Below, piece after piece: positions 1 to 47,440 of a stretch of 47,440 bases of DNA; position 1 is the first letter of the stretch; every line of letters begins with the position of its first letter. Location of the stretch: positions 1 to 47,440 of IMG/VR virus record IMGVR_UViG_3300010885_072353. One strand, given 5' to 3'. Under the pieces are notes generated by a model that was given only the letters and a program-made list of their open reading frames with translations, did not search any database and was not told the DNA's origin. Source of the stretch: a virus. The position numbers and the translations under genes are program-made.

Positions 1-140
1 ACCTTACGTCTTGTGCTGATTGTAGGTTCAAGCTCAGCAAATAACAAAGAAATAGCAGCCTCCATGGCGTGAAGATCGACTTTATTATCTTCAAACCATT
101 GCTTTGAACTCTTTGTAGGTTTTAACTTAAAAACAATCAT
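1..140 (-). CDS. Hypothetical protein, cut by window edge
   Basis: An open frame starts at ATG 140-138 and runs off the left edge without a stop, giving at least 46 residues. The product begins MIVFKLKPTKSSKQWFEDNK and continues with an amphipathic stretch containing AMEAAISLLFAEL. I do not recognise the family. It is divergent from the small plus-strand gene at 180, with 39 bases between the two starts, so that gap must hold both promoters. No Shine-Dalgarno sequence is visible. The call rests on the uninterrupted frame and the divergent, tightly packed context, so the true length and function are unknown. Confidence 0.5.
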   Translation of the reverse strand, partial: MIVFKLKPTKSSKQWFEDNKVDLHAMEAAISLLFAELEPTISTRRK

Positions 141-147
141 GATGGAT

Positions 148-175
148 TTTACCTATTACTATAATAATATATTAT
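148..175 (+). promoter_or_regulatory. Weak candidate sigma70-like promoter for the gene at 180
   Basis: TTTACC (148-153), a 16-base spacer and TATTAT (170-175) lie just before the start at 180. The spacer equals that of the clearer early promoters in this window, but the -35 match is poor and the region is generally AT-rich. Confidence 0.25.
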
Positions 176-179
176 ATAA

Positions 180-374
180 ATGGAAAACACAACTACAAAT
201 GCTGATGAACTTATAGAAGTCGTAACAGAACTTACAATATCTGATGTCAAGACTTTAGATTTTATTGTCGATGCATGTCTCGATCTCAATATATTCGCAG
301 ATGTCAGTAAGCCGATTGTTCAAACACTTAGTGCAAAGTTAAAGTCGCTTGTAAAGAATTTAGATACAGCCTGA
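180..374 (+). CDS. Small hypothetical acidic protein (64 aa)
   Basis: The product is a 64-residue, mostly helical, acidic protein with no recognised domain, cysteine cluster, signal peptide or membrane segment. The ATG at 180 is the only reasonable start and lies directly after a very AT-rich stretch, without a Shine-Dalgarno sequence. The gene is followed after 40 bases by another small plus-strand gene. Function is unknown. It is kept as real because it fills its interval, has a sensible start and nothing competes on the other strand. An early phage accessory protein is a guess from size and position only. Confidence 0.5.
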   Translation: MENTTTNADELIEVVTELTISDVKTLDFIVDACLDLNIFADVSKPIVQTLSAKLKSLVKNLDTA

Positions 375-396
375 TAAACAACTTGTGACATTATTT

Positions 397-404
397 CTTA
401 AATA
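397..404 (+). promoter_or_regulatory. T4-type late promoter box CTTAAATA
   Basis: CTTAAATA ends 10 bases before ATG 415. T4-like geometry would put transcription start near 410, leaving a leader of about 5 bases. This favours ATG 415 over the in-frame codons at 385 and 406. Confidence 0.5.
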
Positions 405-414
405 TATGTATATA

Positions 415-624
415 ATGTCAACTCTAACCGCCATAGCTTCCGTCTGCGAAGAGTTTACTGAAACTATGCTTGTTGATCACAAGAAAAATAGCATCATTGT
501 CAATGTTAAAAAGCAGTGGTTTGCTACATTGAATCGTCGTTTAGCTTCAATGCGCTGTACACTAGTACATAAATCTCCTATTAGTAACGGTTATACTTGC
601 ACATATCTTTATATTGAGAGCTAG
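415..624 (+). CDS. Small hypothetical basic protein (69 aa)
   Basis: The product starts MSTLTAIASVCEEF and is 69 residues long, with a basic middle part and no domain I recognise. The frame is open from GTG 385, and ATG 406 is also in frame, but the late-type box at 397-404 would place transcription start beyond both, so ATG 415 is preferred. The next gene starts 33 bases downstream on the same strand. Two cysteines (VCEEF and MRCTL) are not arranged as a zinc site. The role is unknown; a small late virion-associated or accessory protein is possible. Confidence 0.5.
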   Translation: MSTLTAIASVCEEFTETMLVDHKKNSIIVNVKKQWFATLNRRLASMRCTLVHKSPISNGYTCTYLYIES

Positions 625-657
625 CATTAGTAGACTTGTATACTATACTATTGAAAT

Positions 658-1335
658 ATGTTAGTTTTTGATGCAATTGCACACACTTATAAAAACGCGT
701 TTACTGGTGATCTCTATACATCAGCTACAACGCTCTTACATAAATTTAAAAAGCCATTTGACGCAGATAAGATGGCTGAAAGAGTAGCTAAGAAGGAAAA
801 AACTACTGTTGAAGAGATTAAAGCAAAGTGGAAAAAGTCAAATGATGAAAGTAAGGACTACGGTACACGAATTCACGCAGCAATTGAACAGTATAATAAG
901 CTTGGTACATATGATATGGATTACGTCGACGTTGTACAGGCGTATATTGACTTGAATCTTATTAATAAACACGACGAGCTATTGGTAGAGCATCAAGTAT
1001 ATACTCATGAGCATAGAATAGCGGGTACCGCTGATATTATTCGATTAGAAGATAAAGGCGGGTTTAGTATCTTTGATATTAAAACAAATAAAAAGTTTAA
1101 TCTTTATAATCAGTATAATGAATATCTTCTTTCGCCAGTTGAGCATTTAAGTGCTAGCGAGTATTCAATATATAGCTTGCAGCTCTCCCTCTACGCTTAT
1201 ATGTACCAGGGTATAACAGGTCGTAAAGTTAATCAACTCGGTGTTGTCTATTATGATCGGAACGAATGTAAGTTTATACACTACCCAATGAATTATATGA
1301 AGCACGAAATTAAAGCTATTCTCAATACACTATGA
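658..1335 (+). CDS. PD-(D/E)XK nuclease, RecB/Cas4-like
   Basis: This 225-residue protein carries the motif series of RecB-type PD-(D/E)XK nucleases. GTRIHAAIE supplies the first His (H73); GTADII gives the first metal-binding Asp (D126); FDIKT gives the D140-x-K142 pair; QLSLY (Q175 to Y179) is the QxxxY motif of the Cas4/RecB branch. Such enzymes cut or resect DNA ends. In a phage the likely jobs are recombination, host DNA degradation or processing of replication intermediates, but which one cannot be told here. It is a single domain with no helicase part. The next gene overlaps its stop by ATGA, so the two are probably translated together. A TTGAGA-19-TATACT pair upstream is too poorly spaced to call as a promoter. 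Confidence 0.85.
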   Translation: MLVFDAIAHTYKNAFTGDLYTSATTLLHKFKKPFDADKMAERVAKKEKTTVEEIKAKWKKSNDESKDYGTRIHAAIEQYNKLGTYDMDYVDVVQAYIDLNLINKHDELLVEHQVYTHEHRIAGTADIIRLEDKGGFSIFDIKTNKKFNLYNQYNEYLLSPVEHLSASEYSIYSLQLSLYAYMYQGITGRKVNQLGVVYYDRNECKFIHYPMNYMKHEIKAILNTL

Positions 1336-1811
1336 AATTTATTGATTTAATTCTTCAAAATAGTCAGATTAAGGAAGCTAAACTTTACGGCCCGTCGAAG
1401 AAAGCAGCTGAGCGACCTGAAACCGGCATTACTATACAGACGCCAGCGGCATTTCATGTTATTAAAGATTGTGCGACTTTAGCTAACAAGTATTTACCGC
1501 ACTTTGTCTTTGGACATTATGCTAACCCATTTGAAGTTCTTAAGAATAAATTCACTAAAGCTGATATCGTAGAGTTTGTAAATGAAGCAAACTCTGATAT
1601 TGTACTACATCAGCTATTATCTCTTATTTTATATAAGATTGACAAGTCACTACCACATCTAACACGTGTTGAGCCTGTTGCTATAACAACTATTGCTACG
1701 TCAAATTCAGCGGATCCCTATGGTGATTATGAATCATACGGTATAACCACTAATACCGCAACTGCAAGTCAAGATCCAGTTACAATTCTATGTAACGCAT
1801 TTGGAGTCTAA
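1332..1811 (+). CDS. Hypothetical protein with possible capsid-targeting N-terminus
   Basis: The ATG overlaps the stop of the nuclease gene (ATGA at 1332-1335), which points to translational coupling. The 159-residue product begins MKFIDLILQNSQIKEAKLYG. The IKE-A at residues 13-16 fits the (L/I)xE cleavage consensus of T4-type prohead proteases, and MKFIDLIL resembles the short amphipathic head of T4 internal proteins. The rest has a helical middle and a Thr/Ser/Ala-rich tail from about residue 118. No catalytic motif is visible. It might be a minor internal head protein, or the match may be chance, because no late promoter box sits in front of it. Confidence 0.55.
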   Translation: MKFIDLILQNSQIKEAKLYGPSKKAAERPETGITIQTPAAFHVIKDCATLANKYLPHFVFGHYANPFEVLKNKFTKADIVEFVNEANSDIVLHQLLSLILYKIDKSLPHLTRVEPVAITTIATSNSADPYGDYESYGITTNTATASQDPVTILCNAFGV

Positions 1812-1812
1812 C

Positions 1813-1820
1813 AATAAATA
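1813..1820 (+). promoter_or_regulatory. T4-type late promoter box AATAAATA
   Basis: AATAAATA ends 9 bases before ATG 1830, predicting a leader of only about 4 bases for the Dps-like gene. It lies just after the stop of the preceding gene. Confidence 0.55.
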
Positions 1821-1829
1821 TAAGAGATA

Positions 1830-2189
1830 ATGAATTTAATTTCTCCATTTTTAAAGATTCAAAACCAGTTAAGAATTTTTCATTGGCAAACGACTAGTTA
1901 TGCTCAGCACAAAGCGTTTGGCAAGGCTTATGAGCAACTCGACGAGCTTATCGATAGTTTTGTTGAGGTGTTTATGGGTAAGAATGGGCGGTCTAAAGCT
2001 AGTCTCAGGTATACAATTGAATTAGATAACCTTGGTGAGGATTACGTTTCAGTTGTTGACTCGTATATTGATTACCTATTAGGTTTGAATAATGAGCTCG
2101 ATCAGTCTAATGATTCTGATCTTCTTAATATAAGAGATGAAATGCTTGCTACATTAAACCGTCTCAAGTATCTTTTAACACTCAGTTGA
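1830..2189 (+). CDS. Short Dps/ferritin-like protein
   Basis: The 119-residue, all-helical product has the shape of a ferritin-like half-bundle. The pattern H18-W19, H27, D38, D42-x3-E46 follows the H...H...D-x3-E ferroxidase pattern of Dps proteins, which mineralise iron and shield DNA. It differs from bacterial Dps in being shorter (Dps is usually 150-180 residues) and in having nine rather than about twelve residues between the two histidines. Proteins of this kind occur in T4-like phages, but I cannot assign a named family with certainty. The gene has a late-type promoter, suggesting a virion or late-infection role. It ends one base before the convergent stop of the 1075-residue baseplate-region gene. 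Confidence 0.6.
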   Translation: MNLISPFLKIQNQLRIFHWQTTSYAQHKAFGKAYEQLDELIDSFVEVFMGKNGRSKASLRYTIELDNLGEDYVSVVDSYIDYLLGLNNELDQSNDSDLLNIRDEMLATLNRLKYLLTLS

Positions 2190-2190
2190 T

Positions 2191-5100
2191 TTATTTTTTC
2201 GGTCCGAATGTAAACGTATTATCGTCGGTATCAAGATAACCCGCTACAGACCCTAGTATTGTAAGGGTATCGAGGTAAGGTGTATCTATTCGCGCACCGT
2301 CGGGGAGAGTATTACTAAAGTTAATATGATATACGTCTGTTGCGGGCTTGTGCATTGTCGTCGTTAAATCTTGTATTGTATCATTTACAAATCTAAATCT
2401 ATTTGTAAAGATATAAAAACTATTTGCAATATCTTTACCGAGGTAAGTTAATGTAAAGTATCCGGTATCTTTACTATAGTTTAATACAGGTTTTTCGATT
2501 TCTGTAATATTAAGTTCGAGGTTTTTTCCGTATAGTGAGAATGCGCTTAATTCACTGAATGTAAGGTTATTAATGTCTCCTGTAGGATAAGCGCGGAGTA
2601 CTTCTCTGTTAGTTAAATTGATTGTATATATTGTTGGGTAAATAACGCGATAATTCGTAGCACTCATTTGATTGAGCAATGTTGTTACGCAAACGGTTAA
2701 TATCTTTGTCTGTTCGTCAAACCAGACAGTAGAAAACTTTTCGAGGGGTGTACTGCTACCTCTTTGTATAGGGTCAAAAGCTCGGACCGATCCCATTACT
2801 TGATTAGTCTCGTAATCAAATTCAATTTTGTCGAAAATAAGATAGTTTTCTGTTTCAATCTGGAGAGTATCAAAATAAAGATCAAAGTTAATAACTTTAT
2901 TATATAGTTCTGTTTGTATAGCTTGTGGGTAATTAATAAATGTCGCACTTAACGTAGATGATATTGGTCCAATAATTGTGCTAGCTGCGTTTCTATAATA
3001 AAAATCACCATATTCTACGTTTCGTGTGTAATAGAGTGAGTTCTTTGCTGTGTTAATACCTGATAACGAGGTATCTAGTTTTGTATCTCTATTTGTAAGC
3101 CGTTTATCGATATAGTTAGAAAGCTCAATATATGAGTATGTGTAACTTTGTACTAAACCACATGGTTCAGCTGCCAATAGCGGGTCCCAAAACGCGTTTC
3201 CGTCATAATCAACCACATTTATATTAGGTGAAGGTAGAACTGTAAAATCGGGATCGTAAGTAAATGTAGCTACTTCATAAGGTGCACTAGCGTTAAAGGC
3301 ACCGTCAGCTAATTCGTTATAATATAAACGTGAACTAATTGGTGTATAACCAGGATCATCGCTTGAGTAATCAGGCAGAAGAGCGTTATCGCTGCGTGTA
3401 AAAAACGCACCATCGCGGACTACGCAGCTATATTCATCTGCTAAATCTAACGTTGTAAATACATCGTTTCTCTTGAAATCATATGATTCTATTACTATGC
3501 CGTTTTCATCGTCATATGTTGAAAAACTTGCGCCATTATCAATGATGTAATTTAGTGTGTGACCCGCTCTTCCTGGAACTACATATTGACTATCAATGCT
3601 AACCCTACTATATATAGGAATATAATTTACAACGTTTTCAGTAAAGCTAGTTCTCAATACTACACCTGTATAGACTGCTGATAAGTTATATATTGAATAG
3701 TTTGGGTGCGAATTTGCTGTATTGTAATCAACAAAATCAGGATATGCAGCGGTATTGAACCAAAAACCATCGAATATTAAATCTAAAACTTTATTTGCAG
3801 CGGGTGTCGCAGCAAATTGTTTATTAATAGTCGTTTTATACAAACCGTATTCATTTCCATATACATCATTTTTATACTGAAACAAATTTTTATTAATAGA
3901 TAATAAACTCTTGAACCTACTATTAATAGGAAATTGACTGACTGAGACCAAAGGAAACGCATCTGCATTACTCCATATGGTATCCATGTCGCCGGAGAAA
4001 AAGTCTTGCGAATCGATATATCTCGACACGCCAAAGCTAGGGTGATCTAATGTCTGTTCTCTTGCTTGATACGCGCGAAATGTTTGATAGTATGGGTCGG
4101 TAGCAACATCACCAAATCTATATTGATTGGAAAAATCAATTTTATTAAAATAGTTTTCCTCGAAAAATGTAATAGGCGATTGAAAGGTAAGTTTTGTATT
4201 ACCGGATATATTACCATATTTCGCGGGATCAGGAAAATAGTATACAGAGTCGGGTTGAAGTTTTGTAATATCAATTGACGCTGTAAACTTAAAATTTGTA
4301 AAGTTAGATAAACCGATTTTATCGGGTTTAAAAAATAAGCCAACTTCTTTTGCTGTCTTTAAAAATTCTTGACTTGGAATTGCAGCGATAGTTGGATAGC
4401 GCTTATTTAATACGTTCGCAAATTCACTGTTCGCAGTGAATAGTGTTCCTGATGTGTAAGCGTTTGTCGTGGAAGTAGCGATATAATAATAATCGACACC
4501 CATGTATTTCGATAATTCAAGTGCTTGATTTTGTAAATTTAAATTGCTTACATTTCCGTCATTAACTGTAGAGATATAATCTCTGTCTTTTAATAAATTA
4601 AGTTGTGATGAATTGACTAATGGATCAATTCTAAGACTAGATCCTATTTCTTTTGTAAAGAAAGGATAGGATAATATTGCTTTGACTATACTTTGATCGA
4701 TATTGAGATAAAGATATGGATCCAGATCTACCTGATTGGCGCTAAATAGATCATTACGTAGCCCTGATGACACATTATACGCTGAAGCTGGTAACGTTGG
4801 ACTGACATCATAATAATCAGTATACGTGTCATATAGGTCCTCTACATCAATAATAAGATTATTGCTAATAGCGGAAAGCGATATATGTGTAGAGTTTAAC
4901 TTAGCAGCAACATCTTGGGTTTCAAGAAATTTAGTAATCGATACGTATAATAATTTCTCTATACCGACATTTGAACCTTTTAAATTATATAAAAGTGTAG
5001 ATGCCTGAACATCTTCACGCAAACCACAATAATAAAGGCAAATATCTTTTATCTTCTTTGCGAAAAACGGCACGGCAATAGCTAGATCGCGCGAATTTGT

Positions 5101-5418
5101 TACATCGAGGTGTTGTAAGTATCTTCGCTCATCATCGGACGAATAATTAATGATAATATCGTTAATAAGATCGTTATAACGATCTTGTATACCTTGAGTT
5201 CGATTCTCTCTTGCTGCACTATTTGCCTCATACCAGTTATTAAGGTATGATTGATAGCGAGATAAAAATTCGTTTGTTGTTGTAAAGAGCTGTGTATTAT
5301 GCTTGAGCCAATCAGTAAACGTTAGTGGTTGTAATCGATCAATAGGATTTACCGGCTTTTTTAAAGCCGTTATCGAATTACTAAGCCTTTCATCTATAAA
5401 TTGTAATGTATCGGCCAT
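2191..5418 (-). CDS. Large baseplate-region structural protein (1075 aa)
   Basis: The 1075-residue product is the last gene of the gp25-gp6 baseplate block and has its own late-type promoter overlapping the stop of the gene before it. Residues 1 to about 130 are helical and rich in Trp, Tyr and charged residues; the rest is Tyr-, Ser-, Asn- and Thr-rich beta sequence typical of phage tail and receptor-binding proteins. There is no transmembrane segment or enzyme motif. Length and position match the slot of T4 gp7 or gp10, long wedge proteins following gp6, but I see no sequence identity that would prove this. Baseplate wedge or tail-fibre attachment protein is the working call. FIDER near the N-terminus fits the prohead cleavage pattern only by chance. 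Confidence 0.6.
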   Translation of the reverse strand: MADTLQFIDERLSNSITALKKPVNPIDRLQPLTFTDWLKHNTQLFTTTNEFLSRYQSYLNNWYEANSAARENRTQGIQDRYNDLINDIIINYSSDDERRYLQHLDVTNSRDLAIAVPFFAKKIKDICLYYCGLREDVQASTLLYNLKGSNVGIEKLLYVSITKFLETQDVAAKLNSTHISLSAISNNLIIDVEDLYDTYTDYYDVSPTLPASAYNVSSGLRNDLFSANQVDLDPYLYLNIDQSIVKAILSYPFFTKEIGSSLRIDPLVNSSQLNLLKDRDYISTVNDGNVSNLNLQNQALELSKYMGVDYYYIATSTTNAYTSGTLFTANSEFANVLNKRYPTIAAIPSQEFLKTAKEVGLFFKPDKIGLSNFTNFKFTASIDITKLQPDSVYYFPDPAKYGNISGNTKLTFQSPITFFEENYFNKIDFSNQYRFGDVATDPYYQTFRAYQAREQTLDHPSFGVSRYIDSQDFFSGDMDTIWSNADAFPLVSVSQFPINSRFKSLLSINKNLFQYKNDVYGNEYGLYKTTINKQFAATPAANKVLDLIFDGFWFNTAAYPDFVDYNTANSHPNYSIYNLSAVYTGVVLRTSFTENVVNYIPIYSRVSIDSQYVVPGRAGHTLNYIIDNGASFSTYDDENGIVIESYDFKRNDVFTTLDLADEYSCVVRDGAFFTRSDNALLPDYSSDDPGYTPISSRLYYNELADGAFNASAPYEVATFTYDPDFTVLPSPNINVVDYDGNAFWDPLLAAEPCGLVQSYTYSYIELSNYIDKRLTNRDTKLDTSLSGINTAKNSLYYTRNVEYGDFYYRNAASTIIGPISSTLSATFINYPQAIQTELYNKVINFDLYFDTLQIETENYLIFDKIEFDYETNQVMGSVRAFDPIQRGSSTPLEKFSTVWFDEQTKILTVCVTTLLNQMSATNYRVIYPTIYTINLTNREVLRAYPTGDINNLTFSELSAFSLYGKNLELNITEIEKPVLNYSKDTGYFTLTYLGKDIANSFYIFTNRFRFVNDTIQDLTTTMHKPATDVYHINFSNTLPDGARIDTPYLDTLTILGSVAGYLDTDDNTFTFGPKK

Positions 5419-5423
5419 GGAAA

Positions 5424-5431
5424 TATTTAGC
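5424..5431 (-). promoter_or_regulatory. T4-type late promoter box GCTAAATA over a stop codon
   Basis: GCTAAATA on the minus strand is separated by exactly 5 bases from ATG 5418, so transcription should begin on or next to the A of ATG. The TAA inside the box is also the stop codon (5427-5429) of the upstream 1381-residue gene. Confidence 0.65.
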
Positions 5432-8400
5432 TATTATATGCAATGTTGACGGCTGAGGTAAAGAGACGGTATCCTTTTGATAACTCATAACTAATGGCAT
5501 TCTGTATGATACCATTATCAGAACTCCAGGTATTATACGAACTATTAAATGGGGTAAGAGTTGTTAGCGGATTATTCCAGTCGATAATGTTGTTGTAGTA
5601 TGTATTATCCTGTACAGGATTATAATTATAAAAATTGTAGTAACTACTGATCGCTGTACCAGTAACATTATCAGGCGCTACCAGCCCCCATCCCCAATCC
5701 GGTGAATACGCTGATAGAGGTATAGGGACCCCATACATGCTTGTATCGGTGCCAATATAATTTGTGTTGACAACCTTGTATGTACCGGAGAATAATTCAT
5801 AAGCTACGATTGGCGTACCGTTTGTTATTAAACCCGTTGTTATATCAATAATCGAACTCAAATTAATGCCATACGTATTATTTGCAATAGTGGTACCACG
5901 GGAATCAAAATTTAATGCGTATGTATTTGGTCGTCCCCAGAGTACGCTCTGTTTAATAGATAATAGATCAACTAAACGTTGTATTTGCGATGGTAACGTG
6001 TAATTATGTCGCTCAAAATCAACGGTGAGTTCACGACAGAAGGATATTAATTGATTAATATTTACCTTATCGACGTCCGAATTATTATCTACGAAGTTGG
6101 CAATCTTCTCGTATACTGTTTTACCGAGTTCGTAGGGCTGTGCTTCTGCATCACCTAAAATAACACCAAGAAATTGTTCAAAGAAAACTTGCTTATCAAG
6201 CATTGTTTCCTGAAAGCGTAAAGATTTATAGTAACCGGAAGCATCCCAGTTTTCATTAATCTTCATAATACCAAATTCACCGGTCCCTGGGTATATATTG
6301 AATAAGCTCGATGCACCAGTTATTGTGCGTATTGTACTGACGGGTGCTGCATACTTGTTTAACCAGTTATATCCATTCCAGTCACCAATCGCCTGAAACT
6401 CTTGAAGACCGTCGCTGTATTGATCGACTGGTACGTTATATATACGAGGAGTCGTATAGCTACTAAGAACTGACGCTGTTGTAGTTGGTACAAAGTTGTT
6501 CATTGTAGCGCTTTTTTCTACCTGCCCACCCCATACGAATACATCGATAGGAGCTGTTGGATTATTTACAACAATACCGAAGTATGTAGAAGCAGCGGAA
6601 AACGTACCTGTTATACTAACACGATACCAATCACGAATACCCGTATACGACGCTGTTGCGCTCAGAGCACTAACACCACTACCTTGCGTAGAGGCGGATA
6701 CAAATTTTGTAGTCGTATTAAAGTCAGCATATGCCGCTACAGCGTTACTTCCTTGAAGACTGAGTCTTAAAATACTGTTATTAGTAGCACTTGTACTCAC
6801 ATATACACTAGCTGTATATGGTGTATATGTTGCATTCGTTAAAATATTATATTGATTAAAATTAGCATATCCGCTTCCCACTAAACGCGTCGCTGTGTTT
6901 GTCCAATCAGGTGCCGTTCCAGCTGTTAGTGCCGTTGTATATCCATAAACGAACCCAGGGTCATTTACTGTAGCTCGATTTGTTAAAATACTTGGATATG
7001 ATAAATTACTACCTGGCAGTAAAGATAGGTCATATGCAGTTACAGGAGGTAAGCTTGTTGTAGGAAATGTAAGCGGTAAAGTGTATGCAGGGTTAAAATT
7101 TGCAGGATCAATTGTAATAGGATTAAAGACGTAAATGGCTTTATCAAAATTATTAATTACCCAAATATTATTCGATGTGTCACAGGTGATACCACCAATA
7201 CTGCAGATATAATCAGTAGTGTTTTTACCTATACCTGCTGTATAGTCGGAGCGTTGATAAGTTACGCCGTCAACCTTTGTTAATGTTTCTATACCTTGAA
7301 TAACCCACGCGTTTTGATCGCCATCAATAGCTATATTACCGATTTGTTTAAACCCTGAGAGCGATATTAATAGATTACCGTTATTATCGTATTTGTATAG
7401 GTAGTCATTGCGATCATTGAGAGATACTCCTTTAGAGTTATGATTTGTAGCTGTAATCCATACATTACTATTTCTATCGACATGGACTTCTTCAGGAGAT
7501 ATATTATCAGGAAAATTTATAGCGGTTAATATATTAGCTGCTGTATTGTTGTTATTGGTTCCCTGATATTTAACTAAGCAACTAAAATTAGGGTTGTTAT
7601 ATGTAATCCAAACATTGTTATTAATGTCTGTGTCAATAGACGTTGGTAGAATTAAGCTTGATTCACCGTATGTTGTATCGATACCTGTAGGTGCAGTGTA
7701 TATACTATCAGGCGCTGCAACTGTTGTAACATAGCCGTTTAAAGTATCAATTTTAATAGCAGATCCACTGTCAGCAAGTGTGACCCAGAGATTATTGCTC
7801 AAATCAATTGACATGTTACTTGGAGCAGCGTAGCTTGACACGTCATTTGAGGCTGTTGAGCGATAATCCACATACGATACTATGTTATTGACGAGAGTTG
7901 GCATTGCACTTAATGCAAACTTATACACAGGTGTACTGCTTCCAGATTGCGAAGTTGTGTAATATACAGGTAGTGCATTACCATATACATCGTACTTGAC
8001 AATTTGATCGTTAACACTATCTGCAAACCAGGTCTCGTAGTCACTATCAGCTGTACTGCCTGAAGGAGCAACAGCTATAGAGTAGATGTTGCGATTATTA
8101 CCGACATTAAGTTCAGAGCTCGGTGTATCTAAAAATGATATCGTCGTTGCTCCTGTATAACCGTCTATATTTTCTTGACGTATGAGGCGTAGCGCTGAGT
8201 TATATTGTGGAATGGCTATCCAACTGACAATGGAGTCTTTATGATAATAAGCAGGGTCAAGAACATTCATTGACGCTGTAAGAACGCAATTATAGGACGG
8301 CACAGAGGCTCTAAAATACCCTTTATAGAATGCTCCCATTGATTGTGGTGCTTCTGGTACAAAGTCTTCGTAGAACGTAACACCGCTTAGAGGTAGGTAC

Positions 8401-9572
8401 TGTCCATTACCATTATCATATGCAATACCGGTCTGCAAATCATAATATGTTTGTCTGCCTACTGTAGCGTTTTCAACACACGAAGAAGAGAGTGGCGGAT
8501 AATTCTTTGTTGTAAAGTTTAAATTATCTTTAAGCGTAATAACATACGGTATATCGGTCTCTTGCCAACTTATATATGGTATGTTAAAATTAGTGGCGGA
8601 GAGAACCCCCTCACCATCAATTCCTGTAGTTGTAATAGAAAGATGATCTACAGGGTTATAGCGCGTCTTTATTGCTGGGAAAACTGCAGGATCTATGTTC
8701 TGAAACCCATAAGGAGGGTAATTGATATAATCAAAGGCGTTTGTTCGTTGAGTGTATTGATCGTGAAATTTTGTATTATCAAGGGTTGCAAATACTATTA
8801 TAGGGTTATTTTTTGTAAGAAGATTTGCTGGGCGATCGTCGGTATACCAAAATTGACAGCTGCCTGTAACACCTGCTAAGACACTGCCTGTATCTGTTGA
8901 ACTACAGATTTGTAATTGATTATTTTGGATATTGACATACACTTCTTTCGTTGATAACTGCATGCTGTCGATATCAATATATTCATCGACGCCGTTAATA
9001 GCAGTTAATGTATAAAAACGACTTAGTGATCGTAAGTGCTCCCACTTATCCTGTCGAGTTGCTGCTACATAATTATAATCACCACGTGCACCTGAAGCAT
9101 ATAAATTAATAGTGTACCCTGTAGCGCTAAGTGCCTGATGACTTTGCCAACTAAAATACGCATTAAGAGTGAGTGGGTCGATTAATTGACCGGCAGGTAT
9201 ATCATAAACAAGACTCTTGTGATCTGTAAATGCAATTTGCGTAGAAATAAAATCAAATACCTCAACTGTTGTTATAAAGGTACTATCGTAAGCATTACCG
9301 TAGTTATCAAAAATAGTTAGCGTTACATTATATCTACCTGGCCATTCATATGTATGTGTGGGAATTAAATCGGTTGAATATGACCCATCACCGAAGTCCC
9401 AACGCAAGGTATTATTAGATATTATTGTCGATCCTGACAGAATAGGAGAGGTGCTAAAATCAGGCTTAAAAGTAAGCGATGCTATATCAAGTGTAAACGT
9501 AGAGAGTGTATGATTACCGGTTTGATCGACAACGTCGAAGTAAAGGTATGTGTAATTAAGCTTAGTTGCCAT
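5427..9572 (-). CDS. Multi-domain baseplate adhesin: PKD, beta-propeller, CBM-like
   Basis: This 1381-residue protein is a mosaic. Residues about 25-105 form a PKD (Ig-like) domain, with WDFGDG at 58-63 and HTYEWPGRYNVTLTIFD at 73-89. From about 490 to 810 there are repeated blade-like units (NNVWITY, NSNVWITA, QNAWVIQ, NNIWVIN), typical of NHL or Vgb-type beta-propellers. About 870-1030 is a beta-sandwich ending in VFVWGGQVEKS, like the carbohydrate-binding-like domains of other phage structural proteins. About 1090-1381 has a helical segment (DKQVFFEQFLGVILGD) that may dock to the baseplate. The gene follows gp6 and has a real Shine-Dalgarno AAGGAG (9581-9586), unlike most genes here. Function is inferred as a surface-exposed wedge or receptor-binding part. 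Confidence 0.65.
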   Translation of the reverse strand: MATKLNYTYLYFDVVDQTGNHTLSTFTLDIASLTFKPDFSTSPILSGSTIISNNTLRWDFGDGSYSTDLIPTHTYEWPGRYNVTLTIFDNYGNAYDSTFITTVEVFDFISTQIAFTDHKSLVYDIPAGQLIDPLTLNAYFSWQSHQALSATGYTINLYASGARGDYNYVAATRQDKWEHLRSLSRFYTLTAINGVDEYIDIDSMQLSTKEVYVNIQNNQLQICSSTDTGSVLAGVTGSCQFWYTDDRPANLLTKNNPIIVFATLDNTKFHDQYTQRTNAFDYINYPPYGFQNIDPAVFPAIKTRYNPVDHLSITTTGIDGEGVLSATNFNIPYISWQETDIPYVITLKDNLNFTTKNYPPLSSSCVENATVGRQTYYDLQTGIAYDNGNGQYLPLSGVTFYEDFVPEAPQSMGAFYKGYFRASVPSYNCVLTASMNVLDPAYYHKDSIVSWIAIPQYNSALRLIRQENIDGYTGATTISFLDTPSSELNVGNNRNIYSIAVAPSGSTADSDYETWFADSVNDQIVKYDVYGNALPVYYTTSQSGSSTPVYKFALSAMPTLVNNIVSYVDYRSTASNDVSSYAAPSNMSIDLSNNLWVTLADSGSAIKIDTLNGYVTTVAAPDSIYTAPTGIDTTYGESSLILPTSIDTDINNNVWITYNNPNFSCLVKYQGTNNNNTAANILTAINFPDNISPEEVHVDRNSNVWITATNHNSKGVSLNDRNDYLYKYDNNGNLLISLSGFKQIGNIAIDGDQNAWVIQGIETLTKVDGVTYQRSDYTAGIGKNTTDYICSIGGITCDTSNNIWVINNFDKAIYVFNPITIDPANFNPAYTLPLTFPTTSLPPVTAYDLSLLPGSNLSYPSILTNRATVNDPGFVYGYTTALTAGTAPDWTNTATRLVGSGYANFNQYNILTNATYTPYTASVYVSTSATNNSILRLSLQGSNAVAAYADFNTTTKFVSASTQGSGVSALSATASYTGIRDWYRVSITGTFSAASTYFGIVVNNPTAPIDVFVWGGQVEKSATMNNFVPTTTASVLSSYTTPRIYNVPVDQYSDGLQEFQAIGDWNGYNWLNKYAAPVSTIRTITGASSLFNIYPGTGEFGIMKINENWDASGYYKSLRFQETMLDKQVFFEQFLGVILGDAEAQPYELGKTVYEKIANFVDNNSDVDKVNINQLISFCRELTVDFERHNYTLPSQIQRLVDLLSIKQSVLWGRPNTYALNFDSRGTTIANNTYGINLSSIIDITTGLITNGTPIVAYELFSGTYKVVNTNYIGTDTSMYGVPIPLSAYSPDWGWGLVAPDNVTGTAISSYYNFYNYNPVQDNTYYNNIIDWNNPLTTLTPFNSSYNTWSSDNGIIQNAISYELSKGYRLFTSAVNIAYNS

Positions 9573-9580
9573 TTACTATA

Positions 9581-9586
9581 CTCCTT
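9581..9586 (-). promoter_or_regulatory. Strong Shine-Dalgarno AAGGAG within an operon
   Basis: AAGGAG on the minus strand lies 8 bases before ATG 9572 and overlaps the stop of the gp6 gene. It is one of the few clear ribosome binding sites in the window and belongs to an operon-internal gene without a late box. Confidence 0.8.
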
Positions 9587-11450
9587 AAGTTAGTGACTGT
9601 ATTGACGGCGTTATAACGTCTATATTATTAATAAAGTTATTCGCGTTCGCTAGATATGGAAATTTATAATATGGTAATGGTACATTCTGTGTATGCGTTT
9701 TAATATCGTTAAACGGATACACAGGATTATAAATTAATAAGCTTATACCTGGCGTTGTATGTAGTGTACCGGTATTGTCTGTATACTGTGTAGTCACGCT
9801 ATTGACACCGTCTATAAGTAAAATATCATTGTTTAATTTCGCTATATCTATAAGAAGTCCGAGATTGTCAAGAGTTGTGGCAAAATAATTTTTGATAATA
9901 TTAGCTGCTTGCTGCTTGATGGAAGCAGCATCTAATTTAGATGTAATATCTCTTGTAATCACAAGTCTCGTTGTTTTTGCAACATCTGCAGTAATAGTAG
10001 TACCTGATACATTGACGCCGAGAGCTACTTCAACATAAACGGGGTCGTTAATTATAATTTCTGCTGTTGTAAGCTTACTGCTCTGCAAATCGTTAATGAT
10101 AAGCTGTTTTTGAGAGCTATTGAGATAACTTATTCGTGTTGTTAGAGATGTTGTCTTGACAAGTTTTGGTACAGCGTAAATATAAACGTTGTTAAAGTTT
10201 GTTGTGTCGGCAAATTTTACCTGGTTAAAGAGTATACGTGATTGGGTACTAGGTGCAGTAACACCGAGATCAAAATAGTACTTCAAATGCCCTGAAATAT
10301 AGTCCCAATTGCTAACGCATTGCGATGAAGCAATAATATTACTATAATTCTTATCAACATATGTCTTAAAGTCATCGGGTGTTATTAATCGGTATTGGCT
10401 TCTAAATGTATTGGGTGCGTTGAGCTTTATACTTTCTGTGTTTTCAGCGGCAATAAAGTTTGTCGACGCATCTGTATTAGAGAAAGTAATATTCTTAGCT
10501 TGCGTTCTAGTAATAACATTCAAATTACTTGATATAATATCTTTAGTAATTGCGTTGTATTTTGCTGTGCTAAAAAAGGTTAACGGTTGAGCATTTAATA
10601 CCCCGGGCCCGACTTGACCCTTCGTGCCGTTTGATTGTAGATAGTACACAGCTACCTGATCACCGGGATTAAGTTGCTGACCGGTGACGCTATTACCAAA
10701 TTTAATTTCATAGCGGCCATTTTCATTTAGGCGAATTTCATATCTCTGCGAATTTGACTTTTCTAAAAATAGAGATTGCGTTGAAAGCCATTGCTTCCAT
10801 TTAGCATTAGCATCAGTACCACTCTTCACATATACATCAATATTAAAGTGATCGATGATAATATTTTGACCGTTAGTGTCAACAACTGTTAGTGTCAATA
10901 CCTCAAACGGCGCACCATATGCAAAGTATGTTGGGTACTCGGTATATGTACCTTGATATAGGAGGTTATTATCCTGAAGATCAGTTATAGCTGCTACCGT
11001 ACCCACTGTATTGGCATATGTAAATGTGGTATCACGGTTAAAGGAGTAATTAGTGCCATTTAAACTAAAAAACGAGTATCTAGGAATAGTATAAGTACCG
11101 GGTTGTAATTCAATATTACTTGTAGCCTTAAATGGTAGAATCGGTGTCTGATACCCAATAGGGCGGTAACCAATTAGTTTAACGATTTTGTTAATATTTT
11201 CGTATAACTCAGCTGTTGTAAAAGTACTCTCAGCGCTTGTTCTGTTTAGATAAAATAAAAGGACATGATATGCGTAGGCAATAATATCAATAATTGATGA
11301 TAGATTGCTTCCCTCGTATTGTTGATCGGTATACGCGTTGGTGGAGTTTAATCTCGCAATAACAAGATTTTTTAAACTCAAAGCATCAAACGCTGCATAA
11401 GCATTTGCTGGTAAATTAAAGTCGTTAAATTGATTGTTATTTGTTGCCAT
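9585..11450 (-). CDS. gp6: Baseplate wedge protein gp6 (baseplate J-like)
   Basis: The 621-residue product has the layout of T4 gp6 (660 residues), the protein that dimerises to form the inner ring of the baseplate and joins neighbouring wedges. The N-terminus has the wedge pattern DQQYEGSNLSSIIDIIAYA followed by LFYLNRTSAESTF and GYRPIGYQTP, as in gp6 and baseplate J proteins. A middle beta region contains YEIKFGNSVTGQQLNPGD, and the C-terminal half has a ferredoxin-like baseplate J region. It starts 4 bases after the stop of gp25, as expected for a wedge operon, and has no own late box, so it is probably read from the gp25 promoter. No oddities apart from divergence. Confidence 0.9.
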   Translation of the reverse strand: MATNNNQFNDFNLPANAYAAFDALSLKNLVIARLNSTNAYTDQQYEGSNLSSIIDIIAYAYHVLLFYLNRTSAESTFTTAELYENINKIVKLIGYRPIGYQTPILPFKATSNIELQPGTYTIPRYSFFSLNGTNYSFNRDTTFTYANTVGTVAAITDLQDNNLLYQGTYTEYPTYFAYGAPFEVLTLTVVDTNGQNIIIDHFNIDVYVKSGTDANAKWKQWLSTQSLFLEKSNSQRYEIRLNENGRYEIKFGNSVTGQQLNPGDQVAVYYLQSNGTKGQVGPGVLNAQPLTFFSTAKYNAITKDIISSNLNVITRTQAKNITFSNTDASTNFIAAENTESIKLNAPNTFRSQYRLITPDDFKTYVDKNYSNIIASSQCVSNWDYISGHLKYYFDLGVTAPSTQSRILFNQVKFADTTNFNNVYIYAVPKLVKTTSLTTRISYLNSSQKQLIINDLQSSKLTTAEIIINDPVYVEVALGVNVSGTTITADVAKTTRLVITRDITSKLDAASIKQQAANIIKNYFATTLDNLGLLIDIAKLNNDILLIDGVNSVTTQYTDNTGTLHTTPGISLLIYNPVYPFNDIKTHTQNVPLPYYKFPYLANANNFINNIDVITPSIQSLT

Positions 11451-11453
11451 ATA

Positions 11454-11960
11454 TTAGAAAGTAAAGAGGAAGCCTGAAGTACTTAATACACCACCGAAAT
11501 GATAACTAGTGGGACCGAGTGTAGGTACTAAAATTGCTAACGTTACTGTATATTGATTATCTTCTGGTTGAGCAATGACTACAACTTTTTGAAGCGATAC
11601 TCGTGGTTCAAATGTTGTTATGCCATAGACAATTTGATTGCCAATCACATTAGCTATATCTTCCGTACAAGCTTCGAATACATACTGTGTTAGATTTAAT
11701 CCAAAATAGGGATTGAGTATCTTCTGACCGGGTATTGTAGTGAATAGATTTACTAGTGAATTTTTAATAGCTCCTAAATCATAGTCTGCCACGATATCGA
11801 TGATTTCTTGATTATGAAGCAATTGATCGTGCTGTGTATATGCGCCGAAGGGAGGATTATAATAAACCGGTGTAAAATCTAGATGTAAATCATTGTATTT
11901 GTAGCCTTTCTTTGACTTTAAAGGCTGATCAGATAATGAATTTAGCTTAATAGTTGCCAC
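11454..11960 (-). CDS. gp25: Baseplate wedge protein gp25 (lysozyme-like family)
   Basis: The 168-residue product matches the gp25/GPW family of wedge proteins that initiate sheath polymerisation at the baseplate. The core IKNSLVNLFTTIPGQKILNP, then YFGLNLTQYVFEA, is the family signature. T4 gp25 has 132 residues; the extra length here is an N-terminal extension of about 45 residues. The start is GTG at 11960, decided by the late box 5 bases upstream. It heads the block gp25, gp6, 1381-residue and 1075-residue proteins, in the same order as wedge genes in other T4-like phages. Confidence 0.9.
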   Translation of the reverse strand: MATIKLNSLSDQPLKSKKGYKYNDLHLDFTPVYYNPPFGAYTQHDQLLHNQEIIDIVADYDLGAIKNSLVNLFTTIPGQKILNPYFGLNLTQYVFEACTEDIANVIGNQIVYGITTFEPRVSLQKVVVIAQPEDNQYTVTLAILVPTLGPTSYHFGGVLSTSGFLFTF

Positions 11961-11965
11961 ATTTA

Positions 11966-11973
11966 TATTTATT
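11966..11973 (-). promoter_or_regulatory. T4-type late promoter box AATAAATA for gp25
   Basis: AATAAATA on the minus strand lies exactly 5 bases before GTG 11960, predicting a leaderless GTG-start transcript for the wedge operon. Confidence 0.7.
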
Positions 11974-12015
11974 ATAGTTTAAACGTTTCAATGATTGGTT
12001 TATTACACCTTGGAC

Positions 12016-12023
12016 AATAAATA
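12016..12023 (+). promoter_or_regulatory. T4-type late promoter box AATAAATA
   Basis: AATAAATA lies 7 bases before ATG 12031, so the leader would be about 2 bases. It is divergent from the gp25 promoter 42 bases away. Confidence 0.6.
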
Positions 12024-12030
12024 ATAATAG

Positions 12031-12630
12031 ATGAAAAAGCGTTTTATATCTTTGTATGAGAGTTGGTTAGATAGAAGTAACCACAGTAGCTATCTTGTGG
12101 GTGATATTGTAGAGTTTAAACCCGACGCATTAAAGCATCCATTCTTTAAGACGCAAGCTGACGCTATTTTAGATACAGTAAAGGCATTAATCGATTCTGG
12201 TGATACTTTAAGAGTCACGAACGTGATTAATAAGCGACCTGCTGTTATGGGTACAGGTAATCCTGATGATGTGGGCCCTGACTTTACTGTAGAGGTTAGT
12301 GCGGATACGGGCGGTGGTCGATTAGGAAATAGTGCAGTTGTGCCTACAGCAATGCTTAAGAGAATTAAAGTAGAGCCTAATCTTGAACCTGTACCCGATA
12401 AACGCAAATATGATAACAGGGTTAAAATTAAGCCAGAGGTTGTGAAGGATGAAGCTGAAGAAGTTCCTTTTTATTCTCCAGCTCGTACACGCACATCTGA
12501 TCTTGGTAATGGTAAGCTATCACCAGGTGATCGGTCGCTTAAAAACGTTAATATAAAGATCCCTGCTTCGCCTGCTAAAGGTGCTGCTGACCCTGCTTCC
12601 TATACAGCAGCTTATCTACCTAAAGCTTAA
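12031..12630 (+). CDS. Candidate internal head protein with targeting peptide
   Basis: The 199-residue, Pro- and Lys-rich product begins MKKRFISLYESWLDR. LYE-S at residues 8-11 matches the (L/I)xE site cut by T4-type prohead proteases, and the preceding basic amphipathic stretch resembles T4 internal-protein targeting peptides. Residues 20-115 look like a compact beta domain (YLVGDIVEF, then ALIDSGDTLRVTNVI), like small KOW/SH3-type barrels. The C-terminal third is disordered and ends SYTAAYLPKA. The gene is alone on the plus strand with its own late promoter, and its last 11 bases overlap the convergent end of the clamp loader. Function is unproven; packaging in the head is inferred. Confidence 0.6.
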   Translation: MKKRFISLYESWLDRSNHSSYLVGDIVEFKPDALKHPFFKTQADAILDTVKALIDSGDTLRVTNVINKRPAVMGTGNPDDVGPDFTVEVSADTGGGRLGNSAVVPTAMLKRIKVEPNLEPVPDKRKYDNRVKIKPEVVKDEAEEVPFYSPARTRTSDLGNGKLSPGDRSLKNVNIKIPASPAKGAADPASYTAAYLPKA

Positions 12631-13552
12631 TATCAGAAAGCTGAATAAGACAAGCGTAGCAGTTAAGCTCCTGATCAACACTAAAAGCACTTCGGTGTAG
12701 GTATTCTGCTATAGCTAGTAAATACAATCTTTTTAAATCAGGGTTTGTCTCTGTATCATCAATATAGTTAAATAGATTACGTAAGAGTGTGACATAATCA
12801 GAATTAAAGGTGTGTTCACTTTCAATTAAAGCCTTACGAAGCGTTTCGACATTATGGTTCTTTACCTCTCTAAAGATCAATTCAAGTACTTTATTATTCT
12901 TAGTATCATTCAATACAAGCTTACCCGTCGATGAAAATTTTTGTAACTCATTAATACATTTACGTAAATCAGGATACGTACTCTTAATAAACTCAACAAG
13001 TCTTACTTTCTGATCGTCGGCAATATTAATCTTTTCCTGCTTTAAAATACTAGCACATCTCTTTACAGCTAAATCTAGGGGTGGTGTAAGATCAAAGCTC
13101 TGGCACCGGCTTTGAAGCGCAGGTATAATTCTGTATTTGTAGTTCGCTGTAAGAATAAAGCGAGTAATACCTGCAAACTCTTCCATTGTATTTCTCAGTG
13201 CACGTTGAGCATCGATAGACAGACCATCACACTCGTCAAGGATAATGACTTTGATCTTACCATCGATGCTCATTGTTTGTGCAAAGTTAACTACCTTATG
13301 ACGTATAATATCAATACCGTTTTCATCGGAAGCGTTAATGTAAAGATATTGACAATTAAGGATATCGTTTACAATAATTTTAGCTGCAGAGGTCTTACCA
13401 ATACCTGCAGCGCCTGTAAACAGGAGATTCGGGATCTCTTCCTTATCTCTAAACGCAGCTAATGACTCTTTTATGAAAGCTGAGCTAATAAAATCGTTAA
13501 ACGTTTTCGGGCGATACTTTTCAACCCAAATATTATTAAAATTATAATTCAT
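12620..13552 (-). CDS. gp44: Clamp loader ATPase subunit gp44
   Basis: The 310-residue AAA+ ATPase corresponds to T4 gp44 (319 residues), which with gp62 opens the gp45 ring and loads it on DNA. The N-terminus WVEKYRPKTFNDF is the RFC/gp44 signature; Walker A is GAAGIGKTS (47-55), Walker B is ILDECD (104-109), and SRC (148-150) holds the trans-acting arginine finger. The start overlaps the dUTPase stop as TAATG, so translation is coupled to dut. The gp62 partner is not in this window. It sits in a small replication island inside late structural genes. Confidence 0.95.
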   Translation of the reverse strand: MNYNFNNIWVEKYRPKTFNDFISSAFIKESLAAFRDKEEIPNLLFTGAAGIGKTSAAKIIVNDILNCQYLYINASDENGIDIIRHKVVNFAQTMSIDGKIKVIILDECDGLSIDAQRALRNTMEEFAGITRFILTANYKYRIIPALQSRCQSFDLTPPLDLAVKRCASILKQEKINIADDQKVRLVEFIKSTYPDLRKCINELQKFSSTGKLVLNDTKNNKVLELIFREVKNHNVETLRKALIESEHTFNSDYVTLLRNLFNYIDDTETNPDLKRLYLLAIAEYLHRSAFSVDQELNCYACLIQLSDIKL

Positions 13553-14001
13553 TATCTACCAGAAGATCCAAAGCCCTTTTCACCGCGATCCGATACTTCT
13601 ACCTTACCCCATTCTACCGGCATATGTATGGCGAAGTAAATAACAAACTGAGCAATGCGATCACCTGCTTTGACACTATAATCGATATCGGTGTTATTGT
13701 ATAATTTAATGCCAGCGTCACCGCGATATGCGTTATCAATAATGCCAGGATGTGCTGAAATACCGTACTTAAATCCAAGTCCCGATCGGCTCTCAACCTT
13801 AACCCAATATCCTTCAGGGATATAAGCAAACTTTAACCCTACACCGACAACAGCGCTTCCACGTGCTGGTATCACAGCGTCCTCCACGCTATAAACATCG
13901 TAGCCCGTGTCGGACTCGTGATTCTTAGTCGGAAGCTTAGCAAGGTCGTGAGTCTTTTCGAACCTTAAAATAGGAAGATATTGAAGATTAGGATCAGTCA
14001 T
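13552..14001 (-). CDS. dut: dUTPase
   Basis: The 149-residue product is a trimeric-type dUTPase, which hydrolyses dUTP to dUMP and pyrophosphate, keeping uracil out of DNA and feeding dTMP synthesis. All five motifs are present: DTGYD (31-35), RSGLG (72-76), GIIDNAYRGD (86-95), GDRIAQFV (113-120) and the mobile C-terminal arm RGEKGFGSSG (139-148). Length is normal for the family. It is followed by gp44 with a TAATG overlap and preceded by an early-type promoter, so both should be expressed early despite the late neighbourhood. Confidence 0.97.
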   Translation of the reverse strand: MTDPNLQYLPILRFEKTHDLAKLPTKNHESDTGYDVYSVEDAVIPARGSAVVGVGLKFAYIPEGYWVKVESRSGLGFKYGISAHPGIIDNAYRGDAGIKLYNNTDIDYSVKAGDRIAQFVIYFAIHMPVEWGKVEVSDRGEKGFGSSGR

Positions 14002-14007
14002 ATCTCT

Positions 14008-14035
14008 ATAATAATATACCTTTAATTAAAATCAA
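14008..14035 (-). promoter_or_regulatory. Early sigma70-like promoter for dut-gp44
   Basis: On the minus strand TTGATT (14030-14035), a 16-base spacer and TATTAT (14008-14013) precede ATG 14001. Hexamers and spacer match those upstream of gp32, gp45, uvsX and the amidotransferase. Confidence 0.6.
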
Positions 14036-14057
14036 CACGGGATAAGTAATTGACAGT

Positions 14058-14525
14058 ATGGATGACCAGTTAAACGATGAAGTAGGTACGTTGCTCGATC
14101 AGTTACAAGCAGTTAACACGAAAGTTGAGCATGTGCGACAGGAAAGAGATCCTCTTACAAAGGAGGGCCTTGAGAAATTTACTATTGAAAAGGGTGGAGA
14201 GCTTGTACAGGATGCTCTTGAAATGATAGCTACAGTAAAAGATTTTATTATTTCAGCACCAAATGCAGAAGACGTTGAAGCTTTAGCAGGTCTCATTAAA
14301 GCCGCTTCTTCAGCCATCGACTCTCTTAATCACTTAACGGTAGCAGATAAAAGATCCGATACATCCATTAAGCTTAAAGAAATGGACATTGCTTCAAGAA
14401 AAGAATTACAACAAGCAGATAATACGAACAAACTCCTTGCAACGAGAGAAGAAATCTTTAAAATGCTTGTTGATAAAACTAAGCCAATTGAAGCTGAAAT
14501 TGTAGAAGATAAACGTATATCTTAA
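14058..14525 (+). CDS. Candidate terminase small subunit (gp16-like)
   Basis: The 155-residue product is almost wholly helical and highly charged. Its centre, from ELVQDALEMIATVKDFI through SAPNAEDVEALAGLIKAAS to SIDSLNHLTV-like helices, resembles the helical hairpin of T4 gp16-type small terminases, including the short turn in which gp16 family members have a Pro-Arg before the second helix. Small terminases form rings that regulate packaging by gp17. T4 gp16 has 164 residues. The assignment is by pattern only. The gene is the lone plus-strand gene here, starts 56 bases from dut on the other strand, and its end overlaps the convergent 467-residue gene by 4 bases. A coiled-coil scaffold-type protein is the alternative. 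Confidence 0.4.
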   Translation: MDDQLNDEVGTLLDQLQAVNTKVEHVRQERDPLTKEGLEKFTIEKGGELVQDALEMIATVKDFIISAPNAEDVEALAGLIKAASSAIDSLNHLTVADKRSDTSIKLKEMDIASRKELQQADNTNKLLATREEIFKMLVDKTKPIEAEIVEDKRIS

Positions 14526-15925
14526 TATACTCTAGTAACTTTCGCACCAGGGCTAAATCCTTTAAATCCAGGGTCACTAGTTGGGGCACTTGCCAGGGCT
14601 GCTGCACGATCAGCGGCTGTAACTTTTACATTCGCCATAGAAGCAGCATGTGCATTAGCTTGATCTAGTATTTTTTGGCTCTCTGCATTACCAGCAAATC
14701 CACCATCAGCAGTTGGTGTTGCGCCACCGGGGCTATTGCCTGCAGTACCAGATTTAACACTGCCTTCAGAGTTCGGATTACTATCGCAAGTTGTTATTTC
14801 TTTGATAGCTGCATCAAAAATTTGCTTTGGATCAGGTAAAGATTGAGCAAGTTGCTTAACAATGTCAATTTGATTTTTAATGTTTGAAAGTGTATCTTCA
14901 AAGTCCTTTTTAACTTGTTTGCCGATATCCGAAATTTCATCTCTAACGTTTGCAAATGCCTTACTAACAGCTCCTCCTAAATCAAATCCTTTAAAGATAT
15001 CAGTTATTGATCCCGGGAAACCTGCAGGTATGGTGAGAGTTGGTAGTTTGAAGTTACAAACAAGCGCTTTAACTTGTTTTTCTATATTGATTAAACCGGT
15101 CAGACTCGTCGGTGGTCCGGAATTAGCAATATCAGATGCTAAGCTAAATGCATCACCGAGAGAGCCAAGAGATACGGAAGGCATTCCACCTTGAATGTTC
15201 AATCCTTGTGTTGCGTTTTGTAGTAGCGATGAAGCAGCACCAACTGGGTTTCCGAGAGCCTTGGTTAGATTGGCTGCACCTGGTATATTACCGAGCGCGT
15301 TAGTTGCAACGCTTAAACCTGGTATCTTCGCCATAGCTTGATTTATTTGCGTCTGTGGTATCAAGTTGTTAAGTTGACCAGGAATACCTGCCTGAAGATT
15401 ACTGAATATCTGATTACCATTGAAGCCATTTACAAGACTTGAATAGCTATTAAATCTACTGCCAAGACTATTTGTTACCGCATTAGTACCTGTATTGAAG
15501 ATCTTACCTGCGGCACTCTGTACAGCGGTCGGTGCTTGTTTTTCGACGTGTGTTTTTGCATTGAGATAAGGATCGTTGATAATCTTCGTCTCTAGTGTTA
15601 CAGCAGACAATGAAACTATAGCTTTATACGGTACTTTATTATCTGTAATAATTCTCTTACCAAGATAATCAACAACAATTGACGTACCTTCAATATTAAG
15701 CGAAAACTTTAAAGGTGCTACCATTTGCTTATTACTGTATTTACCTTCTGATCGCACTTGCAAGGCTTGAACACCTTCAGGATTCGGAGTATAAGCGCCT
15801 CCAAGTGCTTGTGATGTTTGCTGAGCAGGTGTGGGTAAGCTACCTAAGCTAGGAGCTAATCCAGGAGCTACAGTATCTAGATTCTGTGCAAACTGACTAT
15901 AACTGCTTGTAAACGGTGTTGCCAT
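14522..15925 (-). CDS. Low-complexity tail/baseplate protein (467 aa)
   Basis: This 467-residue protein is the last gene of the tail operon. Residues about 55-130 form a beta-rich block (APLKFSLNIEGTSIVVDYLG). About 135-300 is Ala-, Gly-, Leu- and Asn-rich with repeated NALGN, LTKALGN-type units. About 300-375 is helical with coiled-coil character (DIGKQVKKDFEDTLSNIKNQ). The tail is Ala-, Gly- and Ser-rich and ends SPGAKVTRVY. I do not recognise the family. It starts 3 bases before the stop-side of the 3D-domain gene with a weak AAAGG 8 bases upstream. Its place directly after hub genes suggests a central baseplate or tail-tip component. Confidence 0.55.
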   Translation of the reverse strand: MATPFTSSYSQFAQNLDTVAPGLAPSLGSLPTPAQQTSQALGGAYTPNPEGVQALQVRSEGKYSNKQMVAPLKFSLNIEGTSIVVDYLGKRIITDNKVPYKAIVSLSAVTLETKIINDPYLNAKTHVEKQAPTAVQSAAGKIFNTGTNAVTNSLGSRFNSYSSLVNGFNGNQIFSNLQAGIPGQLNNLIPQTQINQAMAKIPGLSVATNALGNIPGAANLTKALGNPVGAASSLLQNATQGLNIQGGMPSVSLGSLGDAFSLASDIANSGPPTSLTGLINIEKQVKALVCNFKLPTLTIPAGFPGSITDIFKGFDLGGAVSKAFANVRDEISDIGKQVKKDFEDTLSNIKNQIDIVKQLAQSLPDPKQIFDAAIKEITTCDSNPNSEGSVKSGTAGNSPGGATPTADGGFAGNAESQKILDQANAHAASMANVKVTAADRAAALASAPTSDPGFKGFSPGAKVTRVY

Positions 15926-15928
15926 ATA

Positions 15929-17656
15929 TTATGCCTTTGCTTTAACAACCTCCACACGCAACTTAACACCTTTACCATTGAGATTACTGTAGTACTTGGT
16001 CATTGCAGGGTTATTACCTGCATAGAAATCAAGGGCCCCGGTCGACACCCCACTATCTCTACCAACTTTTCTAAGATTTGCTGAACTACCTGTATCGCCA
16101 ACGCGGTATATACCATCTGGATTTGCGCCACCTGCGTCAATAGGTTTACCCGTTGCAGCGTCGGTAATACGTAGAAGAGTTCTCGGCGGATAGTCGCCCT
16201 TACCTATACCTACGTCAAACCCTGCGGTTAATTTATTGCCGACGTAAGCACCTTGATACTGATTTGCTGACGACAATATACCATAAGATGCGCGAGTTGT
16301 TTCCCCTGTGCGATACTTGTCATCCAACCGCTGAAGTTTATCTGCACCATATTTCTGAAGGTAATATGCTGTTGCTTCCGGGTCCCGTTCACTCGGTTTA
16401 GTGTCGAAGTATGTAGATAGATCGCTCATTTGCCCACCATATGTAGATACTGCTTTTTCATTTACCATGCCCGTCGCTTCGACGTCAGATAATCTCAATG
16501 ATGTGCCTTCCTTACCATCGCTATTCATCGGAGTACCGCTACCTTCAAGAGGAGCTGCAAATGTCGGCTTCACATCGAGATTATCAGTTGGAGCGTATGG
16601 TCGATTGCCAATTTGTGAATTGTTTCTTGAATTGTCTGATGCTGCCATTCCATCATATTGCTCAGAAAGAGCTTGTGCAGCCTGTGCATCAGCAACTTCC
16701 TTATTTGCAATTTCTTGAGATTGCATTGCCTTTTCTTCCGATGTAATGACTGTAAAGTCCATATCATCAGGTTGAATTGGAAATATATCTCTCAAGCTCA
16801 TTGCCGTATCGTTTCCAATATTACAGAGATACTTTATAAATCCGAAGATTTTAGCTTCAGGATATATACTAGACATTTTATCTGTTAGCTTTGGTAAAAA
16901 TTTATTGATATTAACAAATGTCGGCAGGTCGTTTATTAGATTTAAACCGTGTGACACTGTTGCATCGGCTGCTAAATTCTGTTGTAGCGCGGTATTAGTA
17001 TAACCGACATTAAGCAAGTTACGTCTCATCATTGCTGTTGTTTTTTGACTTAAATCATAAGCTACGTTTCTTGTGTTAGCGCTAATCTTACTCTCCGTCG
17101 ACGCAGAATACGGAATCGGTACACCGTAATACTGTTGTTGAACGTCAAAGAGCGGTAAGGTAGAATCGAGTTGAATATATTTTGAGTTGGCAATTATTCC
17201 GATACTATCGCTTACGTTTTCAAGAAACTCTGCACCGCTATGCTTGTTGTCTTGATAATTATTGTCAATGAATTTTGCTGCACCGGGAAACTGATTCGGT
17301 GCCACATTTTCATTGTTAAATGAAGCTTGCGAATAATAAGAGGCTAGTTCTTTATTTGAAGATTTTAATTTTTGCGCCCAATATAATATGTTCTCAAGCG
17401 AAAAATCTGCTTGCTTAAAATATGTGTTTGTCAATAAGTCATAGAACTTAGTAAACTCTGTAATAACGTCGCCTTGTTTAAATGCATTACGATAGTCTAT
17501 TGTTGATTGTACTTCATAGTCTGAAATAACATCAGGAGGAAACACTTCGCGCAATGAAGTATCATCTGTATTACTCAGTATCTCAAATGTACTAGTTACA
17601 TCAATATCTGTTAAACTAGGCGCTACTGTAATTTCATTTGTATTTTCTGCGCGCAT
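15929..17656 (-). CDS. Baseplate hub-associated protein with C-terminal 3D domain
   Basis: The 575-residue product is helical up to about residue 330, has a disordered Asn/Ser-rich linker, and ends in a small domain (about 474-575) that fits the 3D fold, the double-psi barrel of MltA-type murein lytic transglycosylases and stationary-phase cell-wall proteins. The three Asp residues that name the family can be placed: D488 in KGDYPPRTLLRI, D521 in VGDTG and D543 in ALDFY. It follows the two hub genes, where T4 has gp5, the cell-puncturing lysozyme. A murein-degrading role at the tail tip is a reasonable inference; catalysis is not shown. No SD is visible, only two bases separating it from the previous stop. 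Confidence 0.65.
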   Translation of the reverse strand: MRAENTNEITVAPSLTDIDVTSTFEILSNTDDTSLREVFPPDVISDYEVQSTIDYRNAFKQGDVITEFTKFYDLLTNTYFKQADFSLENILYWAQKLKSSNKELASYYSQASFNNENVAPNQFPGAAKFIDNNYQDNKHSGAEFLENVSDSIGIIANSKYIQLDSTLPLFDVQQQYYGVPIPYSASTESKISANTRNVAYDLSQKTTAMMRRNLLNVGYTNTALQQNLAADATVSHGLNLINDLPTFVNINKFLPKLTDKMSSIYPEAKIFGFIKYLCNIGNDTAMSLRDIFPIQPDDMDFTVITSEEKAMQSQEIANKEVADAQAAQALSEQYDGMAASDNSRNNSQIGNRPYAPTDNLDVKPTFAAPLEGSGTPMNSDGKEGTSLRLSDVEATGMVNEKAVSTYGGQMSDLSTYFDTKPSERDPEATAYYLQKYGADKLQRLDDKYRTGETTRASYGILSSANQYQGAYVGNKLTAGFDVGIGKGDYPPRTLLRITDAATGKPIDAGGANPDGIYRVGDTGSSANLRKVGRDSGVSTGALDFYAGNNPAMTKYYSNLNGKGVKLRVEVVKAKA

Positions 17657-17657
17657 A

Positions 17658-18083
17658 TTATTGTCCGTTTGATACGAGACCTACGAGGTCACCGTCTTCG
17701 TAAGTATCGTCAAGTTGTTTGAAGTTATATGTTTTAATGCAATGGAGATCATTATAATATTCATTACCGTTAAATTGATGCTTCACGTTTATTATGAGGT
17801 ATATACCTAATAATTTATTATCAAATTTACTATTTGGTACAGCTCCATCACGATCAATGCCAATAAAATAACCGGCTTGTCGGTGAGTTGATCCCGGTAA
17901 TCTAAACGAAATTAAATTATTGGAAAAGACACTAGCGTAGAGAAATTGATTTCTACCCCAAGCGAGTCTTTGATCAGGGTCTTGTTCAGATACAGAAAAT
18001 ATATTGTTAATATTTTTGTTTTGATATCTTAATTGACCGGGGGCGAAATTTGGAAACGCAGGATCTGGTCCTGAGCTATTCAT
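17658..18083 (-). CDS. Hub protein C-terminal part as a separate gene
   Basis: The 141-residue product looks like the distal barrel of gp27/gpD-type hub proteins: LISFRLPGSTHRQAGYFIGI, then LLGIYLIINVKHQF and a closing YYNDLHCIKTYNF. In single-chain hubs this pattern (a carrier loop, then 'G.Y.I..V.H.F') comes at the C-terminus. Here it has its own ATG 15 bases after the stop of the 413-residue gene. It probably pairs with that protein to make the hub ring through which the tube passes. No late box is seen, so it is likely co-transcribed. A truncated or independent tail-tip protein remains possible. Confidence 0.55.
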   Translation of the reverse strand: MNSSGPDPAFPNFAPGQLRYQNKNINNIFSVSEQDPDQRLAWGRNQFLYASVFSNNLISFRLPGSTHRQAGYFIGIDRDGAVPNSKFDNKLLGIYLIINVKHQFNGNEYYNDLHCIKTYNFKQLDDTYEDGDLVGLVSNGQ

Positions 18084-18098
18084 ATTATTGACATAATT

Positions 18099-19340
18099 TT
18101 ATTGATATGTTCTCATGGCTTGCTCAATACCATTTCTCTGTATATCTATAGCAAATTGCTTATTTTCATAATCATAGCTATGTACAAAATTAGGTACAAT
18201 TCTCTGTTGAGAATGAATGCCTGGCATATTATCAAATGAAAAGCTTTTTATTGTGCCAATGCGCTCAAAATATGTACTATTATTTGCTGGAGTAAAATAT
18301 GGTAAAGTGTTATCAACGCCATCTTGTTGTACATTACCGCCGATCTTAACTGTTTCGAGATATAGATTACCGGGCGAATCACCTGAAACATTATACGCCT
18401 CGTCAAAATATTGCTTAAGGCTTTTGAATTTAAATTGTCGAGGATATCTTTCTAGTTGTAAGAAACATTGATCAAAATTACTCTCAGTGTTTGAGACATG
18501 CCTCGACATAATATAATTAATACAATCGATTGCCTTAAAGTTTGCTGGTGTGGAAAAGAATATTTCTGTACCACCTAAATCCCAGTCAATATTTTGTTGA
18601 TCAATTTCTTCTTGCGCCATATCACCAGGATCTTGAACACCAGGTATATTAACAGAGAAGGATATCGGGTACTGCTCATTATCAGGGAATGCAGCTTTTA
18701 AAAACTCTCTAAGGGCTAGCCCGGTATAAACCGCTCTTTCATTATTGTCGGCGTTCGCGGCAAGTGTTGTACCGGTTTGATCAGCTGCTGACTGAGCTAT
18801 CATTGCAGTAGAAAACGGTACATTTTTTTCGAGTAACAATTGATAATATAGATCCCAGAAGTATATCTTTTTATATTTCTCGTCGGGGTCGCTTCCTGCT
18901 ATTTCTTCTGTATCATAAATAGCAAAATCATAAGACATACGGAAAAATTTCTGACCGTCTTCAGATCCCATGCTACTTGTAGCGGTACCATCTAGCTTAG
19001 GCATTATCTCTACATGAAGAATGTCTCGTGACTCACCGCGAAATAAAAATCCTGCATCTATATTACCTTGATCGGTTCCAGCGCTGTTATAATATTTTAT
19101 CGGATCAACGTCAGGGGTATCACGCTCAATAACGTCATGAGTGTTTTTAATAATAATATACCCCTGCTGATAAAAATTATTAAGTGAATCCTCAATAAAC
19201 AAATTTTGAATATTAGCTAATTTAATATCCTGAGCACGAGATTTATCGCCAGCGACACTGACTAAAGTAACTTTAAAAATATAGTCACTGTTATTAATCT
19301 TGTGACTATATTCTTCTGGTGATGTCGTGGTGTTATCCAT
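18099..19340 (-). CDS. Baseplate hub protein, gp27-like N-terminal part
   Basis: The 413-residue product is close in length to T4 gp27 (391 residues), which forms the trimeric hub below the tail tube. It begins with a beta domain (SDYIFKVTLVSVAGDKSRAQ, LANIQNLFIEDSLNNFYQQG) as hub proteins do, followed by a stretch resembling the second hub barrel (ALREFLKAAFPDNEQYP). Sequence identity to gp27 is not obvious, so the call depends on order: it lies after gp53 and before the 141-residue hub-like piece and the 3D-domain protein. The start follows the gp53 stop by one base. Confidence 0.5.
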   Translation of the reverse strand: MDNTTTSPEEYSHKINNSDYIFKVTLVSVAGDKSRAQDIKLANIQNLFIEDSLNNFYQQGYIIIKNTHDVIERDTPDVDPIKYYNSAGTDQGNIDAGFLFRGESRDILHVEIMPKLDGTATSSMGSEDGQKFFRMSYDFAIYDTEEIAGSDPDEKYKKIYFWDLYYQLLLEKNVPFSTAMIAQSAADQTGTTLAANADNNERAVYTGLALREFLKAAFPDNEQYPISFSVNIPGVQDPGDMAQEEIDQQNIDWDLGGTEIFFSTPANFKAIDCINYIMSRHVSNTESNFDQCFLQLERYPRQFKFKSLKQYFDEAYNVSGDSPGNLYLETVKIGGNVQQDGVDNTLPYFTPANNSTYFERIGTIKSFSFDNMPGIHSQQRIVPNFVHSYDYENKQFAIDIQRNGIEQAMRTYQ

Positions 19341-19341
19341 T

Positions 19342-19704
19342 TTAATTTAAAGCTGCGTTAATATCCTTGAGAATACTCGGTACATACTGTGGTTTAATTA
19401 GCTTTATTACTGTACCGGCTGCTGGCATCTCAAAAGGATTAAATAAATTATTAGTAAGTAAAATTAACCACCATAATTCAATAGTCTTGTATGCATTAAA
19501 ACTTATAGTTGTCCAGGGTTGTTGTTTTTGTATGGTGAGATAAAATAATGCTCGTTCGTCGAGTTTCTCTGGTAAAAAGATTGACTGCAGTAAATTATAA
19601 AAATATTGCTTATCAGATGTCTGATACATTTTTAATATATTCTCATACCGATAAGCTCCTAACTTAGGTAGTGTAGCTATAGAATTTTGATACTTACCGT
19701 CCAT
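19342..19704 (-). CDS. gp53: Baseplate wedge protein gp53-like
   Basis: The product, 120 residues from ATG 19704, has the gp53 pattern: LGAYRYENI near the start, WTTISFNAYKTIELWWLILL in the middle and the signature NNLFNPFEMPAAGTVIKL. T4 gp53 (196 residues) joins wedges to the hub and carries a LysM-like fold in its relatives; this version is shorter. A TTG at 19719 would extend it by five residues, but it lies inside the late promoter box, which sits 5 bases from ATG 19704, so the ATG is preferred. The next gene follows immediately. Confidence 0.75.
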   Translation of the reverse strand: MDGKYQNSIATLPKLGAYRYENILKMYQTSDKQYFYNLLQSIFLPEKLDERALFYLTIQKQQPWTTISFNAYKTIELWWLILLTNNLFNPFEMPAAGTVIKLIKPQYVPSILKDINAALN

Positions 19705-19709
19705 GTAGA

Positions 19710-19717
19710 TATTTAGC
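19710..19717 (-). promoter_or_regulatory. T4-type late promoter box GCTAAATA for gp53
   Basis: GCTAAATA on the minus strand ends exactly 5 bases before ATG 19704, predicting a leaderless transcript and excluding the TTG at 19719 as the start. Confidence 0.65.
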
Positions 19718-19737
19718 AATATCTTTTGATTTTAAAA

Positions 19738-21174
19738 CTAAACTAACCCGTTCAAAATACCATTTAATGGTTGTATGTTAATACCAGCGGCTTGAGCGGC
19801 TTGATTAATGAGTGGCCCTACAACACCGGTATTCGATGATGATGTACCGGTTTCGACAATATTATTCGGTCCAATCATATGTTGCATAAAGTTTTTAGAG
19901 TTAGCGATCATACTATTAAGTGTAATCGATACTTTATAGGCATCAGGAATTACTACTGGTATCGATGTACCACCGGATGATGTATTTAACGCTTTTCCAG
20001 CGGCGCCATTATTAGTAAATGACGATATTGTATCACTGCTTGATGGTATATTAATATTCATCTCACGTCTTGAGCCCATGAACTCGATATTTAACGACGA
20101 CATAAAGCAAAACGGAAAAAACTTAACACCTGGAACTTCAACTTGATATATAACTGGTTGATCAACAACATTATTACTCGTCTTACCAGGGCGGTTCTGA
20201 TAGAGTAGTAGAAATAAGAATTGCCAATTTCTTATAACATCATCAAAAGTAACATTGCCAGTGTTAATTAAGGGAAATTCAACTGTTATACTCTCACCGT
20301 CTGTTGGGTAATTATAAAACTTAGCTTTTTCAATATATGTAATTTGTGTTGGGTTGTTGAGTGAAGCGAATAATCCTGCGCCCTCGGTCGCAAGGCTTGC
20401 AAGAGGTCCTAATATCTTATCAGTTGCTACACCTGTGCTACCGGAGTCAGCAAAATTATTACCTTGATTAGCATGGTTATTGCTAAAGTATGGTAGTACA
20501 TAAACCCAACCGGTTGGATCGGTAAGATAGAGATTTCTATATGGAGCTAACCACGGGCTACTATTAACCGTAGCATTATTATCATCTGCCATTGCACCTG
20601 TTACAGCGTCTTTAACCTGTGTGTATGCGTTTTTTCCGATAGATGCTGCGCGCTGTGCTACATCATTATTGGCAATAGCGCCACCGACTTGACTAGCCTC
20701 ATCAGATACAAAACCGCTGACTTTTGATGCACCACTATTAATTAGACCGCCGACAGTGGATTGATCAAAGCCTTGTTTTAAGCTAGCAATAAACTGCGAA
20801 AGACTTGTACCTGCATCTTGTATAGCTCCTGTGGCGCCAGTTGATGCACCAAATTGCTGAATATTCTGAAGTGTTTGCTTACCACCACTATATGCTTGAC
20901 CGAGTGAATACTTTAATTGGCTGATTAATGCGTTTGTTCTTAGTTTACGTTCGGTGAGAATAATTCTCGGTGTCTCGGCTCGTGCTTCATCGCCAACAGG
21001 AGAGTATGTCCAATAGAAATCACGTACTACATTTACAAGAGATGTACCAGTAGGTGCACCTGGAGCGCTAGAAGTATTGCCTGCTGCTTTGATTTCTGGT
21101 AAAGCAATTGACTGCGGAGACGTACTATTTGTACCCGTATCATTATTAGTGAATGTCCACAGAAAGTTAGGCAT
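19738..21174 (-). CDS. Tail tube-baseplate junction protein, gp48-like
   Basis: The 478-residue product follows the tape measure, as gp48 does in T4. Residues from about 275 read like a tail-tube fold: ESITVEFPLINTG, then a helix FDDVIRNWQFLFLLLYQNRP and VYQVEVPGVKFFPFCFMSSL, ending with VSITLNSMIANSKNFMQHMI. Residues 80-230 are Ala-, Gly- and Ser-rich helices. Proteins gp48 and gp54 have tube-like domains and cap the hub so that the tube can polymerise. The assignment is by fold pattern and order; T4 gp48 is shorter (364 residues). Its own late box lies 5 bases from the ATG. Confidence 0.5.
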   Translation of the reverse strand: MPNFLWTFTNNDTGTNSTSPQSIALPEIKAAGNTSSAPGAPTGTSLVNVVRDFYWTYSPVGDEARAETPRIILTERKLRTNALISQLKYSLGQAYSGGKQTLQNIQQFGASTGATGAIQDAGTSLSQFIASLKQGFDQSTVGGLINSGASKVSGFVSDEASQVGGAIANNDVAQRAASIGKNAYTQVKDAVTGAMADDNNATVNSSPWLAPYRNLYLTDPTGWVYVLPYFSNNHANQGNNFADSGSTGVATDKILGPLASLATEGAGLFASLNNPTQITYIEKAKFYNYPTDGESITVEFPLINTGNVTFDDVIRNWQFLFLLLYQNRPGKTSNNVVDQPVIYQVEVPGVKFFPFCFMSSLNIEFMGSRREMNINIPSSSDTISSFTNNGAAGKALNTSSGGTSIPVVIPDAYKVSITLNSMIANSKNFMQHMIGPNNIVETGTSSSNTGVVGPLINQAAQAAGINIQPLNGILNGLV

Positions 21175-21179
21175 ACTAT

Positions 21180-21187
21180 TATTTAAT
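21180..21187 (-). promoter_or_regulatory. T4-type late promoter box ATTAAATA
   Basis: ATTAAATA on the minus strand lies exactly 5 bases before ATG 21174, predicting a leaderless start for the gp48-like gene. Confidence 0.6.
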
Positions 21188-21192
21188 AACTA

Positions 21193-24141
21193 TTATCGCT
21201 GTAGGACAGCCTGTCTAAATGATGTGTTAGATGTTGGAGCTGAAATAAAGTTTGTTGGGCTGCTAACGTTATTAACGATATTGTTTTGATTGCCACCTTG
21301 TGACTTAGCTAAAGCAGTTATAAGCGCTTTCGTATTATTTGCTGTATGCTTTTGATACTCTACTAGCATCTTAAGGAGATTGGAGTGCTCTTTGAGTGAA
21401 TCTGTCATCTCACCGGTATTGTCAGATGTATCATCTTCATCATTAGTTTCTTTAGGTATAGTGGTCGGCTCTACAGGTGTAACAGGTGACCGTGGAGTCG
21501 ATTCTTCATCATCGTCGTCTTCAGCGGATTGGACCGCAGGCGGTGTCGATTGATTTTCGCTTGTAGATTGTGTTGTAGGTGTTTCTTCTTTTGATCCACC
21601 AAATAGGCCCTTTGTGAATCCCCAAGCTTTGCCAAGCATACCCGGTTTTTCTTCTTTTTGTGCGACGTTAGCGGGTATATTCGCAACCTTTGCTGCTTCA
21701 GGTGGAACAGCTGGCGCCTGATTATTAGCACCTTGTGCAGCACTATTACCGTCTTTAACGTCGCCATATCCTTCTATGCCAAGCATTTTTGCAACTCTTG
21801 AGCGTATGCTAATGCCCCAAATTTCATCAGGTAACATATTTAATACGGCCTTAATGAGGCTATCTTTTATCGATACAAAGAAGCTTTTTATACTACTAAA
21901 ATCACCGGTTGTTACAGCATTAGCGACACTCTCGGCTCCTGACTCTATTAATTTACCAATATATTGTAGCGGTTCAATAGCTTCACCAAGATAGCCTAGA
22001 ACATCTCCCCATTTACCACCTGCAATTGCTTCACCGGCCTTAATTAAGGAGCCAATAATAGGCAATTCTTTTACTTTATTGTAAATCCAATCACTAGCGT
22101 CACTAACCCAATTACCCGCTGTTGTAGCAGCGGATGTTATAGCTTCTTGATTACTATTAAATAAATCTATTATTATACCGAGTGGTGGTATTGCAGCTTT
22201 AGCGAGATAGCCTAATGCATCGAGGTAATTACCATCACCAATAGCTTTTGCCATATCAATAAGAGGGCCGATGACCGGAATATATTTTACTCGCTCACTT
22301 ATCCACTTCTTAGCGCCTTCTATCCACCCCATTTGAGCTTTACCCGCTTTTTCTGATCCACCGGTTTGTGTATCTCTGTACGCACTAAAAAGATCAATAG
22401 CAATTGACAGAGCTGTACCAACAACAGGGACAGCTGCTGCTATAGCTGAGGCTATATCGAGCGCTCCACCAATAAAGTCTCCTTTCATGATGCGCGAGAA
22501 AGCATATCCCAATCCAATAAGGGTACCAATGAGTGGTAATCTCTTTAATCCCTTTAATAAGAACTTACCTGCTGTACCTGCTAACTTAGATATAAGACTC
22601 TTACCGCCTCCCTTAGCTAGAGCACCTGTAGCTTTACCCGCTAGCCCACCAAACATGCCTTTAATTGCTTTTGTAATACCACCAAAAAGTTTTTCCGGTA
22701 ACTTGGTAATTGTTCTAAAGATATTTCTAAATCCTTTTTTAGTAGCAGCAATAAAATTTCTAATAAAGCCGCCTTTAGCTAAGCCTTTTATAGCGTTTGT
22801 AGCATACTTGCCTAGTTTACCAAATTCGGTTTTAAGATGACTTAGAGCCTCTGTCGCCATCTTACCCAACTTACCGAATTCTTTTTTAAGAATTGCCATA
22901 CCTACACTAAGTAAGCCTTTACCGAGAACCTTTTTTATACCTTTATAGGGTCCAGAGTCCTTAAGTCCGCTCAGTAATGTTAATACACCAGCTATCGCTA
23001 ATCCTGCGCCGGCTAACAATGGCATTAATGGACCAAGTAATTTCTTGACAACAGAAAAGACTAATCGACCAGCACTATAAAGCACTTTAGGTATTATCTC
23101 TAAAAGTTTACCTGCTAGCCACTTAAATGGTTTGAGAATTAATCCAGCAAGAGCTGTAAAGGGCTTTAGTAGCATGCCAATTAATTTTGCTATCATGCTT
23201 CCAGCGAGTAACGCCTCGAGCCAATTTTTCTTTTTCTCTGGCTCTTTTTCCTTCTTAGGTATGCCGATTGTTTTGCGCAATCTATCGTTGTCGTCACGTA
23301 AATCATCAAAATAAGGCTTGAGTGTATCGCCTATTATATTTTGTAGTTTGACTTCTGTCTCCGCCGGAATTAGAATATTTACTGAATCGTGGGAATACGG
23401 CGACTTATTGCTTGGTTTTTCAATCTTATCCATGCGCACAATTTTTTCCTCTTGTGGCTTTTTATCTTTTTTTGTTAATGCACTAAGCAGGCTTGCAAAT
23501 AATTTTGGCTCTTTTGTGTCATTAGTTATTCCCTTTTTTTCTTCTTTCTTAGGAGCTATAACTTCTTTTACCTTTTCTTCTTTCTTAGGAGCTATAACTT
23601 CTTTTACTTTTTCTTCCTTTTTTGGAGCTACAATTTCTTTTACTTTTTCTTCTTTTTTCGGGACTATGACTTCTTTAGTTTGATTCTTAGTGTCCTTTTT
23701 TTCAGATTCTTTTTTCTTAGGATCATCTACAACACGAACAGGGAGTACTTTAAGACTTGTTGGAATAGAAGCAGCTGATGACGATACAAGCTTAATTGAC
23801 TTTAAACCATCTTCTTCTGGTTTACTACTTTTTTCTTCTTTGGACTTATCGCTTACCTCCTCAGTAAGCGTAGGTTTAGAAATTTTATTTTTTTGCTCGT
23901 CTGTTTTATTGACCGTACTTTTTACACTTTTAATGTATTCTTTTAAAGCTTCAAATTTTTCAGCAATTGTCTTTTCGTAGTCTGTAATCGTATCGATCTT
24001 TTGACCTAGAATTTCTTGAAGCTTATTTAAAGTAGAATTTTGCTGATCGAGCTTTTTACCAAAGCTCTCACTCGTAGAGAACAAGCGTCTATCTAGCTTG
24101 TCAAATACGCTTTCTAATTGCTCGAGTGGTATACCATCCAT
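21193..24141 (-). CDS. Tape measure protein (gp29-like)
   Basis: The 982-residue product has tape-measure architecture. Residues 1-90 are coiled coil; 90-300 are very Lys/Glu-rich and include four 12-residue repeats (about 156-203, consensus KEVIAPKKEEKV); 307-393 is strongly hydrophobic; 395-800 alternates Gly/Ala-rich amphipathic helices; the end is disordered, then coiled. Three similar units with LP(L/I)IG or IPVIG followed by ALGYL-like helices occur between about 22560 and 21920. Tape measures set tail length and are ejected ahead of DNA. It lies downstream of sheath, tube and two gp26-like genes, as gp29 would. T4 gp29 has 590 residues, so this implies a longer tail or many extra residues. 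Confidence 0.8.
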   Translation of the reverse strand: MDGIPLEQLESVFDKLDRRLFSTSESFGKKLDQQNSTLNKLQEILGQKIDTITDYEKTIAEKFEALKEYIKSVKSTVNKTDEQKNKISKPTLTEEVSDKSKEEKSSKPEEDGLKSIKLVSSSAASIPTSLKVLPVRVVDDPKKKESEKKDTKNQTKEVIVPKKEEKVKEIVAPKKEEKVKEVIAPKKEEKVKEVIAPKKEEKKGITNDTKEPKLFASLLSALTKKDKKPQEEKIVRMDKIEKPSNKSPYSHDSVNILIPAETEVKLQNIIGDTLKPYFDDLRDDNDRLRKTIGIPKKEKEPEKKKNWLEALLAGSMIAKLIGMLLKPFTALAGLILKPFKWLAGKLLEIIPKVLYSAGRLVFSVVKKLLGPLMPLLAGAGLAIAGVLTLLSGLKDSGPYKGIKKVLGKGLLSVGMAILKKEFGKLGKMATEALSHLKTEFGKLGKYATNAIKGLAKGGFIRNFIAATKKGFRNIFRTITKLPEKLFGGITKAIKGMFGGLAGKATGALAKGGGKSLISKLAGTAGKFLLKGLKRLPLIGTLIGLGYAFSRIMKGDFIGGALDIASAIAAAVPVVGTALSIAIDLFSAYRDTQTGGSEKAGKAQMGWIEGAKKWISERVKYIPVIGPLIDMAKAIGDGNYLDALGYLAKAAIPPLGIIIDLFNSNQEAITSAATTAGNWVSDASDWIYNKVKELPIIGSLIKAGEAIAGGKWGDVLGYLGEAIEPLQYIGKLIESGAESVANAVTTGDFSSIKSFFVSIKDSLIKAVLNMLPDEIWGISIRSRVAKMLGIEGYGDVKDGNSAAQGANNQAPAVPPEAAKVANIPANVAQKEEKPGMLGKAWGFTKGLFGGSKEETPTTQSTSENQSTPPAVQSAEDDDDEESTPRSPVTPVEPTTIPKETNDEDDTSDNTGEMTDSLKEHSNLLKMLVEYQKHTANNTKALITALAKSQGGNQNNIVNNVSSPTNFISAPTSNTSFRQAVLQR
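23533..23676 (-). repeat. Four tandem 36-bp repeats in the tape measure gene
   Basis: Four consecutive 36-base units encode KEVIVPKKEEKV, KEIVAPKKEEKV, KEVIAPKKEEKV and KEVIAPKKEEKK. The two inner units are nearly identical in DNA, suggesting recent duplication. Copy number may vary between relatives. Confidence 0.9.
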
Positions 24142-24147
24142 CTAGAT

Positions 24148-24155
24148 TATTTATC
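24148..24155 (-). promoter_or_regulatory. T4-type late promoter box GATAAATA for the tape measure
   Basis: GATAAATA on the minus strand ends 6 bases before ATG 24141. Predicted transcription start is within two bases of the ATG. Confidence 0.6.
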
Positions 24156-24183
24156 ACAAAACAACCTAGATAGATATTGATCT

Positions 24184-24954
24184 TTACACGCTAAAGAAGC
24201 TAGCATCTATTTCAATGCTAGTATCACCAATAGTGGTGAATTTTGTTTCAAAATCTCTATATGCTTTAATAAATTCAAGGATCTTACTAGTAAGGTTTGC
24301 AGGAAACTTCTCAATTATAGCAATCTTATCGTCGACCTTGAGATTAGCAAAGGAAACAGTCTGATCACCAGCTTCATTCTTAAAAGTAACGTTTTGAATA
24401 AACTTGATTATTTCATGAATAAAGAGTTCACCGACGAGTGTTTTAATATCTTTATCTTGCACATTCTTTAGTTTATTAATTGTTATAGAACTAATATCTC
24501 TATCAAGTCCTAACTTCGGTACTTCGAGATCAACGCTAAGATTTTGAATTTCAACGGTTGATGAGAGAATATCGGGCGTTACGCGTATTGTAGGGATTTG
24601 CTTGAGAGCGTCATTTAAATTAATGACAACGTCGTCGGCTGTATACTCACTGTCTAAACCGCTCACTCTAAGGGCAAGGGCAATAGCTGCACGATCAAAT
24701 ATATAGAAAGAGTTAACATTAACAGATGTGTCAATAATATTTTCTTGAACTATATTAAAAAAGTTAACAATAAAAGCAAGCTTAGTAAGACTCTCATCAA
24801 CAGATGACTTGAGAAGATCTTTTTGCTGTTTGAGATTAAGGTTTTTGAATTTTACTGTTTTGTTTAAAGATGGAACAAAAACGTCGATACCCGTAGACTG
24901 ATTTAAAGAGTCAAGTTGCTTAAGGATATCGCTTACATTGTTAGTACTACTCAT
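24184..24954 (-). CDS. gp26-like baseplate/tail assembly protein, copy 2
   Basis: The 256-residue product has the T4 gp26-type pattern: a start domain with VFVPSLNKTVKFKNLNLKQQ, the helix KDLLKSSVDESLTKLAFIV and YIFDRAAIALALRVSG. T4 gp26 is a baseplate hub assembly factor of 208 residues. Standing just before the tape measure, it occupies the slot of tail assembly chaperones in other phages. It follows another gp26-like gene after 19 bases, so this pair may have arisen by duplication. No SD or late box is visible in front of it. Chaperone versus structural role cannot be decided from sequence. Confidence 0.6.
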   Translation of the reverse strand: MSSTNNVSDILKQLDSLNQSTGIDVFVPSLNKTVKFKNLNLKQQKDLLKSSVDESLTKLAFIVNFFNIVQENIIDTSVNVNSFYIFDRAAIALALRVSGLDSEYTADDVVINLNDALKQIPTIRVTPDILSSTVEIQNLSVDLEVPKLGLDRDISSITINKLKNVQDKDIKTLVGELFIHEIIKFIQNVTFKNEAGDQTVSFANLKVDDKIAIIEKFPANLTSKILEFIKAYRDFETKFTTIGDTSIEIDASFFSV

Positions 24955-24973
24955 ATAAATTATATATTCTGAG

Positions 24974-25852
24974 TTATGGGAGATTCAAGTTATTTTTACG
25001 TTCTGCTTTCTCTTCCTCAGCCCTCTCGTCTTTATAGAAGTTAATATAAATGTTTAGCTCTGCTGGTGTTGATGTTTTTATAAGCTCATAATCAATGTTG
25101 AGCTTATTGATTAAAAAATATTCAATCTCGTAAAATGAAAGAAGACCGCGCTTAAAACATATTTTTAAAAATTCAATTACGGAATTAGAAAATAAATTTA
25201 ATGGTACATTTACCATTGTATCTAACGGCGCATATGGTGATTGAATGGAGAGTAAGTTTATATCGCGTAGGTTGCGATTGAAGTATTCAATATACTCTCT
25301 TATATCCTTTAACACAGTTACAGGTAAGTGGTCAATAATTTGCTCTTTGCTACCTGTTATATCCTTTTTATTTAAAAATATTTTTTTGATAACAGTATTG
25401 ATAATAGTTAAGTCTCTTTCTTTTATGTTTAACGTACTGGGCATTCCAAGCTCTATTATTAATTCCCCGTTATTGTATATTTTTTTGCTCGTATAAATAT
25501 CTTCAGGTAGGTTTAATTTTTGTAATTTAGTAATGATATCTGATATCTGAGCTACTGAATTGAACTGCTTCTGTGTTATCGGGCATGTAACAGATAGCTC
25601 TAAGTTTGGTGCTATGCAGATTGCTCTCACAGTAAGTAGTATAATTAGTTTGTCGAGAAAAGAATATTGCTCAATATTTTTGTCGTCTTGACAGAGATCA
25701 AGAAGTAAATCATCAAAAAACCTTGCAATCACCTCATCATTATCATTAGTAATATTTTTAACAAGATGTTTATACCTATTAAACAAAAGCTCTCTTATGT
25801 TTACGGACTTTTTTTGTCCAGGTATATCCACTGTATATACAAACTGCTTCAC
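24974..25852 (-). CDS. gp26-like baseplate/tail assembly protein, copy 1
   Basis: The 292-residue product resembles its downstream neighbour in layout: a short beta start (VYTVDIPGQKKSVNIRELLF), a helix FLDKLIILLTVRAICIAP and an LSVTCPITQKQFNSV segment, as in gp26-type proteins. The N-terminal pattern 'IPxxxKxVxxREL' is the one that precedes the helical body in this family. The start taken is GTG 25852; a TAAATA box lies only one base upstream, so a downstream GTG (residue 8) is an alternative. The C-terminus is very charged. It is probably a tail assembly chaperone or hub factor acting with copy 2. Confidence 0.5.
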   Translation of the reverse strand: MKQFVYTVDIPGQKKSVNIRELLFNRYKHLVKNITNDNDEVIARFFDDLLLDLCQDDKNIEQYSFLDKLIILLTVRAICIAPNLELSVTCPITQKQFNSVAQISDIITKLQKLNLPEDIYTSKKIYNNGELIIELGMPSTLNIKERDLTIINTVIKKIFLNKKDITGSKEQIIDHLPVTVLKDIREYIEYFNRNLRDINLLSIQSPYAPLDTMVNVPLNLFSNSVIEFLKICFKRGLLSFYEIEYFLINKLNIDYELIKTSTPAELNIYINFYKDERAEEEKAERKNNLNLP

Positions 25853-25885
25853 TTATTTACTTAGACAGTAAATACGAATACTCAA

Positions 25886-26782
25886 TTATACGGGTGAATT
25901 GAATCCCTTAAACAGACTTGGATTACCGATTTGTGGTGCACCGTTTTGAGCAAAATTGTTAATAATTTCAACGATTGGTAGGTAAAGATTATTTGTAACG
26001 GTATAGTTGGAGTACGTCCAGCGCGTATTAAACGTTACAAGCTTTTCTTCAGTATATTCAAGTGATTCTTCATTAACGGTAAATGGTACGCAGTTATAAA
26101 AATTCCAAATCTTGCGAGGGATCATCGATACACCAGCTCGTGATCGAGTATATTGCATTATATGCATATTTGCTTTCATGTTTTTCTGCGCCTGATCAGG
26201 ATTAGATGGGTCTCTTGCAACCAAACCAAAATGTGCTGCTAAAATAACCCACGGGCGTACAACAAAATCAATAAAGGATGTATTTGTCTCTCTAAATCCG
26301 ATATCTAAGACTGGAGCTTCACGATTTCTTGCACCGCCTAAAACACCTGGTAAAAACCCTCTATTATTATCAACGTATGCACTTTCTACGTTCCATGCTT
26401 CGTTGGGTATGGTGGCGCTGTGTGCAAATAAACACCCTATGACTTTTTGTAATGGAAACGATGTTAAAATATTTTTAGCACCATCAATATCGAACCCTTG
26501 TTTTGATCCATCCGTTCTCTCAAGGCTTTGAATTAATGATGTATTGAGACCCGCTGGGTATTGATCTATTAATATTACCCATTGTGTTGACATGGGTAGA
26601 GCTGTAAACCATGACTCCATCTGAGTCAAGAAATAATCTCTTGTACTGATAACAGGTACAGCAGGAAGATTTAATCCAAATAACTGCGATACCTGAGGTG
26701 CAAAGAGTGGGTTAGCACCTGTACCAACCCCAATAATATTCTGACCTAAGCTATTAAGTGCGCTACTAAACGGGTCATTCAC
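25886..26782 (-). CDS. Tail tube-like junction protein (gp54-like)
   Basis: The 298-residue product starts at GTG 26782, fixed by a late box 5 bases upstream. Its second half has tail-tube features: LDIGFRETNTSFIDFVVRPW, then KIWNFYNCVPFTVNEESLEY and the closing strand VTFNTRWTYSNYTV. Such tube-like folds occur in T4 gp48 and gp54, which start the tube on the baseplate. It lies directly after the tail tube gene. It is longer than the tube protein (187 residues), as expected for a junction protein; T4 gp54 has 320 residues. A tail-terminator role is the main alternative. Confidence 0.5.
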   Translation of the reverse strand: MNDPFSSALNSLGQNIIGVGTGANPLFAPQVSQLFGLNLPAVPVISTRDYFLTQMESWFTALPMSTQWVILIDQYPAGLNTSLIQSLERTDGSKQGFDIDGAKNILTSFPLQKVIGCLFAHSATIPNEAWNVESAYVDNNRGFLPGVLGGARNREAPVLDIGFRETNTSFIDFVVRPWVILAAHFGLVARDPSNPDQAQKNMKANMHIMQYTRSRAGVSMIPRKIWNFYNCVPFTVNEESLEYTEEKLVTFNTRWTYSNYTVTNNLYLPIVEIINNFAQNGAPQIGNPSLFKGFNSPV

Positions 26783-26787
26783 CTAAT

Positions 26788-26795
26788 TATTTAGC
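26788..26795 (-). promoter_or_regulatory. T4-type late promoter box GCTAAATA
   Basis: GCTAAATA on the minus strand is exactly 5 bases from GTG 26782, predicting a leaderless GTG-start message. Confidence 0.65.
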
Positions 26796-26821
26796 TTAGG
26801 CGCTTATCTTAAGAGCCTTTT

Positions 26822-27385
26822 TTAGCTCTTTCTAGTGAAGTAGTGATAAGCCATTGTAGCTGTGAACTCAATGGTCTGTCCTGTACCTGCAGCGATAGAG
26901 TATGAAAGAGCTCCAACGCTACGTGGTGAAACACCGATAAGACTGTATTCAGAAATTCTACTCATCTTGTTGTCGAGCTGAATTAAGTTAATAACAGATG
27001 TCTGTTTAGGGGTAAGATAATCACCTGTACTGTTAGCATCATCGAATGTATAACGTGACCAATCTTCAAACTTCTGTCTGATTTGTGACTGAGCATCAGC
27101 GTAGAATGTCATGCTATATGACTCTGAACCAGGGTATGTTGCGTTACCAGGTAGATTGAAATTGAGACCCATGTAAGGTACAGGGACGTTTGTAATTGCT
27201 CTCTCAGGTAATGTTGCTGTCTTTACATAAACAAGATCGGTATCACCGAAATTTATTTGTTGACCTGCAGCATTTGTTGCACCACCGGTTGTGATTGACA
27301 ATACGCGAAAGTTAAAATCACGTGCAAAATCGCGTGACGCAGCTGTTGCGTAAAAGTTTTGGATGAGTTGGTTTGTGTCGGCCAT
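26822..27385 (-). CDS. gp19: Tail tube protein gp19
   Basis: The 187-residue product is the tail tube protein. Strand-rich sequence with FRVLSITTGG at the start, the loop ERAITNVPVPYMGLNFNLPG, then SYSMTFYADAQSQIRQKFED and the ending IEFTATMAYHYF all follow the T4 gp19 pattern (163 residues). It polymerises inside the sheath to form the DNA channel. It directly follows the sheath gene, as in T4. Its late box is 10 bases upstream, leaving a leader of about 5 bases. No oddities seen. Confidence 0.85.
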   Translation of the reverse strand: MADTNQLIQNFYATAASRDFARDFNFRVLSITTGGATNAAGQQINFGDTDLVYVKTATLPERAITNVPVPYMGLNFNLPGNATYPGSESYSMTFYADAQSQIRQKFEDWSRYTFDDANSTGDYLTPKQTSVINLIQLDNKMSRISEYSLIGVSPRSVGALSYSIAAGTGQTIEFTATMAYHYFTRKS

Positions 27386-27395
27386 AAATTTTAAT

Positions 27396-27403
27396 TATTT
27401 AAT
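27396..27403 (-). promoter_or_regulatory. T4-type late promoter box ATTAAATA for the tail tube
   Basis: ATTAAATA on the minus strand lies 10 bases before ATG 27385, a longer gap than at most late genes here. Confidence 0.55.
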
Positions 27404-27417
27404 CTTTTTATCTGCCA

Positions 27418-29775
27418 TTATGATACAATTTCAGCGAAATTCTGACTCGTTCTTGTAGCGTAGAAGTTAACAAGGACGAATTCAGCTGTACGTACTGGCT
27501 TGATATAAATGTCAATTACAAGTGAGTTATCATCAATAATAGTTGGTGTATTATTGCGCTCATCGCAGATTAAGAGGTAATCATATAAACCGGATGTATT
27601 CTTTGCATTATCAAAGATCGGCGAAAGGATGTTCTTGACCTGTGTTCTTGTGAAGAGTGTATTAGGCTCAAAGACGAAGTTACGTGCGACTGTATTTGTC
27701 TGATTCTCAAGTACGAGGAATAGACGACGGACGTTAATTCTGTCAAAAGCGCTTGGAAGCTTAGACATCGTCTTCTGACCGTAGATAACGTAACCTTCTG
27801 TTGGGAAGAATGCAACCGGGTTAAGGTTATTCTTATAGAAAAGATCGCGCTGTTTCTGATTCGGGTAAAGAGCAATATCTGTTATACCGTTAATAACACC
27901 TCGTACGAATCCAGCAGGAGCGAACCAGGGCTGGAAGTTAGCATCGGTATTAGCCATGCGTGATGCTGCAAAGCCTGAGAACGGAGCCCAAACAAGTCTG
28001 CTTGAATTCGTATCAGGTACCTGTACAACGTTTGCATATACAGCAGTATAGCTGTTATTGATGAAACTAAAGTTATTGAAGAGCGGCCAATAGATATTAT
28101 CGGAGAAATTCTTATTCTTATCGTCTAATGTCTTTACACCGTTCTGTACAAAGATGTTTGTAAGCGGATCAGCAATAAAGAGGTGATCTTTACGTACATT
28201 TGCAGCAAAATCGACAAATTGACTTACTGCAGCTTTATACTTAAGTATAATTGGCGTCGCAGGACCTGCATTTGTTCCGGAGCTCTGTGCTGTCAATCCG
28301 GCAAAGTCGCTACCTGTATAGGGAACGGAATCGTCGAAGTAACCACTTGTTGCGGGATTGAATGAGTTTGCGTAAATTGTACCAAGACCGGCTTCTACCA
28401 CGATAGAGAGCGGATAGAGATCGGCGTTAGCAATTGTGTCAAACATGTTCTGCAGCTTAGTTGGTACGTTACCAATTGTCTTTGTTGTGACGTCTTCAAT
28501 GGTATAAGCACCGAGCGGTACGAGCGCGTCGTTTGAACCGTATATGCTGAGTAATCCTGAATACATTCCGGATGTTGCACCCATACGTGTGACGTATGAC
28601 CCTGTAAGACTCGATGTATCTTCACCAGCGAGTGGCGCGAGACGAGGATTGCTTAAGAAGCGTACATTCTTATTAGGTGTACCGCTAATGCTAAGCCAGG
28701 TTGATGTATTCTTGTTGGAGATATAAGGATTAACAAGGGTAACGATGTTGTTAGATCCATTATCTACTGTCTCAACGAAGTAGCTAACTGCAGGTCCACC
28801 GTTAGGGCTATTAATCTGACGTTGAGCATCGAGAGATGCGTTATAGCCTTCTTGAAGAACGTAATCGAGCTGAATTGTATCAGGTGAGAATACTGATTGA
28901 CGAAGCTTAACAACGCCAAGGGTAATAGTGTCGTTAAATTGAGGACCGGCAATATTAAATGTCGGGATATTTTCAAGATCTTCTGAGAGACCACCATTGA
29001 GACTTGCACCAGAAAGTGGGAAGGTTAAACGCTGCGGTGGTATATTTATATACCCTGGGGCGCTAATAGCAGTGTTGGCATTATTAATTGTTAATATTTT
29101 GCTAAAATCATCATATGATCCAACAGTAGTAAATGCTGTATTATCGAGTACACTAAGATATGTACCTTCGAATCTACTGTTAATGGATGTTTGAGCCTTG
29201 TTGAGAACAATTAAACCGCAATTGCCAAAATCTTTTTGAGCGTTAAAATCCCATGTTCCACCAGAAGTAATGGTGGCACCGGAGACGTTTGATTGCCATG
29301 TAAAGTAATCACCACGGAGAATTGAATAATATTGTGTCTCTGTTAGATTAATGTGTACTGGCTTACCGAAGAAATATGTAATGCCTGTTGCAGATGGCGG
29401 GAAGTTGAGATTTGTACCGGAGGTAAGAAGGCTGCCGTCGTTTGTTACTGTGACAACGGGATAAGCAAGTGCACTATACTGGTTTGTGTATCCAAGTCCC
29501 TTATCTTGACCGTAGGGAAGACGATAGACAGTGACGTTTGCAGGTGACTGAAAAACAGCTTTTGTTGTTTGGTAAAAATAACGCTCAGCTGCATTAGTTG
29601 GTGTACCGAAAATTTGCTCGAATTCAGAAAGTGTGCTTACCTGAATTGGATCCAATGAAGGTCCTTTGGGAGCAAACCCAGGGATAAAAACGTTTGTGGG
29701 TGCGACTAAGCTAGCTTTTAATGAAAGATCAACTTCGCTAATTTGTACGCCGGGACTTTGAATTGTACGTGCCAT
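27418..29775 (-). CDS. gp18: Tail sheath protein gp18
   Basis: The 785-residue product is the contractile tail sheath. It begins with the sheath signature RTIQSPGVQISEVDLS followed by APTNVFIPGFAPKGP, and ends with FVLVNFYATRTSQNFAEIVS as part of the conserved C-terminal core. The middle carries surface domains. T4 gp18 has 659 residues, so about 120 more are inserted, probably in the exposed domains. The central C-terminal core includes GYVIYGQKTMSKLPSAFDRI, which is well conserved in the family. Base composition is a little richer in GC than neighbouring genes, suggesting codon selection for high expression. Late box 6 bases from the ATG. Confidence 0.93.
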   Translation of the reverse strand: MARTIQSPGVQISEVDLSLKASLVAPTNVFIPGFAPKGPSLDPIQVSTLSEFEQIFGTPTNAAERYFYQTTKAVFQSPANVTVYRLPYGQDKGLGYTNQYSALAYPVVTVTNDGSLLTSGTNLNFPPSATGITYFFGKPVHINLTETQYYSILRGDYFTWQSNVSGATITSGGTWDFNAQKDFGNCGLIVLNKAQTSINSRFEGTYLSVLDNTAFTTVGSYDDFSKILTINNANTAISAPGYINIPPQRLTFPLSGASLNGGLSEDLENIPTFNIAGPQFNDTITLGVVKLRQSVFSPDTIQLDYVLQEGYNASLDAQRQINSPNGGPAVSYFVETVDNGSNNIVTLVNPYISNKNTSTWLSISGTPNKNVRFLSNPRLAPLAGEDTSSLTGSYVTRMGATSGMYSGLLSIYGSNDALVPLGAYTIEDVTTKTIGNVPTKLQNMFDTIANADLYPLSIVVEAGLGTIYANSFNPATSGYFDDSVPYTGSDFAGLTAQSSGTNAGPATPIILKYKAAVSQFVDFAANVRKDHLFIADPLTNIFVQNGVKTLDDKNKNFSDNIYWPLFNNFSFINNSYTAVYANVVQVPDTNSSRLVWAPFSGFAASRMANTDANFQPWFAPAGFVRGVINGITDIALYPNQKQRDLFYKNNLNPVAFFPTEGYVIYGQKTMSKLPSAFDRINVRRLFLVLENQTNTVARNFVFEPNTLFTRTQVKNILSPIFDNAKNTSGLYDYLLICDERNNTPTIIDDNSLVIDIYIKPVRTAEFVLVNFYATRTSQNFAEIVS

Positions 29776-29781
29776 ATAAAG

Positions 29782-29789
29782 TATTTATG
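29782..29789 (-). promoter_or_regulatory. T4-type late promoter box CATAAATA for the sheath
   Basis: CATAAATA on the minus strand ends 6 bases before ATG 29775, so the sheath message should begin at or beside its start codon. Confidence 0.65.
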
Positions 29790-29816
29790 GTGTTTGGGAA
29801 ATATTTTTTTATCTTT

Positions 29817-30440
29817 TTAGAGACTTTCTATTTCAGATATAGGGGCGACAAGTAGTTGTGAGTAATTTATTGTAAAACTTGATTCAAGTTCAGTACTATC
29901 TCTGTATGAGTATGAAATGCTACCTAAATTTGTCGGAAAAGCGTCAGTATATTTAAATTCTATTACTCTTTTATTATACTCATCTAAACCGAATACGGAT
30001 ATCGTGGTTTTATATTGATCGTATGTACCCCTTACACGGTTGTTTTCAATACTTGTCGTTAGTGTAGTGAGATCATTAGCGTCGTATATACCTTGCTTAT
30101 CATTATTGAGAAGATTTAACCAAGTATATATAACCCAGTAGTTGTTAAAACGGTTATCGACTGTGAAGTTAACTGTTACAGGTGGAAACGGTACGCGAGA
30201 ATGTGAAGAAACAAATTGTGTCTGACCAGCAAACCGATTCTCTACAGCCGGTACAGAAATTTCTGGTATAACAGTACCGAAAACAGAGAATTGTAGCGTA
30301 TCAGGTAAAACTGTATTAGCACTACGGTTAAATTTTGACGCCAATTGCTTTAATGGCGCGGGTATATCCATAACCATCAAGAATTTGTCTTTTCTTGTCT
30401 TGTTAAAAGGACTTTGAATGTATGAAACGTTATTAGCCAT
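29817..30440 (-). CDS. Tail tube-like protein between terminase and sheath
   Basis: The 207-residue product has tail-tube-type sequence: RKDKFLMVMDIPAPLKQL, the strand PFPPVTVNFTVDNRF, a helix YWVIYTWLNLLND-like, then VFGLDEYNKRVIEFKY and SSFTINYSQLLVA. This is the same order of elements as in gp19, so it is a paralogue or a related tube-fold protein such as a tail terminator. It starts 2 bases before the stop-side of the terminase gene and probably shares its message. T4 has no tube-like gene in this place. The call is by pattern, with the exact role open. Confidence 0.55.
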   Translation of the reverse strand: MANNVSYIQSPFNKTRKDKFLMVMDIPAPLKQLASKFNRSANTVLPDTLQFSVFGTVIPEISVPAVENRFAGQTQFVSSHSRVPFPPVTVNFTVDNRFNNYWVIYTWLNLLNNDKQGIYDANDLTTLTTSIENNRVRGTYDQYKTTISVFGLDEYNKRVIEFKYTDAFPTNLGSISYSYRDSTELESSFTINYSQLLVAPISEIESL

Positions 30441-30441
30441 A

Positions 30442-32163
30442 TTAATAAAGGCGTGACCAGCCTTGTTCTTCCATATCCATAACGTCGGTGCGCTCGGGTG
30501 CTGCTCCTATATCAAAAAGAATAGGCATAGGAATACTATCATCTTTATTTCTCTCGTTACTATACATGGATGTCGGGTTAATAAAGTATTTAATGCCATA
30601 GTCAAGGGACTTTATTCTCAATGGTCGTTTATTATCATCGAGTTCAACAATTTCGTAAAATTTTTCTGTTATTTCATTTTCTAAAATCATTAACGTCCAG
30701 ATGAGACTCATAACTCTATCATCATGATTACCGCTACCGGGCTTTGCAGACCATGTGCCGTTAGGATAACGTACAAATCCCTTAAGCTCCATTAATGTTT
30801 TGAGATCTCGTATACGTACAACGTTTAATTCATTAATCCAATAACGCATATTTGTGACGCCCTTGTATTTTGTGTTAGTATGAGCTACAACACCTGGCTT
30901 GTTGAAGATTTTATCACCAGCCTTGGCGCCATAACTAACTATGTTTTCATAGTTGAGTGTATTTTTTAACTGATCCACTACTTGAGCACCACAGTTATTT
31001 CTTTCAATTAACGCTGGAGGGTGACCCCAATGCTGTAGAATTTCATAAAGTTTGGTGGTAAAATTATATGGGCTTATGTTATTATTATGGTAAACTGCTA
31101 CTTGTTCTATATTACGTAAATCGGTAATATCCAGAACTTGAACTACTGAAGCGGCATCACCGACTCCCTCTGAAATATCTACACCTGCAACGTAGAGCCG
31201 TTCCTTATTTGGTTCCTTCCACAGAAGATAATGACCTTCATCGAATACGAAAACAGGTTCCGCGCATTCTGTCTTCATTTTATCAAAAAATTCTTCATTA
31301 ATAGCGCTTTCACCTGTTTGATGAAATACGTTACCAAACTCTTGATCAAATGCCTCTCTACTACCTAACTCACGTATGGTGTTCTTTTTCCATTTTTCAT
31401 CTCTACCGGGAATCTCCCACCAATCAACGCGCTCTGCCTTCCATCCATTATATTTCTCGGGGTCCGTTTCAAGAGCACCAGAATAGAGCTCATGAAACAG
31501 ATTATCCGTGCCGTTAGGCGTACTAGCTACAAATATCTTTGATTTCTTAGAAGATGAAATAATTGGGTAAACGGATCTCCAGAAATCTTCAACCATGTGG
31601 TTATCAATAAACGCTAACTCATCAAGGATAAGGCAGTTACAACTATCACCACGACCAGCGTCACTGCTTGTAGTGCTAATACCGATACTGGATCCGTTTG
31701 ATAAAACCATAGATGTTTTACCGTATTCAATAACGCCCGGTTTAAGATAGTTTGGAAGTTTTTCATACGCCATTCTAATGCGTTTAAAAATATTAATAGC
31801 TGTTTGCTCCTTGTTAGCTACAACGAGAATACGTTGATCCTCTTGAAAACACGCTACCCAAAGGGCATAGATTGTCATTAGCGTTGTCTTGCCGATCTGA
31901 CGACTAGCTAGAAGGCAAACAAATCGACTATCTCTTAATGATCTTAATATCTTCTTTTGACATAGATGTAACTGAATCTTAATCTTACCTTGATCGAGAT
32001 TTGTTATATAGAAGAAATTCTCTGCAAAATAAAGGATATTCCTTTTACACTTTTCTATATCTTTAATCCATTCTGGATTTGATTCGTAATCAAACAATGC
32101 ATCAGATGTCGGTAAGCTTTCGTTACCGAGATAAAACTGCTGTTTCTCTTTTTTAGTAGCCAT
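30442..32163 (-). CDS. gp17: Terminase large subunit gp17
   Basis: The 573-residue product is the packaging motor and headful nuclease. The ATPase domain shows Walker A SRQIGKTT (87-94), Walker B LILDE (178-182) and the coupling motif ASTPNG (213-218). The nuclease domain has its metal-binding acids at D329 (GVDISEG), E387 (LIERN) and D481-D482 (NHDDR). T4 gp17 has 610 residues. It cuts concatemeric DNA and pumps it into the prohead through the portal. No introns, splits or homing inserts are seen. The gene is divergent from a late head-protein gene only 22 bases away, and is followed by tail genes. Confidence 0.97.
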   Translation of the reverse strand: MATKKEKQQFYLGNESLPTSDALFDYESNPEWIKDIEKCKRNILYFAENFFYITNLDQGKIKIQLHLCQKKILRSLRDSRFVCLLASRQIGKTTLMTIYALWVACFQEDQRILVVANKEQTAINIFKRIRMAYEKLPNYLKPGVIEYGKTSMVLSNGSSIGISTTSSDAGRGDSCNCLILDELAFIDNHMVEDFWRSVYPIISSSKKSKIFVASTPNGTDNLFHELYSGALETDPEKYNGWKAERVDWWEIPGRDEKWKKNTIRELGSREAFDQEFGNVFHQTGESAINEEFFDKMKTECAEPVFVFDEGHYLLWKEPNKERLYVAGVDISEGVGDAASVVQVLDITDLRNIEQVAVYHNNNISPYNFTTKLYEILQHWGHPPALIERNNCGAQVVDQLKNTLNYENIVSYGAKAGDKIFNKPGVVAHTNTKYKGVTNMRYWINELNVVRIRDLKTLMELKGFVRYPNGTWSAKPGSGNHDDRVMSLIWTLMILENEITEKFYEIVELDDNKRPLRIKSLDYGIKYFINPTSMYSNERNKDDSIPMPILFDIGAAPERTDVMDMEEQGWSRLY

Positions 32164-32165
32164 CT

Positions 32166-32193
32166 AGTATAAATAATTAAGCAATATGAACAA
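32166..32193 (-). promoter_or_regulatory. Possible sigma70-like promoter for terminase
   Basis: TTGTTC (32188-32193), 16 bases and TATACT (32166-32171) on the minus strand precede ATG 32163. It overlaps the plus-strand late box at 32168-32175. The match is moderate, so this is tentative. Confidence 0.35.
32168..32175 (+). promoter_or_regulatory. T4-type late promoter box TATAAATA (exact consensus)
   Basis: A perfect T4 late box TATAAATA lies 10 bases before ATG 32186. Expected leader about 5 bases. Confidence 0.75.
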
Positions 32194-33058
32194 AACACGC
32201 AATCTCGTTGAAATGGGTGAATTCTACGTCTCTACAGTACTTACTGAAGCAAAAAAGAATTTTCCACCTAAGGATACATTTTCAATACCTGGTAAGAAGG
32301 TAACAGACACTGTGACACCTAAGGGCCTTAAGACAAAAGCTTTTGATGGCCGTGGTCCTTTGAGCAATGAAAATGAAAAGACACTCGTCAAGCCAATTGA
32401 AAAAAAGAATATTAAGGGAAAAGAAAGTTTCACGGGTGTTGAAAAACTTTCTGAGACTCCCGAGAAAAAGGAGACGCAGAATATAAATACTTTTATGAAC
32501 AAATCTATTTTTGATCGCCTCTATGAGGATGTAATGAACGATAACGTAACTTCACCTGAAGATGCTGATAGCCACGACGCTTTAGCTCTTGACCTTCCTG
32601 GTACAGATGGTGATAGTGAAGAAGTAACAATCACACTCGATAGGGAGCTCGCAAAGAAGCTTCATGACGTTCTCATGACCGTTCTCGGTTCTGAGGAAGA
32701 AGCTCCTAAAACAGAAGAGGGTGCACCTGAAGAGGGTGAGATCTCTGATGAAGCAGCTGAGGAAGAGGATGAAGAAGAAACACAGAACGAAGCTACAGAG
32801 CTCAAGGAGCTTCCTTCAAGCGCTGGTGCTTCACTTCAGAGTAAGAACAACAAAGTTGGTGATACCACATCAAAGCTTACCGATGGTAAGATTGGCGACG
32901 GAAACGTCGACAACAAGGTTGATGGTAGTGGCAAGGTAGTTGCTAATAAGCTCATTGGCTCCGGTATAAAGTCTGACACAACTGCAGTTAAGGGTAAGGG
33001 CAACGTTGTTACTGCTAAGACTTCAAAGGTTGGTTCATACCTCGCTGGTCTTAAGTAA
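32186..33058 (+). CDS. Candidate prohead core or internal head protein, acidic
   Basis: The 290-residue product starts with a helix ending in STVLTEA; LTE-A at 19-22 fits the prohead-protease consensus. A second site, LYE-D at 112-115 within SIFDRLYEDVM, would release an internal piece. Residues about 164-205 are a long Glu/Asp-rich tract, and the C-terminal third is Gly-, Lys- and Val-rich (KLTDGKIGDGNVDNKVDGSG). An acidic protein with several LxE sites is what T4 core proteins look like, but no homologue is recognised. It has the best late promoter in the window and is followed by the only clear terminator, so it forms its own transcription unit and may be abundant. Confidence 0.65.
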   Translation: MNKTRNLVEMGEFYVSTVLTEAKKNFPPKDTFSIPGKKVTDTVTPKGLKTKAFDGRGPLSNENEKTLVKPIEKKNIKGKESFTGVEKLSETPEKKETQNINTFMNKSIFDRLYEDVMNDNVTSPEDADSHDALALDLPGTDGDSEEVTITLDRELAKKLHDVLMTVLGSEEEAPKTEEGAPEEGEISDEAAEEEDEEETQNEATELKELPSSAGASLQSKNNKVGDTTSKLTDGKIGDGNVDNKVDGSGKVVANKLIGSGIKSDTTAVKGKGNVVTAKTSKVGSYLAGLK

Positions 33059-33086
33059 TACAATTAATAAAAATAGATTATAAATT

Positions 33087-33117
33087 AAAGGGCCTTAACA
33101 ATAAGGCCCTTTTTTTT
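33087..33117 (+). terminator. Rho-independent terminator
   Basis: AAGGGCCTTA and TAAGGCCCTT form a 10-bp stem around a short ACAA loop, followed by a run of T. It lies 29 bases after the acidic head-protein stop and just before the late box of the next gene, isolating the two units. Confidence 0.92.
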
Positions 33118-33118
33118 G

Positions 33119-33126
33119 CTTAAATA
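33119..33126 (+). promoter_or_regulatory. T4-type late promoter box CTTAAATA
   Basis: CTTAAATA begins two bases after the terminator T-run and ends exactly 5 bases before GTG 33132, predicting a leaderless GTG message. Confidence 0.65.
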
Positions 33127-33131
33127 CTTTA

Positions 33132-33479
33132 GTGAAAAGTTTTAAAGATTTTTGCATTGAAGTATTCAATCCTCATTTTAATAAGAAGACCGGTGAGGCA
33201 AGACAGCATCGTCATATGGCTGATATAATACCTGACGTCAGTACCCACTCCGCAACAGGTGGAAAGACAGTGCCTGAGTATTGTAAGCACGATAATAATG
33301 CAGTACAAGAATTTGAATCTTTGAAGAAAATGAATAGCGGTGCAAAAATAATTACCGCAGCCAAGGCACAAAAGCTTAAGGATCAATTTAAGCTTAGTAA
33401 CCTACCAGGTACACTTGGTAATACGGGCATTTCACTTACTCCTCACTCTAAGCCTGGTTTCTTCGTTCTAACAAAATAA
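33132..33479 (+). CDS. Small late protein, possible internal head protein
   Basis: The 115-residue product starts at GTG 33132 and begins MKSFKDFCIEVFNPHF. This is close in style to the T4 internal-protein head (MKTYQEFIAE), though the residue at P3 is Cys rather than Leu or Ile, so cleavage after E10 is less certain. The rest is basic, with KAQKLKDQFKLSN and a closing HSKPGFFVLTK. It has a His-rich patch (RQHRHM). Its stop overlaps the start of the gp14-like gene as TAATG, so both are translated from one late message. Unknown function; virion association is inferred. Confidence 0.55.
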   Translation: MKSFKDFCIEVFNPHFNKKTGEARQHRHMADIIPDVSTHSATGGKTVPEYCKHDNNAVQEFESLKKMNSGAKIITAAKAQKLKDQFKLSNLPGTLGNTGISLTPHSKPGFFVLTK

Positions 33480-34219
33480 TGAGTCTCGAATCAAAAGATT
33501 TTTATACAGGTAACCCTACGCCTCAAATCTATCCCCAAGCACTAAATTTTGAGGATAATACATGCTTTCGCTATACAGATAAAGCAAACAATCAAAGCGA
33601 GCGTGTTATATATTCTAACTATTGGCGTGAACAAATTAATCAGTATGGTCAGAAAATATTATACTACGTTAATACATTTAATACTCTTTCCGCGGATATG
33701 CTCTATGGTGAGCAACCAACGCAGCAATTTGCACCGCCTCTCCCACTTATAATCGCAGTTAACTTAAATGAAAACGCGTTAATGCTTAGTAAGTACGGCT
33801 TGCTATCAGAGGATGAAGTTACCGCGTTTGTACATATTAGCGCATTTTACGATCGATTCGGATGGGGAGCTGAGCCAAAATCAGGCGACGTATTTCAATT
33901 ATCCGAATACGGTAGCGATAGACCAGGTGGTAGAGATGGTAGATTTTATGAAATTACAGAGCGTCTTGATCAAGACATAGCTCAAATCAATCCTCTTGCT
34001 GGTCACTACGTTTGGTTAATTAAAGCAAAGCGCTTTGAATGGTCCTTTGAACCAGGTCTATCAGGCGATGCAGTCAATCAGCAAGTGTATGATGACACTC
34101 GTAATCTCGCTGCGTCAGGTGCAGCAAAGCCTTATAGCTATAGTGCCGACATTGCATCAAAGCAGATATTTGATTACACGCAGACTGATTATAGTGATGT
34201 ATATGGTGGATATGCCTAA
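33479..34219 (+). CDS. gp14: Neck protein gp14-like
   Basis: The 246-residue product parallels T4 gp14 (256 residues), one of the two neck proteins that close the filled head and accept the tail. Shared order of elements: QINQYGQKILYYVNTF followed by LSADMLYGEQ (gp14 has a matching VECYYVPRE with IFGED), the helical-strand block with SKYGLLSEDEVTAFV, then PKSGDVFQLSEYG and the basic WLIKAKRFEWSFEPG. Identity is moderate and judged by eye. It is coupled to the small upstream gene by TAATG and its last bases overlap the convergent gene at 34216. Confidence 0.65.
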   Translation: MSLESKDFYTGNPTPQIYPQALNFEDNTCFRYTDKANNQSERVIYSNYWREQINQYGQKILYYVNTFNTLSADMLYGEQPTQQFAPPLPLIIAVNLNENALMLSKYGLLSEDEVTAFVHISAFYDRFGWGAEPKSGDVFQLSEYGSDRPGGRDGRFYEITERLDQDIAQINPLAGHYVWLIKAKRFEWSFEPGLSGDAVNQQVYDDTRNLAASGAAKPYSYSADIASKQIFDYTQTDYSDVYGGYA

Positions 34220-34488
34220 ACGTCAATCTTACCAATACCTGCGGAATAGTCCGGGAGCTGCTCGCCACGTATCTTTGCAATAAACATATCTGCCTCTCTT
34301 CCAGTTGCAAAGGACAACTTAACCTGCGTGCGGTCATCGCCACTAAACGTATAATCGAGACTGCCTGCAGCAGGTGTTATGCCTGTAAGAACATATGAGA
34401 TGTTAGTTGTGAACTGATTTTCGCGTGAGATAAAACCGCGACGTGAGTCAGGTTTTACACTGAAGCGTGTACCGATGATGTAGTGCAT
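34216..34488 (-). CDS. Small hypothetical protein (90 aa)
   Basis: The product is a 90-residue, beta-rich protein starting MHYIIGTRFSVKPDSRRGF, with SLDYTFSGDDRTQVKLSFA in the middle. It does not match a family I know. The gene begins inside the 3' end of the preceding gene (34 bases of overlap), has AAGGGA 11 bases upstream as a poor Shine-Dalgarno sequence, and overlaps the convergent gp14-like stop by 4 bases. The tight packing and sensible composition suggest it is real. A small late structural protein is possible, but nothing in the sequence proves it. Confidence 0.5.
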   Translation of the reverse strand: MHYIIGTRFSVKPDSRRGFISRENQFTTNISYVLTGITPAAGSLDYTFSGDDRTQVKLSFATGREADMFIAKIRGEQLPDYSAGIGKIDV

Positions 34489-34766
34489 GATAGTTTTGGT
34501 CCCTTAGTATTATTGTTCATTTCAATTTCTTCAAGATCAGATTTCATTGAAGGATGGCGCTCATGGATATACTTTTCAAAAGCAAGAGGCTTGATCCAGT
34601 CAATATCAGCTTCAATAGATCTCTTCTTAAGTTGCTCTGCTCGTTTACCAACGATCTCTATACCCTCGAGTAATGACAGCCAACGGGAATACTCGTCGAG
34701 AGACATGTTAAGATGTTGAAGCTCAGTATTTAGTGTTATTGATTCGCTTGATGGTGTCGATGACAT
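34455..34766 (-). CDS. Small hypothetical protein (103 aa)
   Basis: The product is a 103-residue acidic, helical protein (LNMSLDEYSRWLSLLEGIEIV, KRAEQLKKRSIEAD-type helices). No domain is recognised. It overlaps the upstream gene by 44 bases and the downstream gene by 34 bases in different frames, which is common in compact phage operons. The last 15 residues are Ser/Thr-rich and unlike the rest. Possibly a chaperone or a head-tail completion factor given the neighbourhood; this is a guess. Confidence 0.5.
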   Translation of the reverse strand: MSSTPSSESITLNTELQHLNMSLDEYSRWLSLLEGIEIVGKRAEQLKKRSIEADIDWIKPLAFEKYIHERHPSMKSDLEEIEMNNNTKGPKLSCTTSSVHASV

Positions 34767-35181
34767 ATCCGAGTATTATGTATGAAATTTTTTGAACGTC
34801 AATAATATTATTGCCGTTATTAAGAAACTTTGATAGAGTGGAAATAGCCTCAATATTCTGCATTGTACTGTTGATAATGGTTGAATAAGCTCTAGAGATA
34901 GAATCTTTACTTTCGTCCTCTATCGACGACAAAGATATAGATTTTTGTATTGTTTCACTATAGAGGTAAAATAAATTCTTTATAAAGTTTGCATCAGAAA
35001 GTGTATCTTTCTTAAAGAAAGCTAACCCTTCTTCAAATTGTTTGTAGTCCTGCAGGTTTGACTTTTGCTTAATCAAAGCAATTACATCGTCCATCGATCC
35101 CTGTGTTGTAGTTAGGGTGTCAATAAACTGATCAGCTTTTGTTTCGGTTATTAGTTTATTAATACTTTCAGGTATTTCCAT
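34723..35181 (-). CDS. Hypothetical helical protein (152 aa)
   Basis: A 152-residue protein composed almost entirely of predicted helices, with a Ser-rich patch (SISLSSIEDESKDSISRA). No enzyme motif, membrane segment or cysteine cluster is visible. The start overlaps nothing and follows the stop of the membrane-protein gene by 2 bases, so the genes from 35600 down to 34216 form one minus-strand operon. Nothing in it points to a T4 homologue. Its function is unknown. Confidence 0.5.
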   Translation of the reverse strand: MEIPESINKLITETKADQFIDTLTTTQGSMDDVIALIKQKSNLQDYKQFEEGLAFFKKDTLSDANFIKNLFYLYSETIQKSISLSSIEDESKDSISRAYSTIINSTMQNIEAISTLSKFLNNGNNIIDVQKISYIILGYVIDTIKRINNTKY

Positions 35182-35183
35182 AA

Positions 35184-35600
35184 TTACTCAGCAATTGACG
35201 GTATCATGTTTGGTACCTGTTGGCTAATGACGGGTTCTGTCATTAAAGCTGTTTCAGGTACAACATACACACTTACATTCTTTTGACATGTGTTGCATTT
35301 ATACGCGTTATTCGTATTGAGAGTGATAGGAACAAACTCGACTTTCTTAAGTGAGCAAGGACATGTTACTTCAAGTCCTTGAAGGCTAAATTCTTTTATT
35401 CTTTCGTTTTCAATCTGCTTATCCTTGATCACCACATATGCGTTAAGGGAGGTTATAAACGCATAATACAAGCCGAATTGTATTAAAATACCAAGTGATA
35501 TGCCGATTATAAGAGGTATATTCAAACAGGTAAGCGCTAGTCCAAACAACGTAGCCGTTATTGAAAGTGTAATTATTTGTCTTAAAAGCTTGAAAAGCAT
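35184..35600 (-). CDS. Membrane protein with zinc-ribbon-like tail
   Basis: The product, 138 residues from ATG 35600, has two hydrophobic segments near the N-terminus (about residues 10-28 and 30-52, e.g. LTCLNIPLIIGISLGILIQF), then a charged helix (KDKQIENERIKEF) and a small domain with CPC and CNTC pairs spaced like a zinc ribbon (TCPCSLKKVEF ... YKCNTCQKNV). It should sit in the inner membrane with the ribbon in the cytoplasm. The frame is open from TTG 35636, but that start would add a charged lead peptide and is less likely. The function is unknown; host membrane or replication-site anchoring is possible. Confidence 0.6.
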   Translation of the reverse strand: MLFKLLRQIITLSITATLFGLALTCLNIPLIIGISLGILIQFGLYYAFITSLNAYVVIKDKQIENERIKEFSLQGLEVTCPCSLKKVEFVPITLNTNNAYKCNTCQKNVSVYVVPETALMTEPVISQQVPNMIPSIAE

Positions 35601-35642
35601 TATATTAATAATAATGTCACTTCTTCCAAAAATCAAGGATAA

Positions 35643-36026
35643 TTACTCAGAATCCTTGCCGATAATGGTAAAGATTCGTTTTAGCTCTCTTGCTGATTTC
35701 TCTAAGCAATCTATAATTTGTCTTATCTCATCAGCTGCTTTTTTGTCTTTTTGTATTAAAGGGTGTTTTAGCGCGCTTTTAAAATTATGTGTAGCGTTTG
35801 AATGATCCGTCATTAAATCACCTAAAATCGACACCGTGTTAGGTAATGGAAAAGGTAATACGTTACCTGCTTTTGCGTTATCAGGGTTCTGCTCTTCGTT
35901 ATCAACACCTTTCCCAACAAGATCCTTAAACTTAGTCTTCATAGCACCAAATTCTCGTGATGCTTGACCGGATACCCACTTATTATAATACGAAACTGTG
36001 TCTTCAAACAGAACTTTCTTTTTCAT
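35643..36026 (-). CDS. Late protein with possible capsid-targeting N-terminus
   Basis: The 127-residue product begins MKKKVLFEDTVSYYNKW; LFE-D at residues 6-9 matches the (L/I)xE site of prohead-protease substrates, after a basic head. The rest is helical and basic (KSALKHPLIQKDKKAADEI). A late box lies 7 bases upstream, and a second late box for the opposite-strand gene is six bases beyond it. Both genes of this divergent pair carry a candidate targeting peptide. The next gene's stop is 42 bases downstream. No known domain. An internal head protein is a reasonable but unproven inference. Confidence 0.55.
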   Translation of the reverse strand: MKKKVLFEDTVSYYNKWVSGQASREFGAMKTKFKDLVGKGVDNEEQNPDNAKAGNVLPFPLPNTVSILGDLMTDHSNATHNFKSALKHPLIQKDKKAADEIRQIIDCLEKSARELKRIFTIIGKDSE

Positions 36027-36033
36027 GTGAAAT

Positions 36034-36041
36034 TATTTAAT
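36034..36041 (-). promoter_or_regulatory. T4-type late promoter box ATTAAATA
   Basis: ATTAAATA on the minus strand lies 7 bases before ATG 36026. It is back to back with the plus-strand box at 36048-36055. Confidence 0.6.
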
Positions 36042-36047
36042 CTTTGA

Positions 36048-36055
36048 TATAAATA
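36048..36055 (+). promoter_or_regulatory. T4-type late promoter box TATAAATA (exact consensus)
   Basis: An exact TATAAATA ends 5 bases before ATG 36061 and continues as CTATT, a very T4-like late promoter. Transcription should begin on or next to the start codon. Confidence 0.8.
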
Positions 36056-36060
36056 CTATT

Positions 36061-36468
36061 ATGAGTTATTTTAAGTCGAGATTTGATTATCTTTTAGAAG
36101 CAGATGTGGACGCACCTGTACAAGAGCCTACACCAACAACAGATCAAGAAGCTATGGCTCAGCAATTAGACACCGCCAAGCCTTCGGACTTTGATGTTAA
36201 GGCTGCGGAGAGACAGCAGCGTGTAGACCATGTAAAGATTGATCAGATCAATACACTTAACGAATGGATTAAGCAGATTGACGCATTTGTATTATTCTTA
36301 AATGATACAAATAGCGAATCAATTCAAATTCAACTTCACTCAGCTCCTTGCGATTCAATGTTTGAAAATATTGCAAGAAGTGAGAAGAAGCGTATTTCTC
36401 GTCTTGCAGCAGATTTAGGTACTCTCGGTCAAAACCTTAAGGGGTATCTTGCCTCAGCAAACGACTAA
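36061..36468 (+). CDS. Candidate internal head protein, LLE-A targeting site
   Basis: The 135-residue product begins MSYFKSRFDYLLEADVDAP. LLE-A at residues 11-14 matches the prohead-protease consensus, and the first ten residues form the basic amphipathic peptide expected of a T4-type capsid-targeting sequence. After a Pro/Thr-rich linker, residues 45-135 are helical (IDQINTLNEWIKQIDAFVLF) and end in two basic helices (RSEKKRISRLAADLGTL). The transcript is predicted to be leaderless. Its stop overlaps the convergent primase gene by 4 bases. No enzymatic motif is visible. The best candidate for an injected internal protein in this window, but untested. Confidence 0.65.
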   Translation: MSYFKSRFDYLLEADVDAPVQEPTPTTDQEAMAQQLDTAKPSDFDVKAAERQQRVDHVKIDQINTLNEWIKQIDAFVLFLNDTNSESIQIQLHSAPCDSMFENIARSEKKRISRLAADLGTLGQNLKGYLASAND

Positions 36469-37499
36469 ACTTTTATCTCCGACATAAGCAATTTTGCTTT
36501 AAGTCCTGAATAAGAGTTCTTTACTATAAAGTTTGATGTAACTTCGTTCAGATTTGCTGCGATACATATATCGTTAAAATCTTTATAGTTCCTACCTATT
36601 TTTTCGGGCCAAATAAACACTGTCTCCCCTGCATCGATTAGCTTCTTAGTTTTTATTTTACTAGCGGTATCCTGCCACTGGCTGTCTAACACCCATATCC
36701 TCTTAGACAATTTAAAGTTATTAATCTGAGATTGCTGAAGAGTGGAAAATGTATTATTACTATTTTCCTGAATGCCTGCAACTGCGGTGCCGTTTTGTAC
36801 AAAGAACGCATCTATCGGGCCTTCAAAAATAAAAATATAATCTAAATCAGAACTAATTTTATTAAGATTAAACAGCGATTTATCTCCGTTTATCTTACTA
36901 AGGTATTTTGGTAATTTCTTTCCGAATTGTTCTACAATAGTGCGTGACTGATAAAATATAATTTCTCCCTTCTCATCATAAAAGGGTATTATTAGTCTAT
37001 TCTTATGTACTTTATCAGTTAAAGAGAGCCAGAGAGAATCCGGTCTATTAATTGCTGTGTCTAATTTTCTTCGCTTAATTAGTTCGATAGCGTTTTGAAC
37101 AATAGCTTTATCCTTATGGTAGTTAACTTGATTTGAATCAAACAAATTAATACAATCAAGCGGTAGCTTATGTGTAGATTTAATAGCGACTTCCTCAGCT
37201 TTATCATTAGTAACGTCGGTAGGTAAAATGTCATATGTTTTTATTTCTTTTAGTATTTCCTCATACGTCTGATTTGCAGCTTGTTGAATCCATCTCAATG
37301 GCTTACTAAACCACCCGCAATTATGACAGCAGATTGTATCTTTTTCGACAATATAATAGCAGCGACGTTTCTTAAGCCAAGATGTACCCTCACGGCAGAT
37401 TGGACAGCCTGCTTCGTATGTATTGGACGATTTCTTGTACTTAGGATACCCTGCGTGTTGATAAAATTTCTGTATGATGTATTCCCGCGGTAAGATCAC
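36465..37499 (-). CDS. gp61: DNA primase gp61-like (DnaG type)
   Basis: The 344-residue product matches T4 gp61 (342 residues), which makes RNA primers on the lagging strand with the gp41 helicase. The N-terminal zinc module is CPIC (32-35) with CCHNC (57-61). The middle has NRLIIPFYDEKGEI (167-180), typical of DnaG-type primases, and the Toprim core follows: FEGPID with the key Glu at 226, and WVLDSQWQD with the metal-binding Asp at 272. The start is GTG 37499; no late box is nearby, so it is probably read with the upstream genes. Normal length, no oddities. Confidence 0.9.
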   Translation of the reverse strand: MILPREYIIQKFYQHAGYPKYKKSSNTYEAGCPICREGTSWLKKRRCYYIVEKDTICCHNCGWFSKPLRWIQQAANQTYEEILKEIKTYDILPTDVTNDKAEEVAIKSTHKLPLDCINLFDSNQVNYHKDKAIVQNAIELIKRRKLDTAINRPDSLWLSLTDKVHKNRLIIPFYDEKGEIIFYQSRTIVEQFGKKLPKYLSKINGDKSLFNLNKISSDLDYIFIFEGPIDAFFVQNGTAVAGIQENSNNTFSTLQQSQINNFKLSKRIWVLDSQWQDTASKIKTKKLIDAGETVFIWPEKIGRNYKDFNDICIAANLNEVTSNFIVKNSYSGLKAKLLMSEIKV

Positions 37500-37542
37500 A
37501 CTTTAACTATAGCGTCGTATTGTGTAGAATACAAGGCTAAAA

Positions 37543-37728
37543 TTATGTTTGCGGTTTTGACAGATCCTTTACTGAGATCACACCCTTACGTATAAACTTA
37601 CCAGATGCAGGGCAAATATATTCTGCTTCAACAATTTCTTGATTATCGCGAATATACGTCTTGAGACGTGGTCTTACGGGTTCTCCGCTAATTGGAGATT
37701 GAATTACTTTTGGTTGGATAATATCCAT
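37543..37728 (-). CDS. Small hypothetical protein (61 aa)
   Basis: The 61-residue product is basic and beta-rich, with the sequence EPVRPRLKTYIRD and YICPASGKFIRKG. It has a single cysteine and does not form a zinc site. I do not recognise it. It has a late-type box exactly 5 bases before ATG 37728, and the TAA in that box is the stop codon (37737-37739) of the gene before it. This suggests it can be expressed late while the neighbours are early replication genes. It is separated from the primase by 43 bases. The function is unknown. Confidence 0.6.
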   Translation of the reverse strand: MDIIQPKVIQSPISGEPVRPRLKTYIRDNQEIVEAEYICPASGKFIRKGVISVKDLSKPQT

Positions 37729-37733
37729 ATACC

Positions 37734-37741
37734 TATTTAGT
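37734..37741 (-). promoter_or_regulatory. T4-type late promoter box ACTAAATA over a stop codon
   Basis: ACTAAATA on the minus strand lies exactly 5 bases before ATG 37728 and contains the stop of the upstream gene at 37737-37739. Confidence 0.55.
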
Positions 37742-38045
37742 CGTTCTCCCTTTCTAGTGCTACAGTATTACCCTTATTCTTATTATATTGCATCATACAA
37801 GTTCTATGTACATAAGCAGGTAATTTCTCAACAACGTCAACAATTTTATCCTTTATACCTAAATCAAATTTTTCTACCGGTATGCGTCTAATACCCATAT
37901 CTGGCAGAGAAAGGAAAATATAATTATCAGATTTTTTCTCTGCGTAAACGAGTAATTCCCCTAGGTATTTTCCTGCTGTTACCGCGTATATAAAAGGTTG
38001 CCGCGGGTGAGCGAAGAGTGATTTAATCTTGGTCAGGCCCATCAT
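37737..38045 (-). CDS. Small hypothetical protein (102 aa)
   Basis: The product, starting MMGLTKIKSLFAHPRQPF, is about 102 residues, beta-rich in the middle (FIYAVTAGKYLGELLVYAEK) and helical at the end. A TTG at 38051 is in frame but ATG 38045 is more likely; ATG 38042 is also possible. The start lies inside the preceding gene, which ends at 38023, so the two overlap by 23 bases. No known domain is seen. It belongs to the chain of small genes between the clamp and primase, and its function is unknown. Confidence 0.5.
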   Translation of the reverse strand: MMGLTKIKSLFAHPRQPFIYAVTAGKYLGELLVYAEKKSDNYIFLSLPDMGIRRIPVEKFDLGIKDKIVDVVEKLPAYVHRTCMMQYNKNKGNTVALEREND

Positions 38046-38358
38046 TGTCAATATGATTATGAAAGAATTTATTGACTAAAGTAACAAGAGAATCAGCTTC
38101 TTGCTGATTATGTGCAGATATACAATGAACTGGTTCTCCGTTAAACGTGTAACCAAGAATAATAAACGACGTAAGATACTCCTCTACCTGTGAGGAAAGT
38201 GTTTTAAGATCTTTTTTAACACCCTTTTGATGAGCGTCAAGATTTTCTTGTAAAGAGGAAAGCATTGCTTTACGAAGCACTTCTTTATCTTCGGCGTTAA
38301 GATTGACGTCGGTTTTCTTCACTTTACTCTGCTTGTTGTTGGGCTTCTTGTCGCTCAT
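38023..38358 (-). CDS. Small hypothetical protein (111 aa)
   Basis: The 111-residue product has a Lys-rich N-terminus (SDKKPNNKQSKVKKTDVN) and a helical middle (VLRKAMLSSLQENLDAHQKG), then a short beta part (FIILGYTFNGEPVHCISA). Two ATGs lie in series (38361 and 38358); the late box at 38365-38372 has a 6-base gap to 38358 and only 3 to 38361, so 38358 is chosen. The gene overlaps both neighbours. It lies in the replication region but has a late box, so its timing is uncertain. No function can be assigned. Confidence 0.5.
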   Translation of the reverse strand: MSDKKPNNKQSKVKKTDVNLNAEDKEVLRKAMLSSLQENLDAHQKGVKKDLKTLSSQVEEYLTSFIILGYTFNGEPVHCISAHNQQEADSLVTLVNKFFHNHIDNDGPDQD

Positions 38359-38707
38359 CATTAATATTTAAGCCCTTGGGCATATATCTCGAGCGACCAT
38401 GATAGTTGGCATTATTAGATACACCGTGTGTTAGGAGATACTCGATAACGACCTCAATACTATCTGTCTTAATATTAAAATTTTTTGGAATTTGTTGACC
38501 GCCATCATTAAGCTCAAATAAAATTTCATCTATTTCATTTTTGTTACTATAACAAGTAATAAGCACTGAGCTCTCGCTAGGGTTTACCATTACAGTCCAT
38601 CTACGCGGATCACTTTTAGCGTATACGGAAAATAAGCGTATGACTATAAAGCCATTATCGCGTAAACGTTTAATAAAATATCCAGGTGTTCTTAGTTTAT
38701 TGCTCAT
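38324..38707 (-). CDS. Conserved-type hypothetical protein next to the clamp (127 aa)
   Basis: The 127-residue product begins MSNKLRTPGYFIKRLRDNGF and contains DPRRWTVMVNPSESSVLITC and ELNDGGQQIPKNF. The style is that of small proteins found beside clamp genes in T4-like phages, but I cannot name a family. It has a mixed alpha-beta layout with a Gln-rich tail. It starts 3 bases after the clamp stop, so it is in the clamp operon. A DNA-replication accessory role is a guess from position. Confidence 0.5.
   Translation of the reverse strand: MSNKLRTPGYFIKRLRDNGFIVIRLFSVYAKSDPRRWTVMVNPSESSVLITCYSNKNEIDEILFELNDGGQQIPKNFNIKTDSIEVVIEYLLTHGVSNNANYHGRSRYMPKGLNINDERQEAQQQAE
38365..38372 (-). promoter_or_regulatory. 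T4-type late promoter box CTTAAATA inside a gene
   Basis: CTTAAATA on the minus strand lies 6 bases before ATG 38358, within the coding part of the preceding gene. Confidence 0.45.
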
Positions 38708-38710
38708 ATA

Positions 38711-39445
38711 TTAATTCTGTAATGCTGAAACAATAAACTTCATATTAATAGTCTCTGTACCAGTGTCTAATGTAAGCAAGCCGCGCTTTGATGCGATATT
38801 GGCGGTTAATACTTTGTATTTCATACAAGAAATTATTCTAAATAATTCAAAATTCAACGGCATAAGAACATTGACGGGTTCGCCTTTATAGTCTGATGAT
38901 ATCTTAAGACCATAAGAATCAGTATTGGCTCGTGTCTTATCAGTTAGCTCTCCATATACATCAGCATCTTTAAAGGATAGATATATCTTATTTGTTTCTG
39001 TTGCAATAGAGCTTCCTTTAATAAGAGATACTACTGAGGTAAAGGGAATACTAAATGTACCATCAAACGGTAACTCCTTTAACTTTTCGAGATTAATCTG
39101 CTTTGGAGTCTTGATAATATTATCCTCATAAAGATAATATTTAAATCTAACTGTAGAGGATTCGAACCCAATATAATTTGTTGATATATCTAACGCACAT
39201 CCTTGCTCTTCTATACAAGAAAGAACACGACAGAACTTCTTAAGATCAGGTATGTTAAGATTTTTCTCAACGCCTGAAAGTATATTATTATAAGTAGCGT
39301 GTACAACGAGTGTATTGTCGCTTGTTGTAATTATCGCGGAGATATTATCTGCACCTAATTTAAGTACCGCACTATCAGCTACTCTACTAAGCGGTGTTAA
39401 GAAGTTATTTAAAAAATCCTCTCTATTAGGTATAGTTAAAATCAT
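38711..39445 (-). CDS. gp45: Sliding clamp gp45
   Basis: The 244-residue product is the sliding clamp; T4 gp45 has 228 residues. It begins MILTIPNREDFLNNFLTPLS with ILSGVEKNLNIPDLKKFCRV and closes with ETINMKFIVSALQN, following the two-domain clamp pattern. As a trimeric ring it tethers the DNA polymerase and, in T4, is also the mobile enhancer for late transcription with gp33 and gp55. That link is relevant here because many late boxes occur in the window. It has an early-type promoter of its own. The clamp loader gp44 is encoded far away at 12620. Confidence 0.88.
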   Translation of the reverse strand: MILTIPNREDFLNNFLTPLSRVADSAVLKLGADNISAIITTSDNTLVVHATYNNILSGVEKNLNIPDLKKFCRVLSCIEEQGCALDISTNYIGFESSTVRFKYYLYEDNIIKTPKQINLEKLKELPFDGTFSIPFTSVVSLIKGSSIATETNKIYLSFKDADVYGELTDKTRANTDSYGLKISSDYKGEPVNVLMPLNFELFRIISCMKYKVLTANIASKRGLLTLDTGTETINMKFIVSALQN

Positions 39446-39451
39446 TATCTT

Positions 39452-39479
39452 ATAATATACTCTTCATTTGCTTAAACAA
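39452..39479 (-). promoter_or_regulatory. Early sigma70-like promoter for gp45
   Basis: TTGTTT (39474-39479), a 16-base spacer and TATTAT (39452-39457) on the minus strand precede ATG 39445. The -35 is weak. Confidence 0.5.
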
Positions 39480-39487
39480 GCGGTATA

Positions 39488-39988
39488 TTAGTCCTTTTTT
39501 TTAGTACAAATAGAAGGTATCACACTTTCAAGCTTTGCAAGACGCTCTTCAATGGAAAGAAGAATACCAAGCTTCTCTTCAATATTAGACAGTTTCCTAA
39601 AAACCGTCTCCGTATAAGGGCTTGTATTAAAATTAAATTCAAGTTGATTTGAGTCGACAGAATCGTTATTTGCTATGGCAGGTGCTAATGTTGGTGTCGG
39701 CTGCGGGGCATTAAAAGATAACTGAACAGGCGCTTCAACAGGTGCTGGTTGTACTGCAACAGGGGTAGGTGCTGGTTGTTGTAAGGCTTGAGCTTGCGGA
39801 GGTACAACAGAAGTAATGGAGTTTAATACAGCGTGTGGATCGAGCTCCATGCCCTTTAAGGTATTAGTTTTATTGACTAAATTCTTATCAAGTTCTTTTA
39901 ACTCACCGGTTAAATGCTGGCCCATAAATTGCAGGGCCAGCATTTGTAATTCCTGTGGCGATAAATTATTATCGTTAAATGTATCCAT
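39488..39988 (-). CDS. Hypothetical protein between SSB and clamp (166 aa)
   Basis: The product has a helical start (SPQELQMLALQFMGQHLTGE), a Pro/Ala/Gln/Val-rich linker of about 50 residues (PTPVAVQPAPVEAPVQ) and a helical end with coiled-coil character (LSNIEEKLGILLSIEERLAK). It starts as TAATG on the stop of gp32 and so is co-translated with it. No known T4 gene has this layout between gp32 and gp45. An adapter that links two replication proteins is plausible because of the flexible linker, but this is inference. Confidence 0.55.
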   Translation of the reverse strand: MDTFNDNNLSPQELQMLALQFMGQHLTGELKELDKNLVNKTNTLKGMELDPHAVLNSITSVVPPQAQALQQPAPTPVAVQPAPVEAPVQLSFNAPQPTPTLAPAIANNDSVDSNQLEFNFNTSPYTETVFRKLSNIEEKLGILLSIEERLAKLESVIPSICTKKKD

Positions 39989-40866
39989 TAGTCTTCAAGA
40001 CCCTTGAGAAGGTCAGCAATTGAGTCGTCATCAAGATTTGTCGCAGGTGCCTTTTCAACCACTGGAGTAGTAGTGATCTTTGGAGTAGTGGTAATCTTAG
40101 GAGCAGTAGGAGGTACTGGTGCGCTACTTGGCTCGTTTGCGTCGTCTACATCTGATACGCAATGATAATGCGCATTTAAAATTTCTTTGAGCTCGTCGTA
40201 GCTCTTTACCGTAAGATACGATTCAAGGTCATGAATATTGTTATATACCTCCTCGTAAGAGTCGGAATCGAGACCTGGAATAGCCTTAGGCAGCGCGAAC
40301 TTAGATGAAACGTAGGTCGGAAAATCACCTTGCTTCTCTACCTTAATACGGAAATTACATCCATTAGGCGAAAGATCAAAGATGCGTGGTCCAAAGTCCG
40401 CTGCATCGTCACCCTCAATTGCATCCATAACAATTTTATTAAGCTGACGGCCAAAGCGAAGAACCTTAATCTGTCCGTTATTCTCTGGACGAACCGGGTC
40501 CTCGACTACGTAAACATTAACAAGCCAGTTTTCCTTACGGTTGAGAGCACGGGCCTTCTCCTTCTCTTCTTCAGTTCCGCTACGGCGAATGCGATAACCC
40601 TCTTCGGCAATCGGGTCCCGCTGGTCCCAAGTAGCAGGGCTAGTTACGTTAATAAGCTTTCCATCTGCAAAGCTGTTCCAAGCATATGAATAGTAGTGAA
40701 GAAACGTCTTATTAGGGTCCTTAACATTAGGAAGGATTCTGACGGTATAGGTATTGCCAGCTTCTGTTCGAAGATAATCTTTGAACTTTGTATTACCGCC
40801 TTCGGTATTTTTGGTGAGGGCAGATTTAATGCTGTCAAACATTGATGTGGTGAATGATGTGCTCAT
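39988..40866 (-). CDS. gp32: Single-stranded DNA-binding protein gp32
   Basis: The 292-residue product is a gp32-type SSB (T4: 301 residues). An N-terminal basic helix part precedes the core with RTEAGNTYTVRILPN, FLHYYSYAWNSF and VYVVEDPVRPENNGQIKVLRFG, and the C-terminus is acidic (DDDSIADLLKGLED), where replication partners bind. The Zn-binding Cys/His set of T4 gp32 is not visible, so this version probably folds without zinc. A Thr/Pro linker has a doubled KITTTP. It is followed by the 166-residue gene (TAATG) and preceded by the helicase loader. Early promoter upstream. Confidence 0.88.
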   Translation of the reverse strand: MSTSFTTSMFDSIKSALTKNTEGGNTKFKDYLRTEAGNTYTVRILPNVKDPNKTFLHYYSYAWNSFADGKLINVTSPATWDQRDPIAEEGYRIRRSGTEEEKEKARALNRKENWLVNVYVVEDPVRPENNGQIKVLRFGRQLNKIVMDAIEGDDAADFGPRIFDLSPNGCNFRIKVEKQGDFPTYVSSKFALPKAIPGLDSDSYEEVYNNIHDLESYLTVKSYDELKEILNAHYHCVSDVDDANEPSSAPVPPTAPKITTTPKITTTPVVEKAPATNLDDDSIADLLKGLED

Positions 40867-40880
40867 ATTTAATTTTGTTT

Positions 40881-40908
40881 ATAATAATTGGTATTTTTGT
40901 TTAGTCAA
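40881..40908 (-). promoter_or_regulatory. Early sigma70-like promoter for gp32
   Basis: TTGACT (40903-40908), a 16-base spacer and TATTAT (40881-40886) on the minus strand precede ATG 40866; the -35 overlaps the stop of the loader gene. Confidence 0.65.
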
Positions 40909-41560
40909 GTGTTTTTTTGTGTTTTATTTTTTGTATTCCAAGTTCGATTAGTCTCTTTGCTTTTTTAGAAGTAAAGAGTTTTAACCGAAAGCTAGAAAGA
41001 TTATTGAGAAAGTCTTCACCTAGAATAAATTTAAGAAGTTCAGAATCCTGCGCTCGTAAATTTTTTTCAAAGTTTAAAAATCCTAATAAGCTATAAACAT
41101 TTACTCTATGTTCCTTAAGATGCAAGATGTAGGAAGGGCTATTTCCTGTTCGGTGCTCTATATAATTAGCTACGTCGATGCCCTGTTCTTTACAAAAAGT
41201 TGAAATAAACTTTAATGATTCAATGATATAGATTAACTGCTCTTCGTTATCGGGATCAAGGGACTCTCTTCTTTTAATAAACAGCGTATATGCCTTTGTT
41301 GCTTTAAGTGTTGTGTAATAATCGAGATCGAAATGACTCTCGTCGGAATATATTTCATATGGAGCTCTAATAAAGTCCTCGAGCTTAATATACGGAAACT
41401 TCGCAAGAAAAATAGCTATTTTTTTGACACTGTTTATATAGATATCATTAAGATGTGTGAAGTCTTTTCTATACTTAAAAGGTAAGTTCTTTTTTTGTCT
41501 CGAGATCCTTAAATGTGTGTTGTATATAAGCTGCTCGAAATCAGAAATGACTGTCTCCAT
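40901..41560 (-). CDS. Helicase loader, gp59-like
   Basis: The 219-residue helical, basic product has the length of T4 gp59 (217). Its C-terminal half, GNSPSYILHLKEHRVNVYSL followed by FLNNLSSFRLKLFTSKKAKR, parallels the gp59 region with SSYIFKLLQSNIISFETF and IKLKAYRKILNIDSQKAKN. gp59 binds fork DNA and gp32 and loads gp41. The gene lies between helicase and gp32, where a loader fits. The match was judged by eye, so this is a fairly good but not certain call. No enzyme motif is present. Confidence 0.6.
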   Translation of the reverse strand: METVISDFEQLIYNTHLRISRQKKNLPFKYRKDFTHLNDIYINSVKKIAIFLAKFPYIKLEDFIRAPYEIYSDESHFDLDYYTTLKATKAYTLFIKRRESLDPDNEEQLIYIIESLKFISTFCKEQGIDVANYIEHRTGNSPSYILHLKEHRVNVYSLLGFLNFEKNLRAQDSELLKFILGEDFLNNLSSFRLKLFTSKKAKRLIELGIQKIKHKKTLD

Positions 41561-41562
41561 TC

Positions 41563-41850
41563 TTACATTGTAATCTTCTTTTTACTATTGTTCAAGTATT
41601 TCATTACATATTTGCTTTTATGTAAGCTAGGATCGAACGAGAGAAATGTTTGAACAACAGCAAAATCGTTATTAACATCGCAATACACTTTAAATAAATC
41701 TCTTAAACTTTTATTTTGGAGCACGAGTAAAAATACATTGGCAAGATTCAATTTTTTAGCGTGAGTTAAAGTTACAAATGAACAAAAAGCGAGAAAGAGA
41801 TGTTCCTGTTCATATTCGACTAGAGTCCCATTTTCGTCTACACGCTTCAT
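41563..41850 (-). CDS. Small protein in the T4 gp33 position (95 aa)
   Basis: The 95-residue product, starting MKRVDENGTLVEYEQEHLFL, is mostly helical with a hydrophobic central stretch (LANVFLLVLQNKSLRDLF) and a basic end (NNSKKKITM). In T4 the late-transcription coactivator gene 33 sits directly before 59 and 32, and this gene has the same place. However, I see no similarity to gp33 and it lacks a hydrophobic clamp-binding C-terminus such as LDFLL. The stop is 2 bases before the gp59-like start. Function is unknown; a replication or transcription accessory protein is inferred from position only. Confidence 0.5.
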   Translation of the reverse strand: MKRVDENGTLVEYEQEHLFLAFCSFVTLTHAKKLNLANVFLLVLQNKSLRDLFKVYCDVNNDFAVVQTFLSFDPSLHKSKYVMKYLNNSKKKITM

Positions 41851-41890
41851 TGATCTAACTAATTATCAATAAAGCTAATTAAATCAATGT

Positions 41891-43204
41891 TTAATTAGAT
41901 AGAGCAGCAAGAGCATTAATGGTACTAGCGCTAGCTTCTGTATCATTTAAATGTTCATCTTCAGTAAGTGTTAATGTTGAGTAATCAATGCGGAGTACAC
42001 ATTGACCAAAGTTTTGACCAAAGCGATTCTTCATCATACCCATCTTTATAACGCCGAGCTCTCTATCTGTCGACTCTTGCCAGATGCTCATAATAACATC
42101 TGCCGTCATAGCAAGCCCTGTACTCTCCGAAATCGTCTCCATACCAGGGTCAGATATACCAAATCCACTCCTATTAACTTGCGTCGCTGTAATAATTGGG
42201 CAGTTAAAAATGTAAGTAAGTGCTCTAAGTTGTTCGGTAATCTTCTTTACCTTCTCGTAACTATTACCTTCACCAGGGTACGTTAAGAGGTTTACATAAT
42301 CGAGAACAATAGCGTCAAACTTTAACCCCTTATCTCGCATTTTCTTAATATATGACTGCAGGTAGCCAACGGTAATAGTGGAAGGAGGAAACTCCTTTAT
42401 AAGAATCTTAGCACCCGGATTATTACCTGCATATTCTTCTAGTGACTGTTTAAGTGTAGGTAACTCTGTTCTGAGCTTACTCAAAGGAATCTTAGTAAGA
42501 TTAGAACTAATTCTCTGCGCATAAATCACTTCAGGCATCTCGAGTGTAATGAGTAATACGTTCTTTCCTTGTTCGGCAATATTAATTGCTACGTTACCGA
42601 GAAAGATACTTTTACCAATATTCGTTTCACCTGTAAAAATGTAAAGAGCTCTTCCCTCTTGTAAGAACCCCCCACCAATTTTCTCGTCTAACCAAGTCCA
42701 TCCTGTGGGTATATAATTGATCTGCGAACTCAAGTTATCAACAAGCTTGTCAACATCTTCAAGTAGATCTAAGCCGAGCTCGGTAGTTAGAGAAATGTTA
42801 CATGACTCCTCAAACTTCTCAAGAATCTTCGCTGTATCCATATCAGGCTTCTCTACAACTTCAAGCATTGTATGGTATACTGCTTTCTCCTTTAAGAATG
42901 TTTCGGTATTCTGATATAGTTCGTCAGAATTCATATTCTTGTCAATGTCTTTAAATCTCTCTACTGTTTTTCTGTATGAATCTTTAAGCTCCTTAGTGAT
43001 AAGTTGAGCTTTAATCTCTGTATTTGTAGGACAAGCATTACGACGATGAAAGAAATCTTTTATAATCTCAAAGATAGGCTTAATGTCCTTGTCTTTGAAG
43101 AAGATTGGCTTTACGTAATCGACGATTGATGCGAGATAAATCTCGTCAGTCAGTGCTTTGTACACTAATACGTTTTCAAAATAATCGTGGTCGATTTTAG
43201 GCAT
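41891..43204 (-). CDS. gp41: Replicative DNA helicase gp41 (DnaB family)
   Basis: The 437-residue product is the ring helicase of the replisome; T4 gp41 has 475 residues. An N-terminal helical domain (1-160) binds the primase; the RecA-like core shows Walker A GETNIGKS (192-199), Walker B FDAIVLDYVNLL (296-307) and the motif ATQVNRSGFG, followed by the arginine-finger region KMGMMKNRFGQ. It moves 5' to 3' on the lagging strand and works with gp61 (36465) and the loader (40901). No late box is seen. A short gap of 40 bases separates it from the next small gene. Confidence 0.93.
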   Translation of the reverse strand: MPKIDHDYFENVLVYKALTDEIYLASIVDYVKPIFFKDKDIKPIFEIIKDFFHRRNACPTNTEIKAQLITKELKDSYRKTVERFKDIDKNMNSDELYQNTETFLKEKAVYHTMLEVVEKPDMDTAKILEKFEESCNISLTTELGLDLLEDVDKLVDNLSSQINYIPTGWTWLDEKIGGGFLQEGRALYIFTGETNIGKSIFLGNVAINIAEQGKNVLLITLEMPEVIYAQRISSNLTKIPLSKLRTELPTLKQSLEEYAGNNPGAKILIKEFPPSTITVGYLQSYIKKMRDKGLKFDAIVLDYVNLLTYPGEGNSYEKVKKITEQLRALTYIFNCPIITATQVNRSGFGISDPGMETISESTGLAMTADVIMSIWQESTDRELGVIKMGMMKNRFGQNFGQCVLRIDYSTLTLTEDEHLNDTEASASTINALAALSN

Positions 43205-43231
43205 TCGTTACAATAATACTATCTATTACTA

Positions 43232-43921
43232 TTAATAGCTAGCATACTCTTTAAGAAACTTTGCTTGATTTTCAGTAAATGTTTTGTCGTTCATGTCTCT
43301 TAACCCCGGAGAGTTATGATACGTTAAAATCGGTACAACTCCGAGCTTAAGTTTTTTCTTATTAGCATCCAAACAGCTCGAAAGATCGTAATGATGAAAG
43401 GTATAATTCTCATTAAATTTCCAACCTACTTCTACAGCTCTCTTTACATTCAGAGACATAAAAGCACCGTCAATAAGAGCGACTCTTGCAGGGCTTGGTC
43501 CGAAGTTTGTAATTGAAGTTGTTTTACCGTCTGGGAGATAGTGACCAGCGAATCCTCTCAAGCTGCCTCCTTGAAAACCACCGCACATTAAATGCCAGAG
43601 AGCAGGTGCTTTAAGAACAGGATTCAATCCACCTGCAAGTCCTATTAAATCATACTCTTTGTGAGCTTCTTGAAGCTTAGAAATAAACCCAGCATCGTCA
43701 ATCCACATATCATCATGTACAAAAAGTACGTAATCGTAAAATGGATTATCGTATAGGAATTTGTTATATGCCTTACCGAGACCAAGTTTGTTCTGTGTTA
43801 TAAAGTGTGTATTATCAACAAGCGTGAGATTGCTATTTTGATCAATTTTAGCTAAACTTTTATAGAGAAGCGTTTGCTTATAATCAGCAAGTTGTGTGCA
43901 GGATGCTATTCCGAATATCAT
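43232..43921 (-). CDS. Glycosyltransferase, StrF/GT2-like
   Basis: The 229-residue product has a GT-A-type fold: MIFGIASCTQL starts the nucleotide-sugar-binding strand, YVLFVHDDMWIDD (HDD at 69-71) is the metal-binding DxD-like motif, and GGLNPVLKAPALWHLMCGGF plus RVALIDGAFMSLN follow as in the StrF-type GT2 family. These enzymes move a sugar from UDP- or dTDP-type donors. In T4-like phages such enzymes may decorate virion proteins or modified DNA bases. The start overlaps the stop of the amidotransferase as ATGA, so both are translated together and may serve one pathway. The substrate cannot be told. Confidence 0.75.
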   Translation of the reverse strand: MIFGIASCTQLADYKQTLLYKSLAKIDQNSNLTLVDNTHFITQNKLGLGKAYNKFLYDNPFYDYVLFVHDDMWIDDAGFISKLQEAHKEYDLIGLAGGLNPVLKAPALWHLMCGGFQGGSLRGFAGHYLPDGKTTSITNFGPSPARVALIDGAFMSLNVKRAVEVGWKFNENYTFHHYDLSSCLDANKKKLKLGVVPILTYHNSPGLRDMNDKTFTENQAKFLKEYASY

Positions 43922-44601
43922 AGAATAAAAAAAGGAGAGTTTTTACTAAATCCGCCCACAGACGTTAACCCTTCCGTTGTGATTAGATATAAAACGCCTT
44001 CTTCAAGAGGCTTGAGATCTTCGTCGGATAGCGATGATACGGTATTCTCTAACACATTAGCATAGAGTGTACTACCAGATCTTGCTATATAAACATTGTG
44101 CGTTTCTTTATTGTAAATCCAAAGACCAAACGTACCTTCAAGCATTGATAGTACTTTACAAATTACATCTACCTCATTTTCAATCTCCTCGGAGAACTGA
44201 TCGAGAAGAGCTGGTATTACTGATGAATCAACCTCATTAAAGCTATCTTTATTTTTAATTCTCGCTTTAAGCTTAATATCGTTTGTAAGTACTCCGTTAT
44301 GCGCAACAACCCATGGTCCGTAGGTAAAAGGATGTGATGTTGTCTCATCAAAAATACGCTTCGAACTTGTAGGAGCTTGAGTATGCCCCATAAAATAATA
44401 GAACTCGGATGGCTTCATTTGTACGTCTCTATTATTCACAATCATATTCTTCGTCAGCTCTACGGTACCCTCGACTTTCATAGCTGCATCGTAGGAATGA
44501 CTTAAAAACAGGGCTCCGTATGCAAAAGTACCTCTTTCTTTATTCTTATTATAAAGCTTTATATATCTATTAAAATTACTAGCTGTAAATATACCACACA
44601 T
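43918..44601 (-). CDS. Class II glutamine amidotransferase
   Basis: The 227-residue product begins MCGIFTASNF, with the catalytic Cys2 exposed after removal of Met. Downstream are RGTFAYG, the GHTQAPT segment (as in GlmS-type GHTRWAT), VVAHNGVLTN (the Asn-Gly oxyanion pair) and VDSSVIPALLDQ. This is a free-standing Ntn-type glutaminase domain, the module that releases ammonia from glutamine for a partner synthase. No synthase domain is attached. Its partner could be QueC (45541), with which such domains are fused in archaeal and phage Gat-QueC, or another enzyme elsewhere. It is coupled to the glycosyltransferase by ATGA and has an early promoter. Confidence 0.88.
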   Translation of the reverse strand: MCGIFTASNFNRYIKLYNKNKERGTFAYGALFLSHSYDAAMKVEGTVELTKNMIVNNRDVQMKPSEFYYFMGHTQAPTSSKRIFDETTSHPFTYGPWVVAHNGVLTNDIKLKARIKNKDSFNEVDSSVIPALLDQFSEEIENEVDVICKVLSMLEGTFGLWIYNKETHNVYIARSGSTLYANVLENTVSSLSDEDLKPLEEGVLYLITTEGLTSVGGFSKNSPFFIL

Positions 44602-44610
44602 TATAGTAAT

Positions 44611-44638
44611 ATTATAGCGTTAAGAATAAATAATTCAA
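44611..44638 (-). promoter_or_regulatory. Early sigma70-like promoter for the amidotransferase
   Basis: TTGAAT (44633-44638), 16 bases and a perfect TATAAT (44611-44616) on the minus strand lie just before ATG 44601. The late plus-strand box at 44625-44632 is within its spacer. Confidence 0.7.
44625..44632 (+). promoter_or_regulatory. T4-type late promoter box AATAAATA
   Basis: AATAAATA lies 9 bases before ATG 44642, inside the spacer of the opposing early promoter. Predicted leader about 4 bases. Confidence 0.6.
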
Positions 44639-44641
44639 GAC

Positions 44642-45544
44642 ATGAATAAAGATTCTAATTTAATTTTTGAAGCCTATTGCAAGAGCCGTATGCTTAATGA
44701 AGCGCCTATTGGTGCTGAATACGAGCCTGTAGCAGCTGCAACAAGACAAGCTATAACAAGCAGAGGCGGCGATACATATTTGTTTTCAGATTTAATGAAA
44801 AAGACAGGTAAGTCTGCTGATGAGGTTGTTGAGATGATTGTCAAGCCTGTGTTTGATGCTCTCTTCCCTGGTGGTCGTTTCGACGCCGAAGGCTCTGAAA
44901 AAGAGCAGTTAAACAGCCTACAGACAGCTATTCATAGTGAACTCGTTCACCTCGGTTATCCTAAGGCTCGTGCCGGTTATACAGCTCGTATTATCAAGAA
45001 CGCCATTACACCTGCTGTAAAGTTTCTTAGTGATAAAGCTGCAGAAGGCGAAGATGTTAATCACCAAGACGTTGAAGACGCTATTGTTGATTCAATTGAA
45101 GATGCAGATGAACAATCTGGTAGTGAACTCCAGGCAGCTCCAGCGCAACATGGTCATACAGCCTCTACAGAAGATAGGGAAACAAGTGCATTAATTCAAC
45201 ACGCTGTTGATCAAGTAGGTGACGGTATAAATGAAAATGAACTCGTTGATGCGTTAAAGCAATTTGTAGTGCAGAAGGATCCCGAAATAAGCGAGGCACG
45301 AGCAACAGGCCGTGTTCGTGGTATTATCAGTAAGCTTGTCTCATCAAAAGTACTCGCTAAGAGAGGTAACATTATTGAACCAGGTGATAACGCTGATGAG
45401 TTTGCCGAGAAGGGCGATCTCTCGCTTGTATCAGCTGACCCAGAAGAGTATGCAGCTCGTGAATTCGGCGTTGGTAGTAGACCGACAACGGGCCGTCAAG
45501 TTTTCGGTGGTGAAGGTGGTCGCTACGGTGTAGACTTCGGTTAA
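44642..45544 (+). CDS. Candidate internal head protein with two LxE sites (300 aa)
   Basis: The 300-residue product begins MNKDSNLIFEAYCKSRMLNEA. Both IFE-A (8-11) and LNE-A (18-21) match the prohead-protease consensus, and the first 20 residues are basic and amphipathic. The body is Ala/Asp/Glu-rich helices; residues about 198-245 (ELVDALKQFVVQ to RGIISKLVSSKVLAKRG) look like a winged-helix DNA-binding unit. The C-terminus is Gly/Arg-rich (GRQVFGGEGGRYG). It is a late gene placed alone and antisense to the early operon, and its stop overlaps queC by 4 bases. A packaged DNA-binding protein is inferred; no homologue is recognised. Confidence 0.6.
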   Translation: MNKDSNLIFEAYCKSRMLNEAPIGAEYEPVAAATRQAITSRGGDTYLFSDLMKKTGKSADEVVEMIVKPVFDALFPGGRFDAEGSEKEQLNSLQTAIHSELVHLGYPKARAGYTARIIKNAITPAVKFLSDKAAEGEDVNHQDVEDAIVDSIEDADEQSGSELQAAPAQHGHTASTEDRETSALIQHAVDQVGDGINENELVDALKQFVVQKDPEISEARATGRVRGIISKLVSSKVLAKRGNIIEPGDNADEFAEKGDLSLVSADPEEYAAREFGVGSRPTTGRQVFGGEGGRYGVDFG

Positions 45545-46275
45545 GTCAGCAATCTATCCCAAGGGATATCTTTTGAATAGGCTAGCGGATCTTTAATACC
45601 AGCCTGTATAAATCCCTGTAATCTCAAAGAACACGCTGTACATTCACCGCACGCAAGATCTAATCCTTCGTAGCAAGTCCATGTGCGACTAAAGTCGACA
45701 CCAAGTTCGATCCCCATTTCAATAATTTCTTTCTTGGATTTATTAATCAATGGAGCTTCGACTTTTATCCTGTTTCTCCTGTTAAGAGTAGTGACATCGT
45801 TGATTGCAGTTAGAAACTCTGGTGACCCATCCCAGTATCCTGCAACACTATCCGCTTGAGCTGCTCCGTGGTACACAGTCGTTGCACCGAATTGCTCTGC
45901 GAACGAGCAAGCTATACTTAAAAGCATCATATTCCTGAAAGGCACGTAGTTTACCGTTTGCGGGTCACCCATGACATCCTTCGCCTTAGCAACGTCAATC
46001 TCTCGGTTGAGCAGGGCAGAATTCTTGATCAAATTAAAAAACGGCAACTCAACTACTGTGTTAAAATAGACGTTTTTTTCGTCATCTCCCTCACGAATCA
46101 CATTAATTTGATAATCTGCGTACTCAAGCTCCTTCTTGTGTCTCTGACCGTAGTCAAATGAAATTGCGTAGACGTTATCAAAATTAGCCGCGGCGTAATG
46201 GAGTAGCACTGTGCTATCCATACCACCGGAAATCGGTACAATTACCTTAGATTTAATGTTATTCTCCTTGCTCAT
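45541..46275 (-). CDS. queC: 7-cyano-7-deazaguanine synthase QueC
   Basis: The 244-residue product, from ATG 46275, is QueC, which converts 7-carboxy-7-deazaguanine, ammonia and ATP to preQ0. The PP-loop is SGGMDS (16-21), followed by DYGQRHKKEL, and the zinc site is C201, C209, C212 and C215 (CGECTAC). A TTG at 46290 could extend it by five residues but lies inside uvsX. Complete length. Early partners FolE, QueD and QueE, and the DNA transglycosylase DpdA, are not in the window. In phages preQ0 is often used to modify DNA against restriction. It probably shares the uvsX message. Confidence 0.95.
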   Translation of the reverse strand: MSKENNIKSKVIVPISGGMDSTVLLHYAAANFDNVYAISFDYGQRHKKELEYADYQINVIREGDDEKNVYFNTVVELPFFNLIKNSALLNREIDVAKAKDVMGDPQTVNYVPFRNMMLLSIACSFAEQFGATTVYHGAAQADSVAGYWDGSPEFLTAINDVTTLNRRNRIKVEAPLINKSKKEIIEMGIELGVDFSRTWTCYEGLDLACGECTACSLRLQGFIQAGIKDPLAYSKDIPWDRLLT

Positions 46276-47395
46276 CAGAAATTGCTGCAAGCTCGTCTTC
46301 CACGGTTGGATTAGCGTTGTACTTGTAGTCCTCTGCTAGCTTCTTGTCAAGCTCTGGAATAATAAAGTCCTCGAAGAACGATGCATCCTTAACGAAATTC
46401 TTAGCATATCCGAGTTTATCACCCTTCTTATACTTACCGCAGTCGACACCGACAAGATACGTAGATCCAGTTTGCTCAACAATGCCACGAGCAGCTGCCA
46501 TCTGTAGTAACCCACTATACTTGTTAAGTCCTGACTTAAACGATAGGTACATTTCTGCCTCTAAAAACGGTGGTACAAAGCGATTCTTGACAGTTAACGC
46601 ACGAAGTGTTACTCCTGAGTATTTGTTAGCTTCAGCAAGCTTATCCGTCTTAAGACTGCCTGAATCACCTTCACCCTCCTTCTCGTTACGCTTTGCAAGC
46701 TGTACCAAGATACTAGCCATATATACAGGTCCGGACCCGCCAGACTGTGTTTTTACGAGTGTTGGAAACATAGCACCGGGATCGGAGTAGGTGTGGTTGG
46801 TAAACATAATCGTTACACCGGCCTTGCCTGCCTTGTAGGTAAGAGTGCGAAGCATTGACTTAAGCGATTTAGCGCGAAGACCCATATCCATAGCAGATTT
46901 ATCCTTAGCAATGTCATCGATTTCCTTTTGTGATGACAGGTTACCGAGACTGTCAATACTAATAATAAACTTACCTTGCTGATTGCTTTCGATGACACTA
47001 TCAAGGAATCCTGAAATCTGATTACGGCATTGATCAACTGTGTAAACAGGTACATATTTTGTCTTACTAGCATCAAGACCTACTCCTTTCGTTGAGCTCT
47101 CGTCAATAGCAAACTCTGTATCAAAAATAACAGGAATGACGCCTTGCTTCTGAGCATTAGCGAGAATCTTATTTACAACAAAAGTCTTACCAGTCATCGA
47201 TTCACCTGAGAATCCTACAATTCTACCCTTAGGTATACCGCCTTTGCGGCAGCTACCACCTAAAATAGCATTAAGAGCATAACAGCCTGTATCGTACCAG
47301 GTATCAACATTTGACAACGCATTTTCATCTAGCATTGTTGCTTCATTGTTCATTGCGTCAAGTTTCTTAAAGATGTTATCAATTTCTTTGCTCAT
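46259..47395 (-). CDS. uvsX: RecA-family recombinase UvsX
   Basis: The 378-residue product is the strand-exchange recombinase of T4 type (UvsX, 391 residues). Walker A is GESMTGKT (64-71) and Walker B is FIISIDSLG (143-151). The segment TNHTYSDPGAMFPTLVKTQS corresponds to the DNA-binding loop region of UvsX. It drives recombination-dependent replication and repair with gp32 and the gp41 loader. The gene carries the strongest early promoter, TTGAAA-16-TATAAT. Its acidic C-terminus overlaps queC by 17 bases. The start ATG 47395 is supported by promoter position. No oddities seen. Confidence 0.95.
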   Translation of the reverse strand: MSKEIDNIFKKLDAMNNEATMLDENALSNVDTWYDTGCYALNAILGGSCRKGGIPKGRIVGFSGESMTGKTFVVNKILANAQKQGVIPVIFDTEFAIDESSTKGVGLDASKTKYVPVYTVDQCRNQISGFLDSVIESNQQGKFIISIDSLGNLSSQKEIDDIAKDKSAMDMGLRAKSLKSMLRTLTYKAGKAGVTIMFTNHTYSDPGAMFPTLVKTQSGGSGPVYMASILVQLAKRNEKEGEGDSGSLKTDKLAEANKYSGVTLRALTVKNRFVPPFLEAEMYLSFKSGLNKYSGLLQMAAARGIVEQTGSTYLVGVDCGKYKKGDKLGYAKNFVKDASFFEDFIIPELDKKLAEDYKYNANPTVEDELAAISDEQGE

Positions 47396-47404
47396 ATTTC
47401 TACA

Positions 47405-47432
47405 ATTATACTACATGTATCTCTTTTTTCAA
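47405..47432 (-). promoter_or_regulatory. Early sigma70-like promoter for uvsX-queC
   Basis: TTGAAA (47427-47432), a 16-base spacer and a perfect TATAAT (47405-47410) on the minus strand precede ATG 47395. Best host-type promoter in the window. Confidence 0.75.
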
Positions 47433-47440
47433 CAAAAAAA

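Follow-up and report, generated by a model that had tools for sequence, protein, structure and literature searches.

We interpret the queC gene and a nearby, separately encoded class II glutaminase gene of a T4-like freshwater phage as a predicted two-subunit preQ0 synthase that feeds a phage DNA-modification pathway with a probable formyl-preQ1 base, a reading to which we give a probability of roughly 0.52. The window, that is, the whole 47,440-nucleotide stretch of DNA analysed, is a fragment of this phage whose sequence stops just beyond uvsX. The role of the system is most likely DNA modification, in which guanines would be swapped for modified 7-deazaguanines, with the glutaminase most likely feeding ammonia to QueC. 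The observations behind this reading concern gene content, conserved linkage, catalytic residues and protein folds. The locus and its context genes in the window comprise the following features:

41891 to 43204, minus strand: DnaB-like helicase (gp41), downstream of the glycosyltransferase gene; PF03796, E=5.7e-27.
43232 to 43921, minus strand: glycosyltransferase-like gene; PF13712, E=4.8e-9, with the HDD and other motifs kept.
43918 to 44601, minus strand: class II (Ntn) glutaminase, free-standing, 227 aa; GATase_6/7, phrog_12378.
44611 to 44638, minus strand: promoter-like site of the glutaminase gene, TTGAAT-16-TATAAT, from a consensus scan only.
44642 to 45544, plus strand: gene for a 300-aa protein between the queC and glutaminase genes; no significant family match.
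45541 to 46275, minus strand: QueC (preQ0 synthase), 244 aa; PF06508, E=1.1e-59.
46259 to 47395, minus strand: UvsX recombinase, the context gene upstream of queC; RecA PF00154, E=2.7e-24, phrog_97.

An earlier note on this DNA had described QueC with a separate class II glutaminase 0.9 kb away on the same strand, and the gene positions confirmed this, the two genes being 939 bp apart and both on the minus strand. The coupling of the glutaminase gene to that of the glycosyltransferase was likewise verified, as the two overlap through an ATGA (4 bp, positions 43918-43921). In the window lineage the glutaminase is coupled more tightly to the glycosyltransferase than to queC, which counts against a partnership with QueC. 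The start codon of queC (ATG at 46275-46273, with the stop at 45541, minus strand) lies inside the end of uvsX, with an overlap of 17 nt. The 300-aa protein could not be placed in a known family, its single weak Pfam match falling under the cut-off; its gene has the same place in closer relatives, and in other loci queC and the glutaminase gene adjoin.

The earlier note had also assigned queC and the glutaminase gene the same early promoter type. The glutaminase site does resemble the promoter-like site of uvsX (TTGAAA-16-TATAAT at 47432-47405), but that part of the claim did not extend to queC, for which the consensus scan identified no promoter of its own. The region contained five promoter-like sites versus 11.2 in shuffled sequences, that is, fewer than expected.

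Compared with the published catalytic signature motifs of QueC (PMC13329287), the window protein keeps SGGMDS, YGQRHKKE and VPFRN, as well as the Cys4 zinc motif, in which the first Cys is followed by Tyr. The canonical substrate motif YPDC is replaced by YWDG, with the Tyr and Asp retained. All QueC proteins of the split group (88/88) have YWD, FWD or FYD at this motif; the canonical YPDC was present in four phage QueC proteins without a glutaminase, and the Gat-QueC fusions have YPDN. The QueC of Campylobacter phage CC_R7 is also of the YWD type found in the window (YWDT), though no such glutaminase was found there.

The window glutaminase begins with MCGIF, and its GATase_6 match (E=2e-8) passes the cut-off. 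It has the traits of a class II enzyme, namely an N-terminal Cys2, the oxyanion pair Asn102-Gly103, Asp125 and an Ntn fold, and Cys2, R23-G24, H101-N102-G103 and D125 are conserved across its family. The structural model (pLDDT 91.9) matched the folds of the GlmS, PurF and EgtC glutaminases. At the position of GlmS R73, which binds the carboxylate of glutamine, the window protein and nearly all its relatives have Gln, with Arg found in two loci (L083 and L087), and this replacement suggests that the enzyme may act on an amide other than glutamine. The Gat-QueC of phage 9g retains the carboxylate-binding Arg (RAEPTT).

The Gln at this position, within an HxQAPT motif, is common to the window glutaminase family and that of KVP40, a shared oddity that argues for a common origin of the two. 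In profile scoring the Gat-QueC fusions reached 27.8-38.8 bits, GlmS 53.6 bits and the split glutaminases of the KVP40-group 49.7-93.9 bits. In addition, hhalign gave a probability of 99.6 for the window glutaminase against the KVP40-group, and the window protein matched phrog_12378, the family of KVP40-like glutaminases. Judged by these sequence comparisons, the window glutaminase groups with the KVP40-group and shows no specific kinship to the Gat domain of the fusions. In phrog_10428, apparently a family of fused Gat-QueC proteins, the window QueC matched one half and the window glutaminase the other. A search for a cellular source of the split glutaminase returned only four weak bacterial matches, none of them convincing.

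The glutaminase was identified in 41 of 44 QueC-bearing viral records. Linkage was counted with a profile made from split glutaminases only, an earlier iterative profile having absorbed the 9g Gat-QueC and then QueC itself. With this profile, the glutaminase gene was found downstream of queC on the same strand in 62/62 loci with at least 3.2 kb downstream of queC; these represent 58 distinct contigs once four contigs fetched twice are removed, and some others may be near-identical. The gap between the two genes was 15 bp or less, or the genes overlapped, in 23 of the 78 cases measured, and the remaining gaps mostly fit one extra gene. The linkage persisted down to 32% identity.

Most of these loci have a common uvsX-gp41 context, with the gp41-type helicase gene directly 3' of the glycosyltransferase gene in 58/60 loci, so the linkage there could be inherited. 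In L083 and L087, however, the pair is linked and uvsX and gp41 are not nearby. In about 50 isolated phages, among them KVP40, nt-1, pf16 and Vibrio phage 2.275.O, the glutaminase gene adjoins queC in other contexts and is mostly annotated as "hypothetical". The split pairs include KVP40.0124/0125 (1-bp overlap), nt-1 VPFG_00172/00173, NVP2275O_472/473 of phage 2.275.O, and pf16 gp78/gp77, which is near the DNA polymerase gene; in KVP40-like phages the pair sits in the folE/dpdA2/queF region. The pairing of queC and the glutaminase gene, which extends over many aquatic phages, is far beyond chance, and its recurrence in the window-type loci and in isolates with other contexts supported the proposal that the glutaminase belongs with QueC. 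The two-gene arrangement, put forward in the earlier note as something that would be new, is not entirely so, as the isolates already have it; judged against the open literature, it has gone unremarked.

Searches of the 47 kb window fragment for FolE, QueD and DpdA-type genes gave no match. Three relatives (G001, G003 and G005) show synteny to the window over nearly its whole length, and genes for all five of FolE, QueD, QueE, QueF and a DpdA-like protein were identified in each of five relatives, including G001 and G005; we infer that the genome of the window phage also has them. The QueE of the close relatives (phrog_2076) was missed by PF04055 and recovered by PHROGs. Their QueF looked intact, with the ESKS motif, the active-site Cys and FHE. 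A second operon in the relatives has the order DpdA-like protein, formyltransferase (PF00551, E=1.8e-17), a small protein (phrog_1485), a thymidylate-kinase-like protein and QueF. Among the 71 DpdA-like loci found, 59 had at least 3.5 kb downstream, and in these the formyltransferase was present in 48/59, the kinase in 57/59 and QueF in 51/59.

Searches of the relatives with PF01702 (TGT) and DpdA2 (phrog_10773) gave no match. The resulting view that the relatives had no transglycosylase was overturned when a Campylobacter phage protein encoded beside QueC, used as the query, found a small DpdA-like family (phrog_19058), which has members in Campylobacter phage CP220 and directly after queC in CC_R7. 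The model of the relatives' protein (pLDDT 92.7) had its best PDB matches to the TGT structures 2pwu (E=5.5e-7) and 3bld, and also matched the DNA preQ0 insertase DpdA (7ui4, E=9e-5). From its modelled fold, this small protein is a predicted transglycosylase of the TGT/DpdA superfamily. The DNA of CP220 was reported to contain dADG (PMC8306585). Another candidate for DpdA, a 412-aa neighbour of the DNA polymerase, turned out to be a glycosyltransferase.

Together, the pathway genes of the relatives (FolE, QueD, QueE, QueF and the DpdA-type transglycosylase), the TGT/DpdA fold and the family member in CP220 make a role in DNA modification well supported. The earlier note had stated that such a role would be refuted if the complete genome lacked DpdA and the other genes of deazaguanine synthesis. 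In the relatives FolE, QueD, QueE, QueF and the DpdA-type gene are present, so the objection fails as far as the relatives tell.

Based on these genes, GTP would be converted to preQ0 through FolE, QueD, QueE and QueC. The glutaminase would split glutamine, or an amide like it, to free ammonia. QueC, as its putative physical partner, would use that ammonia to convert 7-carboxy-7-deazaguanine to preQ0. QueF would convert preQ0 to preQ1, and the small DpdA-type transglycosylase would put the base into DNA. The operon formyltransferase would then probably N-formylate it, giving 7-(formylamino)methyl-7-deazaguanine; taken together, QueF and the formyltransferase suggest that the base is of the preQ1 type and may carry an N-formyl group. 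In 2023, Cui et al. reportedly described phage DNA containing formyl-preQ1 and methyl-preQ1, along with additional DpdA subfamilies, and their fdPreQ1 DNA is said to involve DpdA, preQ1 and a formyltransferase, as predicted for the window lineage. Relative to that system the window lineage adds a glutaminase and a glycosyltransferase, and its base is predicted from genes.

Two points count against such a role of the glutaminase: bacterial QueC uses free ammonia, and phage phi47:1 has QueF and QueC without a glutaminase, indicating that preQ1 can be made without one. In a pathway of this kind, supplying ammonia for the synthesis of preQ0 is nevertheless the best reading of a glutaminase next to QueC. 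A parallel is the two-subunit archaeal GMP synthase (PMC13329287), in which a glutaminase subunit with a gene of its own likewise works with an ATP-pyrophosphatase subunit; the likeness is one of analogy only, as the GMP synthase has a class I glutaminase (PF00117) and XMP as its substrate.

Two groups of phages share parts of the predicted system. The KVP40- and pf16-like pairs resemble that of the window in having a separate QueC and class II glutaminase in the same order, HxQAPT and a YWD-type QueC. Unlike in the window, their glutaminase gene is directly beside queC and has no annotated glycosyltransferase gene coupled to it. FolE is part of their clusters, most of which also have QueF together with DpdA2 or a different TGT-like protein, in contrast to the small DpdA-like enzyme of the window's relatives; a formyltransferase was searched for in these phages and not found. 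CP220 and CC_R7 share with the window's relatives the small DpdA-like family, encoded beside a kinase gene. Neither a glutaminase of the window family nor a formyltransferase was found in CP220 or CC_R7, and the base reported for CP220 is dADG, whereas a preQ1-type base is predicted for the window lineage.

The earlier note had raised a possible split Gat-QueC that would convert preQ0 to an amidine base. A split Gat-QueC for archaeosine, in which QueC and the glutaminase would turn preQ0, free or in DNA, into the amidine G+, is an explanation we consider unlikely. The 9g fusion has the same two activities and makes dG+ (PMC6884629), and Gat-QueC of 9g and archaea, like the window pair, combines a class II glutaminase with QueC in a 7-deazaguanine pathway. 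In addition, the available part of the nt-1 study gives, per million nucleotides, 44 dG+, 232 dPreQ0 and 72 dADG for the DNA of this phage, which has the split pair. There, however, dG+ is a minor base and is credited to ArcS, and VPFG_00173 is unmentioned in that part of the study. The fusions also have the glutaminase N-terminal on one polypeptide, as opposed to two genes in the window, their Gat domain is only remotely similar to the window glutaminase, and their QueC motif is YPDN rather than YWDG. By the scores given above the split glutaminase is closer to GlmS than to the fused Gat, and it is without the Arg of RAEPTT. No QueF is annotated in the cluster of 9g, for which dG+ is the known Gat-QueC product, whereas QueF occurs in the window lineage together with a formyltransferase, fitting reduction of preQ0 to an amine. 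An amidine product was not supported, as the base expected from QueF and the formyltransferase is of the preQ1 type and the glutaminase shows no special likeness to the Gat half of the fusions.

Less probable again is that the glycosyltransferase, rather than QueC, is the partner of the glutaminase, and that the two make or attach an amidated or amino sugar, possibly on the modified base or on a host or virion glycan. The ATGA overlap of the two genes is exactly 4 bp in 75/76 loci and is kept even where genes separate queC from the glutaminase, which is consistent with such a role. No sugar-amidating synthase was found, however, and the queC-glutaminase pairs of KVP40, nt-1, pf16 and 2.275.O have no annotated glycosyltransferase alongside, indicating that QueC is the more general partner. 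If the pair is a glutamine-fed preQ0 synthase, as we prefer, the glycosyltransferase may act on the modified base or on something else. That it and the formyltransferase act on one DNA base, yielding a new sugar- and formyl-decorated preQ1-derived 7-deazaguanine at possibly many or all guanines, is a speculation we regard as improbable. Least likely, QueC would serve host tRNA queuosine beside an unrelated glutaminase: QueF and the preQ0 genes would raise tRNA queuosine too, with TGT and QueA perhaps supplied by the host, but in the relatives a TGT/DpdA-fold enzyme shares an operon with QueF, and the linkage of the glutaminase gene to queC recurs in unrelated contexts.

If a two-subunit preQ0 synthase is the correct reading, a conserved but unannotated partner of QueC in many phages, the model phages KVP40 and nt-1 among them, would account for the nitrogen of preQ0 during infection. 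With the split pair, the question of whether preQ0 or G+ is the product of Gat partners can be tested directly, and the pair is a candidate, as an alternative to ArcS, for the origin of dADG and dG+ in nt-1 DNA. These findings also draw attention to a T4-like group, abundant in fresh and marine waters, that probably has modified DNA and may consequently resist restriction and be under-sampled.

The canonical YPDC motif of QueC is replaced by a YWD-like motif in the QueC proteins of these T4-like phages (window:45541-46275 and its relatives). The QueC of Campylobacter phage CC_R7 also has a YWD-like motif, and a search of that phage for the window-family glutaminase did not find one. The interval between queC and the glutaminase gene in the window is occupied by an oppositely oriented gene:

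window:44642-45544, strand opposite to both neighbors, 300-aa protein

This gene was shared with the window's closer relatives; many other contigs had a different stretch of ~0.9 kb at this position, and some further contigs had no intervening stretch.

Two relatives syntenic with the window, G005 and G001, differed in their FolE and QueE genes:

L098:10166-10813, FolE, G005
L098:16175-16999, QueE, G005
L091:3666-4316, FolE, G001
L090:18614-19366, QueE, G001

As the similarity of these genes between the two relatives was far lower than that of the flanking genes, the sequences suggest that individual pathway genes have been replaced. The terminase large subunit gene also varied:

window:30442-32163, uninterrupted
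L096:15834-19897, interrupted, G005

In relative G003 this gene is in two pieces, and the interruption in both relatives resembles that caused by an intron, an intein or an inserted endonuclease gene.

Additional genes accompany the deazaguanine genes in relatives:

L100:8449-9000, AAA_28/thymidylate-kinase-like, within the DpdA-like/QueF operon
L098:17031-17783, second such gene, near QueE
L100:9017-9364, phrog_1485 small protein, same operon as the DpdA-like, kinase and QueF genes

The operon contained the kinase-like gene at 57 of 59 loci, and base exchange offers no evident role for such a kinase. The phrog_1485 protein (44/59 loci) has weak similarity to DUF1599 (nucleotide modification associated domain 1).

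In phages KVP40 and nt-1, a class II glutaminase gene lies immediately 3' of queC:

L107:8723-9331, KVP40.0125
L109:8001-8609, nt-1 VPFG_00173

Both phages are well studied, and both products are annotated as hypothetical. Such a glutaminase is a candidate source of the dG+/dADG chemistry in nt-1.
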